This document shows positions 1 to 64,000 of a stretch of 64,000 bases of DNA, piece after piece (position 1 is the first letter of the stretch; the number at the start of each line of letters is the position of its first letter). Both the position numbers and the translations under genes were made by a program. The stretch comes from Comamonas sp. Y33R10-2 (GTDB lineage Bacteria; Pseudomonadota; Gammaproteobacteria; Burkholderiales; Burkholderiaceae_C). A model generated the notes under the pieces. It ran no database searches. It saw nothing but the letters and a program-made list of their open reading frames with translations, and had not been told where the DNA came from. The DNA is taken from positions 1,240,001 to 1,304,000 of the forward strand of contig NZ_CP079925.1 in the NCBI RefSeq assembly GCF_019355935.1, written 5' to 3'.

Positions 1-975
1 ACCCTGAATTGGGCCGAGCTGGCTCAGGCGGATGTGGTGATTGAAGCCGTGTTTGAAGACCTTGCCGTTAAGCAAAACGTCTTCAAGACCATTGATCAGC
101 ATGCCCGCGCAGGTGCTTTGCTTGCAACCAATACCTCGTACCTGGATCTGGACGACATTGCCCAAGCCACTTCACGCCCACAGGATGTGATTGGCCTGCA
201 CTTCTTTAGCCCCGCCAATGTGATGAAGCTGCTGGAAGTGGTGCGCTTGCAAGGCACGGCTATTGACGCCATTGCCACCGGCATGGCGCTGGGCAAGAAG
301 CTGGGCAAGCTGCCAGTGTTGTGCGGCAACGCGTTTGGCTTTATCGGTAACCGCATCTACAACGCTTACCGCAAGCAGGTTGAGTTCATGTTGGAAGACG
401 GTGCTTTGCCCGAACAGGTGGATGCCGCGCTGCAAAAGTTTGGCTTTGCGATGGGCCCGTTTGCCGTGGCCGACTTGTCTGGGCTGGACATTGCATGGCG
501 CATGCGCAAGTCGCAAGCGGCTACGCGGAACCCCAAGGAGCGCTATGTCTCCATCTTGGATCAGCTGTGCGAGCAGGGTCGCCTGGGTCGCAAGACCGGT
601 TCCGGCTACTACACCTATGTGGATGGCAAAAAATCGGCAGCAGTGGATGACAGCGTCAAGGCCGTGATCGAGCAAGCCACGCAGGCACGTGGTCTGACCC
701 GTCGCAGCCTGACGGATGTCGAAATCATGCGTCGCACGCTCATGGCGATGTGCAACGAGGCGGCATTGCTGCTGGCTGAGGGCGTGGCGCGCCAGCCTTC
801 CGACATTGATGTGGTGCTGGTGCAGGGGTACGGCTTCCCGCGTTGGGAGGGCGGGCCTTTGTTCTGGCTCAGCCAGTTCAGCGTGCAAGAACAGGCGCAA
901 ATGCAAACCGAGCTGGCCCAGCATGTAGGGCATGGCTTTGCCAAGGGCGATCTGGCCCTGCTGAAATTGCCCTAA
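1..975 (+). CDS. 3-hydroxyacyl-CoA dehydrogenase, 5'-truncated by the window edge
   Basis: The reading frame is open from base 1, so the true start lies outside the window; 324 residues are visible. The protein should oxidise (S)-3-hydroxyacyl-CoA to 3-oxoacyl-CoA with NAD in beta-oxidation. Seen: the end of the NAD-binding domain (VVIEAVFEDL, LATNTSYL), the catalytic-His motif HFFSPANVMKLLEVV, the linker GNRIYNAYR, and two C-terminal 3HCDH repeats. The second ends in GYGFPRWEGGPLFW, a pattern typical of the C-terminal repeat of FadB/FadJ-type multifunctional proteins. I therefore infer the missing 5' part encodes the rest of the Rossmann domain and possibly an enoyl-CoA hydratase domain. It lies 107 bp upstream of a thiolase on the same strand, so the two would act in sequence. 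Chain-length specificity cannot be read. Confidence 0.9.
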   Translation, partial: TLNWAELAQADVVIEAVFEDLAVKQNVFKTIDQHARAGALLATNTSYLDLDDIAQATSRPQDVIGLHFFSPANVMKLLEVVRLQGTAIDAIATGMALGKKLGKLPVLCGNAFGFIGNRIYNAYRKQVEFMLEDGALPEQVDAALQKFGFAMGPFAVADLSGLDIAWRMRKSQAATRNPKERYVSILDQLCEQGRLGRKTGSGYYTYVDGKKSAAVDDSVKAVIEQATQARGLTRRSLTDVEIMRRTLMAMCNEAALLLAEGVARQPSDIDVVLVQGYGFPRWEGGPLFWLSQFSVQEQAQMQTELAQHVGHGFAKGDLALLKLP

Positions 976-1082
976 AAATTTGCATTAAATATGGCTGTAG
1001 CGCTTACAGGTAAGGCGCTAACAGCTATCAATTTTTAAATTTGGCCATGCGCCATAAACACTGATATCTCTGGGAGACTTTT
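976..1082 (+). repeat. Intergenic imperfect hairpin repeat
   Basis: Between the dehydrogenase and the thiolase lies an imperfect inverted repeat: ATGGCTGTAGCGCTTAC (about 991-1007) faces AAGGCGCTAACAGCTAT (about 1012-1028), flanked by A/T runs. From memory, hairpins with AGCTGT...AGCGC arms are scattered between genes in Comamonadaceae. It may act as a terminator or mRNA stabiliser. A ribosome-binding site GGGAG precedes the thiolase ATG at 1083. Confidence 0.5.
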
Positions 1083-2294
1083 ATGAGCCACGCCGTCGAC
1101 GCTTTCATCTGTGATGCCATTCGCACCCCCTTTGGCCGCTACGGCGGCGCGCTGTCGAGCGTGCGTACAGATGATTTAGGTGCGCTGCCCATTAAGGCGC
1201 TGATGGAGCGCAATCCAGGCGTGGACTGGAAGGCTGTGGACGATGTGTTGTTTGGCTGCGCCAACCAGGCCGGCGAAGACAACCGCAACGTGGCCCGCAT
1301 GTCGGCCCTGCTGGCTGGTCTTCCACTGGATGTGCCTGGCGCCACCATCAATCGCCTGTGTGGCTCGGGTCTGGATGCTGTAGGTTCAGCCGCCCGCGCT
1401 ATCAAGTCTGGCGAAGCTCGTTTGATGATTGCTGGTGGCGTGGAATCCATGAGCCGCGCCCCCTTCGTCATGCCCAAGGCCGAATCCGCCTTCAGCCGTG
1501 TCAATGCGGTGTATGACACCACCATCGGCTGGCGCTTCGTTAACAAACTAATGAAGGCCCAGTACGGTGTGGACTCCATGCCCGAAACGGCCGAGAACGT
1601 GGCTGACGACTTCAGGATCGAACGCGCGGCGCAAGACCGCATGGCACTGGCTTCGCAACAAAAGGCGGCAGCCGCCATCGCTGCAGGCTATCTGGCCAAG
1701 GAAATCGTCAACGTCTCCATTGCTCAGAAGAAGGGTGAGGCCATCATCGTGTCGCAAGACGAACACCCCCGCGCCACCACGCTGGAAGCGCTTGCCAAGC
1801 TCAAAGGCGTGGTGCGCCCTGACGGCACCGTGACCGCAGGCAATGCCTCCGGCGTGAACGACGGCGCTTGCGCCCTGCTGCTGGCCAATGGCGAAGCAGC
1901 CAAACAGTACAACCTGGTGCCCCGTGCCCGCGTGGTGGGCATGGCCACCGCCGGTGTCGCCCCCCGCATCATGGGCTTTGGCCCCGCACCCGCCGTGCGC
2001 AAGGTGCTGGCCCAGACCGGCCTGACATTGGCGGACATGGATGTGATTGAGCTGAACGAAGCTTTTGCCGCCCAAGGCCTGGCCGTTCTGCGTGACCTGG
2101 ACATTGCCGACGACGATAAGCGCGTGAACCAATGGGGCGGCGCCATCGCCCTGGGCCACCCCCTGGGTGCCTCGGGTGCCCGCCTGGCCACTACCGCTGT
2201 GAACCAGTTGCACACACTGGGCGGTCGCTACGCGCTGTGTACCATGTGCATTGGCGTGGGCCAAGGCATTGCCGTGATCCTCGAAAAGGTCTGA
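1083..2294 (+). CDS. pcaF: Acetyl-CoA C-acyltransferase, 3-oxoadipyl-CoA thiolase type
   Basis: A 403-residue thiolase with the normal family length. It cleaves a 3-oxoacyl-CoA with free CoA to release acetyl-CoA. The nucleophile is Cys93 in NRLCGSGLD; the C-terminal GGAIALGHPLGASGAR block carries the catalytic His, and CTMCIGVGQG carries the second active Cys. Segments such as FGCANQAGEDNRNVARM, DTTIGWRFVN and YGVDSMPETAENVADD match what I recall of the PcaF/PaaJ subgroup, which cleaves 3-oxoadipyl-CoA in the beta-ketoadipate and phenylacetate pathways. The neighbour upstream is a 3-hydroxyacyl-CoA dehydrogenase rather than other pca or paa genes. The protein could therefore serve another dicarboxyl-CoA or general beta-oxidation route. 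A GGGAG ribosome-binding site precedes the ATG. Confidence 0.88.
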   Translation: MSHAVDAFICDAIRTPFGRYGGALSSVRTDDLGALPIKALMERNPGVDWKAVDDVLFGCANQAGEDNRNVARMSALLAGLPLDVPGATINRLCGSGLDAVGSAARAIKSGEARLMIAGGVESMSRAPFVMPKAESAFSRVNAVYDTTIGWRFVNKLMKAQYGVDSMPETAENVADDFRIERAAQDRMALASQQKAAAAIAAGYLAKEIVNVSIAQKKGEAIIVSQDEHPRATTLEALAKLKGVVRPDGTVTAGNASGVNDGACALLLANGEAAKQYNLVPRARVVGMATAGVAPRIMGFGPAPAVRKVLAQTGLTLADMDVIELNEAFAAQGLAVLRDLDIADDDKRVNQWGGAIALGHPLGASGARLATTAVNQLHTLGGRYALCTMCIGVGQGIAVILEKV

Positions 2295-2411
2295 GACGCT
2301 TTTTATGAGACGGGCTGAGCCACTTTTGCGAGGCTTACGCAGTTGTCAACGACAGCGCAGCACGGCTAGCTTTTTGTGCCCGCGCTGTACGATTGTTTGG
2401 AGTCATCGTCC

Positions 2412-3341
2412 ATGACCGTATCCCCGGGTTTTCAAAGAAGTATTCAGGCAATACGCGCCGTCCATGATTATGGCTGGACCTATCCATCTAACTACCTGGA
2501 CATTTATTTTGAAAAGGTCAGCGCACAGGAAAACATCTCATGGATGGAAGTAGGCGCACATGCGCTTAGTAGCCAGGGGCGTATCGGCATGGCTGCGCTG
2601 GGCGTATTTTCGGATGTGGGGCTATCTAATGCGGCGCGTGCCACGTTGGGGCAGCAGGCCAGTTTGGCCACAATCAGCTTGCACTTGTCGATCAAAAAGC
2701 TTCCCGGTGCGGGAAAGATCAAGGCCGTTGCAAGAATGGCCAATACCATCGATGACGCAGAAATTGGCGCGGTGCGCACCGAAGTGGAGATTTATTGCGA
2801 AGCAGGCGAGCAGTTGGCCTCGGGCAGCGCATTGATGGGCATGGCACCTTTCAAAAATGCATTGAATGTGCGAGCACTGCCGCATGCTCCCAAGGTGTTT
2901 TCCGACTTGGCGCAGTGTGTGCCGAACAGTGACTCACCCGATTATGCGGTGTACCAAGCGGCACAGAAGGCCGATGCGCTAGGCCAGAGCGAGACCTTTT
3001 TGGATCATTTTTGGGGGGCGGAGAAAGTCAGTCTTAACTCAGGCAGCGCGGTATTTCGCTTCTACAAAGGGGCGCAACTGTCCAATCGCTCTGGCAATGT
3101 GCATGGCGGCATTTTGTACGGTTTGGCTGCCCAGGCGGCCAGAGCCGTCGCGCCGGAGGGCTGGATGGTGGCAGACAGCTCGGTGCAGTACCTGAATGCG
3201 GCGTCAGAGCCGTGCTTCGATACGACAGCCCAAGTGCTGCGACAAGGTCGCAACACGGTAGTGGTGGAGTGCAAAATTATTTCCAACACGGGAAAGAAAA
3301 TTATCCACTCTCAATGGACTTTTTTAAAAAATAGGTTGTAG
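2412..3341 (+). CDS. Double-hotdog acyl-CoA thioesterase-like protein
   Basis: About 309 residues from the ATG at 2412, which has TTTGGAG about nine bases upstream. A GTG at 2376 would add 12 residues but has no clear ribosome-binding site. Two hotdog-like halves are suggested. The second is clearest: SGNVHGGILYGLAAQAAR (helix following a GNVHGG loop) and then VLRQGRNTVVVECKIISNTGK, the usual PaaI/acyl-CoA thioesterase pattern of strands around a charged turn. The predicted role is hydrolysis of acyl-CoA thioesters. No signal peptide is seen. It lies about 115 bp after the thiolase on the same strand, so a housekeeping role in CoA release during acid degradation is inferred. Substrate is unknown. 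Confidence 0.6.
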   Translation: MTVSPGFQRSIQAIRAVHDYGWTYPSNYLDIYFEKVSAQENISWMEVGAHALSSQGRIGMAALGVFSDVGLSNAARATLGQQASLATISLHLSIKKLPGAGKIKAVARMANTIDDAEIGAVRTEVEIYCEAGEQLASGSALMGMAPFKNALNVRALPHAPKVFSDLAQCVPNSDSPDYAVYQAAQKADALGQSETFLDHFWGAEKVSLNSGSAVFRFYKGAQLSNRSGNVHGGILYGLAAQAARAVAPEGWMVADSSVQYLNAASEPCFDTTAQVLRQGRNTVVVECKIISNTGKKIIHSQWTFLKNRL

Positions 3342-3360
3342 GTGTTTAGTCCCACAGGGC

Positions 3361-3600
3361 GTTGTTGCACAGAAGTGGCCCCGGTTTTTTGAACAAGTAT
3401 CTAAGCGTGGACTGCCCCCGCTGCAATAGACAAATCCCAGCCTCACGCCCGGGCGCTCTCAAACGCCTCGGGACTAATATCGCCCAGATGACTGTGGCGA
3501 CGTTATTGGTTGTAGAACACTTCAATGTAGTCAAACACATCGGCCCGAGCCATGTTCCGGGCATCAAGATGTTCTGAGGCGAATTGCTGACGATTTTTGG
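3361..3600 (-). mobile_element. Degenerate IS3-family transposase 3' end with IS termini
   Basis: Read on the - strand, about 3408-3572 gives the broken C-terminus of an IS3-type integrase (FDYIEVFYNQ, then RRHSHLGDISPEAFE) with stops and frame changes. Its outer terminus reads TGGACTGCCCCC at 3408. Outside it, 3369-3407 resembles the end of another IS, because GGTTTTTTGAACAAGTA recurs at about 16838. TTGTTGCACA at 3363 resembles an IS5-type end. The rest up to 3836 holds no gene except the AT-rich promoter region of hsdR. Confidence 0.7.
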
Positions 3601-3836
3601 CCGTCAGATATTCAATCAGCCTCAAGCTGAACCGGGAGGCCGCTTCGGTGAATGAGGTAAATCACATCGCCACAACTTTGCCGTAGAGAGAAATACAGGT
3701 GGGGACCTGCGCCATATGGTGGCTATGTTGCAGCCCGAACAGCCTAGTTAATCGCAGATCCAGTCGGGAATAATTATAAATATTGCAACGTGTAGTTACA
3801 TAATGTGCAATATACTAATATCAACAGAGGCAGCGG

Positions 3837-4256
3837 GTGAGTAATTTCGATTTTTTGGGCATCTATTCCAAATCATTGGCTGCGCTGGGACTGGCTGCCG
3901 AAAAAATCTTTCCCCACGATCCACCCAGCTGCGTTGCCAAGCTTCGGTTGCTGGCGGAGGCCATTGCCAAAGATGTGGCCAGCCGCATGGGTTTGCCGTC
4001 GCAGTCCACACAGGTCGATCTCATTCGCGCCATTGATAAAAAGCTTGGACTGGACCCTCAGTTGCGCCAGGTGTTTCACCTGCTGCGCATGCGCGGTAAT
4101 GATGCGGTGCATGAGGTCGGGGCAGTTATCGGCTATCGGGAAGCACTCGAATCTCTCAAAGTTGCCCGTGAAGTCGCACTCTGGTTTCACCGCACTTTTG
4201 GCAGCGATGCCCATTACAAGCCCGGACCGTTTCAGCTGCCGGATGATCCCAGCTAG
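3837..4256 (+). CDS. DUF4145-like N-terminal part of HsdR, cut off by an in-frame TAG
   Basis: 139 residues from a GTG start with GAGGCAG upstream. The sequence resembles the small helical DUF4145 domain found at the N-terminus of some type I restriction R subunits (LRLLAEAIAKDVASRMG, then FHLLRMRGNDAVHEVG). The reading frame stops at TAG 4254-4256 and resumes at once in the same frame as the HsdR ORF (KLYDLQKQMEALHARL...). The two are therefore one ancestral gene interrupted by a single amber codon, most simply CAG or GAG to TAG. It could act as a separate domain protein, be part of a readthrough product, or be a dead fragment. The sequence cannot say which, and a sequencing error is also possible. 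Confidence 0.65.
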   Translation: MSNFDFLGIYSKSLAALGLAAEKIFPHDPPSCVAKLRLLAEAIAKDVASRMGLPSQSTQVDLIRAIDKKLGLDPQLRQVFHLLRMRGNDAVHEVGAVIGYREALESLKVAREVALWFHRTFGSDAHYKPGPFQLPDDPS

Positions 4257-4280
4257 AAACTCTATGACCTGCAAAAGCAG

Positions 4281-7247
4281 ATGGAAGCGCTGCATGCCCG
4301 TCTGAGCAGCGCACAAGCCCTGAGCTCGGACCAGGAGGCCATGCAGCAGTTGCTGCAGCAACAGGCTGACCAAGAAAAAGCACTGGCAGTGCAAGCCCTG
4401 CAAGAGCGCGATATCTATGAGCAATTGGCCACGGAGGCTAGCGCTACTATCGAAAAGCTCAAGGCCGAGCTGGCTTCTGCGGAGGCCGTTGAGCAAACGC
4501 CCACCGCAGAAGCCGTGCGCAGCTGGAGCAGCCGCTCCCGCAAGGCCGCCAGTCTGGTGCAGATGGATGAAGCGGCTACCCGGCTCATCATTGATCAGAT
4601 GCTGCGTGATGCGGGCTGGAAGGCAGACACCGTGGCTCTGACCCATGCCAAGGGCGCACGCCCTGCACGGGGCCGAAATATGGCCATTGCCGAGTGGCCG
4701 ATGAAGGCTCAGCAAAGTGCAGACTATGTCCTGTTCGCGGGTCTCACGCCTGTGGGTGTGGTGGAGGCCAAGCGTATTAACCAGAACGTCGCAGGAAAAA
4801 TCGGCCAGGCTGAACGCTATGCGCGCGGTTTTCTGCTTGCAGATGACTGCGAGGCGGCTTGGAAGAATGAACAGCCACCTCAGCCTTGGCAAGACGGGCA
4901 GGGCGGCCTGTTCCAGATACCGTTTGCCTACTCCTGCAACGCCCGCCCCTATGTCAAGCAGCATGAGCAATCCAGCGGCACTTGGTTTCGTGACCTGCGC
5001 CACACGGCCAATCTGGCCAGATCATTGCCGGGCTTTCACTCGCCTGAAGGCTTGCTCGATATCCTTAGACGCGATATTGCCAAGGCGCAAGAGAAGCTGG
5101 AGACCGAAGCTGCCGCCTATTTGGGCTTGCGCAGCTACCAGCTCAACGCCATCAGCGCGGTGGAGCAAAGTCTGGCCCATGGCCAGCGCAGCAGCCTGCT
5201 GGCCATGTCCACCGGCACCGGCAAAACCCGCACCATCATTGGCCTAATCTACCGGCTGCTCAAGGCCGAGCGCTTCAAGCGCATTCTGTTTCTGGTGGAG
5301 CGCACTGCGCTGGGCGATCAAGCGCTGGAAGCCTTTGACGAAATGCTGCTTGAGCAGAACATGCCCTTGTCCAAGCTCTACAACATTGCAGAGCTGGGCG
5401 ACATGGCTGCCGAGGCTGAAGACCGCGTACAGGTAGCCACCGTGCAGGCCATGGTCAAACGCATATTTGGCAGCGACAACCCGCCGCCTGTGGACATGTT
5501 TGACTGCGTCATTGTTGATGAAGCCCACCGCGGCTACACGCTTGATCAAGACATGACTGAAGGTGAGCAAGAGTTACGTGACCCAGCGCAGTACATCTCC
5601 ACCTACCGCCGTGTGCTGGACTACTTTGACGCCTTCAAAGTAGGGCTCACCGCCACGCCCGCCAAGCACACCAGCGACATCTTTGGCCACCCCATCTACA
5701 CCTACAGCTACCGCGAAGCTGTGGCAGATGACTGGCTGATTGACCACGAACCCCCCATTCGCTACACCACGCTACTGACCGAAAATGGCATTCACTTTGA
5801 CAAGGGTGATGCCGTTGAAAGCATTCACCTGCAAACAGGAGAAATCGACACAGCAGAGCTGGAGGATGAGCTGCACTTTGACGTGGCCAGCTTCAACAAA
5901 GGCGTGCTCAACGATAACTTCAACCGCGTCATCTGCAACCAGCTCGCGCAGGAGCTTGATCCGTTCAGTGACGAGAAGACCATGATCTTCTGCGCCACCG
6001 ATACCCATGCCGACACGGTGGTGCGCATGCTGGGCGAGGCCTTCAAAGAACTGCATGGCGATGCCTACAACCAAGCCACCGTCACCAAAATCACGGGCAA
6101 GACCGACAAAGTCAGCCAGATGATTCGTAACTACAAAAACGAGGCCTATCCCAAGGTCGCGGTCACGGTGGATTTGCTCACCACCGGCATTGATGTGCCG
6201 CGCATCTGCAATCTCGTCTTCATGCGCCGCGTGCGCTCGCGCATCTTGTACGAGCAGATGATTGGCCGCGCCACGCGCCGCTGCGATGACATTGGCAAAA
6301 CCGTCTTTCGCATCTACGACCCCGTGGATTTGTATGCCACGCTGCAAGACGTCAACACCATGCAGCCGTTGGTCAAAGATCCCAGCGTCACCATTGACCA
6401 ACTGTTCGAGGAGCTGCACAACCCGGCTTCCTACACCGCCCCTGGCAGTACGCCCGAGCGCAAACATGCCGACGACGTGCTCGACCAGCTCAACCAAAAA
6501 CTCATGCGCGTGCTGCGCAAGGCCACGCATAAAGCTGAGAAAAAACCCGTCCTCAAAGAGCGCCTGCAGCAGCTGGAGCAAAGCTGGGGCGTGCCCCCTG
6601 CGCAGCTGCACAAGCACCTGCATGAAGTGGCTCAAAAGCAAGGCACACAGGCCGCCGCCAACTTTCTGCGCGACAACACCCGTTTGCTCCAGCAACTGGG
6701 CGAGGTGCAAGAACTCATGGGCACGGCCTACCGTCCTGTACTGTCTGACCATCACGACGAGCTTGTAGCCCGCGAGCAAAGCTGGGGCAGTTATGCCAAG
6801 CCTGAAGACTATCTGGACGGCTTTGCCCGCTTCATCAAAGAGCAGCTCAACCAGTCGGTGGCGCTGTCCGTAGTGGTCAACCGCCCCAAAGACCTCACAC
6901 GCGAACAGTTGCGTGAAGTGCGCCTGCTGCTTGACGGCGCAGGCTTTTCAGAAGCTGCCCTCAAAGCCGCATGGCGCAACCAGAGCAATCAGGACATTGC
7001 CGCCGGCATCGTCGCTCACATTCGCAAAGCAGCGCTAGGCGAGGCTTTGCTGCCTTTTGAAGACCGCGTCAACCATGGCATGCAGCGCATTTACAGTCTG
7101 CGTAGCTGGACCACGGCGCAGCGCAGTTGGCTGGACCGCATTGCCAAACAGCTCAAGCACGAGACCGTGGTGGACAGTCGCTTTCTCAACGAAGCCTTCC
7201 GCCAGCAAGGCTGGCACCAAGCAGGTGGACAAGGTGCTAGGCGGTGA
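4281..7247 (+). CDS. hsdR: Type I restriction enzyme R subunit (EcoEI-like)
   Basis: 988 residues from the first in-frame ATG after the amber codon; no good ribosome-binding site precedes it. Order of parts: a coiled-coil-like Gln/Ala/Glu-rich segment (1-70), an HsdR N-terminal nuclease of the PD-(D/E)xK type (Asp148, then Glu162-Ala-Lys164 in VVEAK), then a superfamily 2 translocase with TGTGKT 311-316, DEAH 413-416, GLTATP 455-460 and the late motif QMIGRATRR. An EcoEI-type C-terminal helical region closes it. As the R subunit it would bind HsdM2S, translocate DNA and cut unmodified DNA. The domains downstream of the stop look intact, so restriction may survive if this ORF is translated from its own start. 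The mate subunits follow after two inserted genes. Confidence 0.92.
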   Translation: MEALHARLSSAQALSSDQEAMQQLLQQQADQEKALAVQALQERDIYEQLATEASATIEKLKAELASAEAVEQTPTAEAVRSWSSRSRKAASLVQMDEAATRLIIDQMLRDAGWKADTVALTHAKGARPARGRNMAIAEWPMKAQQSADYVLFAGLTPVGVVEAKRINQNVAGKIGQAERYARGFLLADDCEAAWKNEQPPQPWQDGQGGLFQIPFAYSCNARPYVKQHEQSSGTWFRDLRHTANLARSLPGFHSPEGLLDILRRDIAKAQEKLETEAAAYLGLRSYQLNAISAVEQSLAHGQRSSLLAMSTGTGKTRTIIGLIYRLLKAERFKRILFLVERTALGDQALEAFDEMLLEQNMPLSKLYNIAELGDMAAEAEDRVQVATVQAMVKRIFGSDNPPPVDMFDCVIVDEAHRGYTLDQDMTEGEQELRDPAQYISTYRRVLDYFDAFKVGLTATPAKHTSDIFGHPIYTYSYREAVADDWLIDHEPPIRYTTLLTENGIHFDKGDAVESIHLQTGEIDTAELEDELHFDVASFNKGVLNDNFNRVICNQLAQELDPFSDEKTMIFCATDTHADTVVRMLGEAFKELHGDAYNQATVTKITGKTDKVSQMIRNYKNEAYPKVAVTVDLLTTGIDVPRICNLVFMRRVRSRILYEQMIGRATRRCDDIGKTVFRIYDPVDLYATLQDVNTMQPLVKDPSVTIDQLFEELHNPASYTAPGSTPERKHADDVLDQLNQKLMRVLRKATHKAEKKPVLKERLQQLEQSWGVPPAQLHKHLHEVAQKQGTQAAANFLRDNTRLLQQLGEVQELMGTAYRPVLSDHHDELVAREQSWGSYAKPEDYLDGFARFIKEQLNQSVALSVVVNRPKDLTREQLREVRLLLDGAGFSEAALKAAWRNQSNQDIAAGIVAHIRKAALGEALLPFEDRVNHGMQRIYSLRSWTTAQRSWLDRIAKQLKHETVVDSRFLNEAFRQQGWHQAGGQGARR

Positions 7248-7379
7248 GCTGGAAACCGTTGTTACTCAATTGGCTGAAGCGCTATGGCAAAGAGCCGCAT
7301 AAGGCGGTCACTTGTGTTGAGAGAAGAAGCTGCACTATTGCAATCGTATTTTTGTACAGAGACCTGATCTAGAAAAGCC

Positions 7380-9245
7380 ATGGATATCAAAGCCCAAGTA
7401 CACAAAGTTGAAAAGCTCAATGAGTATTTTTTTATGGTGCCGGATTACCAGCGTGAATACGTCTGGCGTGTAGACCATGAGGTTCAGCAGTTTTTAGAAG
7501 ACGTCTCTGCTGAATTTGATCCCGGATCAAAGCAGCAAAGTAACTACTTTATTGGCTCTGTCATTGTGGTGAAAAAAGGCAGCCAGTACGAGGTCATTGA
7601 TGGCCAGCAGCGCCTTACAACTATCACCCTAGCGATGTGTGCCATGCGCGACTTATATCGGCCGCACCAACCAACGCTGACAGCGCGGCAAGAGCAATAC
7701 TTCAAGAAAGTCGGTGAGTGGTTATCAACGTTCGATGCTGAAGCGGATGAGATGCGGCCCCGTCTCAGCCTGCAGTACGAGGAAAGCAAAGACTTCTTGG
7801 GCAATCTGATTCAGGCGGGTGATGTCCCCTCTCCGGACGACAGTGCCTCCATTCTCAAGATGCGCTCTGCTTACTTGAGCATCAAAAACTGGCTTGATGG
7901 GCAGTATCTGAAGGTCGGAGTTGAAGATTTCACCAACTTTGTACGCTACTTTTTGGCGAACATTGAGTTGGTCGTCATTGAGTCGGAAAGCATCAGTAGT
8001 GCGCTGAAGATTTTTGAAACCATCAACCAGCGCGGCGCAGGCCTGAACGCGATGGACTTGTTCAAGAATCTGCTGTTTCGCAGTGCAGATCAAAACAAGT
8101 TTGTACAGATCAAGGAAAAGTGGCGAAGCATGAGCGCCCACCTTACTCAGGCAGGAGAAGGCGACAAGCCATTGCGCTTTTTGCGCTACTTGTTCATGGC
8201 ACGCTTTCACGCGGGCATCCTGCGTGAAGATGAACTCTATGCATGGATTGTGTCTCCCAAGGGGAAAATCGCACTCGGTTATGAAGATCACCCAGTCGCC
8301 TTAGCTAGCAAGCTGGAGAAAGCCGCCAAGCGCTACGCAGACTTGGTAGTCGCCACTAAATTGGAGGACGATGGAGGGGACTATCCCGCTGTAACGCGTA
8401 TTGGCTTTATCAACAAAGTCGGTTCGCGTCTGCATCTGATCTTGCTGCTCGCTCTGGATGAAAATGCGGCAACTGACAGTCTTGAATATCTGGCCACACA
8501 CATTGAAAGTTATTTCTTCTTTAGCAATGTGATTGGGATACGCACCAACATCAATGAACCCTTGTTTAGTCAATGGGCTGCACAGCTTCGCGGTCTCAAG
8601 GAGGTTGTGGATATTGAACAAGTGCTTGAGAAAACCATGTTTGCTTATCTGCGCCTGAAACTGACGGATTTCAAGCAAAAGTTTCTGGCTAGCAAGATCA
8701 ATGATTTCAACCCGCTGTACCGAACACGCTATGTGCTAGGGCGCATGGAAAACACGCTGCTGGGTGCTGCGGGTATGCCTCTTAAGGGGCTTCAATTCAT
8801 TAACGGCCTGCAAATCGAGCACATTCTTCCCCAGACGCCAGATGCAGACGGCATCCCTGAGTCATTGGCCAGCGATCCGGAGAGCTACCAAGCCTTGGTG
8901 GGGTTGCTGGGTAATGGGACTTTGCTTGAAAGCACGATCAATCAGGCTGTCAATAAATGCAATGACCTGCACGGCAACTGGTTCGAGCGCAAGCAGGGCG
9001 AATATGTCAAATCCAGCTTGCTGGGCACGCAATTGCTGGATGCAGCTTTCACTATTGGTGTGAACACAGGTGTCAACCGTGTCAAGAACGCGCTGGGCTA
9101 TCACTTCTTGACGTGGGACGGAGATGCCATTGGACGGCGCCAGCAGTTGCTACTGGAGTTGGCATTGCAAACCTGGACATTCAGCTCCAAGCGTCTGGAT
9201 ACAGTCACCATATCCGCGGCAGCTGAGCCTGCCTTGGGCGCGTAG
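7380..9245 (+). CDS. DUF262/DUF1524 protein (GmrSD-like)
   Basis: 621 residues. The N-terminal DUF262 (ParB/Srx-like NTP-binding fold) shows VPDYQREYVW (20-29) and the hallmark IDGQQRLT (73-80). The C-terminus shows an HNH-type DUF1524 signature, IEHILPQ at about residue 478 followed by a conserved LGNGTLLEST. This two-domain layout is that of GmrS-GmrD fusions, nucleotide-dependent nucleases that cut DNA with modified cytosines, and of many defence-island proteins. It sits between hsdR and hsdM on the same strand, so it is probably an accessory of this restriction locus. A partner role with the type I enzyme, or independent type IV restriction of modified phage DNA, are both inference. Codon use matches its neighbours. 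Confidence 0.8.
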   Translation: MDIKAQVHKVEKLNEYFFMVPDYQREYVWRVDHEVQQFLEDVSAEFDPGSKQQSNYFIGSVIVVKKGSQYEVIDGQQRLTTITLAMCAMRDLYRPHQPTLTARQEQYFKKVGEWLSTFDAEADEMRPRLSLQYEESKDFLGNLIQAGDVPSPDDSASILKMRSAYLSIKNWLDGQYLKVGVEDFTNFVRYFLANIELVVIESESISSALKIFETINQRGAGLNAMDLFKNLLFRSADQNKFVQIKEKWRSMSAHLTQAGEGDKPLRFLRYLFMARFHAGILREDELYAWIVSPKGKIALGYEDHPVALASKLEKAAKRYADLVVATKLEDDGGDYPAVTRIGFINKVGSRLHLILLLALDENAATDSLEYLATHIESYFFFSNVIGIRTNINEPLFSQWAAQLRGLKEVVDIEQVLEKTMFAYLRLKLTDFKQKFLASKINDFNPLYRTRYVLGRMENTLLGAAGMPLKGLQFINGLQIEHILPQTPDADGIPESLASDPESYQALVGLLGNGTLLESTINQAVNKCNDLHGNWFERKQGEYVKSSLLGTQLLDAAFTIGVNTGVNRVKNALGYHFLTWDGDAIGRRQQLLLELALQTWTFSSKRLDTVTISAAAEPALGA

Positions 9246-9289
9246 TTAGGGGCGAAACGCCAACATTTCTGAGTTAGAGAAAGAGCGCC

Positions 9290-9910
9290 ATGCAAAAACC
9301 TCTCAGTGTGGAATCTCTAGAAAAACTGGGGCGCGTACGCCTGTCCCAGTCGTTTTTCATGCGCGACTTCCTCTACAGTGAAATTGCCAACCACTACGGC
9401 CTGCGCAACGCGCCAGCCAACCCGGATTTGGCCATTGAAGCAGGCACGCGCCTGTGCGAAGAGCTGCTGGAGCCCCTGCAGGCCACCTTTGGACGCATTG
9501 TCATCCGCTCGGCCTACCGCTCACGCGAAGTCAATGACCTGGGCAACGCCAAAGACCACAACTGCGCCAGCAGCGACAGCAACCGTGCTGCCCATATCTG
9601 GGATGAGCGCGATGCCAACGGCCACATGGGGGCCATGGCCTGCATCGTTGTGCCGTGGCTGCTAGACCACCGCAAGCCCGAGGACTGGCCTGCCATGGCG
9701 TACTGGATTCATAACCACTTGCCTTACAGCTCGCTCACATTTTTCTCAAAACTCGGTGCGTTCAACATCGGCTGGCATGAAAATCCCCAGCGCAGCATTC
9801 ACAGCTACGCCGCACCAAAAGGCAAACTCCTGCCCGCCGGGCTTCCTCCTGATCCAGCGCTGGCAGCACACTACGCAGGCTTTCCCACCTTGTTAGCGCC
9901 CTCGCGCTAA
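9290..9910 (+). CDS. Small peptidase M15-like protein in the restriction operon
   Basis: 206 residues with an ATG at 9290 after GAAAGAG. It contains IVIRSAYRSREVN, which resembles the SGYRS/RSAYRS block of M15 (D-Ala-D-Ala carboxypeptidase-like) peptidases. It is followed about 30 residues later by AAHIWDERDANGHMGAMA, which could supply zinc-binding His and Asp residues. No signal peptide or membrane segment is visible, so a cytoplasmic role is more likely than a cell-wall role. I recall proteins of this type next to type I restriction genes, with no established function. It lies 44 bp after the GmrSD-like gene and 94 bp before hsdM. Catalytic activity is uncertain because the full zinc triad cannot be assigned by eye. 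Confidence 0.5.
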   Translation: MQKPLSVESLEKLGRVRLSQSFFMRDFLYSEIANHYGLRNAPANPDLAIEAGTRLCEELLEPLQATFGRIVIRSAYRSREVNDLGNAKDHNCASSDSNRAAHIWDERDANGHMGAMACIVVPWLLDHRKPEDWPAMAYWIHNHLPYSSLTFFSKLGAFNIGWHENPQRSIHSYAAPKGKLLPAGLPPDPALAAHYAGFPTLLAPSR

Positions 9911-10004
9911 AAATAATAGCTACCTGTGCCTTTGAAATATAGGTTTCATGCTCAATAGATAATCAAACCTAATAACTATCAGCACAAGCAGCTATAAAAA
10001 AGAT
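9911..10004 (+). repeat. Imperfect inverted repeat between the M15-like gene and hsdM
   Basis: ATAGCTACCTGTGC (about 9918-9931) faces GCACAAGCAGCTAT (about 9982-9995) as an imperfect stem with an AT-rich centre. The AGCT-containing arms resemble those at 976-1082, which suggests a dispersed intergenic repeat family. It separates two co-directional genes and could attenuate or terminate transcription ahead of hsdM. Confidence 0.4.
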
Positions 10005-11462
10005 ATGACCACCTCTGATATCGTCCAGAAACTCTGGAACCTTTGCGACGTCCTGCGTGACGACGGCATCAACTACAGCGACTACGTCACCGAACTCGTG
10101 CTGCTGCTCTTCATCAAGATGGAGCATGAAAACCTCGAATCCGGCGTCATCAAACAACCGCTGCTGCCCGACTACGCCCGCTGGAATCAGCTGCGCGGCC
10201 TCTCGGGCATCGACCTGCTCAACACCTACCGCCGCACGCTGCAGCAGCTGTCTGAATCCGCCAACCCCCGCATTGCCGCCATCTACGCCAATGCCCAGAC
10301 CAGCCTGAGCGAGCCGCGCCATCTGGAGCAGCTCATCAACGACCTTGACCGCATTGACTGGTTTGACATCGACAAAGACGGTCTGGGCGACCTGTACGAA
10401 GGCCTGCTGGAGAAAAACGCCAGCGAAACCAAAAGCGGCGCAGGTCAGTACTTCACCCGGCGCCCGCTGATTGACGCCATGATTGCCGTCATGCGCCCGC
10501 AAGTGGGTGAGACCATTCAAGACCCCGCCGCAGGCACGGCCGGCTTTTTGATTGCCGCCGACCGTGCCATTCGCGCCCAAACCGACGATTTACTGGATCT
10601 CACCGAAGCTCAGCGCGCCTACCAAATTCGCAAAGCCTATGTCGGTATGGAACTGGTACCCAACACCCGGCGGCTGGCGCTGATGAACTGCCTGCTGCAT
10701 GGGATTGAGGGAGACCAAGAAGGCGCCATTCATCTGGGCAACACCCTGGGCACCGCCGGTCAGCGCCTGCCCAAAAGCGACATCATCCTCAGCAACCCGC
10801 CCTTTGGCACGGCCAAGGGCGGCGGTGGCCCCACGCGTGATGACCTGACCTACGCCACCAGCAACAAGCAGCTGGCCTTTGTGCAGCACATCGTCAAGCA
10901 CCTCAAAGACGGTGGCCGCGCCGCCGTGGTCTTGCCCGACAACGTGCTGTTTGAAGCCGGCGTAGGCGCAGACATTCGCCGCGCCCTGATGGACAAATGC
11001 CGGCTGCACACGGTACTCAGACTGCCCACCGGCATCTTCTACGCACAGGGCGTCAAAACCAATGTGCTTTTCTTTGAGAAGGTGGGCGAAGCCGCCACCG
11101 GCAGCACCAAAGACGTGTGGGTGTACGACATGCGTGCCAATGCCCCCAAGTTTGGCAAGCGCACCCCGCTGACCGACGTGCACTTTGCCGAATTCATCGC
11201 AGCCTACGGCGAAGACGAAAACGGCAAGAGCGAGCGCACCGATGGCGGCGAACAAAGCCGCTGGCGCTGCTTTAGTCGGGAGTGGATCAAGAGCGAAAAG
11301 CAAGACAGCCTGGACATTGCTTGGCTCAAGGACGACAGCGTGGAAGATGCCGCCGACTTGCCCGAACCCGCCGTGCTGGCGCGGGAGGTAACGGATGAGC
11401 TGAATGCGGCGCTGGAGGAGTTGGAGGGGATATTGGCGGAGTTGGGGGAGGTTGCGGAATGA
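10005..11462 (+). CDS. hsdM: Type I restriction-modification N6-adenine methyltransferase
   Basis: 485 residues, normal for HsdM. The N-terminal HsdM helical domain (LWNLCDVLRDDGINYSDYV) precedes the methyltransferase core. SAM-binding motif I is DPAAGTAGFL near residue 173 and the catalytic motif IV is NPPFG near residue 264; GQYFTRRPLI just upstream of motif I is also characteristic. It transfers methyl groups to adenine in the target chosen by HsdS and forms the M2S modification core to which HsdR adds. The stop overlaps the hsdS start (ATGA, 11459-11462), which indicates translational coupling. The frame is intact, so modification should be functional even if restriction is impaired. Confidence 0.96.
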   Translation: MTTSDIVQKLWNLCDVLRDDGINYSDYVTELVLLLFIKMEHENLESGVIKQPLLPDYARWNQLRGLSGIDLLNTYRRTLQQLSESANPRIAAIYANAQTSLSEPRHLEQLINDLDRIDWFDIDKDGLGDLYEGLLEKNASETKSGAGQYFTRRPLIDAMIAVMRPQVGETIQDPAAGTAGFLIAADRAIRAQTDDLLDLTEAQRAYQIRKAYVGMELVPNTRRLALMNCLLHGIEGDQEGAIHLGNTLGTAGQRLPKSDIILSNPPFGTAKGGGGPTRDDLTYATSNKQLAFVQHIVKHLKDGGRAAVVLPDNVLFEAGVGADIRRALMDKCRLHTVLRLPTGIFYAQGVKTNVLFFEKVGEAATGSTKDVWVYDMRANAPKFGKRTPLTDVHFAEFIAAYGEDENGKSERTDGGEQSRWRCFSREWIKSEKQDSLDIAWLKDDSVEDAADLPEPAVLAREVTDELNAALEELEGILAELGEVAE

Positions 11463-12787
11463 GTGCGCTGCCAACAGGTTGGTCGAAAACGCCAATCGAT
11501 GCAATTGCGGAATTCAATCCCAAAACGATTGCGGATGACTCATTGCAATGTGCTTTCTCGCCAATGCAACATCTGGGAATTCGTTTTCGAGCAAGCATGG
11601 GATATGAAGATCGAAAATGGGGTGATATTAAAAAGGCCTATGTTCATTTTCAGTCGCGTGACGTGATTGTTGCGAAAGTCACCCCTTGCTTTGAGAACGG
11701 AAAAGCAGGTGTTGTCCCTGAGATCCCCAATGGGATTGGCGCAGGTAGTTCCGAGTTTTGTGTTTTTCGGCCAGCCCAAGGCATTGACGAACGTTATTTG
11801 CTGGCTTGGCTGAGTACAGAAGATTTTCGACGCAGAGCGACCGTAGTAATGACGGGCTCCGTGGGTTTGAAGCGCGTGCCCAAAGATGTGTTTCTTTCGG
11901 AAGAACTACCGCTGGCACCTGAAAGTGAACAACGCCGCATCGCCGACAAACTCGACACCGTTCTGACCCGTGTCGATACCCTGAATGACCGCCTCGCCCG
12001 CATTATCCCCTTGCTCAAACGCTTCCGCCAATCCGTCTTGGCCGCAGCCACTTCTGGGCGATTGACGGAGGATTGGCGAATCAGTCATTCATCTGCGAAA
12101 TGGTCAAGCGCAGAGATTCAGAACGTTGCTCATGTTGGGACGGGATCTACGCCGCTGCGCTCAAACCCAGATTTCTTTGCTACCTCAGGGACACCTTGGG
12201 TCACAAGCTCTGCCACAAGCGAGGAGTTTGTAAAACAAGCAGAGGAGCATGTGACTTCAGCTGCAATTGCTGCGCATCGTTTGAAAATTTATCCAGTCGG
12301 TACGCTGCTGGTTGCAATGTATGGCGAAGGTAAAACGCGCGGACAAGTTACTGAGCTGAAAATTTCTGCGGCGATAAATCAAGCATGTGCCGCTGTGATT
12401 GTTGATGAAACGAAAATTAGCAAGCAATTCGTTAAGTTATCACTGCAAGCAAATTATCTTGAAATGCGAACTTTGGCAGAAGGTGGGAATCAGCCGAATT
12501 TGAATTTGAGTAAAATAAAAAGCTTTGCAATATCAGTGCCTTCACAAGAAGAACAAACCGAAATCGTCCGCCGCGTAGAAATCCTGTTCGCCTATGCCGA
12601 CCGCCTGGAAGCCCGCCTGCAAACTGCCCGCACCGCCGCCGACCGCCTGACGCCCGCGCTGCTGGCCAAGGCCTTTTGCGGCGAGTTGGTTCCGCAAGAC
12701 CCGAATGACGAACCGGCCACCGAGCTGCTGTGTCATCTGCGCGAGGCGCGTGCGGACAAATCAAGAGGTGAAGGCAGGAGACGTTAA
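11459..12787 (+). CDS. hsdS: Type I restriction specificity subunit
   Basis: 442 residues with the usual two-fold plan: target-recognition domain 1 (about 1-155), a central conserved coiled coil (SEQRRIADKLDTVLTRVD), target-recognition domain 2 (about 205-355), and a distal coiled coil (EEQTEIVRRVEILFAYADRL). A C-terminal tail is rich in Arg and Glu. It determines the bipartite DNA sequence recognised by the complex. The two recognition domains use visibly more AT-rich codons than the conserved helices, as expected of exchangeable modules. Translationally coupled to hsdM. The target sequence cannot be deduced. Confidence 0.95.
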   Translation: MSALPTGWSKTPIDAIAEFNPKTIADDSLQCAFSPMQHLGIRFRASMGYEDRKWGDIKKAYVHFQSRDVIVAKVTPCFENGKAGVVPEIPNGIGAGSSEFCVFRPAQGIDERYLLAWLSTEDFRRRATVVMTGSVGLKRVPKDVFLSEELPLAPESEQRRIADKLDTVLTRVDTLNDRLARIIPLLKRFRQSVLAAATSGRLTEDWRISHSSAKWSSAEIQNVAHVGTGSTPLRSNPDFFATSGTPWVTSSATSEEFVKQAEEHVTSAAIAAHRLKIYPVGTLLVAMYGEGKTRGQVTELKISAAINQACAAVIVDETKISKQFVKLSLQANYLEMRTLAEGGNQPNLNLSKIKSFAISVPSQEEQTEIVRRVEILFAYADRLEARLQTARTAADRLTPALLAKAFCGELVPQDPNDEPATELLCHLREARADKSRGEGRRR

Positions 12788-12947
12788 TGACTTTGCTCAA
12801 GCTTAAGTGTGAATCAATCATAAACTCGTAGCTATTACACTAGGACAAAAAAATAAGAGATATAGTATTAGTAGGGATATCCATTAAATAATATAAGAAA
12901 TATTTAATCTATCAAATTTTTAAAGATAAAATATTTAAGGAGGTAAA
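12788..12947 (+). promoter_or_regulatory. AT-rich leader of the GTPase cassette
   Basis: About 160 bp of abruptly AT-rich DNA after hsdS, with no ORF. It ends in a strong ribosome-binding site, AAGGAGGT, just before the ATG at 12948. It probably carries the cassette's own promoter; several TATAAT-like stretches occur (for example GATATAGTATTAG near 12858) and I cannot choose one. Confidence 0.45.
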
Positions 12948-13991
12948 ATGGAAGCTGTTATTCAAAAAGAGGTTGATGAAATAAAACGTAAGATAGAAGA
13001 AGAGAGTAACGTAAAGGTTTCGGTTGCTTTATTTGGTCAGCCAGGTGCAGGAAAATCATCTCTAATTAATGCAATCGCAGGGAAAAAGCTTGCCGAGACA
13101 GGAGTGGAGACTGACAAAACCATTAAAGAGCATGTTTTTTCCATAAACGGGCTAAATTTTGTGGATTTACCAGGCTATGGGACGGAAAAATTCCCAAAGC
13201 AAGGGTATTTTGATAAATTTGATCTTTTGGAAAAAGATATTTTTTTGTGTGTGACGAGTGGTAAATTGCATGCAGATGATATTGATCTTTTTAAAGAGCT
13301 CCATAAGAATAAAAAAACTTGCATTTTTGTTTTCAACAAATCAGATGATCTTTGGGAAGACGGTTATTCAGAAGAAGAATTAAAAAAACGTAAAAAAGAT
13401 GATATTTCAAAAAATATAGGATTAGAAGTAGATGTAATTTTTACAAGTTGCAGGAATAAAACAGGGCTGAATGAACTGCAAGACAAGATTGCATCTTGCT
13501 TGGGTGCTGCAAAAAAAGATCGATGGCATAAAAGTGCTGCTGCATACTCAGAGGATTTTTTAAATAAGAAATTTACTGTATGTAAGAAAAATGTTGTGAT
13601 TGCAGCAGGGCTTTCTGCAGCAAATGCATTGAACCCCATTCCAGGGACAGATATTGCTTTGGATATTTCAATTCTTGTGAAACTATTTAAAGAAATACGT
13701 GAGTCTTATGGCATTGATGGATTGAAGCAGGATGATATTTTAGACAAAGCAAAGAATGTTGCTCCAGCTGTTAATCGTGTAATTAGCTATGCTGCAAAAG
13801 AAGGTGTTGTTTTATTAATTAAAAATTATGCAGGACGACAACTGGCAAAGCAAATGACAAAATATATACCTTTTGTAGGTCAAGCCATTGCCGCATCACT
13901 TGGATTTGCAATTACCAACTATGCTGGCAGATCTTACCTTGATGACTGTCATTCGGTCGCAAAAGAATACTTTGCCAAAAATTTAAAATAA
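12948..13991 (+). CDS. GTPase with C-terminal DUF697/IRG-like hydrophobic region
   Basis: 347 residues with a strong AAGGAGGT ribosome-binding site. All GTPase motifs are present: G1 GQPGAGKSS (30-38), a Thr switch region near TDKT (55-58), G3 DLPGYG (73-78), G4 NKSD (130-133) and a G5-like TSCRN (166-170). The C-terminal half is helical. ALNPIPGTDIALDISILVKLF (227-247) resembles the PIPG-D motif of DUF697 and the membrane-associating region of IRG/dynamin-like proteins, and a second hydrophobic stretch lies at 305-325. The protein may associate with membranes in a nucleotide-dependent way. It is much more AT-rich than the flanking genes and overlaps functionally with the next gene, two bases downstream. 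Its position behind a restriction locus suggests a defence role, which is inference only. Confidence 0.7.
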   Translation: MEAVIQKEVDEIKRKIEEESNVKVSVALFGQPGAGKSSLINAIAGKKLAETGVETDKTIKEHVFSINGLNFVDLPGYGTEKFPKQGYFDKFDLLEKDIFLCVTSGKLHADDIDLFKELHKNKKTCIFVFNKSDDLWEDGYSEEELKKRKKDDISKNIGLEVDVIFTSCRNKTGLNELQDKIASCLGAAKKDRWHKSAAAYSEDFLNKKFTVCKKNVVIAAGLSAANALNPIPGTDIALDISILVKLFKEIRESYGIDGLKQDDILDKAKNVAPAVNRVISYAAKEGVVLLIKNYAGRQLAKQMTKYIPFVGQAIAASLGFAITNYAGRSYLDDCHSVAKEYFAKNLK

Positions 13992-13993
13992 CG

Positions 13994-14566
13994 GTGAACT
14001 ATAACAAAACAGATTGCTTGCCAAGTTTTTTAATTGATTCTTGGCAAGCGTTTGACACTGTGACTCTTCCGGTTGTTGCCTTTTGGGGGCAACCAGGAAG
14101 TGGTAAAAGTTCGACGCTAAAAAAAATTCTTGGTTCTGGTGCCAGTCTTTATCCCAAAGTTGGCTTAGAGACTGATGCCACAGATTGGCTAAGGGATTCA
14201 CCACTATTTTTTCATACATCTTTCATATCATTTATGGATACGCCTGGCTATGGGACCAAAAAATACTCAGTAAGTGATTTTATTGATTTATTTCCTTTTT
14301 CAAAATTAGCATTAAATATTTTTTTTGTGTCTGGAAAAATATATTCTGATGATGTTAAGTTTTTTAAAAAATTAATCGAATCCAGGAAAAGAATTTGTTT
14401 GGTTAGAAGTTTTTCAGATTCTTTAGAGAAAGAGTCTATTAATTTAATTGTTAATGATTTAAGGAAGTCTTTTGACTTCCAAGGAAAAATAATTTTCTTA
14501 TCTAATAAAAATAACATCGGATATATAAAATTGAAGGAGTGGATCAGAAATGAATTAAATTTTTGA
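13994..14566 (+). CDS. Second, degenerate GTPase paired with the upstream one
   Basis: 190 residues from a GTG two bases after the preceding stop, so probably translationally coupled. It is a diverged paralogue of the upstream protein's GTPase domain: G1 GQPGSGKSS (32-40), G3 DTPGYG (82-87), and a matching SGKIYSDDVKFFKKL block (SGKLHADDIDLFKEL in the partner). The G4 position reads VRSFSDS instead of VFNKSDD, so the Asn-Lys that reads the guanine base is lost while the Asp stays. There is no C-terminal hydrophobic domain. It may be a regulatory or pseudo-GTPase subunit that dimerises with its partner. The DNA is strongly AT-rich. Its function is unknown. Confidence 0.65.
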   Translation: MNYNKTDCLPSFLIDSWQAFDTVTLPVVAFWGQPGSGKSSTLKKILGSGASLYPKVGLETDATDWLRDSPLFFHTSFISFMDTPGYGTKKYSVSDFIDLFPFSKLALNIFFVSGKIYSDDVKFFKKLIESRKRICLVRSFSDSLEKESINLIVNDLRKSFDFQGKIIFLSNKNNIGYIKLKEWIRNELNF

Positions 14567-14667
14567 TAACAATTTTCAGGTTTTTGCTTGAAAATTTCTG
14601 TAGATTTTTAAAGCCTATTTAGTATCAAAATATATTAAAAATTTCTAATTGAAACGAATGCAAAGAG

Positions 14668-15342
14668 ATGAAGATATTGAATTTAAAAATGTATGGGCTA
14701 ATAATTTGGAGTATGGCAGCGTCGCAAGCCAACGCCTATGAGACGTATCTGCAAACCAAGTTTGGTACTTTGTCTGTGGATGAGAACCGACTGCTGCATT
14801 TCAACGGCAAGCCCGTCACTCCGGGGGTGATGGGGAATAGCAGTCTGTCTATCGGAAACGCCTACGATGTCGGCGGCAAGGTTCTGGTGCTCACCACCAA
14901 TGTCGGTGGCACAGGTTGCCCCGAGCTGTTTAATGTCATTACGCTTGACGCAGGCAAGGCGGTTTCATCGCCCACATTTGGTACCTGTGATGAGCCTCAC
15001 AAGATCCAGCTGTTGAATAAGTCGCTGGTGATTGAGATGGAAGGCCGGCAAGGTCAGCACAAATATGTGTTTGCCGATAGCGTGCTGACAGACAACGGCA
15101 AGGTCGTGGCGGATGTGTATTCCAGCAAACCATTCTCAGTGACAGCTGTGATCAACGACCCGGACGGATATACCAATCTGCGCAGGTCCCCTGACGGCAA
15201 GAGTGCGATTATTGGGCGCGTTGATAAAGAAAATATATTTAGCACCCATCCCCAGGCAGGCGACTGGTGGCAGGTGCGGGTGAACGCCAATACGCAGGGC
15301 TATATGCACAAAAGCCGTATTTTGATGGTTCGCGATTTTTGA
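14668..15342 (+). CDS. Secreted SH3-domain protein
   Basis: 224 residues with an N-terminal signal peptide (KMYGLIIWSMAASQANA, cleavage expected after ANA), so the mature protein is probably periplasmic. The C-terminal third is an SH3b-like domain: DPDGYTNLRRSP, then GDWWQVRV and GYMHKSRI, the usual pattern of bacterial SH3 domains that bind cell wall or partner proteins. The middle region (about 30-140) is unassigned and has two Cys residues (GTGCPEL, FGTCDEP) that could form a disulfide. GC content returns to the level of the host chromosome, so it does not belong to the AT-rich GTPase cassette. No catalytic motif was recognised. Confidence 0.6.
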   Translation: MKILNLKMYGLIIWSMAASQANAYETYLQTKFGTLSVDENRLLHFNGKPVTPGVMGNSSLSIGNAYDVGGKVLVLTTNVGGTGCPELFNVITLDAGKAVSSPTFGTCDEPHKIQLLNKSLVIEMEGRQGQHKYVFADSVLTDNGKVVADVYSSKPFSVTAVINDPDGYTNLRRSPDGKSAIIGRVDKENIFSTHPQAGDWWQVRVNANTQGYMHKSRILMVRDF

Positions 15343-15587
15343 TATTCCGGCTGACAAGTGGCGTTAGCTTCAGTGCTGCATGTGCAGGCGGACGCAGTCG
15401 TGGCTGACGCTGCTTTGAGTGACTAATACCCCCTTTGCTGGTTCGGGTCGGCTCGGAAATTTTTCAGGGCCTGGTCGCTCCAAGATGCGGCGAGCACGTC
15501 TCGACTGTGCCGTAAATCTGCGGTTTCTACTAGGGCGGATTTAAACCTGAGTTGCAACACCCTTGGACTTAATGGATAAGGGTGGAG
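15343..15587. other. Intergenic stretch before the IS3 element
   Basis: About 245 bp with no credible ORF, tRNA or clear repeat. It separates the SH3 protein from the left terminus of the intact IS3-family element. Confidence 0.5.
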
Positions 15588-15650
15588 TGAATCGACCAGT
15601 TTTTTGTAGATAGTTCACAGCCTCCTATTTCCGTTCAAATAGGAGTCCAT

Positions 15651-15929
15651 ATGAACGCACAACGCTACCCAGAAGAATTCAGGATTGAGGCCGTCAAGCA
15701 AATCTTGGAACACGGCCACAGCGCAGCCGACGTCTCACGCCGTTTAGGCGTGAGCACGCATAGTCTGTATAAGTGGATTCGACTGCAGCAAATCCCCGCA
15801 GCTCAGCGGCAGGAGCAAGTCAGTCAAAGCGAAGAATTACGCCGTATCAAATCAGAACTCAAAAGGGTCACCGAGGAGCGTGACATCCTAAAAAAAGCGG
15901 CGGCGTACTTCGCTCGCCAGTGCGACTGA
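15651..15929 (+). CDS. IS3-family transposase OrfA
   Basis: 92 residues. An N-terminal helix-turn-helix (EEFRIEAVKQILEHGHSAADVSRRLGVS) is followed by a leucine-zipper-like coiled coil (SEELRRIKSELKRVTEERDI), the normal OrfA plan. It binds the IS ends. Near its 3' end a run of seven A followed by G (15890-15897) is a likely -1 slippery site. Frameshifting there would fuse OrfA to OrfB and give the active OrfAB transposase. The start ATG has AGGAG upstream. Confidence 0.93.
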   Translation: MNAQRYPEEFRIEAVKQILEHGHSAADVSRRLGVSTHSLYKWIRLQQIPAAQRQEQVSQSEELRRIKSELKRVTEERDILKKAAAYFARQCD

Positions 15930-16801
15930 AGTACGCCTTCATTGCCAAGCACCAGTTGATTTACAGCGTTGTGCGCATGTGCCGGGTGCTGCAATTGCAC
16001 CCCAGTGGTTACTACGCTTGGAGGGTTCGGCCGCTCAGTCAACGTGCGGCCGATGACCAGCGTCTATTGGGCCTTCTAAAGCAGGCATGGCTAGAAAGCG
16101 GTGGCGTATATGGCTATCGCAAGTTGACATTGGACATGCGTGACTTAGGCGAGACCTGCAGCAGGCACCGGGTAGCAAGACAGCTGCGCTGTGAGGGGTT
16201 AAAGGCTCAGCGAGGCTACGGACGACGCCCTCGTGTGCGAGGAGGTGCTCCAGCAGTCGTGGCTCCCAACTTACTATCGCAGCAGTTCACCGTGCATGCT
16301 CCGAACAAAGTCTGGGTGACTGATATAACCTATATCAGCACTCATGAGGGGTGGCTGTACCTGGCAACGGTAATTGACCTGTTCTCACGCCAAGTTGTTG
16401 GCTGGGCAACAGGTAGCCGCATTGATACCCAGCTGCCCTTGGATGCATTGCATATGGCGCTCTGGCGTAGAAGACCATGCAATACCGTGACCGTGCACTC
16501 TGACCAAGGCTGCCAATTTACAAGCCATGAATGGCAGCGCTTCCTTGCTAGCCACAACCTGCAATCGAGTATGAGCAGGCGAGGAAACTGTCACGACAAC
16601 GCAGTTGCTGAAAGCTTCTTTCAGTTGCTTAAGCGGGAGCGCATCCGCAGAAAAACCTATCCTACGAGGCAAGAGGCGCACAGCGATGTCTTCAGCTACA
16701 TCGAAATGTTCTACAACCCCATTCGCAGACATTCATCTGCTGATGGTCTGTCTCCAATAGAGTTTGAGAGACGTAATTCCGTGAGGCTGGCAGCTATCTA
16801 A
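15920..16801 (+). CDS. IS3-family transposase OrfB (DDE catalytic part)
   Basis: 293 residues in the -1 frame relative to OrfA, overlapping it by ten bases. It contains the HTH_21-like region (SGGVYGYRKLTLDM) and an rve integrase core with catalytic residues Asp135 (VWVTDITYI), Asp195 (VHSDQGCQF) and Glu231 (NAVAESFF). The 35-residue gap between the last two is diagnostic of IS3 transposases. The C-terminus, FYNPIRRHSSADGLSPIEFE, is also typical. Expected product is the OrfAB fusion made by frameshifting at the A7G tract. The gene is complete. Confidence 0.95.
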   Translation: MRLKYAFIAKHQLIYSVVRMCRVLQLHPSGYYAWRVRPLSQRAADDQRLLGLLKQAWLESGGVYGYRKLTLDMRDLGETCSRHRVARQLRCEGLKAQRGYGRRPRVRGGAPAVVAPNLLSQQFTVHAPNKVWVTDITYISTHEGWLYLATVIDLFSRQVVGWATGSRIDTQLPLDALHMALWRRRPCNTVTVHSDQGCQFTSHEWQRFLASHNLQSSMSRRGNCHDNAVAESFFQLLKRERIRRKTYPTRQEAHSDVFSYIEMFYNPIRRHSSADGLSPIEFERRNSVRLAAI

Positions 16802-16963
16802 GAAAAGCTGGTCGATTCAAGTAGAAGTGGCTCCGGTTTTTTGAACAAGTAGCTAAGCGAGGATCTATGTTTTTTGGCAAGTCAATTTAGCATTCAATCT
16901 GGTGAGATCAGATGACAACGGCGCTGTTGCACAAATTCAGTTTGAGGCGAGTTACCTCAAACC

Positions 16964-17347
16964 CTAGCCGTGGCTATCCACTGCTACCGTCTGAGGGCGT
17001 CCCAGTTCAGTGAATAGATTTAATATGACTGCCCGATTATGCATTTCATTGACTTGACGCTCAAAGGTACGGGACATCACGCGCTCACCCAATCGCTTGA
17101 TGCAGTTCATCTTGGTTTCCTCCAAACTTCGCCGGTGGTAGGCACTCCAGCGTTTCCAAATATTTCGCCCTAACCGTCTGCATCCGGCAATCGCCGCATT
17201 CCGATACGCAAAGGCACTGCCTTTGCGTATTAGGACATTTATACGAGGCGGAATAATTGGGATAGCTCTCCGGCGCATCAAAGTTTCATAGGCCGGCTGT
17301 GTGTCATAAGCACATCGCCCGTTAGGCTCTCTAGGGAACCTCTGCAT
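16964..17347 (-). pseudogene. 3' part of the interrupted IS5-type transposase
   Basis: On the - strand this reads CAYDTQPAYETL, then AIPIIPPRINVLIRKG, NAAIAGCRRLGRNIWKRWS and HRRSLEETKMNCIKRLGERV. This is the C-terminal half of an IS903/ISL2-like DDE transposase; the HRRSLEETKMNCIKRLGE block holds the catalytic Glu. The N-terminal half lies at 18509-19073, on the far side of the inserted IS5 element. The gene is inactive. Confidence 0.85.
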
Positions 17348-17406
17348 AACGCCAATCTAGGTGGTGTAGTGCCTGAGCGAGAATGATTTTCGGCCTACCT
17401 ATCCCC

Positions 17407-17435
17407 AAAGATGCCCGCGTTTCGCGGGCATCTTT
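17407..17435. terminator. Strong hairpin at the 3' end of the inner IS5
   Basis: A 13-bp perfect stem, AAAGATGCCCGCG/CGCGGGCATCTTT, with a TTT loop, just downstream of the IS5 transposase stop and inside the element. It is probably a bidirectional terminator that insulates the transposase from read-through. Confidence 0.7.
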
Positions 17436-17440
17436 CCTTT

Positions 17441-18436
17441 TCAGACCGTCATCACACGCTCGGATTGGCTGTTTTTCAGCAAGCAGGCACGGGCCATCCA
17501 CAAATTCGCCAGGGCGAACAGCGTGTGCAGTTGCTGGGTGTTCTTTCTCAAACCTCGGCAGCGAACTTTGACATGCCCAAACTGGCGTTTGATGACCCGG
17601 AACGGGTGTTCGACCTTGGCTCGAATCTTGGACTTAACCTTTTCAAGCTGCTCTCGCAAGGCTGGTATCGGCTGCTGCAGATCCAGCGCCTTGCGCTTGC
17701 TGCGCTTCATGGCGATGTGCCAGCGTAGTTCATGCTCAAGTGTTGGTGCAGGCATATCGGGGCGCTTATCTACCCCTTGGTAGCTAGCGTCACCATAGCC
17801 ATCAACCTCTTGTCCGTGAAGCAGGCTGTTGGCTTCAACGACATCGCTGACATTGGCCGCGGTACCTCGTACGGTATGCACCAGGCCAGAGTCTGCATCC
17901 ACACCAATATTGGCCTTCATACCGAAGTACCACTGGTTGCCTTTCTTGGTTTGGTGCATCTCCGGATCCCGAGACTTGGTGCTGTTCTTGGTAGATGTGG
18001 GCGCAGCGATCAACGTCGCATCGACAATGGTGCCCGTGCGCAGCAACAGCTTTTTGCTCTCCAGCAAGTACGTGATGGTCTTCAGGATTTGCTCGGCCAG
18101 TTTGTGCGTTTCTAGCAGATGACGGAAACGCAGGATGGTGGTCTCGTCTGGTGTGGCACTGTCCCAGGACAAGCCAACAAAGTCCCGGAACAGTGGCATG
18201 TCGTGCAGCGCTTCTTCCATGGCCGGATCGCTGAGCGTGAACCATTGCTGCATGAAATGGATGCGAAGCAGCATCTCAACAGGAAACGGAGGCCGGCCTG
18301 TGCGTCCTTCAGGGGCATAGGGCGCAATCAAGGCCACCAAGTCTCTCCACGGCACGACTTGCTGCATCTGCTCCAAGAATTCACGTTTGCGGGTCTTCTT
18401 GATGGACAGGTTCAGGCCGAGATCAAATTGCTGCAT
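17441..18436 (-). CDS. IS5-family transposase
   Basis: 331 residues when started at the ATG whose complement is 18434-18436 (MQQFDLGLNL), which aligns with the usual IS5 start; an upstream in-frame start would add nine residues. It has the N-terminal DUF772-like region (GRPPFPVEMLLRIHFMQQWF, SDPAMEEALHDM) and the DDE core: TIVDATLIAAPTST (first Asp), GVDADSGLVHTVRGT region and YGDASYQG (second Asp), and VEHPFRVIKRQFG (Glu). It catalyses cut-and-paste movement of the 17333-18508 element. The frame is uninterrupted, so activity is plausible. Confidence 0.93.
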   Translation of the reverse strand: MQQFDLGLNLSIKKTRKREFLEQMQQVVPWRDLVALIAPYAPEGRTGRPPFPVEMLLRIHFMQQWFTLSDPAMEEALHDMPLFRDFVGLSWDSATPDETTILRFRHLLETHKLAEQILKTITYLLESKKLLLRTGTIVDATLIAAPTSTKNSTKSRDPEMHQTKKGNQWYFGMKANIGVDADSGLVHTVRGTAANVSDVVEANSLLHGQEVDGYGDASYQGVDKRPDMPAPTLEHELRWHIAMKRSKRKALDLQQPIPALREQLEKVKSKIRAKVEHPFRVIKRQFGHVKVRCRGLRKNTQQLHTLFALANLWMARACLLKNSQSERVMTV

Positions 18437-18508
18437 GGGCCGGAATGCTGCCGCAACCGGCACACATGTGCAAGCACATGCGTGGGGGGAGTTATGCAGA
18501 GGTTCCCT

Positions 18509-19073
18509 CGCACTTCATTCTCAGGCAACTGCAGAAGCAAATCAGGTACCACCGCTTCATCACTCACGTTATTGAAGGTCACGCTGATAGCCCGAATTTG
18601 CAAGATGTGAGCATCAATGCCGATGTGTAGCTTGCGCCACTGGCGGGGGGCTCAGAGCCGTGCTTTTTGCATTTCCACTCACCTTCGCCCAAGAGCTTGA
18701 TTCCTGTTGAATCCACCAGCAAGTGCAGGCCCGCTTGGCTGCGTGTGCACGGAATCTGATCATTCAGATCAAGATGCCGCCTGCACAGCGCACGGAAGTC
18801 TGGCACTGGCCATGCAAGGTCACACAGCTACAGCACTGACTGCACCAGACCCGTGGTTTGCCTGAGCGCCAAGCCGAACAAATTTTGGAGCGTCAAACAA
18901 AATTGAATGGCCGTATCGGAGAACTTCGTGTTTCGCCCGCGTTTGCCGCTAGAAGCGGTAAACCAAGACATGCGCTTGTCCAGCCAGATTGATAACGAGC
19001 CACGAGCTTTAAGGGAAACGTTGTATTGCTTCCAGTTTGTGGTGCAGTAGCGGGGCTTACGTGACTGGCTCAT
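18509..19073 (-). pseudogene. 5' part of the interrupted IS5-type transposase
   Basis: On the - strand, 19073-18828 reads SRKPRYCTTNWKQYNVSLK...WLDKRMSWF...KFSDTAIQFCLTLQNLFGLALRQTTG, the N-terminus of an IS903/ISL2-like transposase. A frame change follows. 18806-18579 gives PDFRALCRRHLDLN...GLHLLVDSTGIKLLGEGEW (with the catalytic Asp), and a further shift leads to RAISVTFNNVSDEAVVPDLL. The reading stops at the border of the inner IS5. At least two frameshifts besides the insertion make it dead. Confidence 0.8.
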
Positions 19074-19136
19074 GCAGCAAGCCTACCGCTTGCTGAGCAT
19101 CGAGTTGTGCAACAGCGCCCGTTGCTGCACTGCTTG

Positions 19137-19415
19137 ATGTGCCATCTCGCGTCTACGAGATAGCTTCACCACTTTTTTGCGAGAGCCTCCGCAACCATCT
19201 TGGCCTTGATCTTTTCTTCGACGTACATCTTGCACAGGCGTCGGTTCTCATCTTCCAGTTCCTTCATGCGAACCATTAGCGAGGCGTCCATGCTGAAGAA
19301 CTTGGCCCGCCACTTGTAGAAGGTTGCTGAGCTGATGCCCAGTTCACGGCAGAGCGTCAGGCCTGTCTCTGCTCGCTTGAGCGCATCGATGATCTAGCTG
19401 TCGGTGAAACATGAT
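19137..19415 (-). pseudogene. IS3-family OrfA remnant
   Basis: Read on the - strand it gives FTDS, a stop, IIDALKRAETGLTLCRELGIS, then ATFYKWRAKFFSMDASL, MKELEDENRRLCKMY and KIKAKMVAEALAKKW. This is a helix-turn-helix plus coiled coil of an IS3 OrfA, related to but different from that at 15651. The in-frame stop and lack of an orfB show it is a relic. Confidence 0.75.
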
Positions 19416-19430
19416 TACTTCTATGCGCGC

Positions 19431-19729
19431 TGGAATTACGGGGGATTACCGGAGTCTCGCCCCAGACGAGAGTTGTGTAACAACGCCGGATGAACTGAGT
19501 CATGCACTCAGCCTAGCTCGCAGGCTCGTCTATTGTCCTACAGCGCTCAATAGCACACGACCGCCGCCAACTTGCTTTCCTTTTAAGAAACTATCTACAT
19601 CACAACTTTCAACCATTTATTAAAGCGAAAGTAATAATATTTTCTTGCGGTCAGGAAGTTGATTTTCGAATTAATTAATTGACCTGTTGAAGATGATTCA
19701 TCGGTAATGGTTAATGCCAAGGAGATATT
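19431..19729 (+). promoter_or_regulatory. AT-rich leader of the first catabolic cluster
   Basis: No ORF is credible here. The part from about 19600 is AT-rich and ends in AAGGAGA seven bases before the ATG at 19730. The cluster promoter is expected in this stretch, directly behind the IS nest, so IS-borne outward transcription is also possible. Confidence 0.4.
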
Positions 19730-20926
19730 ATGGACATGCAAGTAAGTGCTAGTGCTAGTGCTGGAGAATATGGAAAAATTACTGATGCAGAGCTTGATAA
19801 GATTCGTGCTCGCCATGGAAAAATTTATCCAATTAATTTCCCGTATATTCGACATGTCAATAGGGATAGTATTGAGCACGTAGCACGCGGTATTGGTGAT
19901 GCCAACCCTATGTGGACGCAACCTGAGCATGCTCGCTCCTCCCGCTTTGGCAAAATGATCGCCCCTCCGGCACTCCTTTATGGAGCTGCGTGGGGAAGTT
20001 GGGACCTGCGTCGTGGGCAGGGTCTTCCTGGTGTGCATGGTTTGCATTCAAGTGATCGCTGGAATTTTTTTCGCCCTCTATATGAAGGTGACACGGTTCG
20101 CGCTACTAAGGAACCATATTCCATTGAAGAGAAAAAAAGCAAATGGGCAGGTCGTACATTTTTGCAAAGCGACATGCTGCGTTATTACAACCAGAATGAC
20201 GAGCTAATTGCCCAATGTCATATGTCATTTATTCGCGGAGAGCGCGAGGCTGGTAAAAAAGCTGGGAAATATACCAATATTCCCAAAGCAATTTACACCG
20301 ATGAAGAAATAGAGGAGATTGATAATGAAATGGCTGCGGAAGAAGTACGCGGCGACAAGCCGCGCTACTGGGAAGACGTGGCAGTAGGTGACAAGATGCA
20401 GCCAATCGTGCGTGGTCCTCTGACAGTGTCAGACATGATTGCATGGATGATGGGCATTGGCTCGCCACATATTCGCAGTGGTCAACACTGGCTGGCATAC
20501 CGTCGTCAATCGCCGAAAGTCAGCGTCAAAGATCCCGTGACCCGTATTCCTCAGGCTGTGGAGCGCGTGCATTGGGACTCATATATGGCTGCAGAGATCG
20601 GCATGCCTGACGCATATGACTACGGTTCTCAGCGCGGAGGCTGGTCAACGCACTTTTTGACTAACTGGGCAGGCGATGACGGTTGGGTGGCAGAGTGCTT
20701 CCCCTTCTATCGAGGTATGAACTTCCTGGGCGACACAACCCGCATCAAAGGTGAAATCACCGATAAGTGGTTGGGCAAGAGCGGCATTGGCTACGTGGCC
20801 TGTAGCTTCGACAGCATCAACCAACGCGGAGAAAACATCATGCCAGGAACCGGCGTGATTGCCCTTCCCCAGAAGGGAAAACCTCTGCCAACTACGGTAG
20901 TCGACTGGATGGCCGATAAGCCCTAA
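19730..20926 (+). CDS. FAS1-like/MaoC-type acyl-CoA dehydratase
   Basis: 398 residues, consistent with a double-hotdog hydratase. The N-terminal half is the FAS1-like dehydratase domain: RHVNRDSIEHVARGIGDANPMWTQ, then MIAPPALLYG, FFRPLYEGDTVRA. The C-terminal half begins at RYWEDVAVGDKMQPIVRGPLTVSDM, a MaoC-like entry, and ends TRIKGEITDKW. Proteins of this type hydrate or dehydrate CoA-bound unsaturated acids such as mesaconyl-CoA analogues. It is the first gene of a + strand run with two CoA-transferases nine and about 1300 bases downstream, so it probably acts on their CoA ester product. It has a good ribosome-binding site. Substrate is unknown. Confidence 0.75.
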   Translation: MDMQVSASASAGEYGKITDAELDKIRARHGKIYPINFPYIRHVNRDSIEHVARGIGDANPMWTQPEHARSSRFGKMIAPPALLYGAAWGSWDLRRGQGLPGVHGLHSSDRWNFFRPLYEGDTVRATKEPYSIEEKKSKWAGRTFLQSDMLRYYNQNDELIAQCHMSFIRGEREAGKKAGKYTNIPKAIYTDEEIEEIDNEMAAEEVRGDKPRYWEDVAVGDKMQPIVRGPLTVSDMIAWMMGIGSPHIRSGQHWLAYRRQSPKVSVKDPVTRIPQAVERVHWDSYMAAEIGMPDAYDYGSQRGGWSTHFLTNWAGDDGWVAECFPFYRGMNFLGDTTRIKGEITDKWLGKSGIGYVACSFDSINQRGENIMPGTGVIALPQKGKPLPTTVVDWMADKP

Positions 20927-20935
20927 GGACTCCAA

Positions 20936-22183
20936 ATGAGTATGGCGCAATCTAACCCAAGCGCCAAGCCTCTCGCAGGCTTGCGCGTACTCGACCTGAC
21001 CCATGCTGCTGCAGGACCTTTTGCAGCCATGTTCCTCGCAGATATGGGAGCAGAGGTTCTCAAGATAGAAAAGCCCAAAGGCGGCGATGGCGCACGTACG
21101 ATGGGTGTTCCCATGCCCCATCACGGTCCCAAGGACTCAGACTACTTCGTGAGTTTGAATCGCAACAAGAAGGGGTTAATTGTCGATCTCACATTGCCAG
21201 AGGGCGTTGCGCTTGCGAAAGAGCTTGTCAAACACTGTGATGTGGTACTGGAGAACTTTCGCCCTGATGTAATGAGCCGACTGGGCTTGGGGTTCGATGT
21301 CTTGAAAGCCTTGAGGCCAAAGTTGGTGTATGCGTCAATTTCCGCGTTTGGCGCGTCGGGGCCATGGTCCAAGCGCCCAGCCAACGACATCATCATGCAG
21401 AGTGTGTCGGGTTTGATGGGGATTACTGGCGAAGTAGGAGGTGGGCCTGTGCGTATTGGGGCTCCGATCTCCGACTTCTCCAGCGGTCTCTTCATGCTCT
21501 CCGGCGTACTTGCAGCTTTGCTGGCGCGAGACCGACATCCTGAAGGACAGCATGTTCAGGTCGCCATGCTGGAGGCATCGCTCAACATGATGAGCAATTA
21601 CATACCTTCCGTTGTAGATCTGGGCTCAAAAGTGGCAAAGCTTGGGCGTGGTCATGCACAGATCGTTCCCTACCAAGCATTTCTGTGTGCAGACAACGAG
21701 TACCTGATGATTGGAGCCTTCACCCGGGAGTTTTGGCAAAACTTATGTCGTGCTCTAGACAAAGAGGAGTGGATTACCGATTCAAGATTTGCCTCGAACC
21801 CTGCACGACTGGCTCATCGGGCCGAATTGGTTGGGGAGCTGGAGCGCATCTTTGCCACACGCAATCGCGATGAATGGGCCGAACTCATCAACGCCGCCGA
21901 TGTTCCTAACAGTCCTGTGTTTGAACTCCATGACGCAGTGCACAGCGAACAGGTGAAGCACATGCATGCACTGATGTCGGTAGGAGAGGGGGAAAAGGCT
22001 GTGACGATGGTTCGCAATCCCATACGCGTAAAGGCTTGGGGCGATTTCCCGGCACGACCAGCTCCCACCATGGGGGCTGACACATATCAAGTCCTGAAGG
22101 GGCTTCTTGGCAAGGGTGATGCAGAAATCGATGCATTAGTCAACGCCAAGATCGTAGCTATGCATTATGGGGGCTCAGAGTGA
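20936..22183 (+). CDS. CaiB/BaiF family III CoA-transferase (first)
   Basis: 415 residues with AAGGA upstream of the ATG. The family features are clear: LAGLRVLDLTHAAAGPFAAMFLADMGAEVLKIE, NRNKKGLIVDL, VLENFRPDVMSRLGLG, VYASISAFGASGPW. The catalytic Asp region lies near NDIIMQSVSGLMGITG and the C-terminal block includes VPNSPVFELHDAVHSEQV. These enzymes move CoA between carboxylic acids through an aspartyl-CoA intermediate. It follows the dehydratase after nine bases and precedes a second member of the same family, which suggests activation of a branched or unsaturated acid. Donor and acceptor are unknown. Confidence 0.88.
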   Translation: MSMAQSNPSAKPLAGLRVLDLTHAAAGPFAAMFLADMGAEVLKIEKPKGGDGARTMGVPMPHHGPKDSDYFVSLNRNKKGLIVDLTLPEGVALAKELVKHCDVVLENFRPDVMSRLGLGFDVLKALRPKLVYASISAFGASGPWSKRPANDIIMQSVSGLMGITGEVGGGPVRIGAPISDFSSGLFMLSGVLAALLARDRHPEGQHVQVAMLEASLNMMSNYIPSVVDLGSKVAKLGRGHAQIVPYQAFLCADNEYLMIGAFTREFWQNLCRALDKEEWITDSRFASNPARLAHRAELVGELERIFATRNRDEWAELINAADVPNSPVFELHDAVHSEQVKHMHALMSVGEGEKAVTMVRNPIRVKAWGDFPARPAPTMGADTYQVLKGLLGKGDAEIDALVNAKIVAMHYGGSE

Positions 22184-22230
22184 GCGCTTGAACAAGATCA
22201 GACCCAAACAACGCGAAAGAAAGTACAGCA

Positions 22231-23460
22231 ATGACCAGCGAAAAATCCCGTGAACCAGTCTTGCGTGGACTGCGCGTCCTAGATATTGCGCATCAGTATT
22301 CGGCTGCTAATACATGCGGGATCCTTGCGGATCTCGGTGCAGAGGTCGTATCAGTTGAGCATCCTGCGGGAAGTCCTATTCGGACTATGCTTCCCAAGAA
22401 GGAGGGTATCTCGATGTGGTGGAAAGTCGTGCAGCGCGGCAAGAAACACATCACCCTAAATCTTTCCAAGCCGCAAGGGCGGGAGATATTCCTCCGGATG
22501 ATTAAAGATTTTGATGTATTGGTGGAAAACTTTCGTCCTGGTACTTTGGAAAAGTGGGGGCTTGGACCAGAGGATCTCGAACGTGCTGGTGCCAATCTCG
22601 CCATGGTCCGCATCAGTGGCTATGGCCAGACGGGCCCATACAGGTCTCGCCCAGGCTTTGGTACAGCTGCTGAAGCAATGAGTGGCTTTGCACATCTAAA
22701 CGGATTTCCCGACGGCCCACCTATTTTTCCATCCACGACCTTGGCCGACGGGGTTGCATCTCTCTGGGGCGTGATTGGAGCATTGTCATCCTCGCTGGCA
22801 TCTACGCGCCTTGGTGGTACTCGTGGTGTTGAGGTGATTGATGTAGCCTTGTTCGAGAGTCTCTTTCGTATTGTCCCCACTCAACTATCCACTTACCAGC
22901 AATTTGGCGAAATTCAGAACCGACCTGGAAACTACCTAGGCTCGCACGGTGTGCTTCGTAACACATATGGATCACGTGATGGGCGCTATTTCATCGTTGC
23001 AGCCGTTGGTCCAGTCGCTATTCGCCGCATTTTGGTTGGCGCAAAGGCAGACCACCTACTCCCCGTGCTTGATCAAGGTGTTATGCACAACCCCAATACA
23101 GAGACGGTGTATGAGTTTCTATCGCAATGTGACCAGCATTTGACTCGGTGGGCAGTTCAGCATGATTACGAACAGTTGATCTCTGACTTAGATGCCGCAG
23201 GGGCTGTGTTCAGCCCCGTCTATACCGCAGAAGATATTTATAACGATCCGCAATACCGCGCTCGTGATGACGTTGTAACTGTGAATGACCCAGACCTCGG
23301 TACTTTCACTATGCAAGGCATTGTTCCTAAATTTCCCCAACGAGAACATGCGATCAGGCATGCAGGTGGACGCCAAGGGCAGGACAACCAAGTGTTTTAT
23401 GGGGAGATGGGGTATTCCTCAGTGCAAATAGGAGCAATGCAGCGTGAAGGCGTAATTTGA
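22231..23460 (+). CDS. CaiB/BaiF family III CoA-transferase (second)
   Basis: 409 residues. LRGLRVLDIAHQYSAANTCGILADLGAEVVSVEHPAGSP opens the Rossmann-like part, followed by KKHITLNLSKPQG, VLVENFRPGTLEKWGLGPEDL, VRISGYGQTGPY and a C-terminal AAGAVFSPVYTAEDIYNDPQY block. It is a distant paralogue of the gene 48 bp upstream, not a recent duplicate. Family III CoA-transferases can be homodimers or heteromeric pairs, so the two adjacent genes may encode two subunits or two enzymes for different acids. Cytoplasmic; no signal peptide. Confidence 0.87.
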   Translation: MTSEKSREPVLRGLRVLDIAHQYSAANTCGILADLGAEVVSVEHPAGSPIRTMLPKKEGISMWWKVVQRGKKHITLNLSKPQGREIFLRMIKDFDVLVENFRPGTLEKWGLGPEDLERAGANLAMVRISGYGQTGPYRSRPGFGTAAEAMSGFAHLNGFPDGPPIFPSTTLADGVASLWGVIGALSSSLASTRLGGTRGVEVIDVALFESLFRIVPTQLSTYQQFGEIQNRPGNYLGSHGVLRNTYGSRDGRYFIVAAVGPVAIRRILVGAKADHLLPVLDQGVMHNPNTETVYEFLSQCDQHLTRWAVQHDYEQLISDLDAAGAVFSPVYTAEDIYNDPQYRARDDVVTVNDPDLGTFTMQGIVPKFPQREHAIRHAGGRQGQDNQVFYGEMGYSSVQIGAMQREGVI

Positions 23461-23499
23461 GCTTAGCTCTCCCGTCCAGCAACAGCAAGGGAAACGATC

Positions 23500-23868
23500 G
23501 TGCACGTATCTCACACAAAGCCAAGCTCAGTGATATCAATGCAGCCCGCAGCTCACGTCGATGCTGTCGCTTCGATAAGTTCGGAAGTTAGGCTGCGCTA
23601 TCGGCCTAACTTGCTGAGGTTCGACCTTGCATCGCTGCAATTAGTAGTGCTCTGCGCGGATCTTGGAAGCTTGACGGTAGCTGTGAAACAACTGCATTGC
23701 TCACTGTCTACGGGCAGCTACCGTCTGAGTGCGTTGGAAGATGCACTTGGAGTGCTAATCTTTCTGCGCGATCACCAGGGCCTTCAACTCACTAGAGAGG
23801 GGGATCACATTATTGGGCGTTGCCGCACGATCTTAGCTCTAGTGGAGCAGATGCAAGCTAAGACGTAG
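23500..23868 (+). CDS. LysR-type DNA-binding domain stub
   Basis: 122 residues from a GTG whose start is uncertain. Residues about 40-105 resemble the winged helix-turn-helix of LysR regulators: LRFDLASLQLVVLCADLGSLTVAVKQLH, ALEDALGVLIFLRDHQGLQLTREG. The roughly 200-residue effector-binding domain is missing, and the frame ends at TAG right after the linker helix. No remnant of it was found before the next gene at 23969. It is probably a decayed regulator of the cluster, because LysR genes are usually divergent and this one is co-directional. A functional stand-alone DNA-binding protein cannot be excluded. Confidence 0.5.
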   Translation: MHVSHTKPSSVISMQPAAHVDAVASISSEVRLRYRPNLLRFDLASLQLVVLCADLGSLTVAVKQLHCSLSTGSYRLSALEDALGVLIFLRDHQGLQLTREGDHIIGRCRTILALVEQMQAKT

Positions 23869-23968
23869 CTACAAGAACGCCGGTGGTGCCACTTTTAAGA
23901 GCTCCCTGCATTACAACTGTAGACGACTCTGCATCCCATGCGAACCCTTTCCCAAATTCCAATAAAAA

Positions 23969-24994
23969 ATGACAACGGAGACAAACGGAATGACTGCAAC
24001 CAAACTTATCTGCAAAGTACCTCAAGTAATAGGTAAGAGTCTCCAAGAACATAGCGTGATGATGGCATTTGTCCTAGCGCTTCTATCACAAGGAGCGCAA
24101 GCGACAGGCTATCCTGAACGTCCTATCAAGTTCATTGCAGCCGCCACGGCTGGCTCACCTGCAGACATCATGGCACGTGCAGTGGCCGAAGGCATGACCA
24201 AAGAACTTAGGACACCGATCATTGTTGAAAACAAGCCTGGTGCAGATCAGGTCATCGGCTTTGAATTCGTTGCCCGTGGCGCACCTGCCGATGGATACAC
24301 CGTTGGTGTCATTGGGATTGATGGGCAGGCCTTACTGCCGTTGACTAAAAAAGGGCTTCGCTTCAATCCACTTGAAGACCTCACCACAGTCGCAGGACTT
24401 GGTGAAGGACGCTACGTTCTAGCAGGGCCTGCTACGGCACCTCAGAAGAATTTCAAGGATATTGTTGAAGAGATTAAGTCGCATCCAAACAAGTATGACT
24501 ATGGAACATCTGGCCCAGCGGTACTTATTCCCATGCTTGCATTGACCAATGAGTTAAAGCTGACGATGACCCATATCCCCTACAAAGGAGGCGGTCCTTA
24601 TTCACAGGATCTCGCGGCAGGAAATATTCATCTTGGTTTTTTGTCCGAGACCTCAGCGCGACCATTGTCCAACCGCTTACGTTTTTATGGTGTTACAGGA
24701 AGTACGCGCAGTGCATTTGAGCCGAATGTACCCACCTTTATTGAACTGGGATACCCTCAGATTTTCGGGCCTGCATATGCCTTGGTCGTGCGCACCGGCA
24801 CACCTCAAGCAATCATCGAAAAGCTCTCCGCCGCAGCAGAACAAGCTCTTCGTTCAACCGAGATGAAAGAGCGTTCACAAGGTTTGCTTCTGAGCCTCAA
24901 ATATGAACCTGCGGAGATGGCAACTCGTACTCTAAATGAGCGGGCAAAAATCTATCGCCACATTGCGCAGCGTATGGGTCTCAAGCCAGAATAA
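23969..24994 (+). CDS. Bug/TctC-family periplasmic solute-binding protein (first)
   Basis: 341 residues. A hydrophobic signal (MMAFVLALLSQGAQA) follows a long N-region, so the ATG at 23990 may be the real start. The mature part has the family signature YPERPIKFIAAATAGSPADIMARAVAEGM, then IIVENKPGADQVIG and YGTSGPAVLIPMLAL, and ends in a helical C-lobe. Bug proteins bind carboxylates in the periplasm and may feed tripartite tricarboxylate transporters or act in sensing. No TctA or TctB gene lies nearby, as is usual for these. Its position between CoA-transferases and oxidoreductases suggests it captures the acid degraded here. Confidence 0.85.
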   Translation: MTTETNGMTATKLICKVPQVIGKSLQEHSVMMAFVLALLSQGAQATGYPERPIKFIAAATAGSPADIMARAVAEGMTKELRTPIIVENKPGADQVIGFEFVARGAPADGYTVGVIGIDGQALLPLTKKGLRFNPLEDLTTVAGLGEGRYVLAGPATAPQKNFKDIVEEIKSHPNKYDYGTSGPAVLIPMLALTNELKLTMTHIPYKGGGPYSQDLAAGNIHLGFLSETSARPLSNRLRFYGVTGSTRSAFEPNVPTFIELGYPQIFGPAYALVVRTGTPQAIIEKLSAAAEQALRSTEMKERSQGLLLSLKYEPAEMATRTLNERAKIYRHIAQRMGLKPE

Positions 24995-25006
24995 ACGGGA
25001 GATCGT

Positions 25007-26041
25007 ATGACTGTAACCGCACAATCTACGATGCGACGCTACCACATTGAAAAAGCGGAATCTGGCTACCGGCTAATGGTTCGAGAAGCGAAAATTCCAG
25101 CGCCCGGGCCAATGGAAGTACTCATACGGATCAGAGCCAATTCAATCAACGCGCGTGATGTCAGCCTGCTCTCAGGACAATACACTATGCCTCCGCGCGA
25201 GGGGATGGTTCCTTTATGCGATGGCGCAGGTGAAGTCGTCGCAGTAGGATCTGGTGTTACACAGTGGGCGCTAGGAGATCGCGTTGCGGCTGTATTCCAT
25301 CAGGCTTGGCTTGCAGGCCCCCGGATGCCAGAAACTCCACGCAGTGACCTCGGAGGTTCATTTGATGGTTTACTTGCTGAATATGCGCTCATACCAGCAT
25401 CGGGGCTGGTACCTATTCCTGCTTATCTAAGCTTCGCAGAGGCCGCAACTCTACCTGCGGCAGGCGTCACAGCATGGAGTGCATTAACCGCACACGGTCC
25501 TTTGCTGCCCGGGCAGAGCGTTCTAGTTCAAGGCACAGGTGGAGTGGCCGTTTTCGCTGCGCAATTGGCGAGCATCATGGGTGCTCGAGTGTTAGTCCTT
25601 TCCTCTTGTAGTTCCAAGTTAAAAAAAATGCAGGACTTTTGTCAAGTAGAAGGCATAGATACGTCTGAGCATCCCTTGTGGGCAAAGGAGGTACTAAGAA
25701 TTACGCAAAACCGCGGTGTTGATCTATCTATTGAGCTCATCGGAAAAATGGAGCAAACCTTTCGCGCTACTCGCATTGGGGGAGCGATTAGCTTCGTCGG
25801 GCGGCTTGGAGATAGCACAGCAACATGTTCCCTCGTTCCTGTGCAATTGCGCAACCTACGAGTAGCAGGAATTGGTGTAGGGAGTCGCTCAGACTTTCTA
25901 AACCTGCTTCAAGCCATGACGGTACACCAACTGCGTCCCATCATCGAGCGAAGCTTCTCGTTTTTGGAAGCTAAAGAAGCCTTCCATACATTCCACACCC
26001 CACGCGGGATCGGAAAATTTGTCATCGAGCAACCCGACTGA
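25007..26041 (+). CDS. Zinc-free MDR-family oxidoreductase
   Basis: 344 residues of the medium-chain dehydrogenase/reductase superfamily. The GroES-like N-terminus reads RANSINARDVSLLSGQYTMP and contains no zinc-binding Cys/His pair. LCDGAGEVVAVGSGV and WALGDRVAAVFHQAW follow. The nucleotide fold is SVLVQGTGGVAVFAAQLASIMGARVLVLS. The lack of zinc ligands places it with quinone oxidoreductase and enoyl reductase-like members that use NADPH. It starts 12 bases after the Bug gene and precedes an enoyl-CoA hydratase, so a 2-enoyl or 3-hydroxy intermediate is a reasonable guess for its substrate. Confidence 0.82.
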   Translation: MTVTAQSTMRRYHIEKAESGYRLMVREAKIPAPGPMEVLIRIRANSINARDVSLLSGQYTMPPREGMVPLCDGAGEVVAVGSGVTQWALGDRVAAVFHQAWLAGPRMPETPRSDLGGSFDGLLAEYALIPASGLVPIPAYLSFAEAATLPAAGVTAWSALTAHGPLLPGQSVLVQGTGGVAVFAAQLASIMGARVLVLSSCSSKLKKMQDFCQVEGIDTSEHPLWAKEVLRITQNRGVDLSIELIGKMEQTFRATRIGGAISFVGRLGDSTATCSLVPVQLRNLRVAGIGVGSRSDFLNLLQAMTVHQLRPIIERSFSFLEAKEAFHTFHTPRGIGKFVIEQPD

Positions 26042-26077
26042 CTCCTCCATTCTTTACTCAAAATAGGAGCCCTAGCA

Positions 26078-26869
26078 ATGAACCCATTTCTCATCGTAGA
26101 AAAAGAAGGACCGCTGGTAGTTTTAACTATGAACCAGCCAGAGCAGCGTAACCCACTCACTGGCAATACCGCTATTCCCGAGTTTTTAGCGGCTATAGCG
26201 CTCATCGAAAATGATCCTCAAGTGCGATGCGTCATCCTGACAGGTAACGGCGCATCGTTTTGTGCAGGAGGTGACATCAAAACCATGAAGCGTCAATCCG
26301 AACCCGTAGTCAGTGAGATGCAGATTCGTCACGATTACCGCTCTGGCATTCAACGCTTGGCACTAGCACTGTTCAACTTGGAAATTCCTGTGATTGCCGC
26401 CATCAATGGGCATGCGATCGGAGCGGGGCTGGATTTGGCATGCATGTGCGACATTCGGATTGCCTCTGAAAATGCTAAGTTTGCAGAAAGCTTTGTGAAG
26501 TTGGGCATTATTCCTGGCGATGGTGGGGCATGGCTTCTTCCTCGCACTATTGGCTACCAGCGTGCTAGTGAAATGACCTTTACAGGGGACATGATCAATG
26601 CACAAAAAGCCTTGGCTTGGAATTTGGTCTCGGACGTCGTTGCGCTCGATCATTTAATGCCTACGGCCATGGCATTGGCCGAGCGAATTACCAAGAACCC
26701 TTCCCACAGTGTGCGCTTGGCCAAGCGTCTGATGCGCGAGTCCATGCACTTGCGTTTGGATTCCTCCTTGGAAATGGCTGCAGCCTATCAGGCGATTTCG
26801 CATAAAACGCCGGATCATCGTGAAGCGGTGGATGCATTTCTGGAAAAAAGAAGTCCCAACTTTTCTTGA
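26078..26869 (+). CDS. Enoyl-CoA hydratase/isomerase family protein
   Basis: 263 residues, normal length. Crotonase signatures are intact: oxyanion-hole segments CAGGDIKTM (62-70) and INGHAIGAGLDLA (109-121), and both catalytic glutamates of true hydratases, Glu137 (FAESFVKLGIIPGDGG) and Glu165 (ASEMTFTGD). It should add water across 2-enoyl-CoA. A TAGGAG ribosome-binding site lies upstream. It completes a plausible route of CoA activation, hydration and oxidation encoded from 19730 onward. Whether the acid is linear, branched or cyclic cannot be told. Confidence 0.9.
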   Translation: MNPFLIVEKEGPLVVLTMNQPEQRNPLTGNTAIPEFLAAIALIENDPQVRCVILTGNGASFCAGGDIKTMKRQSEPVVSEMQIRHDYRSGIQRLALALFNLEIPVIAAINGHAIGAGLDLACMCDIRIASENAKFAESFVKLGIIPGDGGAWLLPRTIGYQRASEMTFTGDMINAQKALAWNLVSDVVALDHLMPTAMALAERITKNPSHSVRLAKRLMRESMHLRLDSSLEMAAAYQAISHKTPDHREAVDAFLEKRSPNFS

Positions 26870-27039
26870 TGATTAATACTTTTGATATTTATGCGTGCCT
26901 TGTGTACGCATATTGTCGTTGTATAAAACATTAAGGCATTGAAGAATTTAGAAGGCTAGCAACAACCCTCTAATATTGAGTGGGTGAGATTTTTAAGATC
27001 CATCTTGTATTTGATTCCAATCACAAGATGGAGATGACG

Positions 27040-28089
27040 ATGAAGAAGTTGATGTTGACCGTAATTTCAGCGTTCGGCTTGGTCGGTGGTGTTTCTGCGC
27101 AATCCTCCGTGAGTCTTTACGGAATTATTGACTTAGGGGTTTCCTTGGGGACGGGCTCTTTGGAAAATAAAAGCCAGGTCAGTCGGGGTGGCTACCAGTC
27201 GAGTCGTCTTGGATTTCGGGGTGTGGAAGACCTTGGTAATGGGGTCACTGTGGGATTTAACCTGGAATCTGGCTTCAGTGCTGATGAAGGAACCGGTGGT
27301 TCAACCAGCACCAATAATCAAGACAACGGCAATATAGGAAACGGTGGCTTGACATTCAACCGGGCGTCGATCCTGAGCATCAAAGGATCTTGGGGAGAAT
27401 TGCGCGCTGGCAGGGATACGGTTCCTCAATATAACAATTTTGGTTTGGCAGACCCTATGCTCTTGGTCGGAGCTGGCGCTGCAGTCAACTACACGAACAT
27501 CATTACCGGACCGGTCAATACGCGGGCTTCGAATGGCTTGTATTACTTCACGCCGAAGTTGCTTAACTCCTTGGTTGTGCACCTGGCCCATTACCGGGGT
27601 GAGAACGTGGGGGGGACCGCAGCGAAGGATGATGGCACCGGCAGCGGTATTCGGCTCATTTATCAGGATGCGAAGCTGACGGCGGGCTTTGGCTGGGGCC
27701 GTACCAATTATCTCGCAGGGGATGCACTGCAGCGCAATGTGGCTATGGCGTATGAACTGCCCTGGTTCAAGCTCTCAGGCATGCTGAATTGGGACAAGCG
27801 CGGCACTTTGGCTGCCCGAGGCGGATTGGTCGGGGCTTTGGTTCCCGTGAGCAGTGCGGGTGCCGTCCGCATGACGTATTCGATGCACAAGACCAATCAA
27901 CCCAATGAACCCAAGGCCCAGAAGTTCGCGGTAAGTTATGTCCACACCCTGTCCAAGCGCACCCTGATATATACCACCTTGGCGCATGTCAAAAATTCGG
28001 GCGGTAGCAAGGTCGCTTTGATGGGCGCGGTAACGGAAGCTAACCGCCCATCTTCTGGTTTTGACATTGGGTTGCGTCACAGCTTTTAA
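27040..28089 (+). CDS. Omp32-like general porin
   Basis: About 349 residues from the ATG at 27040, chosen because GGAG lies just upstream and because MKKLMLTVISAFGLVGGVSAQ then forms a standard signal peptide; earlier in-frame starts would put charged residues in front. The mature protein begins SSVSLYGIIDLGV and has RLGFRGVEDLGNGVTVGFNLESGF, FNRASILSIKG and a C-terminal Phe (IGLRHSF), all marks of neisserial/comamonad trimeric porins assembled by BAM. It lies at the end of the catabolic cluster and could admit the anionic substrate. An AT-rich promoter-like region of 170 bp precedes it. Confidence 0.9.
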   Translation: MKKLMLTVISAFGLVGGVSAQSSVSLYGIIDLGVSLGTGSLENKSQVSRGGYQSSRLGFRGVEDLGNGVTVGFNLESGFSADEGTGGSTSTNNQDNGNIGNGGLTFNRASILSIKGSWGELRAGRDTVPQYNNFGLADPMLLVGAGAAVNYTNIITGPVNTRASNGLYYFTPKLLNSLVVHLAHYRGENVGGTAAKDDGTGSGIRLIYQDAKLTAGFGWGRTNYLAGDALQRNVAMAYELPWFKLSGMLNWDKRGTLAARGGLVGALVPVSSAGAVRMTYSMHKTNQPNEPKAQKFAVSYVHTLSKRTLIYTTLAHVKNSGGSKVALMGAVTEANRPSSGFDIGLRHSF

Positions 28090-28098
28090 GGAGAAATC

Positions 28099-29115
28099 AT
28101 GGAAAAATATTCGTTCTTTTTGTACGCAGCTTTGCTGCTTTCTGGTTGTTCCTCTACGCAACCGTTTTTTAATGAGGGTTTGGTGTATCCAGGGGGAAGT
28201 AAAACGTATGTACCCATTGCACCAAGTGAAAAAAATCTTTCAAATGTTGTCGCTGAACCTTACTTTGAAGTCTCAAAAGAAACCTTGGCTTTGGAGTCAC
28301 CAGTATTTGATAAACAAGGTAATCTATATTTTGTAAGTGTTTATGAGGGGCGTATTTATAAATTAACGCCAGAAAGAAATATTTCTGTTTTTTATGAGGA
28401 AAAAGGGTTTTTTCCTGGAGGGATTGCGATTACCAAAGATGGCGATTTCGTGGCGGCGAATGTTGGAGACTTCAAAAGCGGAACAGTCACGTTGATTGGA
28501 AATAATGGAAAGAAGATTAGAGACCTTCTTTCTGCCAAGGAAAACTTGGTTCCTGATGACTTGGTTATTGATAAATATGGTGGAATATATTTCACGGACT
28601 TCAGAGGGAGTTCTACTGATTTACAAGGAGGTATATACTATTTGAACCCAGTAGATGGTGGTTTTAAGCCACTATTGAAAAATATGTCAGCACCCAACGG
28701 GATTGCATTGAGTCCTAATGGAAAGGTGTTGTGGGCAACAGAGTTTGGGAATAGCCGGCTTCACAGAATTGAGCTTGGTGAGCCAGGGAAAATAGGTAGA
28801 TATGGCTCGTCGATTCCATACCACTTTGTGGGTAAAGGTCCCGACTCCATGCGGACTGATGTAGACGGCAATGTTTATGTTGTAATGTATGGACAAGGGC
28901 GGATCATGGTGTTTGACTCCGAGGGCCTTCCAATTGGACAAATTCTTCTTCCAGGAAGAACGGATGGAAAATTCTTGAAGGTTGCAAGTTTGATTATCGA
29001 TCATCAATCGAGAGATATGTACATTGTTGCTAGGGATGAGTTAAAAAAACATGGATCCTGGATATTCAAATCAAAAGCCTTCGCACAAGGTACGAGACTT
29101 TATTCGCACCAATAA
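28099..29115 (+). CDS. SMP-30/gluconolactonase-like lipoprotein
   Basis: 338 residues with a lipoprotein signal (LYAALLLSGCSS, lipobox LSGC), so membrane-anchored in the envelope. The rest is a six-bladed propeller of the SMP-30/Drp35 class: ESPVFDKQGNLYFVSV, PGGIAITKDGDFVAANV, LVPDDLVIDKYGGIYFTDF, SAPNGIALSPNGKVLWATE, and PDSMRTDVDGNVYVVMY. The acidic and Asn residues in these blades fit the metal site of lactonases. It may hydrolyse a lactone outside the cytoplasm. It starts ten bases after the porin stop with AAGGAG in the gap, so the two are co-transcribed. More AT-rich than its neighbours. Confidence 0.75.
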   Translation: MEKYSFFLYAALLLSGCSSTQPFFNEGLVYPGGSKTYVPIAPSEKNLSNVVAEPYFEVSKETLALESPVFDKQGNLYFVSVYEGRIYKLTPERNISVFYEEKGFFPGGIAITKDGDFVAANVGDFKSGTVTLIGNNGKKIRDLLSAKENLVPDDLVIDKYGGIYFTDFRGSSTDLQGGIYYLNPVDGGFKPLLKNMSAPNGIALSPNGKVLWATEFGNSRLHRIELGEPGKIGRYGSSIPYHFVGKGPDSMRTDVDGNVYVVMYGQGRIMVFDSEGLPIGQILLPGRTDGKFLKVASLIIDHQSRDMYIVARDELKKHGSWIFKSKAFAQGTRLYSHQ

Positions 29116-29191
29116 TTTCGTTGCGTGATAACTTTAATATGGAGCTTTTGCCCCATTTTTTGAAATATGAAAAATTGGAGTGCATCCAAAC

Positions 29192-29784
29192 ATGGGTCAG
29201 CAGAAAACAGATACGGTGAGTCTTGATCGACGCCCGATGCACACCCGGCATATCGAGATGCATGCCTACGAGCGCGGGGATGGGCTGTTTGAAGTGGAGG
29301 GGCGGGTGGTGGACCGCAAGCCCCACGACCATGGACCTATTCGCGGTGATCGCATGGTTCCGGCGGGGGATCCGATTCACAACCTGAGTGTGCGCATCGT
29401 GTTTGACCTGGACTTGGTGGTACACGAGGTGAGCACGCAGTCACTGGCTTACCCTTACGCACAATGCCCGGAGGGAGGCGCTGCACTCGTGCACCTTAAG
29501 GGGCTCAAGATGTCCGCCGGCTGGGGGGCGAGGTGCGTAGACTTTTGGGGGGCGCAGCCAGTTGCACCCACTTGCGGGAGTTGTTGATGCCGATGGCAAC
29601 GACGGCCTTTCAGTCCCTGAGTGCGCGAAGGCTGAAGGAGCCCGATCGCTTGGACGCGACAGGACGGCCGGTGAAGATTGATAGCTGCTATGCCTATGGG
29701 GCCGAGCGCCAACTGGTGCAGGTGCACTGGCCCCAGTTCTATAGGAGGCGTGTGGAGGATGTACCGCAGTCCGCAGGGGATTGA
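29192..29784 (+). pseudogene. Frameshifted DUF2889 protein
   Basis: The N-terminal frame reads MHTRHIEMHAYERGDGLFEVEG, VVDRKPHDHGPIRGDRMVPAG and VFDLDLVVHEVSTQSLA, typical of DUF2889. Near 29530, in a G-rich stretch (GGCTGGGGGGCGAGG), the frame changes. The family's C-terminal part then continues in another frame as RRLLGGAASCTHLRELLMPMATTAFQSL and VKIDSCYAYGAERQLV. A single-base indel would restore one protein. The function of DUF2889 is unknown; it occurs near aromatic and Bug-type catabolic genes. The last about 20 codons are duplicated at 34939-34998. Confidence 0.7.
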
Positions 29785-29790
29785 GGTCGG

Positions 29791-30651
29791 TCAGCGGTAC
29801 GGTGCGCTGAGCGTGTCCACGAGCATTTTGCTGGGCATGGTCAGATCAATGTGATCCTTTATGCAGATCACAAACTGGCGCTGGGTCCACTGGTCGGTCA
29901 GCGCAATGGCCTTGAGTTCCAAGGATTCGATTATGGGCCAGGTGGCTTCGCGCGGAATGATGGCGACAACCAGATTGGCGTCAGCGATGCGGCAGGTGGT
30001 ATCGTAGGTGTGAACCTGAATGGATGACTTGAGGGCGATGGCCAGGCGCTGCTGGATGCCTTGTACCAGGCTGCCGCCTTGGAGTGTCACATGGGAATAG
30101 TCCAGCGTCTCCGCATAGCTGATGCTTTCCAAGCGGGTAATTTCGTGGTCTTGATGGTCAATCACAACCAGGTGGTCTTGGCGGTACGGGTGAACCTGCA
30201 AACCCTTGGTGCTCGTGACTTCCCAGCACACGCAGATATCGGCTCGGCCTTCCTCCACGCTGCGCACCACATCGGAAGCAACCCGTTCATCAATGCTGAC
30301 ATGCACCTGAGGGTGGCGCTGCACAAAGGCACCAATGTCGCGGGGAAGTAACGAGGTGATGGCCGACATGGCCCGGTACCGTTTGTGCGAACTCCGAAAG
30401 ATTAGCCTGAATCTTTGCCATGAACTGCCGCAATCCGCAGGCTGCCGGCAGCAGCGCTTGGCCGGCAGCCGTCAACTGGACGCCTTTGCGTCCCCGTTCC
30501 AGCATAGGGCGCCGATGTGCTCTTCGATTGCGGCCAGTCGTTTGCTGACGGGCGAGGCTGTGAGGTTCCGCCGATCGGCCGATTCCGTCAGGCTTTGAAG
30601 CTCACAAATTTAAATGAAGAGTTGCAGGTAGACGAGGTCAATGTAATTCAT
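29791..30651 (-). pseudogene. Broken LysR regulator (left copy)
   Basis: Clearly homologous along its length to the intact LysR gene at 35005-35898. On the - strand it starts MNYIDLVYLQLFI and meets an in-frame stop at about codon 14. It changes frame near LERGRKGVQLTAAGQALLPAA and again near the hinge. The effector domain then continues intact as a 192-residue ORF (29791-30369; ITSLLPRDIGAFVQRHPQV, GRADICVCWEV, VHPYRQDHLVVIDHQDHEI). It faces the Bug/ADH/ALDH genes divergently, the classic position for their regulator, but cannot make a complete protein. The right copy may have taken over. Confidence 0.8.
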
Positions 30652-30919
30652 GCGAACCGGCCCGGATGCGATTGGCCAGAGTGAAAAGGAGTCGAATGCG
30701 CTGCGCAAGTGGCCAAGCGTACGACAAGGCGAAGCAACGACGCATTAAGGGCTGAGTTAGCGGCTCTACGAAGTGATTTCCTGAATGGAAACCGTCATTG
30801 TCGAAGTCTTCAAGTCAACGTGGTGGTACATCCCTACCATGATCCAAGCAACATCAACGTTGCGGAATGCGGGTGGAAAGTGCAATGGCATTCAGACATA
30901 AAAATTTCAAGGAGACAAG
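30652..30919 (+). promoter_or_regulatory. Region between LysR pseudogene and Bug/ADH/ALDH genes
   Basis: About 270 bp that should hold the divergent LysR operator and the operon promoter. It ends in AAGGAG four bases before the ATG at 30920. No convincing palindrome of the T-N11-A type was picked out by eye. Confidence 0.35.
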
Positions 30920-31912
30920 ATGAATAACGGTTCCATTCCGGGCGTCACGCGGCGCCAAGCGATGGGGGCCATCGGGGCTTTGATCCTGGTGCCTCAGGTG
31001 CATGCGACCGAAGCTGCCTATCCCTCCGCCCCCATTCGGTTGATCATTCCCTTTCCGCCAGGTGGCAGCACAGACTTCATCGGACGCCTGATTGCGGAAC
31101 GGCTTTCGATCCAATTGAAGCAGCCGGTGGTTGTGGAAAACAAGCCGGGTGCCGGGGGCTTGATCGGCAGCCAGCAGATCTCGCGCGCGACCCCGGACGG
31201 CTACACCATCGGCATTGGTTCCTCGGCGAACATGAGCATGGTGCCGGCAACCATGGACAAGCCGCCGTATGACGTAGTCAAGGACTTTGCGCCAGTGACC
31301 TCCATTGTCGGGATGGATGTTGTAATGGTGACCAGCCCCAACGTGACAGCGAAGAACGTCAAGGAATTCGTGGCCTGGGCCAAGACCCAACCTGCGCCGA
31401 CTTTCTTGGCCACGTTTGGTGCGGGAACTTCGGGGCACTTCGCGGGATTCCTGTTTGCGCAAACAGCGGGGCTCAAGTTCGATCCCGTGCATTACCGCAC
31501 GGTGGGCGATGCACTGGCGGGACTGCTCTCTGGGGATGTGCACATACTGATGTCCACACCTGCGGTGGTCCAGGCCCAAGTCAATGCCGGAAAGCTCAAT
31601 GCCTTGGCCATCAATGGAGCGACCCGCTCGCCCTCTTATCCGAATGTGCCCACCTTCCTGGAAGTGGGGTATCCCGATATGCAGTTCTCCAATTGGATTG
31701 GTTTGGTAGCGCCGCCCAACACGCCTGCGACACTTCTGGAGCGGATCAATGCCGAAGTGACGTTGGCCCTCAAATTGCCACAAGTGCAAGAGAGGCTGAC
31801 TGCGGCAGGCTATCGCATCATTGGCAACAGCCGCAGTGAGTTTGGCTCCACCATCCAGCGCGATTTGGCGATGTGGCGCAACATGGTTCAAAGCACGGGC
31901 TTCAAGGCCTGA
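30920..31912 (+). CDS. Bug/TctC-family periplasmic solute-binding protein (second)
   Basis: 330 residues with a strong AAGGAG ribosome-binding site. The N-terminus carries TRRQAMGAIGALILVPQVHA, a twin-arginine-like signal, then the Bug core YPSAPIRLIIPFPPGGSTDFIGRL, VVVENKPGAGGLIGSQQ and YPNVPTFLEVGYP. It should bind a carboxylate or related small molecule in the periplasm. It heads a three-gene set with an alcohol dehydrogenase (41 bp downstream) and an aldehyde dehydrogenase, so its ligand may be the alcohol, aldehyde or acid handled by them. It is not a recent copy of the Bug protein at 23969. Confidence 0.9.
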   Translation: MNNGSIPGVTRRQAMGAIGALILVPQVHATEAAYPSAPIRLIIPFPPGGSTDFIGRLIAERLSIQLKQPVVVENKPGAGGLIGSQQISRATPDGYTIGIGSSANMSMVPATMDKPPYDVVKDFAPVTSIVGMDVVMVTSPNVTAKNVKEFVAWAKTQPAPTFLATFGAGTSGHFAGFLFAQTAGLKFDPVHYRTVGDALAGLLSGDVHILMSTPAVVQAQVNAGKLNALAINGATRSPSYPNVPTFLEVGYPDMQFSNWIGLVAPPNTPATLLERINAEVTLALKLPQVQERLTAAGYRIIGNSRSEFGSTIQRDLAMWRNMVQSTGFKA

Positions 31913-31953
31913 TGCGGCGAATCCACCCATAGTCCAAGAACAAGGAATCCAGT

Positions 31954-33093
31954 ATGCGAATGATGGCCGCAGTGATGTACGAACAGGGATTGGAGGCGCC
32001 ATTTGCACGCTCAATGCCTTTTCGCATTGAAGAGGTTCAGATTGACGGTCCAGGACCAGGGGAGGTGCTGGTGCAGGTACGTGCTGCAGGCTTGTGCCAC
32101 TCCGACCTGTCGGTGCTGGAGGGTCTGCGCAAGCGCCCCTTGCCCATTGTAGGAGGGCATGAGGGGGCGGGTGTCGTCATGGAGGTGGGTGCGGGTGTGG
32201 TCGGCTTGTCTGCAGGCGATCACGTGGCCATGGCCGCCGTGGCCGGTTGTGGTCGCTGCCGTGTGTGTTCTGCAGGGCGTCCAGGTTTGTGTCAGGCAGT
32301 CACAGGGGCCAGAGCCGAAGGCTTGCTGGCCACAGGCGCGCGCCGTTTGCATCTGGGAAATGGCGATCGTTTGAACCACTACAGCGGCATTTCGGTGTAT
32401 GCCGAGTATGCGGTGGTGGCGGCCCCATCGCTGGTGCGCATCGACCGCCGCGTACCTTTGGATATTGCCGCCATGTTCGGTTGTGCGGTCGTGACCGGTG
32501 CGGGGGCCGTGTTCAACAGCGCCAAGGTACGCTCGGGAAGTTCGGTGGCTGTGGTGGGCTTGGGCGGGGTAGGGCTGACCGCCGTGATGGCCGCGCGCGA
32601 GGCCGGTGCCAGCCGCATAGTGGGACTGGACATCCAGCCAGACAAGTTTGCGTTGGCCCGCGCGGCTGGCGCTACCGATTGCGTGGATGCTCATTCCCCT
32701 GAGGCCGTGCAGCATGTGCGGGAACTGACGGATGGAGGGGTGGACTACAGCTTTGAAATTTCCGGCAATCTCGCCGCCGTGGGGCTGGCGCAGGAAGTGA
32801 CGGCGCGCGGTGGCGAAGTGATCTGCGTGGGAGTGGGACGAACCGATGCGCAATTCACCGTGCAGCAAATGCAGCTGGTGACTGAGGAGCGAGTGATTCG
32901 CGGCTCGTTCATGGGCGGCGGTATTCCCCAGCAGGATATTCCGCGCTTTGCTGCGATGTACCTTGACGGAAAGTTGCCGGTGGACTTGCTGCGCAGCAAA
33001 CACATTCAGTTCGCCGAGCTGAACCATGGCTTTGATCTGCTGGCCCAGGGGGGCACGGTGCGACAGATTCTTTTGCCACATGGTGTGGTGTGA
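31954..33093 (+). CDS. Zinc-dependent alcohol dehydrogenase (MDR, class III-like)
   Basis: 379 residues. Catalytic zinc ligands Cys48 (GLCHSD) and His69-Glu70 (GGHEGAG) are present. The structural zinc site has all four cysteines (Cys99, 102, 105, 113 in CGRCRVCSAGRPGLC). The NAD-binding fold VAVVGLGGVGLTAVMAAREAG is followed by GLDIQPDKFALARAAGATD; the Asp of GLDI favours NAD over NADP. It should oxidise an alcohol to the aldehyde taken by the next gene, 29 bp downstream. The fold resembles aryl-alcohol and glutathione-formaldehyde dehydrogenases; the actual substrate is not evident. Three in-frame ATGs near the start leave a few residues of uncertainty. Confidence 0.92.
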   Translation: MRMMAAVMYEQGLEAPFARSMPFRIEEVQIDGPGPGEVLVQVRAAGLCHSDLSVLEGLRKRPLPIVGGHEGAGVVMEVGAGVVGLSAGDHVAMAAVAGCGRCRVCSAGRPGLCQAVTGARAEGLLATGARRLHLGNGDRLNHYSGISVYAEYAVVAAPSLVRIDRRVPLDIAAMFGCAVVTGAGAVFNSAKVRSGSSVAVVGLGGVGLTAVMAAREAGASRIVGLDIQPDKFALARAAGATDCVDAHSPEAVQHVRELTDGGVDYSFEISGNLAAVGLAQEVTARGGEVICVGVGRTDAQFTVQQMQLVTEERVIRGSFMGGGIPQQDIPRFAAMYLDGKLPVDLLRSKHIQFAELNHGFDLLAQGGTVRQILLPHGVV

Positions 33094-33122
33094 GTGGCTA
33101 GGTCCACGACAAGGAGACAGGA

Positions 33123-34568
33123 ATGAATTCGATGACAAGCACCACCGAACTTCCGCAGCGCATTCGGGCGCGCATCGGAGATGCCTGGATCGACAGTGCG
33201 CAGGTGCAACCCGTATTCAACCCCTACACCGGAGACATTGTGGCCATGGTGCCGGTATCGACCAGCCAGGACCTGGACCAGGCATTGCGCTTGGCCACCC
33301 GGGCCAAGGGCGAAGTTGCCGCCATGCCGGGGTTTGAACGCGCCAGACTGCTGCGCAACGTAGCGGATTTGCTGGAGTCGCGCACGGAGTCGATCGCTAC
33401 CGCCATGACCTGGGAAACCGGTAAGGCCATTGTGGATGCCCGTGCCGAAGTGGTGCGCTCGGCGGACACCCTTCGCCTGTGTGCCGAGGAAGCGGTGCGT
33501 ATCGAAGGTGAACATGTGCCCATGGATGCCAGTGCGGCGGGTCATGGCAAGCTGGCCATGGTGCTGCGCACCCCGGTGGGCGTGGTGGGGGCCATCACGC
33601 CCTTCAATGCTCCCATCAACCTGGCGGCCCACAAACTCGGGCCTGCACTGGCGGCGGGCAATCCGATTGTGATCAAGCCCTCACCCAAGGCGCCGTTGGC
33701 CTTTCACCGATTGATCGAAACGTTTGTGGATGCAGGCGTTCCGTCGGGCTTCATTGCAGCGCTGTATGGCGACGAGGTGGGGCCTTTGCTGGTGTCGGAC
33801 AGTCGTGTGGACTTTGTCTCGTTCACCGGGTCGAGCAAAGTGGGGGCCGCCATTCGTGCGCGCGCCGGCCTCAAGCGCGTTGCCCTAGAGTTGGGCGGCG
33901 CCGCTCCGACGATCGTGCATGAAGATGCGGACTGGCAGGCCGCGGCACTTCAATGTGCCAAGAATGCCATGCAACTGGCGGGACAAAGTTGTGTCTCCGT
34001 GCAGAACATGTACGTGCATGAAGCCATACGCCAGCAGTTCACGGAGCTGGTGTGTGAGCATGTGGGCCAGTTTCGGGTGGGTGACCCCATGGCGGCCTCG
34101 ACGGACATCGGGACCCTCATTGATGAAGTGGCCGCGCGGCGCGTGGAAACGATGGTGGATGAGGCCGTACAGGGGGGCGCCAAGGTCCTGTGCGGCGGGG
34201 GGCGCCGAGGTGCACAGATGGATCCCGTGGTACTGACTGGCGTCGTACCGGGATCGCACATCGTGCAGGAGGAGATCTTCGGTCCGGTGGCCTCGATTCT
34301 GGGCTACCAAGACCTGAACGCGGTTTTCGACCAGATCAATCAAGGCCGCAGTGGACTGCAAACCGGGATCTTCACCAAATCCATTCATGCGGCCATGCAG
34401 GCGGCCAGAACCTTGAAGATGGGAGGGATCATCGTCAACGGGACTTCACGTTGGCGTTCGGACCAAATGCCGTACGGCGGTGTCAAAGACAGTGGGATTG
34501 GCCGCGAAGGGCCCAAGTACGCGATCCGGGATATGACCGACGAAACCTTGCTGGTGATCAGCGCTTGA
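33123..34568 (+). CDS. NAD(P)-dependent aldehyde dehydrogenase
   Basis: 481 residues with AAGGAGACAGG before the ATG. All catalytic residues are present: Asn162 (TPFNAP), Lys185 (IKPSPKAPL), Glu256 (ALELGGAAP) and the nucleophile Cys290 (GQSCVS). The C-terminal EEIFGPVASI and YGGVKDSGIGREGPKYA blocks are typical of the superfamily. It oxidises the aldehyde made by the upstream alcohol dehydrogenase to an acid. The RWRSDQMPYGGVK segment resembles that of succinate-semialdehyde and related members. It is the last intact gene of the operon. Confidence 0.93.
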   Translation: MNSMTSTTELPQRIRARIGDAWIDSAQVQPVFNPYTGDIVAMVPVSTSQDLDQALRLATRAKGEVAAMPGFERARLLRNVADLLESRTESIATAMTWETGKAIVDARAEVVRSADTLRLCAEEAVRIEGEHVPMDASAAGHGKLAMVLRTPVGVVGAITPFNAPINLAAHKLGPALAAGNPIVIKPSPKAPLAFHRLIETFVDAGVPSGFIAALYGDEVGPLLVSDSRVDFVSFTGSSKVGAAIRARAGLKRVALELGGAAPTIVHEDADWQAAALQCAKNAMQLAGQSCVSVQNMYVHEAIRQQFTELVCEHVGQFRVGDPMAASTDIGTLIDEVAARRVETMVDEAVQGGAKVLCGGGRRGAQMDPVVLTGVVPGSHIVQEEIFGPVASILGYQDLNAVFDQINQGRSGLQTGIFTKSIHAAMQAARTLKMGGIIVNGTSRWRSDQMPYGGVKDSGIGREGPKYAIRDMTDETLLVISA

Positions 34569-34611
34569 GGAGGGGTGACGGCTCCCTGCGTGCGGACGAA
34601 CAATGGGGCCG

Positions 34612-34944
34612 TCAGCGCAGCATGGCATAGCCCACGCCAATGGTTGCAATGAGCCCTACTGCGTCGGCCAGCAGCGCACAGGCCAGCGCATGGCAGCTGT
34701 GTTTCACGCCAATACTGCCGAAGTACACCGCCAGCAAGGCTTCTGGTTTTTCTTCGTAGATGCCGCGTGCTCCGACCACCCGTTCAGCCATCCAGGGGCC
34801 GTAGTACAGCAGATTGGCGACTTCAAAAAATGCATCAAAAGCCAAGGCTTGTACCCGTTCGGTTTGCGGCTTCAGACGCGCAAGAAACGCAGCAACTGCA
34901 TCCTCATAGTCGCTGGAAAACCCGGGGCGATTCAGTAGGTGCAC
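34612..34944 (-). pseudogene. Probable remnant of an amidase-signature/allophanate hydrolase-type gene
   Basis: On the - strand, the 110-residue frame contains ALAFDAFFEVANLLYYGPWMAERVVGARG followed by EKPEAL. I recall this pattern from the middle-to-C-terminal part of AtzF-type amidases (F-E-A-LLYEGPWVAER). The GGSS catalytic region and the rest of the roughly 450-residue protein are absent, and the DNA beyond 34939 already belongs to the duplicated DUF2889 block. The tail of the frame looks unrelated. I treat it as a fragment left by recombination; a short real protein is unlikely. Confidence 0.4.
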
Positions 34945-34998
34945 TGGTCTCAGTTCTATCGGGGGCGTATGGAGGATGCATCGCCCGCAGGAGGCTGA
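34939..34998 (+). pseudogene. Fragment of DUF2889 gene 3' end (second copy)
   Basis: VHWSQFYRGRMEDASPAGG and a stop, matching VHWPQFYRRRVEDVPQSAGD at the end of the DUF2889 pseudogene at 29192-29784. It is the left edge of a block duplicated between 29718-30651 and 34939-35898. The rest of this DUF2889 copy is missing. Confidence 0.6.
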
Positions 34999-35004
34999 GG
35001 GAGG

Positions 35005-35898
35005 TTAGCGATACGGTGTACTGAGCGTGTCTACCAACAGTTTGCTGTGCACGGCCAGATCGTTGTAATCTTTCATGCAAATCACAAATTGACGCTGGGC
35101 CCATTTGTCCGTCAGCGCAATGGCCTTGAGCTGCAAGGATTCGATCATGGGCCAGGCGGCTTCGCGGGGCACGATGGCAATGGCTAGGTTGGCGTCAGCT
35201 ATACGGCAGGCGGCATCGTAGGTGCGGACTTGAATGGATGATTTAAGGGCTTTGCCCTCGGCAATGGCTAGGCGTTGCTGGATTCCTTGCACCAGACTGC
35301 TTCCTTGCAGCGTCACACGTGAATAGTCCAGCGTTTCCGCAAAGCTGATGCTTTCCTGATTGGCGATTTCGTGGTCTTGATGGGCAATTACCACCAGGTG
35401 ATCTTGACGGTAAGGGTGAACCTGCAAACGCTTCGTGCCCGTGACTTCCCAGCACACGCCGATATCGGCGCGGCCTTCTTCCACGCTGCGCACAATGTCC
35501 GCCGCTCCGCGTTCGTGAATATCTACCTTAACGTGCGGATGTCGCTTTAAAAAAGCTCGAATGTCCTGCGGCAAAAACGAAGTGATGGCCGACATCGTGG
35601 ATGCAATGCGCACATGACCCGGAACGGATTGTGCAAACTCCGACAGATTGGCCTGAATTTTGGACATCGACTGCAACAGTCCACGCGCGGCTGGTAACAA
35701 TGCTTCGCCCGCAGCCGTTAACTGAATGCCCTTGCGACCTCTTTCAAGTAAGGGAGCACCGATCTGTTCTTCCAGTGATGCCAGCCGTTTACTGACAGCC
35801 GACACTGTGAGATTGCTCCGGTCTGCAGCTTTAGTGAGACTTCGCATCTCGCAGATCGCAATGAACAGCTGCAAAGAAATGGGGTCAAAGTAATTCAT
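35005..35898 (-). CDS. LysR-family transcriptional regulator (right, intact copy)
   Basis: 297 residues, full length. The winged helix-turn-helix reads SLQLFIAICEMRSLTKAADRSNLTVSAVSKRLASLEEQIGAPLLERGRKGIQLT. The effector-binding domain has ADIGVCWEVTGTKRLQVHPYRQDHLVVI, and ADANLAIAIVPREAAW close to the C-terminus. It is a homologue of the broken gene at 29791-30651. It points away from the IS debris on its left and toward the amidase fragment, so its original target is not next to it. It is the likely regulator of the Bug/ADH/ALDH operon in trans. The ligand is unknown. Confidence 0.92.
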   Translation of the reverse strand: MNYFDPISLQLFIAICEMRSLTKAADRSNLTVSAVSKRLASLEEQIGAPLLERGRKGIQLTAAGEALLPAARGLLQSMSKIQANLSEFAQSVPGHVRIASTMSAITSFLPQDIRAFLKRHPHVKVDIHERGAADIVRSVEEGRADIGVCWEVTGTKRLQVHPYRQDHLVVIAHQDHEIANQESISFAETLDYSRVTLQGSSLVQGIQQRLAIAEGKALKSSIQVRTYDAACRIADANLAIAIVPREAAWPMIESLQLKAIALTDKWAQRQFVICMKDYNDLAVHSKLLVDTLSTPYR

Positions 35899-35925
35899 GG
35901 CACAGCTTCGAGGAGGTTATGTCAG

Positions 35926-36333
35926 AAGTGGTCCCGCTCTTTTGCACGACTGAATTCAGTTGCTAAGCGAGATACACGGGGCTAAGCCGCTTGCATTTCT
36001 GTAAACGGCATCGCTGCAAAGTACTCCTCATCAGGAGTGGCAATGTTGTGAGCCTGATGGGACCACTTTGAATTATAGAAAGGCGTTGTTGCATAAGCAC
36101 CGAGCCTGCGCGCTGTAGGCCCGATGCATGAGTCGGTAATTTCCCCACAACTCCATCGGCAAGAGATCGGGTCTGAAGAAGCGACTCGGTTGTTGAATTC
36201 ATGCAATAAGCCGGTGCTGGCTTGACCGTGGCCGAGCTGAGAGCACCGAAATTTCAGCGTCACTGGATGGTCCTATGACACAGGCGGAAAGTGGCTGCGG
36301 CTGCTTGATATTCGCGACTGGACTGGACTGGAC
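35926..36333 (-). mobile_element. IS debris (IS3- and IS5-type fragments)
   Basis: On the - strand, 36090-35980 reads FYNSKWSHQAHNIATPDEEYFAAMP and stops, like the end of an IS3-family integrase. Its terminus at 35926-35962 resembles the degraded end found at 3369 and 16825. From 36076, GGCGTTGTTGCATAA looks like an IS5-type inverted repeat followed by RFFRPDLLPMELWGNYRLM-type coding on the - strand. All pieces are short and broken; no transposase could be made. Confidence 0.6.
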
Positions 36334-36340
36334 TGGACTG
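36317..36340. repeat. ACTGG tandem repeat
   Basis: Four copies of ACTGG plus ACTG, immediately outside and overlapping the left terminus of the 73-bp mini-element. It may have grown by slippage from the element's TGGACTG end. Confidence 0.8.
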
Positions 36341-36406
36341 CCCCTAGGCGTTTGAGAGCGCCCGGGCGTGAGGCTGGGATTTGTCTACTGCAGCGGGGGC
36401 AGTCCA
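36334..36406. mobile_element. 73-bp mini-element with 11-bp inverted repeats
   Basis: TGGACTGCCCC at 36334-36344 and its exact complement at 36396-36406 bound 73 bp. The inner 61 bp (36346-36406) match 3408-3468 in inverted orientation at 60 of 61 positions; there that sequence is the terminus of an IS3-type relic. The mini-element is therefore an internally deleted IS3 derivative carrying both ends and no gene. 36407-36670 has no recognisable gene. Confidence 0.7.
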
Positions 36407-36670
36407 TAGTTCCAGGCGGAAAACATAAACTGCCGCAACCGCTGCAGAGCGGTAGTAAATGTGTGAAGTAGCTTTTTTAGTCGTTAGAGCGCTGCTCGGT
36501 CGACGACAGAACATATCAATGCGGACATTGCCTTGCTCGATTTACCTGTATTCCAGTGAGTCCAGAAACACACCCTGGAAAGCGTGGATTTCCTAGGGAA
36601 GTATTACGATTTTCGGAGCCTAGTCCACAGGCAATGCTCCAAAAAATGAGCGAGCGGGTAAAAGCGCTAG

Positions 36671-36988
36671 TTACTCAGGATTGATGGAAAGTCTGCTCAG
36701 TTGGGTTTGCACCGAAGCGAGCAGTTTCCCCTGCTTGCTGATGTCAGTGCCAGCGTAGGCTAATACAAGAACAGTCAAGGGGTGCAGTCCCATCAATCCT
36801 GCGATCTCGTCTATCTTGCTTAAGGTCGGGGTTTTGATACCTCGTTCAATCGCACTGATGTAAGTGCGACTGGAAATTTCATCAAATGCTTCTTGCGTGG
36901 TACCGGTGAGCTTGCGTGCTGACTTCAATGCCTCAGCAATGTTGTGGGTAAAAAAAATCTTTTCATGCATGTACTGATTGACATGCAT
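36671..36988 (-). CDS. XRE-family helix-turn-helix regulator
   Basis: 105 residues; the ATG (complement 36986-36988) has AAAGGA five bases upstream. The helix-turn-helix spans IAEALKSARKLTGTTQEAFDEISSRTYISAIERGIKTPTLSKIDEIAGLMG, a standard Cro/CI-type fold. The short tail has no known domain. It is divergent from the gene at 37024, with a shared 35-bp gap full of palindromes, so it probably represses both itself and that gene. Such regulators often control mobile-element functions, and ParB and recombinase genes follow downstream. Confidence 0.85.
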   Translation of the reverse strand: MHVNQYMHEKIFFTHNIAEALKSARKLTGTTQEAFDEISSRTYISAIERGIKTPTLSKIDEIAGLMGLHPLTVLVLAYAGTDISKQGKLLASVQTQLSRLSINPE

Positions 36989-37020
36989 AGAATCCTTTAG
37001 ATCTACAACCTATAGGATTC
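36965..37020. promoter_or_regulatory. Divergent operator region with two inverted repeats
   Basis: ATGCATGT (36965-36972) and ACATGCAT (36981-36988) form a perfect 8-bp repeat over the regulator's first codons. GAATCCTTTA (36990-36999) and TATAGGATTC (37011-37020) form a 9-of-10 repeat upstream of both genes. They are likely binding sites for the XRE protein. Confidence 0.55.
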
Positions 37021-37023
37021 ATT

Positions 37024-37554
37024 TTGAGTTTAGATCTAGATGGGGTTCTCCAAGAGCAAGATGCTTTGGGCAGCCACGAGAGAGCAACAGAAAAGACAAA
37101 GTGCAATGGGCGTCCACATAGTCCCAAAATTGTTTTGAAGTTGAGCGATTTCGGCCCAGTTGCCGCGCCGGATATTGAATATTTAAATGAACAGCTCAGT
37201 AAGCATGGATGGGAAGGCTTGGTGCCATCACGTCTTAACGATGAGGCGCTTCTTAGCTTGGCCAAAGATATGCGCTATCCACAAATACGTGGGCGGATGC
37301 ATTGGGTGCCCGGACTAGGGTGGTGTAGCGAAATAGTTTCGTTTGTCGTCGATGCCATCGTGTTAGGGACTGGTAGAAGCGGCACCGCCACAGGCACCAA
37401 AACGGCGGTTACACCTGACGGAATGGGATTGGCGGTTGGCCATTTTCAGTATCTCGTCGAACACGAAATCGTTTCCAGGCTTATTGACCGTGTCTTTGCC
37501 CCTGATGCCATAGGTGATGCCGAGGGTCTGAGGGAATTTGCGCAAGGGGCTTGA
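37024..37554 (+). CDS. Protein of unknown function, divergent from the XRE gene
   Basis: 176 residues from a TTG start with AGGA upstream; the next in-frame start would lose the first part. I do not recognise the family. Visible features: a basic, Lys/Ser-rich N-terminus (to residue 40), a possible helical part (IEYLNEQLSKHGW, NDEALLSLAKDMRYP), then a conserved-looking GRMHWVPGLGWCSEIVSFV. A Gly/Thr-rich loop (LGTGRSGTATGTKTAVTPDG) and a C-terminal helix complete it. No signal peptide or membrane segment is seen. It is divergently transcribed from an XRE regulator across shared palindromes and lies about 110 bp before a metallophosphoesterase, so it is probably part of an accessory module. 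Confidence 0.55.
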   Translation: MSLDLDGVLQEQDALGSHERATEKTKCNGRPHSPKIVLKLSDFGPVAAPDIEYLNEQLSKHGWEGLVPSRLNDEALLSLAKDMRYPQIRGRMHWVPGLGWCSEIVSFVVDAIVLGTGRSGTATGTKTAVTPDGMGLAVGHFQYLVEHEIVSRLIDRVFAPDAIGDAEGLREFAQGA

Positions 37555-37663
37555 GGTGCTCTTGGACGACGGGCCATGCCCGTCGCCATACCCTTCATTG
37601 GCAGGATCACCGCACGCATGAGTGCGCGTACTCCAACAATCAGATATCAGAAAAAGTTCAGCG

Positions 37664-38458
37664 ATGAAGCTCCTTATCCTTTCCGATCTTCATGTCGAGT
37701 TTGCGGAATATCGACCTGATCCCGCAGTGATGGCGGCCGCCGATGTCGTGGTACTCGCTGGCGATATTCATATTGGCGCCACAGCGGTTAAATGGTCCCG
37801 TCGGACCTTTGCCGACAAGCCCGTTGTGTTAGTCGCAGGAAACCATGAGCTCTATCACGGGCACTGGGAGCGCACGCTGGATGAGATGCGTGAAGAGGCG
37901 ATGCGCAATGAGGTGCATTTTTTGGAAAACGATGCCATGACCTTGAACGGCGTTGAGTTTCTCGGCACCACGCTGTGGAGCGACTTCGAATACTTTGGCA
38001 CTGATCATGTCGAACAGGCCATGAGTGAGGCGAAGCGTTACATGATGGACTATCAGTCCATCCGCGGATGCACACCTGAAGAAACTTTGAAGCGTCACCA
38101 AAGCAGTTTGAGCTGGTTAAAGGCGGCACTTGCCTCCCCTGACAATCCTGGGGCACGTGTAGTAGTGACACACCACTACCCGCACAAAAAATCCACGGCT
38201 TTGCAATATCAAGCAGAGCTATGCACTGCAGCTTTTGGGTCTCAATTGCCGCAAGCCATGTTCCAGCAGGCAGGGCTGTGGATTCATGGTCATACGCACA
38301 GTTCATGCCGGTACGACGTGAACGGCTGCATGGTGGTCTGCAATCCCCGCGGCTATCCCATGGGGCGGCTGTCGAGCCAGTTCGAAAACGAAACATTCGA
38401 TCCCGCTTTGCTGCTGGAGCAAAGTCCCGAGGGACGCTGGCAAGTGTGTGACGTTTGA
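37664..38458 (+). CDS. Calcineurin-like metallophosphoesterase
   Basis: 264 residues from the ATG at 37664; the longer frame from 37622 adds 14 residues without a better start. All metal-binding motifs are seen: SDLHVEF (Asp8, His10), LAGDIH (Asp34), AGNHELYHG (Asn60, His61), VVTHHYP, and HGHTHSS. It should hydrolyse phosphomono- or diesters with two metal ions in the cytoplasm. The start has the motif directly at the N-terminus, which is normal for this group. The substrate could be a nucleotide, nucleic acid or phosphoprotein. It is next to accessory genes of a mobile module, which gives no firm hint. Confidence 0.88.
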   Translation: MKLLILSDLHVEFAEYRPDPAVMAAADVVVLAGDIHIGATAVKWSRRTFADKPVVLVAGNHELYHGHWERTLDEMREEAMRNEVHFLENDAMTLNGVEFLGTTLWSDFEYFGTDHVEQAMSEAKRYMMDYQSIRGCTPEETLKRHQSSLSWLKAALASPDNPGARVVVTHHYPHKKSTALQYQAELCTAAFGSQLPQAMFQQAGLWIHGHTHSSCRYDVNGCMVVCNPRGYPMGRLSSQFENETFDPALLLEQSPEGRWQVCDV

Positions 38459-38461
38459 GCT

Positions 38462-38912
38462 TTGCCCTCAGGATGGCATGAATCATCCAGAACCACACCT
38501 GAAGCCCAGCTGAATCATTTCTTGTGTCATCGCAAGGACTCATTGGACGCAGACATGCAGGCTTGGTTGCATCAAATTGCCGATAACTATGCACGCGCTG
38601 TTCACATCGAAGGAGAAGCCGGGCAACTGCCACCGATGCTTCAACTGCCCCTGCATTGCGCAGGGCAAACTTTGAATGACGAGGTCGTCAACCAAAAAGG
38701 CTTTACCCAGCAGTTTCTGGAGCATGCGGACCCTGGCCCCTGCCTATAACTCTCTTCACTCTAGGTATCTGCGGGCCTGGGTTGCTGAGTTGATGGATCT
38801 GGCCCAGTCTGTACTCGTCAAGGATGCTGCAGATCCTGTCTTGGCGGAGCTGATCAAACCGTTATGCAAGGTGATGGATTGCATCGGCTCGACTGCATGG
38901 TGCAAGCCTTGA
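38462..38912 (+). pseudogene. Frameshifted ORF of unknown family
   Basis: A frame beginning near 38553 (ADMQAWLHQIADNYARAVHIEGEAG...DEVVNQKGFTQQFLEHAD) stops at 38749. The neighbouring frame continues plausibly as AYNSLHSRYLRAWVAELMDLAQSV and VLAELIKPLCKVMDCI to 38912. One frameshift near 38735 would join them into a helical protein of roughly 120 residues. No family was recognised. It may equally be two chance frames. Confidence 0.3.
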
Positions 38913-38977
38913 TGTGCCTGCAAGACTGCGCTTCCCCATTGCCGTGGCTATCTGAAGATGAACCGCCGGAGGTACTT

Positions 38978-39193
38978 ATGAAAACATTACTAAGCCTGTT
39001 AAGACTGCTAGGCTTAGCCCCAACGCAACGTGACCGGGAGATCGCGCAATTGGTCAACAACTCCTACAAATCCGTTCGCGTCGTTGGCCGAGGCACGATC
39101 AAGGTTGACGCAAAAGAAGTGTTTGACTCCCCTGAGTTCCAGCGGGCGCTTCAACGCGCCCAGGCAATCGTTGAGGCACAGCGGCGACGCTGA
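38978..39193 (+). CDS. Small protein of unknown function
   Basis: 71 residues starting at an ATG with a perfect GGAGG five bases upstream (38968-38972), which is why this start was preferred to the one at 38864. The sequence begins with a short amphipathic stretch (KTLLSLLRLLGLAP), then REIAQLVNNSYKSVRVVGRGTIKV, and ends in a charged helix (FQRALQRAQAIVEAQRRR). No family was recognised. It lies alone between degenerate ORFs in the mobile module upstream of parB. Confidence 0.5.
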   Translation: MKTLLSLLRLLGLAPTQRDREIAQLVNNSYKSVRVVGRGTIKVDAKEVFDSPEFQRALQRAQAIVEAQRRR

Positions 39194-39555
39194 TCGAGGG
39201 TTCTTGGAGCGATGCTTGCAGGCGGCGGTCTGTAGTTCTGGTTGCAGGATGATTTGAAAGTTTGGCGCCGTTTGTGTGCCTTGTCGGGCATGGATGCCGA
39301 TCCGTCGATTGACATCACACCGCAGGTCTAGCGGCTGTTCCAGGCTATGAACGGCATGCTCAAAAATCTTCGGAACCTGCCAGAGACTGATGTCCATCCA
39401 GTTTGCTGATTCAAGCAGTAGCCAAGACATATGCCGTCATGCCGCATCACGCAGAGCGTGTCCCAAAGATAGGCCCCAGAGGATGCGAAGAGGAATCCGT
39501 TTGGACTCCCTTCTGCTCTGTGACCCGAGCCGCCAGTTAGGAGGAATTCAAGATA
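39194..39555. other. Degenerate stretch without an intact gene
   Basis: About 360 bp in which several short frames (for example LQDDLKVWRRLCALSGMDADPS) are cut by stops. It looks like decayed coding sequence of unknown origin. Confidence 0.4.
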
Positions 39556-39588
39556 CTTGCCCTGGTGCAGTCTCTGCACCAGGGCAAG
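39556..39588. terminator. Perfect 15-bp hairpin
   Basis: CTTGCCCTGGTGCAG (39556-39570) and its exact complement (39574-39588) around a TCT loop. GAATTC lies close to each side. There is no T run, so it is either a bidirectional terminator or a recombination or replication signal upstream of parB. Confidence 0.6.
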
Positions 39589-39666
39589 AATTCATTCTGA
39601 GTGTCAAAAATAAAGCGCGCTAAAAATCCACCTCCGGCCCACCAACGCAAAATTCTTCGCTATTCT

Positions 39667-39712
39667 TTAAAAAGACGAGCTACTTTTTAATACCCATTGT
39701 GCAAAAACAATG
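39667..39712. promoter_or_regulatory. Palindromic region upstream of parB
   Basis: TTAAAAAG (39667-39674) and CTTTTTAA (39683-39690) are a perfect inverted repeat; CCATTGT...ACAATGG (about 39694-39712) is a second one. They lie about 200 bp before parB and could be a promoter/operator or a parS-like site. The 39713-39908 stretch has no credible gene. Confidence 0.35.
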
Positions 39713-39908
39713 GACGAGGCCTGGCCAAGCGCATCACGCGCTATTTGCTGGGTTGGGCAGGCTCGTATTTGCGGTGATGGCCCACCCGTGAACCAAAAAC
39801 CTATTCCATCAAGGAATGCTTTCGCTGCAATGCGCAGTTGGTTCACGTGTGGGTCTCCTATATCGATGAGCTTGATGCGCATGCAGTGCTTTCACCAGGA
39901 AATGCACC

Positions 39909-41024
39909 ATGAATGCTGTTCAGAAATCTCTCGAAGCTCGTCCTGCCCCGGCTCCCGAAATCAGTCATCCTGAGGATGTCGATATCCCTCTGGTCTCGGA
40001 CCCTGTCTCAGCTACTGTTGTGGGCTCTGCTCCAACTCATTCTTCTCCTTCGCATCTCTCGTCGGCGCTCCTCCTCTTAGCTGCCGAGAGTATTGATGTG
40101 GGCACTTCGCCCAATCGGCTGGAAGAGTCCTTTGACTCGGATGAATTCTTTTTGCTGGCAGATAGCATTCTGCACAACCGCGGCAATGTGCAGCCTATCG
40201 CCGTGCGGGAGTTGGCACCCCATGAGATCCCTTCGGACTCTCCACTTCGCTACCGTTTGATCTCCGGAGCTAGGCGTTTGCGTGCCTGCAAAATGCATCA
40301 ACTCCCTGTGCTGGCCATCGTGCAAAAAGTGCAGCCCACGCGTGAGCTCATCGATCGCCTTGTCGAAAACCATCTTCGTCAGCCGCTCAGCCCTTATGAA
40401 TTGGGCATGCAGTTGCAGCACATCCTCGCTTCGAGCCAAAGCGTCTCCCGCAGAGAATTGGCAAGGGTGGTCGGGCTCGATGTGTCGGTGGTGCAAAAAG
40501 CGATCGACATCGCTGCTTTGCCTGCGTCCGTGATTGCCGCTTTCAGCAGTGCATCAGAAATTCAATACAGGGATGCCAAACCTCTCAAAGACGCAGTGAC
40601 GATGGCCAGAGATCCGGTTATCGCATGCGCCGAGTCCATCAAGGGCCAAGAAATCTCAGCCAAGGAAGTCATAGCAAAACTGATTGAGGCAGCTGAAGCG
40701 GCCGCTCTGGCTAAGGGCCTAGCCACAGGTGTTGAACCGTTCAACACCCCAGGCAGCCCACTTGCCATCGAGGTGGACGGACAGGCGTTGGGAAATGTCG
40801 CCATCGACAAAAAAGGCCTGCCTCAAATCAGCCTTGCGCTGCCACTCAACCCTAGACAACAAGCCGACTTGGCGAAGCTGATCGAAAAATTCCTGCGCAG
40901 CAAAGTCCTCAACCCCGCAGTTAGAAAGCCTGCTATCAAAAAAGCAGCCGCAGAAATCATGGCAGTGACAGCGAAGCAGCCTGCTGCCAATGACAGCCAA
41001 GTCACTGGCGAGGAGCGCGCATGA
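39909..41024 (+). CDS. ParB-family partition-like protein
   Basis: 371 residues. After a Pro/Ser-rich N-terminus the ParB/Srx nuclease-fold domain appears: NRGNVQPIAVRELAP, RYRLISGARRLRACKMHQLPVLAIV, and LIDRLVENHLRQPLSPYELGMQL. A helix-turn-helix (SVSRRELARVVGLDVSVVQKAIDIAALP) follows. The box that normally reads GERRWRA is GARRLRA here. The C-terminal Ala/Lys-rich part may dimerise. ParB proteins bind CTP and centromere sites and segregate plasmids or islands. No parA is adjacent. The stop overlaps the next start (ATGA, 41021-41024), so it is coupled to a recombinase-like gene. This pairing points to maintenance of a mobile element. Confidence 0.8.
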   Translation: MNAVQKSLEARPAPAPEISHPEDVDIPLVSDPVSATVVGSAPTHSSPSHLSSALLLLAAESIDVGTSPNRLEESFDSDEFFLLADSILHNRGNVQPIAVRELAPHEIPSDSPLRYRLISGARRLRACKMHQLPVLAIVQKVQPTRELIDRLVENHLRQPLSPYELGMQLQHILASSQSVSRRELARVVGLDVSVVQKAIDIAALPASVIAAFSSASEIQYRDAKPLKDAVTMARDPVIACAESIKGQEISAKEVIAKLIEAAEAAALAKGLATGVEPFNTPGSPLAIEVDGQALGNVAIDKKGLPQISLALPLNPRQQADLAKLIEKFLRSKVLNPAVRKPAIKKAAAEIMAVTAKQPAANDSQVTGEERA

Positions 41025-42889
41025 TGAGCAATACGAATGCGAAACAGCCAGCGAAGCTTGGCGTTGACGAACCTACTTCGATCACGAAAAGGCCTTCCGA
41101 AAACGATACGGACCCCACATTACCGAACCTTGCTGAGAAACCTTTCAGTAACTCTCAGCAAGAGGCTTTCTCGAACCGTTCGGTAATGTGGGACGGACCC
41201 GAACCTTCAGGTGAGGGGGCGCGTAGCGCAGTCCCGTGTATTCCGCAGGCAAAAACCATTGATCTCGCAAAAGGCGTGACAGACCCTGCTGAGGCATCGC
41301 CGATGCAGGTGTCTGGCGCGGATTTTGCACCTGCGGACCGGCAGAAATCGAGAGCCTATATTCTCATTTCTGACGAAGGACTTGCGAAAGCGACACGGAT
41401 GTTGGATTCGACACCGACACGGAACGTGAGCGTTTCAAGCGTCAACGATAGGAAGCCTGACAGCGCCAACGATCAAAAATTCGAAGTCGACTCAGAGAGC
41501 GTTCACGAAAAAATGGACTCGAATGATTCGCTGACCCTCCATCCAGGTATCCGTAAATGGGAGGCGCATCAGAGCCTGCGAAACCTTGGGGTTCATGATC
41601 CCGAGGCCGCCAATGACCCGGATATTCAGTCGTTTGAAGCACTGTTTTTCTGGCGCCTTCGTCAACTGCCGGCCTTGGCATTGGCGAGGCGATCTGCGGC
41701 AAAGCCAGCCCCAGATGGTCAGGTGCCTGATCAGAAAGTCACTGCAGTACCTGAACCGTTTCTCAGCGCAGAACAAAAGGCGGAGGCTTTCAGCATCATC
41801 AAAGTCGTGCGAACGACGCGTCAAGAAATTGCTGCGGTACGTGTATATCGCAAAGACACGGAGCCAGGGAAGACCACGATCGCTGACTACCAAAAGCGCC
41901 TCAAATATCTTGAGCCTTTGTTCCAGCACACGGTATCGAAGTCCAGCCGCATACCCTGGACCGATACCTTCGACATGCTCAATGTGGCGAAAAGCACGTT
42001 CTCCCAATACCGGTCGGCCGTCAAATGGGGTTGCATAGCTCGCTTGACAAAGTTGTCTGCTGCCCAAGACCAGATGCAACGCACGCAGGGTCTGAGTTTG
42101 CAGTGGTACAGAGATGTCAAAGCGCTGGAAGAGGTCTGGTTTGAATACCAAGAAATTTGTTCACTCTCCTACGACGAGTACAGGGGGCAAGAAGAGTGGC
42201 CACCCGTACGCTTAGAGAAAGAACATCCCAAGAAAAGCAAAAAGTACGCTCTCAAAAATCTGCCCGATGGATGGCAAGAGCAGTTTGACTTTGTGAATGA
42301 GCAGTCGCCCACCTACCGGTATGCAGGGGTGATGCTGCGCTATTGCGGAATGCGACCTGAGGAATTGGAGCGAGGTGTTCAGGTGAAATGGACAGAGCTG
42401 GGGGTCGATGTGTACATACAGGGAGCCAAAGTGCGGGAAACCGCAGGCCAGCCGTGGAGGAGCTTTTTGCTCAACCCCAAATTGCTGCCGCAATGGTTTG
42501 TGGATGAGCTTAGAGAGCAGGGATCACTGAAGATCAGCAAAAAAAGCAAAAGCATGAGGACCCACCTGAAGCGTTTGAGCGAAAAAGTGTTCAACCCAGA
42601 GCAACGCAAAAATGGCTGCAAGGAAACCCTCTCTGCATACATGTTCAGACACGCCCTGGTCACAGAAATGCGTGAATCAGGCTGGACGTCGGAGGAGATG
42701 GCAGCCGTGATCGGTGAATGGAGTGCTGAAACCATCCGGCATTACGGTATTCGAGTCAGAGGCGGAAAAAAGATCAAGCCGGATGTGGCGGTGATCAAAG
42801 ACAGGATTCAGACTGCACGACCAGTCAAACCTGTGGACACGCAAGAACTGCAAAAGCTTAAAAACCGCAAACCTGCGCAACCTGATTGA
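41021..42889 (+). CDS. Large tyrosine-recombinase-like protein
   Basis: 622 residues. The first 200 are low-complexity and unassigned. The C-terminal third looks like a tyrosine recombinase: Arg445 (RYCGMRPEELE), Lys470 (QGAKVRE), MFRHALVTEMR with Arg543 and Tyr540 where the catalytic His usually stands, Trp567 (GEWSAET) in the His/Trp position, and the nucleophile candidate Tyr575 (RHYG). The central region (IADYQKRLKYLEPLF... STFSQYRSAVKWG) could be the core-binding domain. It is translationally coupled to parB. It may integrate or resolve the element, or be a DNA-binding relative that lost activity, because one catalytic residue is replaced. The 5' part of the gene holds a large inverted repeat. 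Confidence 0.65.
   Translation: MMSNTNAKQPAKLGVDEPTSITKRPSENDTDPTLPNLAEKPFSNSQQEAFSNRSVMWDGPEPSGEGARSAVPCIPQAKTIDLAKGVTDPAEASPMQVSGADFAPADRQKSRAYILISDEGLAKATRMLDSTPTRNVSVSSVNDRKPDSANDQKFEVDSESVHEKMDSNDSLTLHPGIRKWEAHQSLRNLGVHDPEAANDPDIQSFEALFFWRLRQLPALALARRSAAKPAPDGQVPDQKVTAVPEPFLSAEQKAEAFSIIKVVRTTRQEIAAVRVYRKDTEPGKTTIADYQKRLKYLEPLFQHTVSKSSRIPWTDTFDMLNVAKSTFSQYRSAVKWGCIARLTKLSAAQDQMQRTQGLSLQWYRDVKALEEVWFEYQEICSLSYDEYRGQEEWPPVRLEKEHPKKSKKYALKNLPDGWQEQFDFVNEQSPTYRYAGVMLRYCGMRPEELERGVQVKWTELGVDVYIQGAKVRETAGQPWRSFLLNPKLLPQWFVDELREQGSLKISKKSKSMRTHLKRLSEKVFNPEQRKNGCKETLSAYMFRHALVTEMRESGWTSEEMAAVIGEWSAETIRHYGIRVRGGKKIKPDVAVIKDRIQTARPVKPVDTQELQKLKNRKPAQPD
41114..41192. repeat. Nested inverted repeat inside the recombinase gene
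   Basis: Outer arms CCCACATTACCGAAC (41114-41128) and GTTCGGTAATGTGGG (41178-41192) are perfect over 15 bp. Inner arms TTGCTGAGA (41130-41138) and TCTCAGCAA (41153-41161) are perfect over 9 bp. Together they can fold into a long stem in DNA or mRNA about 90 bp after the start codon. Confidence 0.8.
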
Positions 42890-43260
42890 ACAAGCATTTG
42901 CTTCGCGTGCCAAGGCTCTTCGCAAAAGGAGTGACCAGTAGAAGTTCCGAGATGATCGAAACTTCTACACGTAAAGATAGCGAACAGTGGCGTCATCCTG
43001 GTCTGCTTTGCAGCGGTTGCAGAAGTTCATGTCTGCTCCCCGAACTGCCGACTTAGCCAGATAGCAGTCTTCCTGGGAACACCGTTAGCCAGCCCCCACT
43101 GGCTGGTTTCTGGTGAGTAGCGGACAGTGTGGGGGCAGGCTACCAAGATGGTGCTGGACGTCCGCTCTCACGGGGTATCAAGTGGCGTTATCGACCCATA
43201 ACCGACATTTAATTCGTCATTGGCTTTTTCAAAAGTAAACCTGCATTCCTCAAAACCGAA
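42890..43260. other. Intergenic region with a small hairpin
   Basis: About 370 bp without a gene. AGCCAG-CCCCCA-CTGGCT (43087-43104) followed by GGTTTC is a possible weak terminator for the parB-recombinase operon. No direct repeat resembling an attachment site was recognised. Confidence 0.4.
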
Positions 43261-43707
43261 TCATTCGTATCGATTCCTACGTTGACGATGGATGCGTAAA
43301 TCATCCGACATCGACATTTCTTTTCCGCAGCCAAAGAGAGCAACCCAGCCCGCGAAAAATGACAGAACACCACACGCCAATGCCCCTTCGATAATTTTGT
43401 CAGGGCCGACCAGTGCGTACACAAATCCGGCTGCGCACATGACTGAAATTGCTCCTATCACCAGTCTTCTAGACCAAAACCAAATAAAGGCCAGCAAATA
43501 CTCGCCACTGGAAGGGGGGTGTGTACTTTCGAGGTTGTCTTCGTAGAGTGCTTGCCAAAAAAGCCAAAAAACACATGGTGTCAGTAACGCAAGCCAAGCA
43601 AATCTTTCAGGGCCACTACGAAAGAGAAGCAGCCATAAGCCCAAGGCGACAAGCAATGCGGCGATAACAATAAGAACAAAGCGTTCAATGACCTCCCAGC
43701 GCTCCAT
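43261..43707 (-). CDS. Small multi-span membrane protein of unknown function (1)
   Basis: 148 residues from the ATG at complement 43705-43707, preferred because AGGA lies about seven bases upstream and because the longer frame (to 43860) adds an unrelated hydrophilic stretch. Four hydrophobic segments are visible: VLIVIAALLVALGLWLLLF, FAWLALLTPCVFWLFWQAL, RLVIGAISVMCAAGFVYALV and EGALACGVLSFFAGWVALF. The charged C-terminal tail is HRQRRNRYE. No family was recognised. It is the last of three small - strand membrane-protein genes lying between two tyrosine recombinase genes. Confidence 0.55.
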   Translation of the reverse strand: MERWEVIERFVLIVIAALLVALGLWLLLFRSGPERFAWLALLTPCVFWLFWQALYEDNLESTHPPSSGEYLLAFIWFWSRRLVIGAISVMCAAGFVYALVGPDKIIEGALACGVLSFFAGWVALFGCGKEMSMSDDLRIHRQRRNRYE

Positions 43708-43870
43708 TGAGTTTTCCTGTCTAGAAACAGATAAGAAATCATTGTATGCATTGGAATGCTTATTAAGAAATACGTTTGCAACGTGCACCGCACTGTATCC
43801 AGTGAACGGCCGCTGCTGGCCGCTTGCTGCTGTCGCTATCGACCCTTCTGAGACATTCAATTAGTCCACA

Positions 43871-44314
43871 TTACACAAACAACGAAGCCATAAATAGGAT
43901 CGCAACAGTGATGCCCAAAAGCCAGCTCACTGCGACCTTGACTTTGCATGCAGGAACAGGAACGACGCCCAGCAGGAGAGCGATGGCTACAGTTGCTCCG
44001 CCTTGGAGCTGGGCTCTGAGACCACGGGTGCAACTGCTACCGCTTCGTGAGCGAGAGCAGTATTCAGCGTTCCAGATGGCGTCGATGCCGGTGTATAGGG
44101 CGGCAATGGCAAGCAGTCCTATTAACCCTGAAAGAAGCCAGTCATCGCGATTCTTATGCGGGGATGGCGCCGCGAATTCTAGTTTATTCAGCGCCTCGGT
44201 TTTAAGCTTTTCTGCCTCTTCAATCTCGGCCAGAAGATTTATAGCTTTAGCTTTCTGGGCTGATTCTGGAAGATCGTTAAGACTGCGACGAGCGTCTTCA
44301 AATTCAGAGGACAT
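43871..44314 (-). CDS. Small membrane protein of unknown function (2)
   Basis: 147 residues. The N-terminal 55 residues form a charged coiled-coil-like helix (DLPESAQKAKAINLLAEIEEAEKLKTEALNKLE). It is followed by three hydrophobic spans (LLSGLIGLLAIAALYTGI, ATVAIALLLGVVPVPA, VSWLLGITVAILFMASLFV). A loop with paired cysteines (AEYCSRSRSGSSCTRG) lies between spans one and two and could form a disulfide. No family was recognised. It is on the same strand as the two neighbouring small membrane-protein genes and may share their transcript. Confidence 0.5.
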   Translation of the reverse strand: MSSEFEDARRSLNDLPESAQKAKAINLLAEIEEAEKLKTEALNKLEFAAPSPHKNRDDWLLSGLIGLLAIAALYTGIDAIWNAEYCSRSRSGSSCTRGLRAQLQGGATVAIALLLGVVPVPACKVKVAVSWLLGITVAILFMASLFV

Positions 44315-44386
44315 GTGGATTAACTAGAGCAGGTTCAGCGGCTGCCGAAGGCAGTCTGCTGAAACTATGGGTTAGGCCTTGCACGC

Positions 44387-44539
44387 TCATTTGAAAAAAT
44401 GACGGACAACGCCAAAAGCAAAGAGCCCAAGAAGCACAAAGATGAAAATCTTGAATGGCAGACTACTCGGCTTTCCTGCACCCGATTTCTCCAAGAACTC
44501 TTTCCAGAGTTCATTAATCAATTCACTTCTGGTCTTCAT
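44387..44539 (-). CDS. 50-residue single-span membrane protein
   Basis: Too short for ordinary gene calling, but well formed. An ATG (complement 44537-44539) lies four bases after a TAGGT ribosome-binding-like sequence. A charged amphipathic N-terminus (KTRSELINELWKEFLEKS) is followed by one hydrophobic span (FKIFIFVLLGLFAFGVV) and a basic end (RHFFK). It lies upstream of the other two small membrane-protein genes on the - strand. Its function is unknown. Confidence 0.45.
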   Translation of the reverse strand: MKTRSELINELWKEFLEKSGAGKPSSLPFKIFIFVLLGLFAFGVVRHFFK

Positions 44540-44855
44540 GTTACCTAACTAGATTCAGATGGCAGGGAAATAGGCTCATCGTTCTTATGAAACTGAATCT
44601 ATCTGCAATTCCAAGAGTGAGCAATCACAAGTAAAACTTTTAGGAAAATCTAAAAATTTCGAGATTGGAGCTTGTTGCAAGTAGTCCGAACACCAATGAT
44701 GGAATGACCGCTCTTGGCCGGGATCGGCAGTTCAAAAATACGCCAGTTAGCAGCCGTTCACCAGAGAATTTATACAGGTGCAGTACGGCCAGTGCATCGA
44801 CTTCCTGGCCAATTAAGCGCATTTTTGTTCTCCCTCAACTCGATGGGAGTCCATC

Positions 44856-45479
44856 ATGGAATCCGTAGCCAACGCCATCCATCGCGAGCCGTGGAACAAG
44901 GGAAAAATTGTGGGGCAAAAGGCTCCATTCAAGGTCAAAGACATCTGGGCGCTTCGTGTACGTCTGCAGATGGAGCACCGAATCCGCGAACTTGCGCTTT
45001 TCAACCTAGGCATCGACAGCAAATTGCGGGGCTGCGACCTCGTAGCATTGAAGGTCAGCGACGTGTGCCACGGTAATCAGTTGGCGACACGTGCAATCGT
45101 TATGCAGAATAAAACTCAGCGCCCCGTGCAGTTTGAAATCACATCAACGACACGAGATGCCCTTCAAGCGTGGATCAAGCATGCAGGACTGAAATCCGAT
45201 AGCTTTTTGTTCCCCAGTCGGATCCACAACTCTCCTCATCTGGGAACTCGCCAATATGCCCGCATCCTGGGACATTGGGTGGAGGAATTGGGTCTGGAGC
45301 GGGCCAGCTACGGCACCCATTCGATGCGACGAACAAAGGCCACGCTGATCTATCGACGAACCAAGAACCTACGAGCCGTTCAGTTACTGCTTGGGCATTC
45401 CAAACTGGAGTCGACCGTCCGATATCTCGGCATAGAGGTTGACGATGCGTTGGAGATTTCCGAACAAACCGAGATCTGA
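44856..45479 (+). CDS. Small tyrosine recombinase/integrase
   Basis: 207 residues. All six catalytic positions of tyrosine recombinases are present: Arg58 (KLRGCDL), Lys86 (QNKTQRP), His155 and Arg158 (HSMRRT), His181 (LLGHSKL) and Tyr190 (RYLG). The N-terminal core-binding domain is reduced to about 40 residues, as in compact plasmid-borne members. It should catalyse site-specific recombination, such as dimer resolution or integration of the surrounding module. It is separated from the parB-recombinase genes by three - strand genes. An imperfect hairpin follows its stop at 45492-45527. Confidence 0.9.
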   Translation: MESVANAIHREPWNKGKIVGQKAPFKVKDIWALRVRLQMEHRIRELALFNLGIDSKLRGCDLVALKVSDVCHGNQLATRAIVMQNKTQRPVQFEITSTTRDALQAWIKHAGLKSDSFLFPSRIHNSPHLGTRQYARILGHWVEELGLERASYGTHSMRRTKATLIYRRTKNLRAVQLLLGHSKLESTVRYLGIEVDDALEISEQTEI

Positions 45480-45491
45480 ATCATGCTTACG

Positions 45492-45527
45492 GTCGTGCTG
45501 CCTTTGTCTGGGACAAGGCGGCACGAC
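45492..45527. terminator. Hairpin after the integrase gene
   Basis: GTCGTGCTGCCTTTGTC (45492-45508) pairs with GACAAGGCGGCACGAC (45512-45527) with one mismatch and one bulge. It lies 12 bp after the integrase stop. No T run follows, so termination is likely but not certain. 45528-45663 has no gene. Confidence 0.6.
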
Positions 45528-45663
45528 TTGTTCGGCTGCTTTACGGCGAAGGCCTGGAATGAATCACTCGGCCAGAAACAGCCGTTAAACAGCGTTCCAG
45601 CACTTAAGACTGATGCCTGAAAGAGCTAACTTTCAAGCGCCATGCCAATTACTTAGCGACAAG

Positions 45664-46395
45664 CTACAGACAAGCCGTAGGCCGCACCACGATCTCGCTA
45701 GTGTCCACATCGGCGGGCTGCGAAATCACGTGGGCGATGGCATTTGCGATAGCCTCTGGCTTTAGAGCAATCTGCCGGTAGCTTTGCATCAGCTGCGCTG
45801 TGGCGGCATCGGTGATGTGATTGGCCAGCTCCGACTCCACCACACCGGGGTAAACACAGGTCACACGCAGCTTGTCGTTCTCTTGTCGCAAGCCGTCTGA
45901 GATGGCACGCACCGCGTACTTGGTGGCGCAATACACAGCAGCTGTAGGCACCACGCTCAAACCACCGATGGAGGACACATTGATGATCTGTCCATACCCC
46001 TGCTCATTCATCGCAGGCAGCACGGCGGCAACACCATACAGAACACCTCTGATATTCACATCGATCATGCGGTCCCACTCATCGATCTTGAGTGCATTCA
46101 TGGGTGACAGTGGCATAACCCCTGCATTGTTGATGAGCACATCGATGCGCCCAAATGCAGACAAAGCCTCGCTCACAAAACGCTGCGTGTCTTCGCGCGA
46201 AGTAACGTCCAGACTTTGGAAGCGGGCTGTACCACCTGTGTTAACGATGGCAGATGCCAATGCCTGCAGCCGTTCCGTGCGACGCGCACCGAGCATGACT
46301 GCATGGCCTGCCTGGGCTAGTACTTTGGCCGTGGCTTCGCCAATGCCGCTGCTGGCACCGGTGATCAGAATGACTTTTTGAGTTTGAGCTGGCAT
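45664..46395 (-). CDS. Short-chain dehydrogenase/reductase (SDR)
   Basis: 243 residues with AAGGAGA upstream of the ATG. Classical SDR motifs: the dinucleotide-binding TGASSGIG (12-19), NNAG (89-92), the catalytic Ser in NVSSIGG (about 141-142), Tyr155 and Lys159 (YCATK), and the PGVV loop after the active site. An Arg-rich GARRTERL after the second strand suggests NADP(H). It is divergent from an AraC-family regulator across about 180 bp, an arrangement seen for aldehyde and electrophile detoxification genes controlled by their neighbour. The substrate is unknown. Confidence 0.93.
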   Translation of the reverse strand: MPAQTQKVILITGASSGIGEATAKVLAQAGHAVMLGARRTERLQALASAIVNTGGTARFQSLDVTSREDTQRFVSEALSAFGRIDVLINNAGVMPLSPMNALKIDEWDRMIDVNIRGVLYGVAAVLPAMNEQGYGQIINVSSIGGLSVVPTAAVYCATKYAVRAISDGLRQENDKLRVTCVYPGVVESELANHITDAATAQLMQSYRQIALKPEAIANAIAHVISQPADVDTSEIVVRPTACL

Positions 46396-46575
46396 GGTGT
46401 TTCTCCTTTATGTCGCATGAAATTTCAGTGTTTCGATGCTATGGAGAAGTCTTACAAAAGAGCAGATGCAATGCTCTGCCATGCTTGCCTAATCCTGTTT
46501 TCAGACGCTATGTTCTGACGATTCACGCATTAGACCCGGATACGATGGCCGCATCTTTGCAAGTTGGAGCGTTGT
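46396..46575. promoter_or_regulatory. Divergent promoter region of SDR and AraC genes
   Basis: About 180 bp between the two divergent starts. It should contain both promoters and the AraC-type operator, but no exact direct repeat was identified by eye. Confidence 0.45.
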
Positions 46576-47529
46576 GTGACACCTGCTGAATGTGAACAGC
46601 GCATGGGCGATCTGCTGCGCCTTCTCGCACCTCATGAGGGCTATACCCAATCACGACTCAACGGTGTACGTTTTCTACGTTGCAATCAGCCTGTGGCGCG
46701 TACACCGGTGCTGTACGAACCCAGCATCGTCATCGTCTGCCAGGGCTCCAAGCGTGGCTACCTCGATGGGCAGGTCTATCTGTATGACTCGCAGCACTAC
46801 CTGGTGCTCTCGGTGCCATTGCCTTTTTCATCTGAGACCGACGCCACGGCTAAGCAACCCATGTTGGCGGTTTCCATTCGTCTTGATATGACTTTGGTGG
46901 CAGAACTACTCATCTCGCTGGCTGAAGAAGGTCCGCCGGTGCCAGCGCTGGCACCGCTCGTGGGCATCGTGTCTACGCCGCTGGACCACTATCTGCAGCA
47001 GGTGACATTGAGGCTACTCGAAGCTCTAGCTTCTCCTTTGGAAGCTAAGGTGCTGGCCCCGGCCATTGTGCGGGAGATGCACTTTCGCGTCCTGCTCGGT
47101 GAACAAGGCTCAGTAATTCGATCTGCCCTAAGCTTGCAAGGACATTTCGGGCGAATTGCGCGGGCGCTACGGCGTATCCATGCCCACTATGCACAGCCGT
47201 TGAATGTTGGCGGCCTGGCCCATGACGCCGATTTAAGCGTAGCGGCATTTCACAACCACTTCAAAGCATTGACACGTACAACGCCCATTCAATACATCAA
47301 GTCGATCCGCTTGCACCAAGCCCGCTTGATGATGATCCGCGACAGGCAAACCGCTGCCGCAGCGGCAGCCCGCGTGGGCTATGAAAGCCCATCCCAGTTC
47401 AGCCGAGAATTCAAACGCTTTTTTGGACGTAGCCCCGCAGAGGAAGCTAGGTGCATGGCCGAGCTATTTGCCTTGCTTCCCGCCACACAGGAAACTGACG
47501 TAGGGCAAATGATGCGCGTGCAATTTTGA
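46576..47529 (+). CDS. AraC-family transcriptional regulator
   Basis: 317 residues from the GTG at 46576, chosen because GGAG lies six bases upstream (46566-46569); a TTG at 46564 would overlap that site. The N-terminal AraC_N domain (VLYEPSIVIVCQGSKRGYLDGQVYLYDSQHYLVLSVPLPF) resembles that of YqhC-like regulators. The C-terminal double helix-turn-helix reads LNVGGLAHDADLSVAAFHNHFKALTRTTPIQYIKSIRLHQARLMM and ARVGYESPSQFSREFKRFFGRSP. It probably activates the divergent SDR gene in response to an aldehyde or similar effector. 47530-47703 has no gene. Confidence 0.9.
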   Translation: MTPAECEQRMGDLLRLLAPHEGYTQSRLNGVRFLRCNQPVARTPVLYEPSIVIVCQGSKRGYLDGQVYLYDSQHYLVLSVPLPFSSETDATAKQPMLAVSIRLDMTLVAELLISLAEEGPPVPALAPLVGIVSTPLDHYLQQVTLRLLEALASPLEAKVLAPAIVREMHFRVLLGEQGSVIRSALSLQGHFGRIARALRRIHAHYAQPLNVGGLAHDADLSVAAFHNHFKALTRTTPIQYIKSIRLHQARLMMIRDRQTAAAAAARVGYESPSQFSREFKRFFGRSPAEEARCMAELFALLPATQETDVGQMMRVQF

Positions 47530-47703
47530 CAAGTACCTAGAACAAGAGTGCTCAGTAGTTGGACTTATGAATGCTGAGATGGAATTGCTGCTTAGGGTCG
47601 AACAGCGACAGCCGCAACCGGCTGCAGTTTCAATTGCTTGAAGCATTGTTCAGTTCAGTGTTGGATACGGACGAAATATTGAGTGCCTTAAACAAAGGTG
47701 CAT

Positions 47704-48402
47704 CTAGCTAAGCACTAATCGGTACCCCACTTGCAGCTCAGTGACTAAATAAATCGGTTGGGCTGGATTGGCTTCAACTTTTTGGCGTAAATTGGCCATG
47801 TGCACCCGAAGATAATGCTGGCGATCCAGATATTCAGGTCCCCACACCTTCAATAGCAACTGTCGGTGGGTTAGCACACGGCCCTGAGCTGCGATCAGAG
47901 CAGATAGCAGACGAAATTCGATGGGTGTGAGGTGGATGGCAGCATCATTGCGCCTTACTTCGTGGCTAGCCAGATCCACGGTGACGTCACCAAAACATAC
48001 GCGGCTGCCGGGCTTTTCAGCTGATGCTGATTGCTGGCTGCGGCGCAGCATCACGCGCAGACGCGCTAAAAGCTCAGGAATGCCAAAGGGCTTGCTCAGG
48101 TAGTCATCGGCTCCGGCATCGAGCGCAGCAACCTTTTCCTCTTCACGCTCACGCGCTGACAACACCAAGATTGGCAATTGGCTCCAGCCACGTAGCTCGG
48201 CAATCACACTTTTTCCATCTCCATCGGGCAGCCCTAAGTCCAGCACGATGGCATCAGGCTGGCGGCTTGCCGCTTCAATCAAGCCGCGCTTGGCCGTGTC
48301 TGCTTCACAGACATGCCAGCCTTCATCTTCCAATGCCAAGCGCACGAAGCGTCGGATGTTGGCATCGTCTTCAATTAGCAAAATACGAGGAGAAGAAGTC
48401 AT
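47704..48402 (-). CDS. kdpE: KdpE response regulator
   Basis: 232 residues of the OmpR/PhoB type. The receiver domain has the acidic pair EDD near the start (11-13), phospho-acceptor Asp55 (VLDLGLPDGDG) and Lys near SKPFG. The winged-helix DNA-binding domain contains LTPIEFRLLSALIAAQGRVLTHRQLLLKVWG and HYLRVHMANLRQKVE. Phosphorylated by KdpD, it activates transcription of the kdp structural genes when potassium is scarce or turgor falls. It starts 35 bp after kdpD stops on the same strand and is the last gene of the locus. Confidence 0.95.
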   Translation of the reverse strand: MTSSPRILLIEDDANIRRFVRLALEDEGWHVCEADTAKRGLIEAASRQPDAIVLDLGLPDGDGKSVIAELRGWSQLPILVLSAREREEEKVAALDAGADDYLSKPFGIPELLARLRVMLRRSQQSASAEKPGSRVCFGDVTVDLASHEVRRNDAAIHLTPIEFRLLSALIAAQGRVLTHRQLLLKVWGPEYLDRQHYLRVHMANLRQKVEANPAQPIYLVTELQVGYRLVLS

Positions 48403-48437
48403 ATCTCAAGAAACACTACAAGTATGGGTTGCCGTTA

Positions 48438-51128
48438 TCAGGCGTCTAGGGTGGGTTGCTCTGGCACCGGCAAGTGAATCGTAAACAGCGTGCCCGGCCC
48501 GGGCTGTGCGGCAGTTGCCCGCAAGCTACCGTTATGGGCCTCAACTATTCGCTGCGCAAGGGCCAGTCCAAGGCCCATGCCCGTCACGGTGGATTCAGCT
48601 TCGCCCCGAGTGAAGGGCTCAAACAATTGTTCAAGCGGCACGTGCCCGGGCAAGCCTGGCCCTGCATCTTCCACACACAGCAGGCAATCCTTTCCATCGT
48701 TCTGGGCCTTCACGGTGATAGCCGTTCCGGCAGGTGTGTACTTGATAGCGTTATCTAGCAAATTGACCAGCACACGCTCCATTAGCATTGCATCGATGTG
48801 CAGCAAGGGAAGATCCGCCGGCAATTCGGTGCGCACCACATGGCTCGTTAAACGCTCCTGCATCTGGCGCAAAGCGCTGCCCACCAGCTCATCCACAGGC
48901 AACCATTCGCGTTTCAAATGCACCCCACCTTGCTGCAGGCGTGCCATGGCTAAAAGATTTTCAACCAGCTGCTGCATAGCTTGGGCTTGATTGCGAATTT
49001 GCATCAACATGTCCTGCGCAGCACCGGGTTGTGTATGAGGTAAGCCGGCCTGCGCTGCGCCCAAAATGCTGGTCAGCGGCGTTCGCAAATCGTGTGACAC
49101 GGCCGACAGCAAGGTATTGCGCATGCGCTCGCCTTCCATCGCTACCTGAGTTTGTTGGGCGACTTCCACAAAGTGCACACGCTCTAGCGCCAGTGCAATT
49201 TGGCTGGCGCAGGCGTCGAGCAGGCGGCGCTCTTCGGGTACGCGCAGTCGCAGGGGAGCGCGCATGTGCAGTGTCAGTACGCCGCGGACCCTGACCGGCG
49301 CCATCAGTGGCACGTAAAGTGCATGTGCTGCGCTCAACGTGTCAGTGCCGTGGCCGGCCATCTGACCGTGCTCGATGCACCACAGCGCCACACTCGTATC
49401 AATGGCACCTTCGCTGCCACGGGCGATGTGCAGTTGCTCATCACTGTCTGGCAGCAGCAAGCCCGCTTGCGCATCAAATACGCCTGAAATGGTAGTCAGC
49501 GCAATTTGCTGGACCTGATTTTGCGTCAGTGCCCCTGACAAATCGCGCGCCAGCCGTGCCAAGGCCCCGGCGCGGCGTTCGCGCTCTGCCGCTACCCGGG
49601 CTTCATGGCGCAGTCGGGCCATCAATTGGCCACAGACCAAGGCCACACCCAGCATCAGGCAGAAGGTGAAGATGTACTGTGTGTCGTTCACACTAAAAGA
49701 GTTGCGCGGCGGCACGAAGTAGAAATCGAACAGCAGCACGGAAAGTAGCGCCGCCCAAGCCCCCGGCCCGCGTCCCCAGCGCAGAGACGATAGCACCACA
49801 ACCAGCAAGAACAACATGACTACGTTGGCGGGGTCAAACACCTCCAGCAGCACTTCGGCCAATCCTGTCGCCGCAAAGCAGGCCAGCGTGACGCCAAAAT
49901 AGCCACGCCAAGAAAACCCACGACTTGCACTGGCGGGCGCTGCAGAAGCGCTCTCACTTTTGGCGCTGTGAACAGACAGCACCAACACGTCTAGTCCCGG
50001 ATTGAGTAACGCAATCTCTTCGGGCAAGCTAGGTCGTCTCCAAGGCATCCAGCGATTGAAGCGTTGCTGAACACGGGCCAGCACCAAATGGCTGGCATTG
50101 CGCTCGCGGGCATAGTCCACCAGTGCTTGCGCCACATTGGCGCCGGGAATGGTGGCGGTATCGGCTCCCAGTCGTGCCGCCAGCGCCAGCGTTTTGAGAA
50201 CAGCTTCTTGGGCCAGGCGTGGACGGTGCTGTCTTTGGGGAGCGTCGACGTACACGACCACCCATTCGGCCTCCAGCCGCCGCGCCAGCCGGGCTACTTG
50301 ACGCACCAGTGCATCATCACCGGCCCGCCCACCAATGCCTACCAGCAAACGCTCTCGGGTAGGCCATACCTCCCCAATCGAGCGCTCGCGCCGGTAGTCG
50401 CGCATGTCCTCGTCCACGCGGTCGGCTGTGCGTCGCAGTGCTAATTCGCGCAGCGCCAGCAGATTGCCTAAGCGGAAGAAATTTCGCGAGGCGCGCTCTG
50501 CTTGCTCTAGCGGGTAGACCTTGCCGGCCCGCAAACGTTTGAGCAATTCTTCTGGAGGAATGTCCACCACGATGACCTCATCGGCATCGTCAAAAATATG
50601 GTCAGGCACGGTCTCGTGCACCTGAATGCCCACAATGGAGCTGACCACATCGTTGAGGCTTTCTAAGTGCTGCACATTGAGCGTGGTCCACACGTCAATG
50701 CCCGCATCGAGCAGCTCCTGCACATCCTGCCAGCGCTTGGGGTGGCGTGAGCCGGCCACATTGCTGTGCGCCAGCTCGTCAAGGAGCAGCACATCCGGAT
50801 GGCGCGCCAGTGCTGCGTCCAGATCAAACTCTGGCAGTTGCTTGCCTTGATAGGCCATGCTGCGCCGGGGCAGCAGCTCTAGCCCATGCAGTTGCAGCTC
50901 GGTCTCGGAGCGGCCATGCGTTTCTGCCAAGCCCACCAAGACCGAGCGCCCCGATTGGCGCTCGCGCTGTGCGGCTGCCAGCATGGCGTAGGTTTTGCCC
51001 ACGCCCGCGTTGGAGCCAAAGTAAATGCGCAGCTTGCCCAACTGGGCCTGTTGATGCTCGGCTTGCAACTGGGCCACCAGCGCATCTGGATCGGGGCGCG
51101 GGGCTATCGGGACGGTGTGGCTTGGCAT
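48438..51128 (-). CDS. kdpD: KdpD sensor histidine kinase
   Basis: 896 residues, full length. The N-terminal KdpD domain has a Walker A AGVGKT (41-46) and LLLDELAHSN. A universal-stress-like domain spans about 255-385. Four transmembrane segments lie at about 408-505 (GYFGVTLACFAATGLAEVLL, VVMLFLLVVVLSSL, WAALLSVLLFDFYFV, IFTFCLMLGVALVCG), followed by a GAF-like region. The HisKA box has phospho-acceptor His679 (SHDLRTPLTSIL), and an HATPase with N, G1 and G2 boxes ends the protein. It senses potassium and ionic state at the inner membrane and controls KdpE. An outer-membrane protein gene separates it from kdpB. Confidence 0.96.
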   Translation of the reverse strand: MPSHTVPIAPRPDPDALVAQLQAEHQQAQLGKLRIYFGSNAGVGKTYAMLAAAQRERQSGRSVLVGLAETHGRSETELQLHGLELLPRRSMAYQGKQLPEFDLDAALARHPDVLLLDELAHSNVAGSRHPKRWQDVQELLDAGIDVWTTLNVQHLESLNDVVSSIVGIQVHETVPDHIFDDADEVIVVDIPPEELLKRLRAGKVYPLEQAERASRNFFRLGNLLALRELALRRTADRVDEDMRDYRRERSIGEVWPTRERLLVGIGGRAGDDALVRQVARLARRLEAEWVVVYVDAPQRQHRPRLAQEAVLKTLALAARLGADTATIPGANVAQALVDYARERNASHLVLARVQQRFNRWMPWRRPSLPEEIALLNPGLDVLVLSVHSAKSESASAAPASASRGFSWRGYFGVTLACFAATGLAEVLLEVFDPANVVMLFLLVVVLSSLRWGRGPGAWAALLSVLLFDFYFVPPRNSFSVNDTQYIFTFCLMLGVALVCGQLMARLRHEARVAAERERRAGALARLARDLSGALTQNQVQQIALTTISGVFDAQAGLLLPDSDEQLHIARGSEGAIDTSVALWCIEHGQMAGHGTDTLSAAHALYVPLMAPVRVRGVLTLHMRAPLRLRVPEERRLLDACASQIALALERVHFVEVAQQTQVAMEGERMRNTLLSAVSHDLRTPLTSILGAAQAGLPHTQPGAAQDMLMQIRNQAQAMQQLVENLLAMARLQQGGVHLKREWLPVDELVGSALRQMQERLTSHVVRTELPADLPLLHIDAMLMERVLVNLLDNAIKYTPAGTAITVKAQNDGKDCLLCVEDAGPGLPGHVPLEQLFEPFTRGEAESTVTGMGLGLALAQRIVEAHNGSLRATAAQPGPGTLFTIHLPVPEQPTLDA

Positions 51129-51167
51129 GGGTGTCTCAGCGTATCACTCTCGCGTGGTTCAACGCGG

Positions 51168-52196
51168 TCAAAAGGCGGCGCTCAGGCCAAAAACCCAGCC
51201 GCTGCGACCGAGGCTGCGCATGCGCCCTTGGCTATTCATGGCGCTGTAATAGTGGGCGTCGGCCGATGTGCCCAGCCATGCGGCAGAGGCCGTCCAGATG
51301 CCCCAGGTTTTGGCTAAAGACACGCGCCAATCGGCATAAGAGACATCGCTGTAATTGCGCACATGGGTATAGCCCGCATGCACACCCAGTGTGGCCCAGT
51401 CGCCCAGCGCCTGCTGGTAGTTCCAATCCAGATACTGGCTGCCACGGCTGCTGCCTGCAGGGGTTAAAGCGCTGGCAAAAGCAGAACCTGCCGTGCTGTC
51501 ACGCAGACCGAAATAGGGGGTGAGTGCGATCGACCATTTAGCGCTGAAGCCACCGAGGGTGGCGCCTACGTAAGCCTCTGTGGTGTCAAAGCGCTCAGTG
51601 CCGCCTTGCGCAGTGCCAAGGCGCGCACCGGGGTAGCGGTAGTGCAGCAAGCCGGTGTCCAGTTGCCAGTCGGGCGCCACTTCGCCGCGCCAGCCGCCAT
51701 AAATGTCGTGCTCCAAACTTTGGCCTTGCGGATAGCTGTTGGTGGAGACATTGGACAGCCACGTTCCCACATACAGGCCATGTGGTAAAGCCATCTCCAC
51801 CCCGCCTTGCAGAGCCGCGCCGCGCCAAGTTTGAGAAATGCCGCGAAAGCGGTAATCGGTCATCAAAGCCAAGCTACCACTGAGCGGGCTTTTTGATACC
51901 TTCGGTGACGGCGTGGGCGTGGGCGCCAGTATTGGCGCTGCGGCTTGCTCTGACGTGTCTGCCTGAGCAACTGGGGTGAATTGCTCTGCAGAAAATACTT
52001 CTGCTACAGAAGAAGTAGCTACAGGTGAGCTTTGTGCCTGCGCCAGAGCCATATTGGGCATGAAAAAAGGTGTGGCCAGTGTGCAGCCTAGCAAGCTCAA
52101 CTTGGAGGGGATGGAGCGTAAGAAAGCCGAAGAGGTGATCGAGGACGTGGCCGAGGTAGGCGTTGACGTTGACGTTGACGTAGAGATCGAGGACAT
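51168..52196 (-). CDS. TIGR02001-type outer membrane protein
   Basis: About 342 residues from the ATG at complement 52194-52196; an earlier start (to 52262) has no support. The first 30 residues are an unusual Ser/Thr-rich run encoded by six-base repeats. A signal-peptide-like segment (SLLGCTLATPFFMPNMALAQA) follows. The conserved entry LALMTDYRFRGISQTWRGAALQGGVE belongs to a family of presumed outer-membrane beta-barrels, and GLRDSTAGS, LDWNYQQALG and the C-terminal Phe (FGLSAAF) fit a barrel. It lies between kdpB and kdpD on the same strand, so it may be co-transcribed and expressed under potassium limitation. Its role there is unknown. Confidence 0.65.
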   Translation of the reverse strand: MSSISTSTSTSTPTSATSSITSSAFLRSIPSKLSLLGCTLATPFFMPNMALAQAQSSPVATSSVAEVFSAEQFTPVAQADTSEQAAAPILAPTPTPSPKVSKSPLSGSLALMTDYRFRGISQTWRGAALQGGVEMALPHGLYVGTWLSNVSTNSYPQGQSLEHDIYGGWRGEVAPDWQLDTGLLHYRYPGARLGTAQGGTERFDTTEAYVGATLGGFSAKWSIALTPYFGLRDSTAGSAFASALTPAGSSRGSQYLDWNYQQALGDWATLGVHAGYTHVRNYSDVSYADWRVSLAKTWGIWTASAAWLGTSADAHYYSAMNSQGRMRSLGRSGWVFGLSAAF

Positions 52197-52462
52197 AGTG
52201 AGATCAGTGACAAAGAAAAACGCTTTCCCGCCCCGCGCAGCCATTGCGCGCTGGGGTGACAAAACGAACAGGGAATAAGAAGCTCGGGAGTGCAGGTCTA
52301 GGGGCTACTGGGCAGCAGACCCACTGCACCAACGCGCAGCTAGGGATGAGACAAGGCGCCACACCACAGACAGTACGAAGGATGGTGAGTGAATACGTAC
52401 AGATAAGGCATAGCGCTATGGCGAAAAACTAAAGCGCAAAGTCTCAGGTGAGGTACCTTTTA

Positions 52463-52487
52463 GGTGGCCGCTTTTCAGGCAGCCACC
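52463..52487 (-). terminator. Weak hairpin after kdpB
   Basis: GGTGGCCGC (52463-52471) and GCAGCCACC (52479-52487) form an imperfect stem just downstream of the kdpB stop on the - strand. It may reduce read-through into the outer-membrane protein and kdpDE genes. Confidence 0.4.
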
Positions 52488-52510
52488 CATCCGGCTGGTG
52501 ATCCGCCGAG

Positions 52511-54610
52511 CTAGACCAGACCGAATGCAGCGAGCAGCATGTCTATGAGCTTGATGCCCACAAACGGCACGATCAGCCCGCCTAGCCCATAGATCAGCAG
52601 GTTGCGCCGCAGCAGCACGGCGGCGCCCACGGCGCGGTACGGCACGCCGCGCAAAGCCAGCGGCACCAGCGCAATGATGATGATCGCGTTGAAGATAACG
52701 GCACTCAAAATGGCCGAGTCCGCACTGTGCAGCTGCATCACGTTCAGCGACGCCAGCTGCGGGTAGGTGCCCACAAAGGCGGCTGGAATGATGGCGAAGT
52801 ATTTCGCCACATCATTGGCAATGCTGAAGGTGGTGAGCGCGCCACGCGTCATCAGCATTTGCTTGCCGGTTTCCACCACTTCAATGAGTTTGGTGGGGTT
52901 GCTGTCCAAGTCCACCATGTTGCCGGCTTCTTTGGCCGCTTGTGTGCCGCTGTTCATGGCCACGGCCACATCGGCCTGTGCCAGCGCAGGCGCATCGTTG
53001 GTGCCGTCGCCTGTCATGGCCACTAAACGGCCAGCGGCTTGGTGGCTGCGGATCAGTTGCAGCTTGTCCTCGGGCTTGGCCTCGGCCAGGTAGTCGTCCA
53101 CACCGGCTTCGGCGGCAATGGCGGCGGCGGTCAGGGAGTTGTCGCCTGTGACCATCACCGTTTGGATGCCCATGCGGCGCAGCTCAGCAAAGCGCTCGCG
53201 CATACCGGGTTTGACGATATCTTTGAGCTCAATCACACCCAAGACTTTGGCGCCGTCGGCCACCACCAGCGGGGTGCTGCCTTTGCGGGCCACGCCGTCG
53301 ACGGCCTGCTGCACGGCAGCAGGTAAGCTGCCACCGAGCGACTGCACATGCTGGCGCACCGCATCGGCAGCGCCCTTGCGCAGGCTGCGTGGGCCTTGGG
53401 GCGTGGCAAAGTTCACGCCGCTCATGCGTGTTTGTGCGGTAAAGGCTATGAACTCGGCTTGCAAATTCGTTGTCATGTCGGCCGCTTTGCGCTCAGGTAG
53501 GCCATGCTTTTCTTGGGCCAGTGTCACCACACTTCGGCCTTCGGGTGTCTCATCGGCCAGCGATGAAAGCTGCGCGGCCTCGGCCAGTTGCGCGATGGTC
53601 GCGCCGGGGGCAGGGATTAACTCGCTGGCTTGCCGGTTGCCCAGCGTGATGGTGCCGGTTTTGTCCAGCAACAGCACATCCACATCGCCTGCAGCTTCCA
53701 CTGCGCGGCCTGAGGTGGCGATCACATTGGCCTGCATCATGCGGCTCATGCCCGCCACGCCAATGGCCGACAGCAAGCCGCCAATGGTGGTGGGAATCAA
53801 GCACACCAGCAAAGCCACTAGCACCGCAATGCTCACAACCGAGCCGCTGCCTGCCTGTGCCACGGCAAAGGCAGAGAACGGCCACAGCGTGACGATGACC
53901 AGCAGGAACACCAAGGTCAGGCCCACCAGCAAAATGGTCAGCGCCAATTCATTAGGGGTTTTTTGGCGCTTGGCCGATTCGACCATCGAGATCATGCGAT
54001 CCAAAAATGACTCGCCGGGGTTGACGGTGATCTCCATCACCAGCCAGTCCGACAGCACGCGGGTGCCTCCGGTAACCGACGAAAAATCGCCGCCCGCTTC
54101 GCGGATCACCGGGGCCGACTCGCCCGTGATGGCGCTTTCATCGACCGAGGCCACGCCTTCGATGACCGTGCCATCGAGCGCGATCACATCGCCGGCCTCC
54201 ACCAGCAGCGTGGCACCCTTACGCAATTCGCTGGCACGCACCGGAATCCATGAGCTGCCATAACGAGGCTGTTGCAGCACCTTGGCCACCGTGTCGCGCT
54301 TCATGCCGCGCAGGCTGGCCGCTTGGGCGCGGCTGCGGCCCTCAGCCAGTGCTTCGGCAAAGTTGGCAAACAGCACCGTAAACCACAGCCACAGCGCCAA
54401 AGCCAGCGTAAAACCGGCTTTGGAGCCTTCGCTGGTCATGCTTTGCAACCACAGCAAGGTGGTCAAAATAGCGCCCAGATACACCACAAACATCACCGGG
54501 TTGGCCCACTGCGTGCGCGGCGAGAGCTTGCCTACGGCACCCCACAAGGCGGTGCGCATGAGTTGCGCATCCCACAGACTAGTGCCTGCTGTCATTGTTT
54601 TGAGACTCAT
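52511..54610 (-). CDS. kdpB: KdpB, catalytic P-type ATPase subunit
   Basis: 699 residues. P-type ATPase motifs are complete: TGES (162-165, with the serine that is phosphorylated for inhibition in E. coli), [15 protein letters not shown] in the membrane, the phosphorylation site DKTGT with Asp316, and [24 protein letters not shown] near the C-terminal third. It hydrolyses ATP to drive potassium uptake through KdpA. The start lies three bases after the kdpC stop, so here kdpB follows kdpC rather than preceding it, the reverse of the usual A-B-C order. The frame is intact and the length normal. Confidence 0.97.
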
Positions 54611-54613
54611 TGC

Positions 54614-55342
54614 TTACTCCTTGGCTGCAGCGGTAGGTGCTTTGAAAGCATCGAGCGCCAGATTGAGTTGCAGCACATTCACACGGGGCTCACCCAGCAA
54701 AAGCGCGGTGCGCTGCACGGTGGCTTGGTCTAGCAGCGGTTGCACAAGCTCAGGGCTCAGGCCGCGCGCTTGGGCCACACGCGGCAGTTGCAGCGCGGCG
54801 TTGGCCACCGAGATATGGGGGTCAAGCCCAGAGGCGGAGGCTGTGACGGCATCGACTGGCACGCTGGCATCAGCGGGCAAGCCATTGACGGCGCGGTACT
54901 GCGCCACGCGCTCAGTCACTGTGGCGGCCAAGGCTTCATGGGTTGCGCCTTGGTTGCTGGCGCCGGATGCACCGCCGTTGTAGGGCGTACTAACGCTGGC
55001 GCCTTCCTTGTCTGGGTCAGGCCCCATGGTGGCGCTGGGTCGGCTGTGAAAGTAGGTCGCGCCATCAAACTGCTGACCAATGAGTGCCGAGCCCACAATG
55101 CGGCCGTTTTGCTCAATCAGGCTGCCGTTGGCCGCATGCGTAAAAAGGGCTTGCGCCAAGCCGGTGGTGAGCAGTGGGTAGGCAATGCCGGTGACCAGCA
55201 TGACCAGTACGGCGGCACGCACGCTGCTGCCCAAAAGCCGGCCCCAAGAGCGGGGAGTGCAGGTCACATCAGGCACCACGGCAAGGGGGGTGGGTATTGA
55301 GATAGAGGAGGATGAAGACAAAGAGGAGGGAGAGGTTTTCAT
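54614..55342 (-). CDS. kdpC: KdpC subunit with a Ser-rich N-terminal extension
   Basis: 242 residues from the ATG at complement 55340-55342; the longer frame to 55483 has no support. One membrane anchor (AAVLVMLVTGIAYPLLTTGLAQALF) is followed by the periplasmic KdpC domain: GRIVGSALIGQQFDGATYFHSRPSA, NGGASGASN, PVDAVTASASGLDPHISVANA, and VNVLQLNLAL. KdpC stabilises the complex and aids potassium binding. A roughly 38-residue Ser/Pro-rich extension before the anchor is absent from the E. coli protein. It lies between kdpA and kdpB, an unusual place. Confidence 0.93.
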   Translation of the reverse strand: MKTSPSSLSSSSSISIPTPLAVVPDVTCTPRSWGRLLGSSVRAAVLVMLVTGIAYPLLTTGLAQALFTHAANGSLIEQNGRIVGSALIGQQFDGATYFHSRPSATMGPDPDKEGASVSTPYNGGASGASNQGATHEALAATVTERVAQYRAVNGLPADASVPVDAVTASASGLDPHISVANAALQLPRVAQARGLSPELVQPLLDQATVQRTALLLGEPRVNVLQLNLALDAFKAPTAAAKE

Positions 55343-55442
55343 AGATTGCTCCGTGACGCGGGGCGCGCTGGCCCCGCTTCTTTGGCAAAAATGGGTGTGA
55401 TCTGAATGGGGAGAATGTCGTGGGCGTGTCTGCTGCGCAGGC

Positions 55443-57149
55443 TTAGGCGTACAGCTGTCCCATAAGCATTTGCAGATGCTCAATCACTGGGCCTAGCGCT
55501 AAAGCGGGCAAAAAGGTCAAGCCGCCCACCACCAGCACGACAAACACCAACAGGCCCATGAACAGCGGCGTGGCCGTGGGGAATGTGCCGGGGCCAGCAG
55601 GCACGGTGGCTTTGGCAGCCATGCCACCGGCCAGTGCCAGCAAAGGCAGCATTGTCAAAAAGCGCCCGGCGATCATGGCCAAGCCAATCGTGGTGTTAAA
55701 GAAGGGCGTGTTGGCATTCAGACCTGCAAACGCCGAGCCGTTGTTGGCCGTGGCCGAGGCGTAGGCATACAGAATTTCTGAGAAGCCGTGCGGGCCTCGG
55801 TTGTTGAGGCTGGCGGCGGCGTCGGGCCACAAAGAGGCCAGCGCGGTGAAGCCCAAAATGGAGATGGGATGGGCCAACACCGAGAGCATGACGAGCTTCA
55901 TCTCACGCACCTCGATCTTCTTGCCCAAAAACTCCGGCGTGCGGCCAATCATCATCCCGGCCAGAAACACCGTCAGGATGGCGTACTGAATTAGGTTGAT
56001 CAGGCCAACCCCATCACCACCAAACACGCAGTTGAGCATCATCAGCGCCATGGGCGTGATGCCCCCCAGCGGCGTGAGCGAGTCGTGCATGGCATTAACC
56101 GAACCTGTAGTGGCCGCCGTGGTGGTGGTCACAAACAATGCGGTATCAGCAATGCCAAAGCGCAACTCTTTGCCTTCCATGTTGCCGCCCGGCTGGGTTT
56201 GACTCCATTGCTGGTCTGCGCCGGTGCGCTCAAGCAAGGCACTGCCGCCTTGCTCGGCAACGAACACCAGGCTCAAAAAGCCAACAAACATCACCATGCA
56301 AGCGCCAAACAGCACCCAGCCTTGGCGGCGGCGCAGCAGCATGGAGCCAAAGGCATAGGTCATGCCCGCAGGAATCAATAGCATCGACAGGATGTGCAGC
56401 ACATTGGTCAGCGGTGTGGGGTTCTCAAACGGGTGGGCCGCATTCATGCTGAAAAAGCCGCCGCCGTTGGTGCCTAAATGCTTGATGCTTTCAAAGCTGG
56501 CCACGGGGCCCATCATCAGTTGCTGCTGGGCGCCTTCCAGTGTGGTGGCAATGGCCTCGGTGCTCAGAGTTTGCGGAATGCCTTGCCATACATACACCAG
56601 TGCCATCACCAAAGACAGCGGCAGCAGCACGCGCCACAGCACGCGCACAAAATCTACCCAGTAGTTGCCCACGTCTTGGCTACTAGAGCGCGCCAAGCCG
56701 CGCACAAAGCCGGCACCCACTGCCACACCGGTGGTGGCACCAGCAAACATCAAATAGGTGATGGCGGCCATTTGCGTGGCATTGCTCAGGCTGGATTCAC
56801 CACCATACGACTGCCAGTTGGTGTTGGTGATGAACGACGCGGCGGTGTTGAACGCCAAATCTGGAGTTTGAGCGGCCAAATCCAATGGGTTAAGTGGCAG
56901 CCCGCATTGCATGCGCAAGATCAGATAGCCTAGCAGCATCATCACAGCGTTGGACAGCACCAGCGCTATGCCGTAATGCTGCCACCCCATGCGCTCTTGC
57001 GGGTTGATGCCAATGGCGCCATAAGTCATACGCTCAAGCCACGTATGGTGCTCGCTGGTAAAGCAGCGTGCCAGCCATTGCCCCATGGGCACGGTTAGCA
57101 GCGCGACGACCGTGAGGACTACGGCAAATTCCATCCAAGGTAACCACAT
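55443..57149 (-). CDS. kdpA: KdpA, potassium-channel-like subunit
   Basis: 568 residues from the ATG at complement 57147-57149 ([18 protein letters not shown]); the upstream extension to 57233 is not supported. It is a polytopic membrane protein of the KdpA/SKT superfamily with pore segments such as [60 protein letters not shown] and [13 protein letters not shown], each holding the Gly/Asn-rich selectivity-filter-like turn. It binds and conducts potassium in the Kdp complex in the inner membrane. It is followed by kdpC after 100 bp and preceded by two very small genes. Confidence 0.97.
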
Positions 57150-57315
57150 ACCAATTTCTCCGATGCATCTTTTGCGCTGGCAACTGAGATGGGGCGGACA
57201 CTGCACCGTTGCCCACATCGGTCGACATACCAAGCAAAAGCCTCCCCGCTGCCAAAGCGCGCTGGGCCTGTGGGCCAGGCCTCTTGCGCGTCTTTAAAGT
57301 CAAGAGAGGTGTTTT

Positions 57316-57408
57316 TTAAATGCGCACCAAGGCGCGAACAAAGCCCAGCAGTCCGACAAAGCAGACCACGGTGAGGCTGACAAAAATCAAGTCTTGTAGT
57401 GCGTGCAT
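57316..57408 (-). CDS. 30-residue membrane protein between kdpF and kdpA
   Basis: The ATG is at complement 57406-57408 with a perfect AAGGAGG. The preceding kdpF stop codon TAA forms the beginning of that TAAGGAGG, so translation is tightly coupled. The product is almost entirely one hydrophobic helix (DLIFVSLTVVCFVGLLGFVRALVRI). A small protein in this position is plausible as an extra Kdp membrane subunit or a relic of kdpF duplication. I recall similar short ORFs upstream of kdpA in related bacteria but know of no assigned function. Confidence 0.6.
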   Translation of the reverse strand: MHALQDLIFVSLTVVCFVGLLGFVRALVRI

Positions 57409-57417
57409 GTCGCCTCC

Positions 57418-57516
57418 TTAAAACTTTTCAGGGCGCAGCAGCGCATAGCCCAAATACGCAAACAGCCCCAGCGCCGTGAGGGCGGCTAAGGCTTCAATCC
57501 AGAGGCTGGGTAACAT
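57418..57516 (-). CDS. kdpF: KdpF, small Kdp membrane subunit
   Basis: 32 residues, normal for KdpF, with AAGGGAGA upstream of the ATG (complement 57514-57516). One transmembrane helix ends in the characteristic FAYLGYALLRPEKF. It stabilises the KdpABC complex in the membrane. It is the first gene of the - strand kdp operon; the promoter is expected in 57517-57673, where no motif was picked with confidence. Confidence 0.85.
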   Translation of the reverse strand: MLPSLWIEALAALTALGLFAYLGYALLRPEKF

Positions 57517-57673
57517 TTTTATTTCTCCCTTAAGGCATCCAACGCCGTGTGCATCGCATTGATGACACGCTGTTGGCTTGTGAAGAAATATAAAAATGAT
57601 GCCGTCAATACCGTGTATGGAATCAGGGGCTGCGTATCAAGATGGCATCAAGATGGCGCGCCTGTGGGCGCTC

Positions 57674-58603
57674 TTAATGCACCACCCTTGCCAAAATCAC
57701 CTTGGTTTGCTCGGCCAGTGGCGCCTGATATTGCAGCGCTGCGACGGCGTGGTTCGGGATGTCGGAGGCGGGCTGCCCCCCAAGACGCAGGAGGGTGGGA
57801 GCAATAGTCACGGCGGCTTGCGCTTGTGCCTTGGTTGGGGCAGGTGCGTTCGCAGGCACTGTGATAGGCCACTGTGCGGGTAATGCCCCCAAGGAGAAGA
57901 AGGCGGGGCGGTCTAGCTGGCGGGCCCATGCGCTGTAAACATTTATCGCTGTCTCACGCAGCGCATCCATATGTTGGGGCAGCTCAGCCAAAATTTGTGC
58001 CTCGTGCTGCGCCGCAGGTCCGTGCGCATGGCGCAATTCTTCGTGGCCTTCATGGCACCACGCTTTCACGCTGTGCTCGGTTACTTCAAGGTGGCCTTGA
58101 AATGCCCAGTTTCGGCCGTAAAAAAAGCCTTTGTTCAGGCAAAACGCGCCAAACATGCTGCGCGTAGCCTTTTGCGGAATTTCAAAGGTGTCGTAATGCC
58201 AGTTGAACAGCGTAATCTCGCTGGGCACTTGCAGCAGTGTTTGCGCCGGCCGTGTCACCCACACCCGGCTCCATCCAATATTGGCGCAGGGGTTGCGCAT
58301 CACACGCGCACCCATGGCGCGGGCCAGCATTTGTGCGCCAAAGCAGTGGCCTAGCACTGGCACATCATGGACCAAGGCATCTTGTAGCAGGCAGCGCTCT
58401 TGCTCAATCCAGCGCAGCTGCTCGTTGGCGCAGTGGTTACTGCCCAGCACGACAAGGCCTCGGTAATCTGCTGCGCGCACGGGGGTGTGGGCGTCAAGAC
58501 AGGGGGTGATGACCTCAAAGGCGATGTTTTGTTGCTGCAAATACTCTCCCAACACGCCGGGGCCTTGGGTGTTTTCGTGCTGGAGAATGGCGATAGGTTT
58601 CAT
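57674..58603 (-). CDS. Class I glutamine amidotransferase-like protein
   Basis: 309 residues. The GATase1 triad is complete: Cys87 (VLGHCFGAQ), His171 and Glu173 (FQGHLEVT). The N-terminal KPIAILQHENTQGPGVLGEYL is like the GMP-synthase-related stand-alone members, which hydrolyse glutamine or act on gamma-glutamyl compounds. A C-terminal extension of about 70 residues (Ala/Pro-rich, PANAPAPTKAQAQAAV) is less usual. It lies upstream of the kdp operon on the same strand, 157 bp before kdpF, and probably has its own function. The substrate is unknown. Confidence 0.85.
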   Translation of the reverse strand: MKPIAILQHENTQGPGVLGEYLQQQNIAFEVITPCLDAHTPVRAADYRGLVVLGSNHCANEQLRWIEQERCLLQDALVHDVPVLGHCFGAQMLARAMGARVMRNPCANIGWSRVWVTRPAQTLLQVPSEITLFNWHYDTFEIPQKATRSMFGAFCLNKGFFYGRNWAFQGHLEVTEHSVKAWCHEGHEELRHAHGPAAQHEAQILAELPQHMDALRETAINVYSAWARQLDRPAFFSLGALPAQWPITVPANAPAPTKAQAQAAVTIAPTLLRLGGQPASDIPNHAVAALQYQAPLAEQTKVILARVVH

Positions 58604-58897
58604 ACATCAAAGGGCTTGGCCTGCAAGCCCGTAATTGCGATGTACGGAATCTATAAGTGCTGAAATTAAGCTCGTATAAAGATCGCAGTCAAAACATTAA
58701 GTGGATCTTAAGAATGTGGACTTTTATTGCGACGTCACCCACATCTGAGCACCAACTTCGGCTTTGCAGCGCTAGCTGCCGCTCAACTCTTCGACATGAA
58801 TGACTGCTCTATGCCTAGGATCGGTCATTTCGCAAACTGAAAAGGTAGTTGTCCGAGATCTGAAACCTTCTAGGAAAGGCTGGTCGATTCAGAAGCG
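58604..58897. other. Intergenic region ending in a solitary IS terminus
   Basis: About 290 bp with no gene. At 58870-58891 the sequence CTAGGAAAGGCTGGTCGATTCA matches the right end of the intact IS3 element (16798-16819) at 20 of 22 positions. No transposase or partner repeat is nearby. It ends six bases before the stop codon of the nuclease-STAND gene. Confidence 0.6.
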
Positions 58898-61168
58898 TTA
58901 ATCAGCAATATCGTCAAAGATGCTTCTCGTGCCGCGCCTCTCATCTAAATGCTCCACGGCTCCCAGAGCCCTTGGCCCCACCTTCGGCTCCGGTGGCTCT
59001 GTCTCGGAGATCCATTCGTTCACGAGATCGATTTCCCTGTCAATGAGCTTTCCCAGTTGTTCGTCTTCGCCAAACCGCTTCTTGAGTGTGCCGAACGATT
59101 CGAGGATTCCCAGCATGTGCTCATCCGGCGAATCAGAAGATGAGTGGTTGCTCTGTGCACTGAGTCGGACATCCGCCAGCTTTGGGATCAAATCCGCTCT
59201 GACCATTTCCACCAGTTCGTCAAACTCGCTGTCCTGGAACACACTCCGTACACCAGCATCGTCTAGCGCATACAAATCTTGGCCCTCTACTGCATAAGTG
59301 CTCACCGCCTCAATGAACGCCTTGCGAACTTCCTCAGGAAGAAGACCAAATTCATGCAATCGCACGGCAAGATCGACCTCGGGAACGGCACTGAGGCTCA
59401 GGCCCGGCTTGGCCACGCGCTGCAAGACATCTGGCGATTGCTTAAGATAGGCTGCCAGAAAATCCTTTGAGCAGCGATTTGCGAGAAAGCGATAGAGTGT
59501 CCAACGAGCGCCCCACGAGGACATCCACTCAACCTTGTACTGATTGCTGGCCGAGAAATTCCTCAGACGCTCGATCATGGTCGGAAACAGCGACTTGGGA
59601 ACAATGACGGCCTTCTCGATACCGACGTTCCCACATGTGATTTGAGACAGAAGATTCTCGATGGAGCTGCCGCTGAGAAAGACTCCAAGCAGATCCGGAC
59701 TGAAAGCGAGGGTCGTCGCGTAGGCGTCGCCGATTGTCGGGTGCTTGAACCGCCATACCAGCTGGTCATCGATATGCATGTGCGTCACGAGACTGCCATT
59801 GAGTGCATCGAGCGCCTTAATACACTCCCCCAACGTGCTGCCCAGACGATCAATGGCATGAGGCTCTGAGCCTTGCAGCATGATGGGACTTTCAAGATAG
59901 TCCTTTCTCATGTAGATCAGGCCCAGCGCTGCCTTGCTGCTCGCGTCCAGCCCCTGGATCACTTCGAGCAGAAGCTGTTCCCTCTTTTCCACGAATGCAC
60001 CCAAATGGTATTTGCTCAGGTAGAGATCGTTCGTGAACAAGGGGTCTGCGATGCGTCGTGCGGTCTCCGGAATGAAACGCGGATGCGCCGCCATGTACTC
60101 CAGGTGAGGATGGATGGTGGCGCGGAACTCGGCGGTCTGCTTGCCCAGCTTGAGGTGGTTGTAAAGAATCTGCTGCTTCTCTAAGTCGGACAGGTCATGC
60201 ACATCGATCACAACCTGGCTCTCGCTGAGCAGAGGAAATGCGCTTTCCTTGAGATCCTGGCGGGCTCGGTTGTAGATGTAGTCTCTGGACGTCATGACGA
60301 TCTTGGCTCCACGGCGCAGCATCGTTCTGACCTGCGCCAGAGAGTGGTTCCAGCCATGCACCAACGGTGATTCGTACTGAGTCACACCGAATGCGTCATC
60401 GATCCAGAAGAACTGCGAAAGTTCGTCGACATTCCAACGTTCCACGACTTTGGCCGGGTCGGCCAGTTTGAGAACCGACGACTTCCATTTGTCGGCGGCG
60501 GCCATCGCAAGCATCGAGGCGATCGTCGTCTTGCCTGCAGCAGGCTCACCGATCAGCAAGACGAACCCATGCTCGTCGAGTGCATTGACGGCTTTTCGGT
60601 AGGATTCCGTGACGACGACCTTGGCAAGATCGTCACGCAGCGATTCAAGGACGGCGCGAGCCTGGGCATAGGCACGCTCGTCCAAAATCTGACTCAGATC
60701 GCCCAAGCCGTACACGCGGGGCACGAGCATCCGCAGCCGAGTGTTCTCCCTGATCTGGTCCTCGATCCAGGTGGACCCGCATATCAGCACATCCCTCACG
60801 CCGACGCCACTCAGCGCAGCCTTGAGTTGTGCCTCCTGCTTCGCGGACACGCCAGCGTTCGTCATCAGAATGTAGACATCACAAAGTCCATCGGACACGA
60901 GCCTTCGGACTTTAGGAATTTCATCCGCGATGCCGGACTTCGTCAGCAGGCTTCCGGCCTTGCTGGAGAACTTGCATTGGATGACGAAGTTGCCGCTGAA
61001 GTGCTGTCCTGACGACGGGTTCCAGCTTCCCGCGAAGGCACCATCGCGCCCTGCATCGTTCGAATCCAGGAACGACTGCACCGTCTGTCCGAGAACTTCG
61101 CGGGCGATGGTGAGACAAAGCTGCTGGAAGCTGTTCCATCCCAGCCTGTGCAGGTCATACGTGTTCAA
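58898..61168 (-). CDS. Mrr-like nuclease fused to a STAND NTPase
   Basis: 756 residues. The N-terminal 140 residues look like a restriction-endonuclease-like domain of the Mrr type: LGWNSFQQLCLTIAREVLG, then Asp42 (NDAGRDGAF) and Gln64-Cys-Lys66 (FVIQCKF), a plausible D...QxK active site. A P-loop NTPase follows with Walker A GEPAAGKTT (207-215), Walker B FFWIDDAFG (253-261) and MTSRDYIY (292-299), in the manner of nSTAND3-type NTPases. The rest is helical without recognised repeats. By analogy with Avs-type antiviral STAND proteins, it could sense phage and then cut DNA. It is shorter than typical Avs proteins. It follows the SMC-like gene on the same strand with an 18-bp gap. Confidence 0.7.
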   Translation of the reverse strand: MNTYDLHRLGWNSFQQLCLTIAREVLGQTVQSFLDSNDAGRDGAFAGSWNPSSGQHFSGNFVIQCKFSSKAGSLLTKSGIADEIPKVRRLVSDGLCDVYILMTNAGVSAKQEAQLKAALSGVGVRDVLICGSTWIEDQIRENTRLRMLVPRVYGLGDLSQILDERAYAQARAVLESLRDDLAKVVVTESYRKAVNALDEHGFVLLIGEPAAGKTTIASMLAMAAADKWKSSVLKLADPAKVVERWNVDELSQFFWIDDAFGVTQYESPLVHGWNHSLAQVRTMLRRGAKIVMTSRDYIYNRARQDLKESAFPLLSESQVVIDVHDLSDLEKQQILYNHLKLGKQTAEFRATIHPHLEYMAAHPRFIPETARRIADPLFTNDLYLSKYHLGAFVEKREQLLLEVIQGLDASSKAALGLIYMRKDYLESPIMLQGSEPHAIDRLGSTLGECIKALDALNGSLVTHMHIDDQLVWRFKHPTIGDAYATTLAFSPDLLGVFLSGSSIENLLSQITCGNVGIEKAVIVPKSLFPTMIERLRNFSASNQYKVEWMSSWGARWTLYRFLANRCSKDFLAAYLKQSPDVLQRVAKPGLSLSAVPEVDLAVRLHEFGLLPEEVRKAFIEAVSTYAVEGQDLYALDDAGVRSVFQDSEFDELVEMVRADLIPKLADVRLSAQSNHSSSDSPDEHMLGILESFGTLKKRFGEDEQLGKLIDREIDLVNEWISETEPPEPKVGPRALGAVEHLDERRGTRSIFDDIAD

Positions 61169-61186
61169 GCACCTTCCAGGAACTAC

Positions 61187-63829
61187 TCAGCTGAAGACAC
61201 TGGTGGCATTCGGCTTCGCCTTCTCCCAAGCCGAACGAGCTCTCTTGTAGTCCGACTTGATGGCATCGAAATGGGCCAACTCGCTCTTGATCAAATCAGT
61301 GGTGAGGGGCACCTCATGGAAGTCTTGCGAGTGGGAATGTGCGTCGATGTAGCGCGATAAAGCAGCCATTCGATCATGAATGCGCGCCGCGATCGCTTCG
61401 TCGAAGTACACCTTATTCAGTGTGAACGTGATGTTCTCACGCCAACGCCGCACCACGTTGTTGAACAGCGTCTTCTGGATGAAGTCCTCATAGGCAGTGC
61501 GCAGACTGCCACAGGCCTTTTCCATGGCGTCCCGCTGCGGGTCACCAGCCAAGGTCAGTGCCGTCTCGTAGTGCCCCTTGGCCCGTTCATGCGCAGCCCC
61601 TTCATAGTGTTCGTACGGAAAGGCCAGCCGATCGATCGCCCCAGGCGAATTGGCGTCATCGCGCCATACTGTGCGCCCAGCGAATGCCACCCCTTTCTCC
61701 TTAGCAGCCGCCGCGAGATAGTTTGTGAACATGATGTCGTGTGTGAAGACAACCACCTGCCTACGATTGGCTTCGGTCACCAGCCGCTGCGCGATCGACT
61801 CCTTGCGCACGTGATCCATCGACGTTACTGGATCGTCGAAGATCACCCCCGCACAAGCACCGTTGAGCTCCACCTCTGTTAGAAAGTCGGCCAGTGCCGC
61901 AGCCGTCTGCTCTCCCTCACTAAGCACTTGCGAAGGATCAACTCCGGCCATCCCGGCATTGGCAATTTCGATCTTCCTGTCCGTAGTCCCAGCCTCGCCG
62001 GCAAACTTGAATTGCACCGGCAGTGTCAACCCAAGCGCGGTACAGTTCTCGGTGAATCGCGCGATGAAACCTTGTGCAACGAGTTCCTTGGCCAGAGCCT
62101 TCTGCTTGCTCGTGACATCGCGCTGGATGGTTGGCAGACTGCGAAGGCATGCATTCGCTTTCAGCACCCAGTTCTGGTCTTCGACCGCTTCTGCCACGGC
62201 AATGTAGTGGTCGGCCAGCCACTGTCGGTCCTTGAGTAGTTGCAGTTCCAGAAGCAGCGCATCAATTAATACCTGAGGATCGCTCTGCTGAAGCTTTCCG
62301 TTGTCTTGAGCGAGGCGATCTACCAGCGCGGACACCCGGTCCGAGACGGTGTCATATGCGAGCAGCGACAGCGCCGGATCCGTCTCCTTTGCCACCGCTT
62401 CGCTCAACACGCCAACAATGGAACGGAAGCCCTCAATATACCCGATGATCTCCGCCGCCAGGACCGCATCGAGTTCTTGCACGGTGCGCCGCGCGGCACT
62501 TTCCTCGCCAAAGAAAGACAGTCCTACCTTGCCTAGCGCAACGTTGTGCGATTTGAGGGTGCTCCTCGTGACGGCAAGCTGAGCCTCCACATCGCTAGTG
62601 GCCGTTTGGTAGAACTTAGTCAGGCGATCCGCGCTGTCGGCATCCAGGGTCTGTTGACACAACACGCAGCGGGCTCCATCCGTCTGGGACGGAAATGGAG
62701 CTCCTGGATAAGCTTCCTCGCCGTATGCAATCGCAGCGGCCAGCAAATCCAGCCACGCACGGGTTCCGACAGGTTGAACCGGCTCACCGCCGAAACGGGC
62801 GGCCGACAGCGCCGCGCCTTGTTCCACCAGCGCCGTTATCCGCGACGCCGTCGCAGCGATGCCTTGCACGAGCACCGGTTGGATCGCCTGCGTCAGGGCA
62901 CCGATGGACGTATGAACAGCCTTCAGGTCGGCAATGCGCTGTTCGTTTCTCTTGACGATCTCTTTCGGGTCCGAGGTGCGCAATTCGACCAGTTGTTGTT
63001 CGATCGCCGAGAGCCGGGCAGCTTCGGCTTCACCATACACCGCAAGTTCTTGCAGCCGCGCCAGATCCGTCTTTGCAGTGAGGGCAGAGAGAGCTGTCGC
63101 GACTTCGGATGTGCTGTTTTGGATGGCATATTTGTCGGCGGCGTGGGTGCGCTGCGTGATCTGGTCACGGAGTTTGGTCTGCAGTCCGGTGAATGCCGCC
63201 ACCATGCGCGGGAAGACATCAAACAGATACGGCATGACCTGGAAAGCGTTGCGGCCGTCCAGGTGCACGCGAACGCAAGTCGAGTCGAAGACAGCGAAGC
63301 CATCGCGCATTCGCTGGAAGGGTTCCTGATGAACGAAGTCCACGGTCGAACCATCGTCGAATGAGAACTTCGCAGTTGGCTTTGGCTGCTTGCTCTTCCC
63401 AAGCTTCACATCGCCCAGGATCCCGACATCCTTCGATCGCGTAAAGCACGCGGATTTCAGCACCCGTGCATAACCAGACTTGCCAGCCCCGTTGGGTCCG
63501 TAGATCACCGTGAGCTTGGGACCAAAGTTAAGCGTTTCACCTGCGGCCAGCGCGTTGACGCCTGAGACACCGGTCATCTTCGTCAGGGTACTGACCACGG
63601 CAGGAGCACCCGGTTTGAACTGAGGAAGCACCGGATTCCAAGCAACGCGGGCCGCATCGGGGCCAGCCAGGTTCTGGTCAATCAGATACTCCGAGAAAAC
63701 CTCATCGAGCACGGCATCGGACAGTTCAATGTCCTCCACCAATTTGCTCAGCAAGAAATACTGCCAGGTGGGAAGTGTCGTGCCCCAAGCGGACAAGGAG
63801 TCAAAGATATTGAACGTCAGCTGTGTCAT
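61187..63829 (-). CDS. SMC/RloC-like AAA ATPase with zinc-hook motif
   Basis: 880 residues. Walker A GPNGAGKS (111-118) and a distant ABC signature LSEGEQ (636-641), Walker B GVIFDDPVTSMDH (661-673) and H-loop VVFTHD (693-698) bracket a long coiled-coil region with CVLC (388-391), a zinc-hook-like turn. This is the layout of Rad50/SMC-like defence ATPases such as RloC and PrrC relatives (AAA_13 class). The C-terminal about 180 residues could hold an effector; no tRNA-nuclease motif was assigned. It is co-directional with the nuclease-STAND gene and with a gene entering from the right edge, so the three probably form one operon. A defence role is inferred. Confidence 0.75.
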   Translation of the reverse strand: MTQLTFNIFDSLSAWGTTLPTWQYFLLSKLVEDIELSDAVLDEVFSEYLIDQNLAGPDAARVAWNPVLPQFKPGAPAVVSTLTKMTGVSGVNALAAGETLNFGPKLTVIYGPNGAGKSGYARVLKSACFTRSKDVGILGDVKLGKSKQPKPTAKFSFDDGSTVDFVHQEPFQRMRDGFAVFDSTCVRVHLDGRNAFQVMPYLFDVFPRMVAAFTGLQTKLRDQITQRTHAADKYAIQNSTSEVATALSALTAKTDLARLQELAVYGEAEAARLSAIEQQLVELRTSDPKEIVKRNEQRIADLKAVHTSIGALTQAIQPVLVQGIAATASRITALVEQGAALSAARFGGEPVQPVGTRAWLDLLAAAIAYGEEAYPGAPFPSQTDGARCVLCQQTLDADSADRLTKFYQTATSDVEAQLAVTRSTLKSHNVALGKVGLSFFGEESAARRTVQELDAVLAAEIIGYIEGFRSIVGVLSEAVAKETDPALSLLAYDTVSDRVSALVDRLAQDNGKLQQSDPQVLIDALLLELQLLKDRQWLADHYIAVAEAVEDQNWVLKANACLRSLPTIQRDVTSKQKALAKELVAQGFIARFTENCTALGLTLPVQFKFAGEAGTTDRKIEIANAGMAGVDPSQVLSEGEQTAAALADFLTEVELNGACAGVIFDDPVTSMDHVRKESIAQRLVTEANRRQVVVFTHDIMFTNYLAAAAKEKGVAFAGRTVWRDDANSPGAIDRLAFPYEHYEGAAHERAKGHYETALTLAGDPQRDAMEKACGSLRTAYEDFIQKTLFNNVVRRWRENITFTLNKVYFDEAIAARIHDRMAALSRYIDAHSHSQDFHEVPLTTDLIKSELAHFDAIKSDYKRARSAWEKAKPNATSVFS

Positions 63830-63835
63830 TGTGTT

Positions 63836-64000
63836 TTAACTCCTCAACTCGAGTGCGCGCAACCAGGCATGAACCTTTCCGAAGGCATCCCGCTGCCACT
63901 GCTCTGGAAGCGCAGCCCGGAGCACCTGCGTATCCTCCACGAAGCGACGCACGCATGTCGGACCGAGCCCACCCATGGAATCGAACTTGTCAGCAATGAA
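63836..64000 (-). CDS. 3' end of a further gene in the right-edge locus
   Basis: The - strand frame is open from the window edge to a stop at 63836-63838, six bases before the SMC-like gene's start, giving 54 visible residues (FIADKFDSMGGLG...RRFVEDTQVLRAALPEQ...KVHAWLRALELRS). No family can be assigned from this tail. The tight spacing suggests it is the upstream partner in the same operon. Confidence 0.55.
   Translation of the reverse strand, partial: FIADKFDSMGGLGPTCVRRFVEDTQVLRAALPEQWQRDAFGKVHAWLRALELRS

Follow-up and report, generated by a model that had tools for sequence, protein, structure and literature searches.

From our analysis of a 64,000-nucleotide stretch of the Comamonas sp. 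Y33R10-2 chromosome (hereafter, the window), we found two adjacent genes, ORF1 and ORF2, predicted to encode an IRG-type GTPase and a pseudo-GTPase partner, which are conserved as a pair and which lie in a genomic slot that is held by JukAB in two sister genomes. This arrangement suggests that the pair is an undescribed phage-defence module. Our favoured reading, to which we give moderate confidence, is that of a two-gene system directed against phages or other mobile elements, mobile at least in Proteobacteria, in which a membrane-acting IRG-type GTPase would be controlled by a pseudo-GTPase partner. The confidence is limited by two results described below, namely the NAPRTase context of the pair in Bacilli and the outcome of the N6 methylase comparison.

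ORF1 (12948..13991, plus strand) begins with ATG and encodes 347 amino acids, with features of an IRG/IIGP-type GTPase with intact G1-G5 motifs and a helical, hydrophobic C-terminal region; a Shine-Dalgarno sequence, AAGGAGGT, was read by eye at 12937..12944 on the same strand. The first-pass annotation, made from the sequence alone, had described two adjacent GTPase reading frames, the first with the full set of motifs, and our analyses bear this out: ORF1 carries G1 (GQPGAGKSS), the switch (ETDKT), G3 (DLPGYGT), and G4 (NKSD), ORF2 starts 2 nt after its stop codon, and a block SGKxxxxDDxxxFKxL is common to both. The same annotation had likened ORF1 to both DUF697 and IRG proteins, of which the IRG likeness was upheld and the DUF697 likeness was not. 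ORF1 matched Pfam PF05049 (IIGP/IRG) with 80.1 bits (E 2.3e-22) against a curated cut-off of 24, whereas its match to DUF697, with 14.3 bits (E 0.035), fell short of the cut-off of 27.7; in a family-wide genome search, 30 of 150 genomes matched, and the matches outside its own genome covered the C-terminal DUF697-like part only. Mouse Irgb10 aligned to the ORF1 family profile at near full length (positions 3-343, E 6.7e-26), and IRGs made up the first 37 matches of the ORF1 model in a PDB fold search, with a TM of about 0.4 and an rmsd of about 17-21 over the whole chain, values to be read with a model (pTM 0.59) whose domain arrangement is uncertain. By sequence, ORF1 belongs to the IRG/IIGP family. 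We found 669 ORF1 homologues at E 1e-3; among 212 full-length rows of this type, NKxD was present in 180, N--D in 197, and a tyrosine after DLPG in 211.

ORF2 (13994..14566, plus strand) encodes 190 amino acids from a GTG start that lies 2 nt past the ORF1 stop, and no Shine-Dalgarno sequence was seen by eye before it; its translation is probably coupled to that of ORF1. The protein is a paralogue consisting of the G domain only, from which the helical domain is absent, and carries GQPGSGKSS, ETDAT, and DTPGYGT; at the NKxD site it has SFSD after VR, so that the degenerate G4 loop (14402..14419, plus strand) reads V-R-S-F-S-D in place of x-x-N-K-x-D. Its match to PF05049 was 24.6 bits against the cut-off of 24, and it also scored high enough to pass the threshold of MMR_HSR1, a general family. 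A profile-profile comparison of the ORF1 and ORF2 families (probability 99.9%, E 7e-37) agrees with the earlier view of the second protein as a paralogue reduced to its GTPase domain. When ORF2 was searched as a single sequence it returned only itself, which would make it a unique gene; this was an artefact of sensitivity, as the profile search found at least 143 relatives at E 1e-8. The ORF2 of the window is divergent, being 25-33% identical to the 25 partners from the other pairs, while the mean over all partner pairs is 39.5%.

The degenerate G4 in ORF2, pointed out in the first-pass annotation, proved to be general. We compiled 148 partner rows (120 database proteins, the 26 pair loci described below, the window, and Deinococcus, some of them redundant), and NKxD was found in none of them, the usual form being [RK]-S-[FY]-[AS]-[DE]; the loss of G4 is therefore a trait of the partner family and not decay within the window. 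The G1 residues G--GKS, the switch T-D, the tryptophan after the switch, and the G3 residues D-PG were invariant in all 148 rows, and a tyrosine occupied the position after the G3 PG in 144. In a set of 72 partner sequences there were 15 invariant columns, including the P-loop, T60, D61, W65, G3, P101, K115, and S170. With a nucleotide-binding motif lost family-wide, the partners can be classed, as far as motifs tell, as pseudo-GTPases, although some nucleotide binding by ORF2 is possible since the P-loop and G3 are kept. A hydrophobic N-terminus was present in 98 of the 148 partners, 87 of which start with MWW; among partners at the loci it occurred in 7/10 of the proteobacterial and 2/16 of the Bacilli proteins. 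Being patchy in the family and missing from the ORF2 of the window, such an anchor is not essential to the partner family.

We then turned to the distribution of the pair. Counting how often the two genes occur together across genomes had been put forward as a check with the first-pass annotation, and the co-occurrence is real: a survey for the ORF1 family with one genome per species gave 71 loci, and at 26 of these (10 in Proteobacteria and 16 in Bacilli) a short ORF2-type gene lay directly downstream in the same orientation, with a spacing of −17 to +11 nt. The remaining genome loci carried either tandem full-length IRG-like genes (21 loci) or an ORF1-type gene that was single or cut off by the contig end (24 loci; e.g., L039, L060, L061, L101). 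On plasmids, Deinococcus has the pair with its genes 1 nt apart, and Azospirillum has ORF1 without a partner. A search of the 53 genomes of the genus at E 1e-30 gave an ORF1-type gene in the own genome and in none of the 52 others; again with the own genome included, such a gene was present in 3 of 369 genomes of the class and 1 of 398 of the phylum (both at E 1e-50). The two other carriers in the class differ, one having the partner downstream but an interrupted ORF1 frame, and the other having a contig that stops at the ORF1 gene. When ten pair genomes were searched whole, with positions compared by hand, IIGP-family matches occurred at the pair locus only, and the family was found in 0 of 14 control genomes. 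The distribution of the pair is thus very patchy.

The two genes have also diverged together. Pairwise distances of ORF1 and ORF2 were correlated with r of 0.84 over 26 pairs, and of 0.77 over the 18 pairs that remained after thinning Cohnella and Domibacillus; the observed r was reached in none of 2000 permutations. The test was run without L040 and L100, in which ORF1 is split in the record. This correlation shows joint inheritance and not contact, as shared descent gives co-divergence too. Among the 15 taxon labels, no third gene on the sense strand recurred in three or more, which makes the pair the unit. Three clusters did reach three taxon labels: one is the pair itself, another consists, among the ORFs listed, of reverse-strand ORFs that overlie the pair by coordinates, and the last holds 21 reverse-strand ORFs from 9 loci; of these ORFs, 18 face longer ones on the other strand, for the most part those of NAPRTase or of the partner. 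A phage origin was also considered and set aside: 50,697 phage records yielded no match at E 1e-10, and only two viral contigs carry the ORF1 family, both without the partner.

In the window, the pair stands at the end of a type I restriction locus, all genes being on the plus strand: hsdR (4281..7247), a type I restriction subunit gene which is apparently broken, a GmrSD/HEC-06-like restriction gene (7380..9245) between hsdR and hsdM, hsdM (10005-11462), and hsdS (11459-12787). The pair is followed by a gene for an SH3-domain protein (14668..15342), which anchors the exchange site on its downstream side. The AT-richness noted at first pass was confirmed, the G+C content being 32% at 12788-14667 against 55.6% at 4281-12787 and 54.6% in the window. 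We compared the locus across the genus, using 53 genomes by protein and 31 by DNA. In two congeners, G526 and G530, the type I locus, including the 3' end of hsdS, and the SH3 gene are shared with the window at 87-94% DNA identity (88-94% for the hsdS and SH3-gene flanks), while the segment 12756..14705 of the window has no blastn match and is replaced by about 2.1 kb carrying two genes, which PADLOC assigned to JukA (E 7.7e-86) and JukB (E 3.1e-114). The SH3 gene itself was found in 4 of the 53 genomes, once with the IRG pair, twice with JukAB, and once at a contig edge. With the same flanks enclosing JukAB in G526 and G530, the IRG pair occupies the cargo slot of a known two-gene anti-phage system. 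This position is the strongest functional hint that we have, and it comes from three occupied slots in three genomes of one genus.

Other features of the locus merit description. The hsdR region (3837-7299) is interrupted by a premature stop codon in the first part, and its frame is broken again close to the end, whereas the congeners have full-length proteins of 1157-1161 aa; decay of the restriction subunit is therefore possible. Between hsdR and hsdM (7295-10003), the window has the GmrSD/HEC-06-like gene, which does not stand there in the two congeners, and a small ORF (9290-9910), where the congeners have only about 264 bp; the operon thus has a second cargo slot. Transposase-like ORFs seen by eye at 15651-16801 and 17441-18463, just downstream of the SH3 gene, are a possible route of cargo exchange. 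A scan of the region for promoters and terminators gave nothing above shuffled sequences.

To characterize the neighbourhoods of the other pairs, 49 neighbours of the ten proteobacterial loci and one Bacilli protein (L057) were run against PADLOC one by one, with an E limit of 1e-10 or 1e-15. As a raw count from PADLOC and Pfam, defence genes lie near 4 of the 10 proteobacterial loci, i.e., L032 (GmrSD-type and TIR), L035 (type IIG RM and a Hhe/PDC-S37 helicase by PADLOC, SRA-HNH by Pfam), L040 (Dsr1, in two frames), and L044 (a complete type I R-M-S and a CARF protein), the last with a layout resembling that of the window. No clear defence gene was seen near L033, L034 (WYL only), L036, L038, L062 (WYL; Clp-type AAA), or L100. 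The PADLOC hits of L062 to PDC-M37B/DolB were discounted, Pfam identifying a Clp-type AAA protein, and the neighbour at L050 is an SNF2 helicase. At L038 (Paraburkholderia), a Dynamin_N protein of 816 aa (9806-12256) follows the pair. The Deinococcus pair lies inside a BREX locus, between pglZ/brxL and methylase/brxC; this locus (L105, Deinococcus sp. QL22 plasmid) also has a gene for a DarT-family ADP-ribosyltransferase.

The surroundings in Bacilli are of another kind. A NAPRTase gene is found no more than 2.5 kb from the pair at 6 of the 16 Bacilli loci (L041, L043, L045, L047, L048, and L054; positions converted by hand), which belong to five of seven Cohnella and one Paenibacillus only, and this adjacency suggests a stable chromosomal home for the pair there. 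No defence genes were seen beside the Bacilli pairs among the families listed (25 of 115) for a pooled set of 126 proteins, in which the Bacilli neighbours other than the L057 protein were run against PADLOC. N6 methylases gave 49 matches in 20 of the 26 pair genomes, and a single pair (1/26, L044) had one within 10 kb against about 0.2 expected by hand estimate, which is not significant; at L047 a methylase is about 18 kb from the pair. The contig assignment behind these distances, made by contig number or length, is not certain for a few contigs. The defence-island setting that the first-pass annotation had proposed to check is therefore supported in part: the four proteobacterial loci, BREX, and the JukAB slot (filled by JukAB in 2 of 53 genus genomes) speak for it, and the metabolic neighbours in Bacilli and the methylase count speak against it. 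Its proposal of an anti-phage or abortive-infection module finds the same evidence on its two sides.

The statement that no named system with this layout was known has stood up against the systems compared here. The pair matches none of the bacterial systems tested, being distinct from Eleos, Juk, and Cj-DLP-type pairs, and we found no description of a bacterial IRG and pseudo-GTPase pair or defence system in the open literature searched. The Eleos layout comprises two GTPase genes, and the G domain of ORF1 does match the PADLOC LeoA model (E 1.6e-10). Unlike Eleos proteins, however, ORF1 is matched over its G domain only (LeoA 39-200/559, LeoBC 57-206/601), and ORF2, a 190 aa protein without G4, only over LeoA 47-80/559 (E 0.005); neither protein has a full-length LeoA or LeoBC match in PADLOC. 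Eleos is described as a dynamins-like defence system (PMC11811056). The Juk system resembles the pair in being a two-gene module and in holding the same slot in two congeners, but neither ORF1 nor ORF2 matched JukA or JukB at E 0.1 in PADLOC; according to the literature, Juk acts on the vesicle that forms early in jumbo phage infection, and JukB makes pores on it (PMC13282480). Cj-DLP1/2 are adjacent paralogous GTPases that are needed together and act in membrane tethering (PMC6104087), yet both are large and possess a neck and a trunk domain, whereas ORF2 is a bare G domain of 190 aa. Paralogous GTPase pairs have also been predicted in the DO-GTPase conflict systems, two copies being present in 38% (PMC7159879); these systems differ in that their Walker B glutamate is conserved and their effectors vary, while the G3 of ORF1 is DLPG and the pair has no widely recurring third component.

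There is also a likeness to vertebrate proteins. ORF1 matches the family of the vertebrate IRGs (p47) over both the G and the helical domains. In zebrafish, irgg-irgq1 is a tandem transcript in which a quasi-GTPase comes after a truncated but canonical IRG, and for which a regulatory role of the quasi partner has been proposed (PMC1297648); as in ORF1-ORF2, an IRG directly precedes a paralogue with a degenerate nucleotide site. ORF2 nevertheless differs from the vertebrate quasi-IRGs (IRGQ) in being bacterial, in keeping the P-loop and G3 while losing G4, and in consisting of the G domain only. IRG-like GTPases were already noted in bacteria by Bekpen et al. (2005), where the relation was considered not establishable (PMC1297648).

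On our favoured reading, the pair would work as follows. ORF1 would act on membranes through its hydrophobic helical C-terminal region, while ORF2, which keeps the P-loop, the switch threonine, and G3 and would have lost guanine-specific reading, would pair with the G domain of ORF1, either keeping it inactive or licensing its assembly until an infection is detected. The complex would then open, and ORF1 would oligomerise and damage the host inner membrane or a membrane made by the phage. The G domains of IRGs and dynamin-like proteins dimerise with the nucleotide between them, and their assembly on membranes is powered by hydrolysis. The mouse immunity-related GTPases help against intracellular parasites and attack the parasite vacuole, and the anti-phage proteins of bacteria include relatives of several animal immune proteins. 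A bolder version, by analogy with these proteins, would be a bacterial IRG-quasi-IRG immune system, with an IRG effector and a pseudo-GTPase controller, attacking membranes made by the invader, such as the early infection vesicle of nucleus-forming jumbo phages, which is the reported target of JukAB. We regard this version as unlikely; if it were true, cell-autonomous IRG immunity and its logic of effector and quasi partner would gain a bacterial counterpart or root. If the pair is anti-phage at all, a simple bacterial host would make the pairing of IRG and quasi-IRG testable, and the two genes would be a small model for the control of an active GTPase by one without G4.

Against a dedicated anti-phage role, the pair could serve membrane maintenance or stress, like dynamin-like pairs that tether or repair membranes, and its restriction neighbours would then reflect general mobility. 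The metabolic surroundings in Bacilli, with NAPRTase within 2.5 kb at 6/16 loci, would fit such a role, as would the description of bacterial dynamin-like genes as usually paired with both partners needed (PMC6104087). The very patchy distribution, JukAB in the sister slot, and the BREX and restriction neighbours argue otherwise, and ORF2 has neither stalk nor trunk, unlike dynamin-like partners; we hold this explanation to be possible, if rather unlikely. The restriction neighbours could also be taken to mean that the pair is an accessory of the type I RM or BREX systems and no system of its own, given that hsdRMS lies directly upstream in the window and at L044, and that the Deinococcus pair is inside BREX. 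There is, however, no constant sense-strand neighbour in the 26 loci, an N6 methylase is near only 1/26, and the hsdR of the window looks broken beside an intact pair, which makes this very improbable.

Two further explanations concern the relation between the genes themselves. Two small, coupled, AT-rich genes could form a toxin-antitoxin-like unit, with ORF1 as a membrane toxin and ORF2 as its antidote, a unit retained chiefly because it causes addiction or stabilises an island, and a pseudo-GTPase would be a plausible inhibitor. Relatives of ORF1 without a short partner (24 of 71 loci single or cut off, 21 tandem, and Azospirillum) indicate, however, that ORF1 is not obviously lethal alone, and we consider this reading quite unlikely. 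Nor is it at all probable that ORF2 is a functionless, decaying duplicate and that ORF1 works alone. The divergence of the window ORF2, its missing hydrophobic N-terminus, and the occurrence of single ORF1 relatives would be in keeping with decay, but the conservation of the partner family seen in its invariant columns and numerous homologues, together with its place beside ORF1 in Proteobacteria, Bacilli, and Deinococcus, argues against it.

The G-domain phylogeny bears on how often such partners arose. In a tree of 118 tips, built without vertebrate sequences and weak at its deep nodes, the 28 partners form one group, with a support of 0.77 or 1.0 depending on the side of the midpoint root. 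The tandem full-length IRG-like pairs (L065, L067, L074, L075, L079-L091, L093, L095, L096, and L098) are mainly from Negativicutes, and in 11 of these 21 loci the first copy is without NKxD. Eleven first copies form a separate clade with a support of 0.999, and the six names listed for it all belong to the copies without NKxD. On this tree, G4 seems to have been lost in one member of an IRG-like pair at least twice, and the tandem first copies are likely a second origin of a G4-less partner.
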